Source: a bacterium
Lineage (GTDB): Bacteria > ARS69
DNA: 5,162 bases
Assembly: GCA_025774865.1 (NCBI GenBank)
Contig: JALGZO010000623.1
Span: 1 to 5,162 of the forward strand
Reading direction: 5' to 3'
Part shown: positions 1 to 5,162 of the stretch, piece after piece
How positions within the stretch are numbered: position 1 is the stretch's first letter
How the letters are laid out: each line of letters starts with the position of its first letter
Translations under genes and position numbers: made by a program
The notes under the pieces: model-generated
Databases searched by the model: none
What the model was told of the DNA's origin: nothing
The model's input: only the letters and a program-made list of their open reading frames with translations

Positions 1-861
1 TACCTGCACGTTGTTCCCGAGGGCGTCGGTCACGTAGAGATGACCATCGGAATCCAGCGCAATGGCTCGTGGTCTCGCGAGCGTCCCGATCCCTTGCGGT
101 GACGAGCCGAAGCTGAAGAGAAAGCGTCCGTCCAGGTCGAATGCCTGGACGGCGAAGTGGAAGCTGTCCACGACGTAGACCACGTTGTCAGGGCTGATCG
201 CGATACCGAGGGGGTGGTAGAACTCTCCCTGCGCGTCCCCCCTTTGGCCGAAGCTTCCGAGCAGGCTACCCTCGAGGTCGAAGATCTTGACCGTGTGAAG
301 GCGGGTATCCACCACGTAGAGGCGTTCCCCGTCGGGGCCGAGCGCCAGGCCCACGGGGCCCGCCAGCTCGTCGTCGGACCCGATAAAGCGGAGGAAGCGT
401 CCTTCTTCATCGAAGATCACGACCTTGCCGAGCCCCGCATCGGCCACGTAAACGCGACCACGGTCGTCCAGAACCAGGCTGATCGGCTCGACGAGTGCGC
501 CGTGAGGTCCCAGGGAGTTGAAGAATCGAAGGCGCCCCGTACCCAGATCGAACCTCATCACGCCCTTGCGGGCGGTGTCCACGACATGCAGCTTGTCGCC
601 GTCGTCGCAGGCAATGCCGTAGGGCTTGGCCAGGGATTGATCCGCCGGAGCGCCGAAGAGGAAGTCCTTCAGCCGGGCCGACACGCTTCGGGGAAGACTC
701 GCGCTCCCGTAGATGCTCCTTTGATAAGTGATCATGGGCTCGGCCGGCGGCGGGGGCCAGCTGATGTCGGCCGTTGGTGAGGGCGCACGGCTGCAGCCTG
801 CCGTCGCCGCCAGGGCGACGAGAGTACTCGCCAAGAGCCGGATGTCGCGCTTGTCCATCAT
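1..861 (-). CDS. NHL-repeat six-bladed beta-propeller, probable lipoprotein (3' end beyond the window)
   Basis: 287 codons are present and the frame is still open at base 1, so the C-terminus is missing. Residues 7-22 are a hydrophobic signal segment ending in T-A-G-C, so Cys23 could be lipidated. The lipobox is imperfect because Thr replaces Leu at -3. A Pro-rich linker follows (WPPPP at 35-39), then NHL-type blades near 78-113, 124-160, 167-204, 215-251 and 262-287. Each reads roughly P-x-G-I-A-x-D-x-x-G-x-x-Y-V-x-D-x-x-x-x-x-V-x-x-F-D-x-x-G. Five blades are visible and a sixth probably lies beyond the edge. The ATG overlaps the upstream cytochrome stop by one base (TGATG) with no clear Shine-Dalgarno, so translation is probably coupled. 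A second ATG at 858 is possible. NHL propellers are generally binding or scaffold modules. An outer-membrane or periplasmic partner of the adjacent cytochromes is inference. Confidence 0.87.
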   Translation of the reverse strand, partial: MMDKRDIRLLASTLVALAATAGCSRAPSPTADISWPPPPAEPMITYQRSIYGSASLPRSVSARLKDFLFGAPADQSLAKPYGIACDDGDKLHVVDTARKGVMRFDLGTGRLRFFNSLGPHGALVEPISLVLDDRGRVYVADAGLGKVVIFDEEGRFLRFIGSDDELAGPVGLALGPDGERLYVVDTRLHTVKIFDLEGSLLGSFGQRGDAQGEFYHPLGIAISPDNVVYVVDSFHFAVQAFDLDGRFLFSFGSSPQGIGTLARPRAIALDSDGHLYVTDALGNNVQV

Positions 862-2045
862 CACTGTTGGTCCGGATGGCACCCGACACAGGTGCTCTCT
901 TCGTCCGTGCGCAGCAGGTGCTTGGCCGCGCTGTAGTGCGGATCGTGGCAGCTCACGCATTCCAGCTGTCCACCCACCGTGAGACGCAGGCTGTACTGTT
1001 CCTTTCTTCTCGGCTTCACGTTGTACGGATGACCGTGATACGCGAGATCTTCCTCCTCGGTGTGGCAGTTGATACAGAGTTCCTGGGAGTCCTTCACCAG
1101 CACCCATCGGTTGTTCGTCGCGTGGGGATCGTGGCAGGCGGTACAGGTCCCCCCGGCGAACGGATGGTGCACGGTGCCTTGCTCGCCCAGTTCGGCGAGA
1201 TCTGAATGGCAGTAGAGACACAGGAGCGGCACGGGACTCTGCAGACTCTTGTCGTAGCGAGAGCCGTGCGGATCGTGACAGATCGTACAGGCCCCTCCGG
1301 CCACCGGGCCGTGAATGTACTGCTGCGCGAATTCCCCGATCTTGTCCTTGTGGCACCGATAGCAAGGGTTCATGTCGGAATAGACGCCGGCCGAACGGAA
1401 CGTCAGGTCCTCGGCCACTCGATGACAACCCACGCACTCGCCTTGCTGCCCGGACCCCAGGTGCATGCGGAACCGTTCCCGGATCACGCCGTGGCATTCG
1501 AAGCACCGCTCGCTGTCGCTAATCACTGACTCCTCCTGCCCGACGTGACAGCCCACGCAGAGCGTCGGGGACTCCGTCCCGTGGAACGAATAGCCCTCGA
1601 AGAGGCGCTCGTACTTTCCCGGGCTGCGTGGCCCGCACAGTACTTCGACCGAACCTGCTTTCTCGTCCGCGAGAGATCCGTCGCTGTCCAACGGGATCAA
1701 CTCGATGTTGTTGAGCCCGTACGGAAGCCAGACCAGCGTGTGGAACACGGAGTCCTTCACCGCCACGGTCTCGGTCCGCACCCCGTTGAGCCGCACCTCG
1801 ACGGCCGTTGATCCCCCACGACCGACGACGTGCAACCGGTCCCGTTCGGTGCTGACGTGTTCCGGTGGTGTCAGCACCTCGAGTCCCACGGCGGTCACGG
1901 GTCGCGACGCCAGCCCCAGTACGAGGTATGACAAGATGCCGAACTTCTTCGCGTGATTCTCCTTCCACCAAGGCAGACGCACGTTGGGTCCGGAGATCTC
2001 CCCCGGACCCAACGGATTAGCCAACTCTGTCGGACTGCCGATCAT
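861..2045 (-). CDS. Decaheme c-type cytochrome with N-terminal Ig-like domain
   Basis: Predicted secreted electron-transfer protein. Counting from the ATG at 2045 (394 aa), CXXCH motifs begin at residues 163, 181, 204, 228, 253, 276, 301, 324, 363 and 386, ten in all. Three are CHDPH doubled-CXXCH forms. The heme region holds eleven further His (155, 195, 245, 260, 293, 294, 308, 337, 339, 370, 376), enough for bis-His ligation of ten hemes. Residues 56-137 are heme-free and resemble an Ig-like beta-sandwich (V-R-L-N-G, then F-H-T-L-V, then G-L-N-N-I-E). A Sec signal lies at about 33-52: KK, the hydrophobic run FGILSYLVLGLA, then V-T-A as cleavage site. The start is uncertain. ATG 2045 is used here because it is the only in-frame ATG after the upstream stop, but it puts 32 odd residues before the KK. 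A strong AAGGAG at 1959-1964 points to initiation near 1952. GTG 1982 is another option. The product is firm; the N-terminus is not. Confidence 0.92.
   Translation of the reverse strand: MIGSPTELANPLGPGEISGPNVRLPWWKENHAKKFGILSYLVLGLASRPVTAVGLEVLTPPEHVSTERDRLHVVGRGGSTAVEVRLNGVRTETVAVKDSVFHTLVWLPYGLNNIELIPLDSDGSLADEKAGSVEVLCGPRSPGKYERLFEGYSFHGTESPTLCVGCHVGQEESVISDSERCFECHGVIRERFRMHLGSGQQGECVGCHRVAEDLTFRSAGVYSDMNPCYRCHKDKIGEFAQQYIHGPVAGGACTICHDPHGSRYDKSLQSPVPLLCLYCHSDLAELGEQGTVHHPFAGGTCTACHDPHATNNRWVLVKDSQELCINCHTEEEDLAYHGHPYNVKPRRKEQYSLRLTVGGQLECVSCHDPHYSAAKHLLRTDEESTCVGCHPDQQ
1959..1964 (-). promoter_or_regulatory. Strong Shine-Dalgarno (AAGGAG) before the Ig-decaheme cytochrome
   Basis: The minus strand reads AAGGAG, then AATCAC, then GCG AAG AAG TTC in the reading frame of the cytochrome. 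With a six-base spacer, the expected start codon is GCG at 1952-1950. A GTG there would open a typical signal peptide beginning M-K-K-F-G-I-L. The first cytochrome of the cluster uses just this arrangement (AAGGAGG, 7 bases, GTG AAA CGG). Assignment as the functional ribosome binding site is inference, because no canonical start codon follows it. Confidence 0.55.
1982..2014 (-). repeat. Perfect 12-bp inverted repeat (intercistronic hairpin)
   Basis: Arms CGTTGGGTCCGG (1982-1993) and CCGGACCCAACG (2003-2014) are exactly complementary around a 9-base loop. The stem is GC-rich and should fold stably in the transcript. It lies between the stop of the first cytochrome (2056) and the AAGGAG at 1959-1964, leaving 17 bases between hairpin and Shine-Dalgarno. 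No T-run follows on either strand, so it is not a classical intrinsic terminator. A role in mRNA stability, processing or partial attenuation is inference. Confidence 0.75.
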
Positions 2046-2055
2046 GCCGTCCGGT

Positions 2056-3201
2056 CTAGTTCGTCGAATGGCAGGCCTGGCAGATCTCGTTGTTCGAGTT
2101 GTCATCTCTCAGCAGGTATGCCGGAGTCGTCTGGAACCCCTGACGGTGCACCGAGTGGCACGACTCGCATACCATCTCGTTGGCCGTCGCACTGGCCCAG
2201 TCAGCTCCCGCCACACCATCCTCGTCGATCTGGTTTGCCCAGGGCAGAGCCGGATTCAGCCCGCTGTTCATGTTCACGTCAGCCGGTTGGCCCGTGTAGT
2301 GAGTATTCGCGCCGACCGCCGGCGCTCCAGCCTGACTATGGCAGGACAGGCAGTAGGCCGAGTTGGTGTTGTCAGCCATCAGGAGATACCCGGCGGCGGT
2401 CCCCGTCGGGTCGTGAACGTCGTGGCACTTGTCGCACCCACCGACCGGCGTTCCACCCGTCGTGGAGGTCGTCGGGTGCTTCCACTCCGTGCCATCATTC
2501 GTCGACTCGGAGTAGTCGAAGACGTCGGTAGCCGCCACGCCGCCGCTACCCACCGTTCCCTCGGCCGGGGCGGTGCCGTTGTGGCAGGAGATGCAGAAAT
2601 CCCCGTAGTAGGCCCCGGGTTGATTGTCATCCAGGAGGACGGGGTTCGTCAGACCCGCTGGATTCGTCGTCTGGGGCGTCGCCCCGTGCACCGAGTGGCA
2701 CTGAACACACGTGAACGTGGTTCCGTTCGTGAAGTGCGTGATGCCCGCGGTGTGGTCCCCGAGACCCTCAGCGCCAGGAAACTGCGTCGCGTCGTGACAC
2801 GTTTCGCAGTAACTGTTGTTGGTCTCCGTGACTACCAGGAACCGACCCGTGGTGTTCGGGTTCTGATTGTGCACGTCGTGGCAGGACCCGGACGGCCCAC
2901 TGCAGTCCGCACCGACCGTGATGTGTTGTTCGAGCAGAGTGTTGAACGCTGTCGTCGCTCCGATGCTTGTCACGGAACCGTCGTGGCAGGTGTAGCAAAG
3001 ATCCTGCACTCCAGTGAAGGTCCCGCTCGGTGTACTCGCCCAGAGCTTGTCGCCCAGAGCATTGTGCGGGATATGACAGGCGAAGCAGAGTTTCTCACCC
3101 GTCCCCGTCAAGTCGTGGTCCGACCCTTGGATGCCCGCGAGACCCACGACAGGAGTCACGAGCACCGCCAGTCCGGCGGTGATAACCAGGAACCGTTTCA
3201 C
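2056..3201 (-). CDS. Secreted multiheme cytochrome c, five doubled-CXXCH units (nine CXXCH plus one CX6CH)
   Basis: 381 aa from a GTG start chosen because AAGGAGG precedes it by 7 bases; an upstream ATG at 3228 lacks such a site. The signal peptide is K-R, the hydrophobic run to about residue 19, and G-L-A as probable cleavage site near 22. CXXCH motifs begin at 39, 69, 132, 165, 203, 256, 284, 345 and 374. A tenth site, CSGPSGSCH, covers 100-108. The protein is five repeats, each with an upstream His (29, 93, 156, 242, 301), a C-x-x-C-H-x-x-H (extra His 46, 111, 172, 263, 352) and a second CXXCH usually 24-26 residues on (34 in unit 3). A recurrent D-N-x-N segment precedes several second sites. 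This is the doubled-CXXCH cytochrome class, acting in the periplasm or outside the cell. It is Asn/Thr/Gly-rich, with no lipobox or extra membrane segment. The electron donor and acceptor cannot be read from the sequence. Confidence 0.94.
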   Translation of the reverse strand: MKRFLVITAGLAVLVTPVVGLAGIQGSDHDLTGTGEKLCFACHIPHNALGDKLWASTPSGTFTGVQDLCYTCHDGSVTSIGATTAFNTLLEQHITVGADCSGPSGSCHDVHNQNPNTTGRFLVVTETNNSYCETCHDATQFPGAEGLGDHTAGITHFTNGTTFTCVQCHSVHGATPQTTNPAGLTNPVLLDDNQPGAYYGDFCISCHNGTAPAEGTVGSGGVAATDVFDYSESTNDGTEWKHPTTSTTGGTPVGGCDKCHDVHDPTGTAAGYLLMADNTNSAYCLSCHSQAGAPAVGANTHYTGQPADVNMNSGLNPALPWANQIDEDGVAGADWASATANEMVCESCHSVHRQGFQTTPAYLLRDDNSNNEICQACHSTN

Positions 3202-3303
3202 TGCACTTCCTCCTTCTCTTGCAGTCATCGCTGGGCGCTAGACCGGTTTTCCGGGACCAGGCGGATGTCCCGATGATCATGAGCTAGGTGTTCCGAATTG
3301 ATC
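3202..3303 (-). other. 102-base intergenic gap with a small hairpin
   Basis: This gap separates the FN3-NHL gene from the first cytochrome. It contains a 6-bp dyad, CGGGAC (3252-3257) and GTCCCG (3267-3272), around a 9-base loop. An overlapping alternative pairing is CCGG-TTTT-CCGG near 3243-3254. There is no run of T after either, so no intrinsic terminator is called. I see no convincing promoter. Read-through from the upstream gene is likely but not shown. Confidence 0.4.
3209..3215 (-). promoter_or_regulatory. Shine-Dalgarno (AAGGAGG) fixing the GTG start of the five-unit cytochrome
   Basis: AAGGAGG on the minus strand lies seven bases before the GTG at 3201-3199. It overrides the upstream in-frame ATG at 3228, which would add nine polar residues before the signal peptide and has no comparable site. 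Confidence 0.85.
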
Positions 3304-4842
3304 TCATCCAACCGCAAGAACGATCACCTCGTTCTGCAGGCGGTTCACCACGTAGAACCGCCCATCCTTGAAGAGCATTCCTCGCGGGGAGGAGAACGCC
3401 CACTCGTCCTCGAGCGTTCCCAGGGCGGACCTCACCTCTCCCTCCGGAGTGAAACTTTGAATCATGTTCGCCATCGAGTCGGACACCCAGATCCGACCGC
3501 TCTCGTCGACTGCGATTCCTTTCGGGCGCGCAAACGTGCCCGCTGACTGGCCGACCTCGCCGAAACTGTTCAGAAACTTGCCTTCCATGTCGAAGACCTG
3601 GACCCGGCAATTGATCACGTCGACCACGCAGATCTTCCCCGACGGTGTGACCGTCAACTCGTCCGGGAAGTTGAACTGCCCCTCTTCGTCGCCGCGTGTC
3701 CCGACAGAGAGCTGAATTGCCCCGTTCTTGTCCGTGATCAGAAAGCGGTGGTTTCCGGTGTCCGTCAGGACGAGACGGCCGTCGTCGAGCACGTGCATTC
3801 CGTTGGGTCTCAGCGCGACGTTGCCGGACCCCGTGTCGACTCGAATCCGACGCAGGAAGCGACCGTCCGGACTGAAGACCTGGATGTCGTTGCGCTTGAC
3901 GTCCGAGACGTAGACCTCGTCTTTCCCGTCGATGAAGAGCGTGAAGGGAAAGAGGAAGCCCCCATCCTCGTAGTCCATTCCCTCGACGGCCGCGATCTTC
4001 TCCCCGACGGTATGGCTGTACTTCCCGCTGGGATCGAAGCACTGCACGATGCCGTTCAAGGTGTCCGTGACGTAGATCGCGCCCTGGGAGTTCACGGCAA
4101 TGTCGGCCGGCTGATTCATGGCGCCCGCGGAACCGGCCTGGTTGATCTTGAAGAGCTGCCTCAGAGCCACCGGCTCCAGTTCCACCCGGTTCTGCTCCGC
4201 GAGCATTGCCTCTTGCTCCGCGAGACTGATGCCGAACCTGACGCTTTCCTCCGCCGAGAGCTCCGTCTCCTCGAACTCCGCGTTCAGGGCGGACAGGACG
4301 TAGTAGTAGGTCGTTCCCTTTTCGAGATTCGTACGATCCACATACCGTGCGCCCTGGGCGTTGCCCACGACTTCGAAGTCCGCGCCCGGTGTCGTGGAGC
4401 GGAAGATGTTGTAGGCGACGGCACCCGGAACGGGATCCCATCGGAGCATGACTCTCTCACCGTCCACCCGCAGTCCGACCCACGTTGGCGGCACGAAACC
4501 GCCGGCATCGCCGGGGATGGTCACGGACTTCTCTGCCGAGAAGACCTCCACTCCGCCTTCGACGATGGCGATCTTGTACTGGTAAGTGGCCCCGGGAGCG
4601 ACATCGACGTCGAAGTGGTGATCCTCGTCCGTCGTGGCGATGCTCACGAAGTCGGCGTCCGCCTTCCGGTAGACGATGTACTCCGTGACCCCTTCGATCT
4701 TCTGCCACTTGAGGCCGACTTTCCCCTTCACGAAGAAGGCGGCCACCAGCGTGGGCGAGTCCGCTTGTGCATGCGCTGAGAAGGCGACGGTCGCCGCGAG
4801 CACCAGGACGCCCAATCGGACGACCGTGATCGAACTTTTCAT
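3304..4842 (-). CDS. Secreted two-FN3 plus NHL six-bladed beta-propeller protein
   Basis: 512 aa, first gene of the cluster. The ATG at 4842 is chosen because AGGAG lies eight bases upstream and a clean signal peptide follows: K at 2, R at 9, hydrophobic 10-22, cleavage after A-Q-A at 27. Extending to the ATG at 4950 would bury this signal behind 36 odd residues. Residues 29-110 and 117-204 look like two fibronectin type III domains (L-K-W then Y-I-V-Y-R, and L-R-W then Y-N-I-F-R, with Y-Q-Y-K and Y-Y-Y-V strands). A short Glu/Ala-rich, probably helical linker spans 205-235. About six NHL blades follow near 241-280, 299-335, 345-380, 390-428, 438-476 and 485-512. There is no CXXCH, lipobox or catalytic motif. 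Both domain types typically mediate protein or carbohydrate contacts, so a secreted scaffold or docking partner for the cytochromes is inference. Confidence 0.92.
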   Translation of the reverse strand: MKSSITVVRLGVLVLAATVAFSAHAQADSPTLVAAFFVKGKVGLKWQKIEGVTEYIVYRKADADFVSIATTDEDHHFDVDVAPGATYQYKIAIVEGGVEVFSAEKSVTIPGDAGGFVPPTWVGLRVDGERVMLRWDPVPGAVAYNIFRSTTPGADFEVVGNAQGARYVDRTNLEKGTTYYYVLSALNAEFEETELSAEESVRFGISLAEQEAMLAEQNRVELEPVALRQLFKINQAGSAGAMNQPADIAVNSQGAIYVTDTLNGIVQCFDPSGKYSHTVGEKIAAVEGMDYEDGGFLFPFTLFIDGKDEVYVSDVKRNDIQVFSPDGRFLRRIRVDTGSGNVALRPNGMHVLDDGRLVLTDTGNHRFLITDKNGAIQLSVGTRGDEEGQFNFPDELTVTPSGKICVVDVINCRVQVFDMEGKFLNSFGEVGQSAGTFARPKGIAVDESGRIWVSDSMANMIQSFTPEGEVRSALGTLEDEWAFSSPRGMLFKDGRFYVVNRLQNEVIVLAVG

Positions 4843-4850
4843 GGCCCGGT

Positions 4851-4855
4851 CTCCT
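4851..4855 (-). promoter_or_regulatory. Shine-Dalgarno (AGGAG) deciding the start of the FN3-NHL gene
   Basis: AGGAG on the minus strand lies eight bases before the ATG at 4842. It supports that codon over the in-frame ATG at 4950. Confidence 0.75.
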
Positions 4856-5162
4856 GGGTCGGTCGGGCACGAGATGGGATCCGCTCTGCCCCGGATGCCC
4901 AGCCGCCTGCCCCTGAGGAAAGCCATTGTCGGATGCACGTGGGCGCGCACTTGCGTCTGTCTCGCCGAAGCACTGCGCTCAATTCTCCGAATGCAGGAAT
5001 GCGGTCGACTCGGATGACCTCGATATCGTCTGTCGAGGCCCTAGTTCACCCATCGGCAAGTGCGAATGTCGAGTCCACTACTTTGATTTGGAGAGCTATT
5101 GACCATAACTTCGTCGTAGGCCATGCGCCCACACGTGACCAAGTCCCGTCGGCGCGAACCGC
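4856..5162. other. Upstream region, no convincing gene; probable promoter region
   Basis: About 300 bases without a supportable gene on either strand. The most AT-rich stretch is about 5079-5112, a reasonable place for a promoter of the minus-strand cluster, but I find no -35/-10 pair or sigma-54 site that I would defend. A 6-bp dyad lies at 5018-5038. One minus-strand frame is open from the right edge to a TAG at 5041-5043 and could be the tail of an upstream gene. It has no recognisable motif. Confidence 0.45.
5018..5038. promoter_or_regulatory. Dyad symmetry, possible operator
   Basis: CCTCGA (5018-5023) and TCGAGG (5033-5038) are perfectly complementary around nine bases, about 175 bases upstream of the first start codon. 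The spacing would suit a dimeric regulator, but a 6-bp dyad arises easily by chance in GC-rich DNA. Assignment as an operator is inference. Confidence 0.25.

Follow-up and report, generated by a model that had tools for sequence, protein, structure and literature searches.

The window, i.e., the whole stretch of 5,162 nucleotides analysed here, carries cytochrome genes and NHL beta-propeller genes on its minus strand (Table 1). Within one of these cytochrome genes the reverse complement of positions 2878-2904, TGCAGTGGGCCGTCCGGGTCCTGCCAC, translates to CSGPSGSCH, a CX6CH sequence in which six residues rather than two separate the cysteines of a heme motif. The gene is read from 3201 to 2056 and probably opens with a GTG codon (3201-3199) lying behind a GGAGG stretch that resembles a ribosome-binding site. 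With this start CSGPSGSCH forms residues 100-108, in agreement with the numbering of an earlier note on this DNA, while the use of an alternative upstream ATG would give an open reading frame of 390 residues with CSGPSGSCH at residues 109-117.

Table 1. Features of the window with their positions, strand and the evidence for each
Feature	Positions	Strand	Evidence
NHL propeller protein, truncated at the contig end	1..858	-	Pfam NHL 4.7e-20; continues in contig C687
Neighbouring cytochrome, non-heme N-terminal domain followed by ten plain CXXCH	861..1949	-	Pfam Paired_CXXCH_1 E=9.8e-40, motif list; same place in homologous loci
Decaheme c-type cytochrome (nine CXXCH and one expanded site), signal peptide, probable GTG start	2056..3201	-	Pfam Paired_CXXCH_1 E=1.2e-21
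Four-heme N-terminal unit (hemes 1-4), matching the OmcE-type tetraheme cytochrome in heme order; expanded site at OmcE heme 3	2722..3138	-	Profile match with 7TFS, E=2.2e-14; hhalign with the tetraheme protein of the cluster, probability 98%, E=6.6e-14
Eleventh, dispensable His, H159 (GLGDH)	2752..2754	-	Lost in L040, L076 and 6/9 paralogues
His of CH-D-V-H after site 3, conserved candidate axial ligand	2869..2871	-	H in 24/24 orthologues with the column and 9/9 paralogues
Expanded heme site 3, CSGPSGSCH (CX6CH)	2878..2904	-	Translation; 33 aligned sequences spanning the site; homologues CX5CH, CX6CH, CX10CH or CXXCH
His (EQH) 7 residues ahead of site 3, conserved candidate axial ligand	2923..2925	-	H in 23/24 orthologues with the column and 9/9 paralogues
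Fibronectin-III-like and NHL beta-propeller protein, upstream in the cluster	3304..4842	-	Pfam NHL 1e-26; fn3 4.6e-05 but 24.0 bits against a cut-off of 25

The protein carrying the stretched site has around 380 residues and ten sites, and all of its 20 cysteines lie within the heme motifs (nine CXXCH and the CX6CH), leaving no spare cysteine. It is a member of the doubled-CXXCH multiheme cytochromes (Paired_CXXCH; PF09699/TIGR01905), scoring 76.6 bits against a cut-off of 20.6 with the Pfam profile and 51.4 bits against a cut-off of 25.2 with the NCBIfam profile for this family. Assignment to the DmsE/MtrA decaheme family (TIGR03508) was rejected, the score of 49.4 bits being below the curated cut-off of 192.2. 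Structure prediction with AlphaFold2 returned no usable model for the full protein (20 sequences, mean pLDDT 34.1) or for its four-heme N-terminal unit (33 sequences, mean pLDDT 40.8).

In homologous loci the genes follow the order 17-heme cytochrome, NHL protein, decaheme protein, second cytochrome with ten CXXCH, NHL protein, OmcE-like tetraheme cytochrome and a protein of ~700 residues, for which no confident Pfam match was found. The window's copy of the second cytochrome (861-1949) has a non-heme N-terminal domain of ~120 residues; its start is uncertain, with no ATG near a Shine-Dalgarno-like AAGGAG. Contig C687 of the same genome overlaps the left end of the window by 47 exact bases and carries (L095:1-4633) an OmcE-like tetraheme gene (66% to the L032 copy) followed by a 708-residue frame without a Pfam match. 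Another propeller-like protein is encoded on the same contig, where a second OmcE-like gene also begins. The place and length of the 708-residue protein suggest, as a guess, that it is possibly a barrel, while the neighbouring genes point to a role for the decaheme gene that is probably in extracellular electron transfer.

A scan of genome contigs yielded 19 clear relatives of the decaheme protein, those of the Omnitrophota type being 35-39% identical to it and the others, from MAGs labelled Zixiibacteriota, Krumholzibacteriota, Eisenbacteria and Verrucomicrobia, 49-77% identical. Whole-genome searches added L075, L076, L077/L078 and L079-L081, together with tandem paralogues in Omnitrophota. 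No relative was found in viral contigs or in PHROGs, and no orthologue in four genomes of the same family. In Omnitrophota genomes the decaheme gene has several paralogues in tandem, e.g., L037:4998-9863 holds three further copies with 11 CXXCH each.

Spacing at the site was counted in an alignment of the 33 family sequences that cover it. CX5CH is present in 15 of these, from several phyla (typically CSGDGACH), and CX6CH in three, i.e., the window (CSGPSGSCH), L081 (CSGDASSCH) and L076 (CSGAGTSCH). A single sequence, L078, has CX10CH (CSGGEGGGGTPCH), and the remaining 14 have a plain CXXCH (CNSCH, CDMCH), all of them from Omnitrophota and only there. The L078 copy (1432-1986), with CSGGEGGGGTPCH at the homologous site, is divergent, comes from a Zixiibacteriota-group genome and belongs to a gene that is seemingly split over two contigs with L077. 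Judged from the aligned sequences, the usual form in the family is CX5CH rather than CX6CH, the window being one residue longer. The earlier note had proposed that homologues be aligned to see whether the spacing is conserved, and an expanded spacing is indeed kept among them; close homologues do not carry the plain CXXCH that would make the window a lone variant or an assembly error, this form being confined to the Omnitrophota branch. In a tree built without the columns of the site the CXXCH sequences fall together on one side, with support of 100/100. The spacing states need four changes on this tree, one above the minimum, and gain and loss fit alike; L076 and L078 are long branches whose placement is unsure.

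Both cysteines, the histidine and the following x-[VI]-H are kept in 19/19 expanded sequences, and wherever a full-length homologue has an expanded site, the positions of the window's nine remaining sites are all occupied by CXXCH. Across the 18 aligned expanded rows the C, C and H of the site are invariant, as are the 27 C/C/H columns contributed by the other nine motifs, and in the same rows only 34 of 319 columns outside the heme motifs and histidines (~11%) are invariant. Set against this background, the invariance of C, C and H argues that the stretched site is not there by chance. A non-canonical CXnCH site (n > 2), with two cysteines and CH conserved in relatives, is thus present in 19 sequences with n = 5, 6 and 10. 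The earlier note had also relied on the distance from the histidine of the site to the next CXXCH, 24 residues both here and at CDKCHDVH. The two distances are correct (117 to 141 and 269 to 293), but the offset varies between homologues and for this reason we set the argument aside as one of little weight.

Eleven histidines lie outside the motifs, all in the mature part after the signal peptide, which confirms the earlier count of one beyond the need of ten hemes; the surplus one is dispensable. The other ten are conserved in almost every orthologue, with the exceptions of L075, which has H55R, and L076, which is without H102 in the aligned column. They are also conserved in 9/9 paralogues, which mostly have eleven CXXCH and are only a loose guide to histidine conservation. 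Ten hemes with ten distal histidines would fit these counts better than nine hemes.

A further line of evidence comes from the likeness to OmcE. A search of PDB sequences with the family profile returned 7TFS (1.1e-12) and 9YUQ (1.1e-11); we take 7TFS, whose table entry reads 'Cytochrome c' only, to be OmcE of Geobacter sulfurreducens. The profile of the four-heme N-terminal unit aligns to 7TFS in two segments, one over hemes 1-2 and the other over hemes 3-4, and the expanded site 3 lies over CGSCH of 7TFS and CSSCH of 9YUQ. The tetraheme protein of the cluster is itself OmcE-like (E=9.5e-21 for the L032 copy), and its profile-profile alignment (hhalign) with the decaheme protein spans all four hemes, site 3 lying over its CTSCH. 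Sequence homology to OmcE was therefore found across the heme sites, and the OmcE-type tetraheme architecture (~220-230 residues) belongs to the cluster's separate tetraheme gene and not to the window protein.

We consider it likely that site 3 is a tenth bis-His c-heme with both cysteines bonded and a short, length-tolerant loop bulging out, in a decaheme protein of extracellular electron transfer. Since relatives from several phyla keep the stretched site with variable loops, it very probably is a genuine tenth heme site, one overlooked when motifs are counted in the ordinary way. The same reading had been put forward in the earlier note, as a real tenth site with an inserted loop, and gains support from the conserved spacing, the alignment to a CXXCH of OmcE and the ten conserved histidines, from which we infer heme attachment. 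In this secreted decaheme cytochrome the site would be third among the ten points at which heme c is attached, its two cysteines forming thioethers with one heme, the CH histidine serving as the proximal ligand and a conserved histidine as the distal one. The inserted CSG... segment would bulge as a small loop and leave the heme unmoved, probably at the protein surface or at a subunit contact as in heme 1 of OmcZ, and the heme chain of the protein may serve to conduct electrons at the outer membrane or outside it.

How heme would be attached at such a site bears on the first alternative. In favour of two bonds, maturation has been described as flexible towards additional residues in the spacer (PMC7096707); against them stands a review according to which a CX15CH site requires a dedicated heme synthase (PMC10663686). 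A linked special heme synthase was sought via PF01578. In G155, which has CX5CH and is a single chromosome, no synthase lies beside the gene and the nearest PF01578 match is ~290 kb away; in Omnitrophota with plain CXXCH (G158, G160) the decaheme gene has a cytochrome c assembly gene (PF01578) at a distance of 2-5 kb. A dedicated cluster-linked synthase finds no support in this distribution, i.e., near plain CXXCH genes and distant in G155. It could be argued that the heme is bonded through the second cysteine of SGSCH only, the first being free, in a disulfide or binding something else, given that the two-residue spacing fitted by cytochrome c synthases is lost and that no dedicated synthase adjoins the gene in G155. 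We regard this as improbable since CS is retained in 19/19 expanded sequences, so that the first cysteine is invariant while beyond CS most of the spacer differs in residue type and in length, no second unpaired cysteine is available in the protein for a disulfide, and OmcZ and MccA/SirA use heme sites with longer spacers.

It is very unlikely that the motif has decayed, leaving a nine-heme protein without heme at this position. The spacing does depart from CXXCH and its length does vary among homologues, however C, C and H stay invariant down to ~40% identity (L076), where decay would be expected to cost residues, and the conserved candidate axial histidines number ten, not nine. An assembly error or lone variant, to which the one residue by which the window exceeds its closest relatives (CX6 vs CX5) might point, is scarcely credible when CX6CH recurs in other genomes (L081 and L076), CX5CH is found in 15 sequences of several phyla, and the difference amounts to one in-frame codon.

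Beyond the tenth heme itself, we tentatively suggest that these proteins could form an OmcE-related family of long decaheme filaments or conduits distributed over several poorly known phyla. At one and the same heme a loop of 0 to 8 extra residues, its length adjustable in evolution, would then tune subunit contact or acceptor access, and the heme would be attached by the ordinary maturation machinery; this wider view is possible but the less likely part of our account. If the tenth site is real, CXXCH counting and the n = 2-5 rule undercount hemes in the OmcE-related decaheme family. There would also be a natural series of 2, 5, 6 and 10 residues at one heme with which to approach the spacer tolerance of cytochrome c synthases, a question that has so far rested on isolated cases, e.g., OmcZ and MccA, as well as the function of the loop. 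Furthermore, the finding would indicate that uncultured Zixiibacteriota, Krumholzibacteriota, Eiseniibacteriota and Omnitrophota possess an electron-transfer cluster related to OmcE.

CXnCH sites with n up to 15 are already known. A literature search found no heme paper with 'CX5CH' or 'CX6CH', other spellings and subscription papers lying outside its scope; as far as the literature searched shows, two things are new, the n = 5/6/10 series found at a single homologous heme and the decaheme family, related to OmcE, in which it occurs. Other stretched sites were seen in the genomes searched. The 13-heme cytochrome of the Omnitrophota clusters has a conserved C-terminal CX8CH, which reads CSRTAMGLRCH in L038 (7338-8834), CSGSGLALGCH in L039 (8505-9947), CNTSALGGSCH in L040 (7422-8894) and CDTSALGMSCH in L064 (2639-4096), and a six-heme cytochrome of Hydrogenedentota (L043:4605-5453) has a CX5CH (CAGTMGCH).

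Among known systems, the CX4CH of cytochrome c3 is likewise a moderately stretched motif, and surveys count CXnCH as heme-binding up to n = 4 (PMC5566968) or, in a 2025 survey covering n = 2 to 5, up to n = 5 (PMC12545173). The window (n = 6) and L078 (n = 10) fall outside this rule, and the site lies at another position and in another family. The MccA/SirA sulfite reductases also have a long spacer, CX15CH, in one heme site (PMC6976685), but they are octaheme enzymes in which the site is tied to activity and served by a dedicated heme synthase, whereas neither a catalytic role nor a linked synthase is indicated here.

The likeness to OmcZ is that a single heme motif in an extracellular multiheme cytochrome carries an inserted loop, the spacer being missing in some relatives (PMC9473688, PMC11208441). 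Heme 1 of OmcZ is a CX14CH site whose 14-residue loop contributes to the interface between subunits (PMC9473688), and removal of this loop is reported to suppress the reduction of soluble acceptors (PMC11208441). The loop of OmcZ is longer, at 14 residues, and sits at another heme position, and OmcZ has no sequence or fold kinship to OmcE/OmcS (PMC9473688). The profile searches of PDB sequences that returned 7TFS and 9YUQ gave no entry recognisable as OmcZ. OmcE is a filament protein with four hemes and a CXXCH at heme 3, in contrast to the ten hemes proposed here, the CX5/CX6CH at heme 3 and a protein of ~380 residues. With OmcE (7TFS) and the related 9YUQ the window protein nevertheless shares collinear hemes 1-4, including the N-terminal xHDL and CxxCHxPHNA, and an OmcE-type tetraheme gene stands in the same cluster as the decaheme gene.
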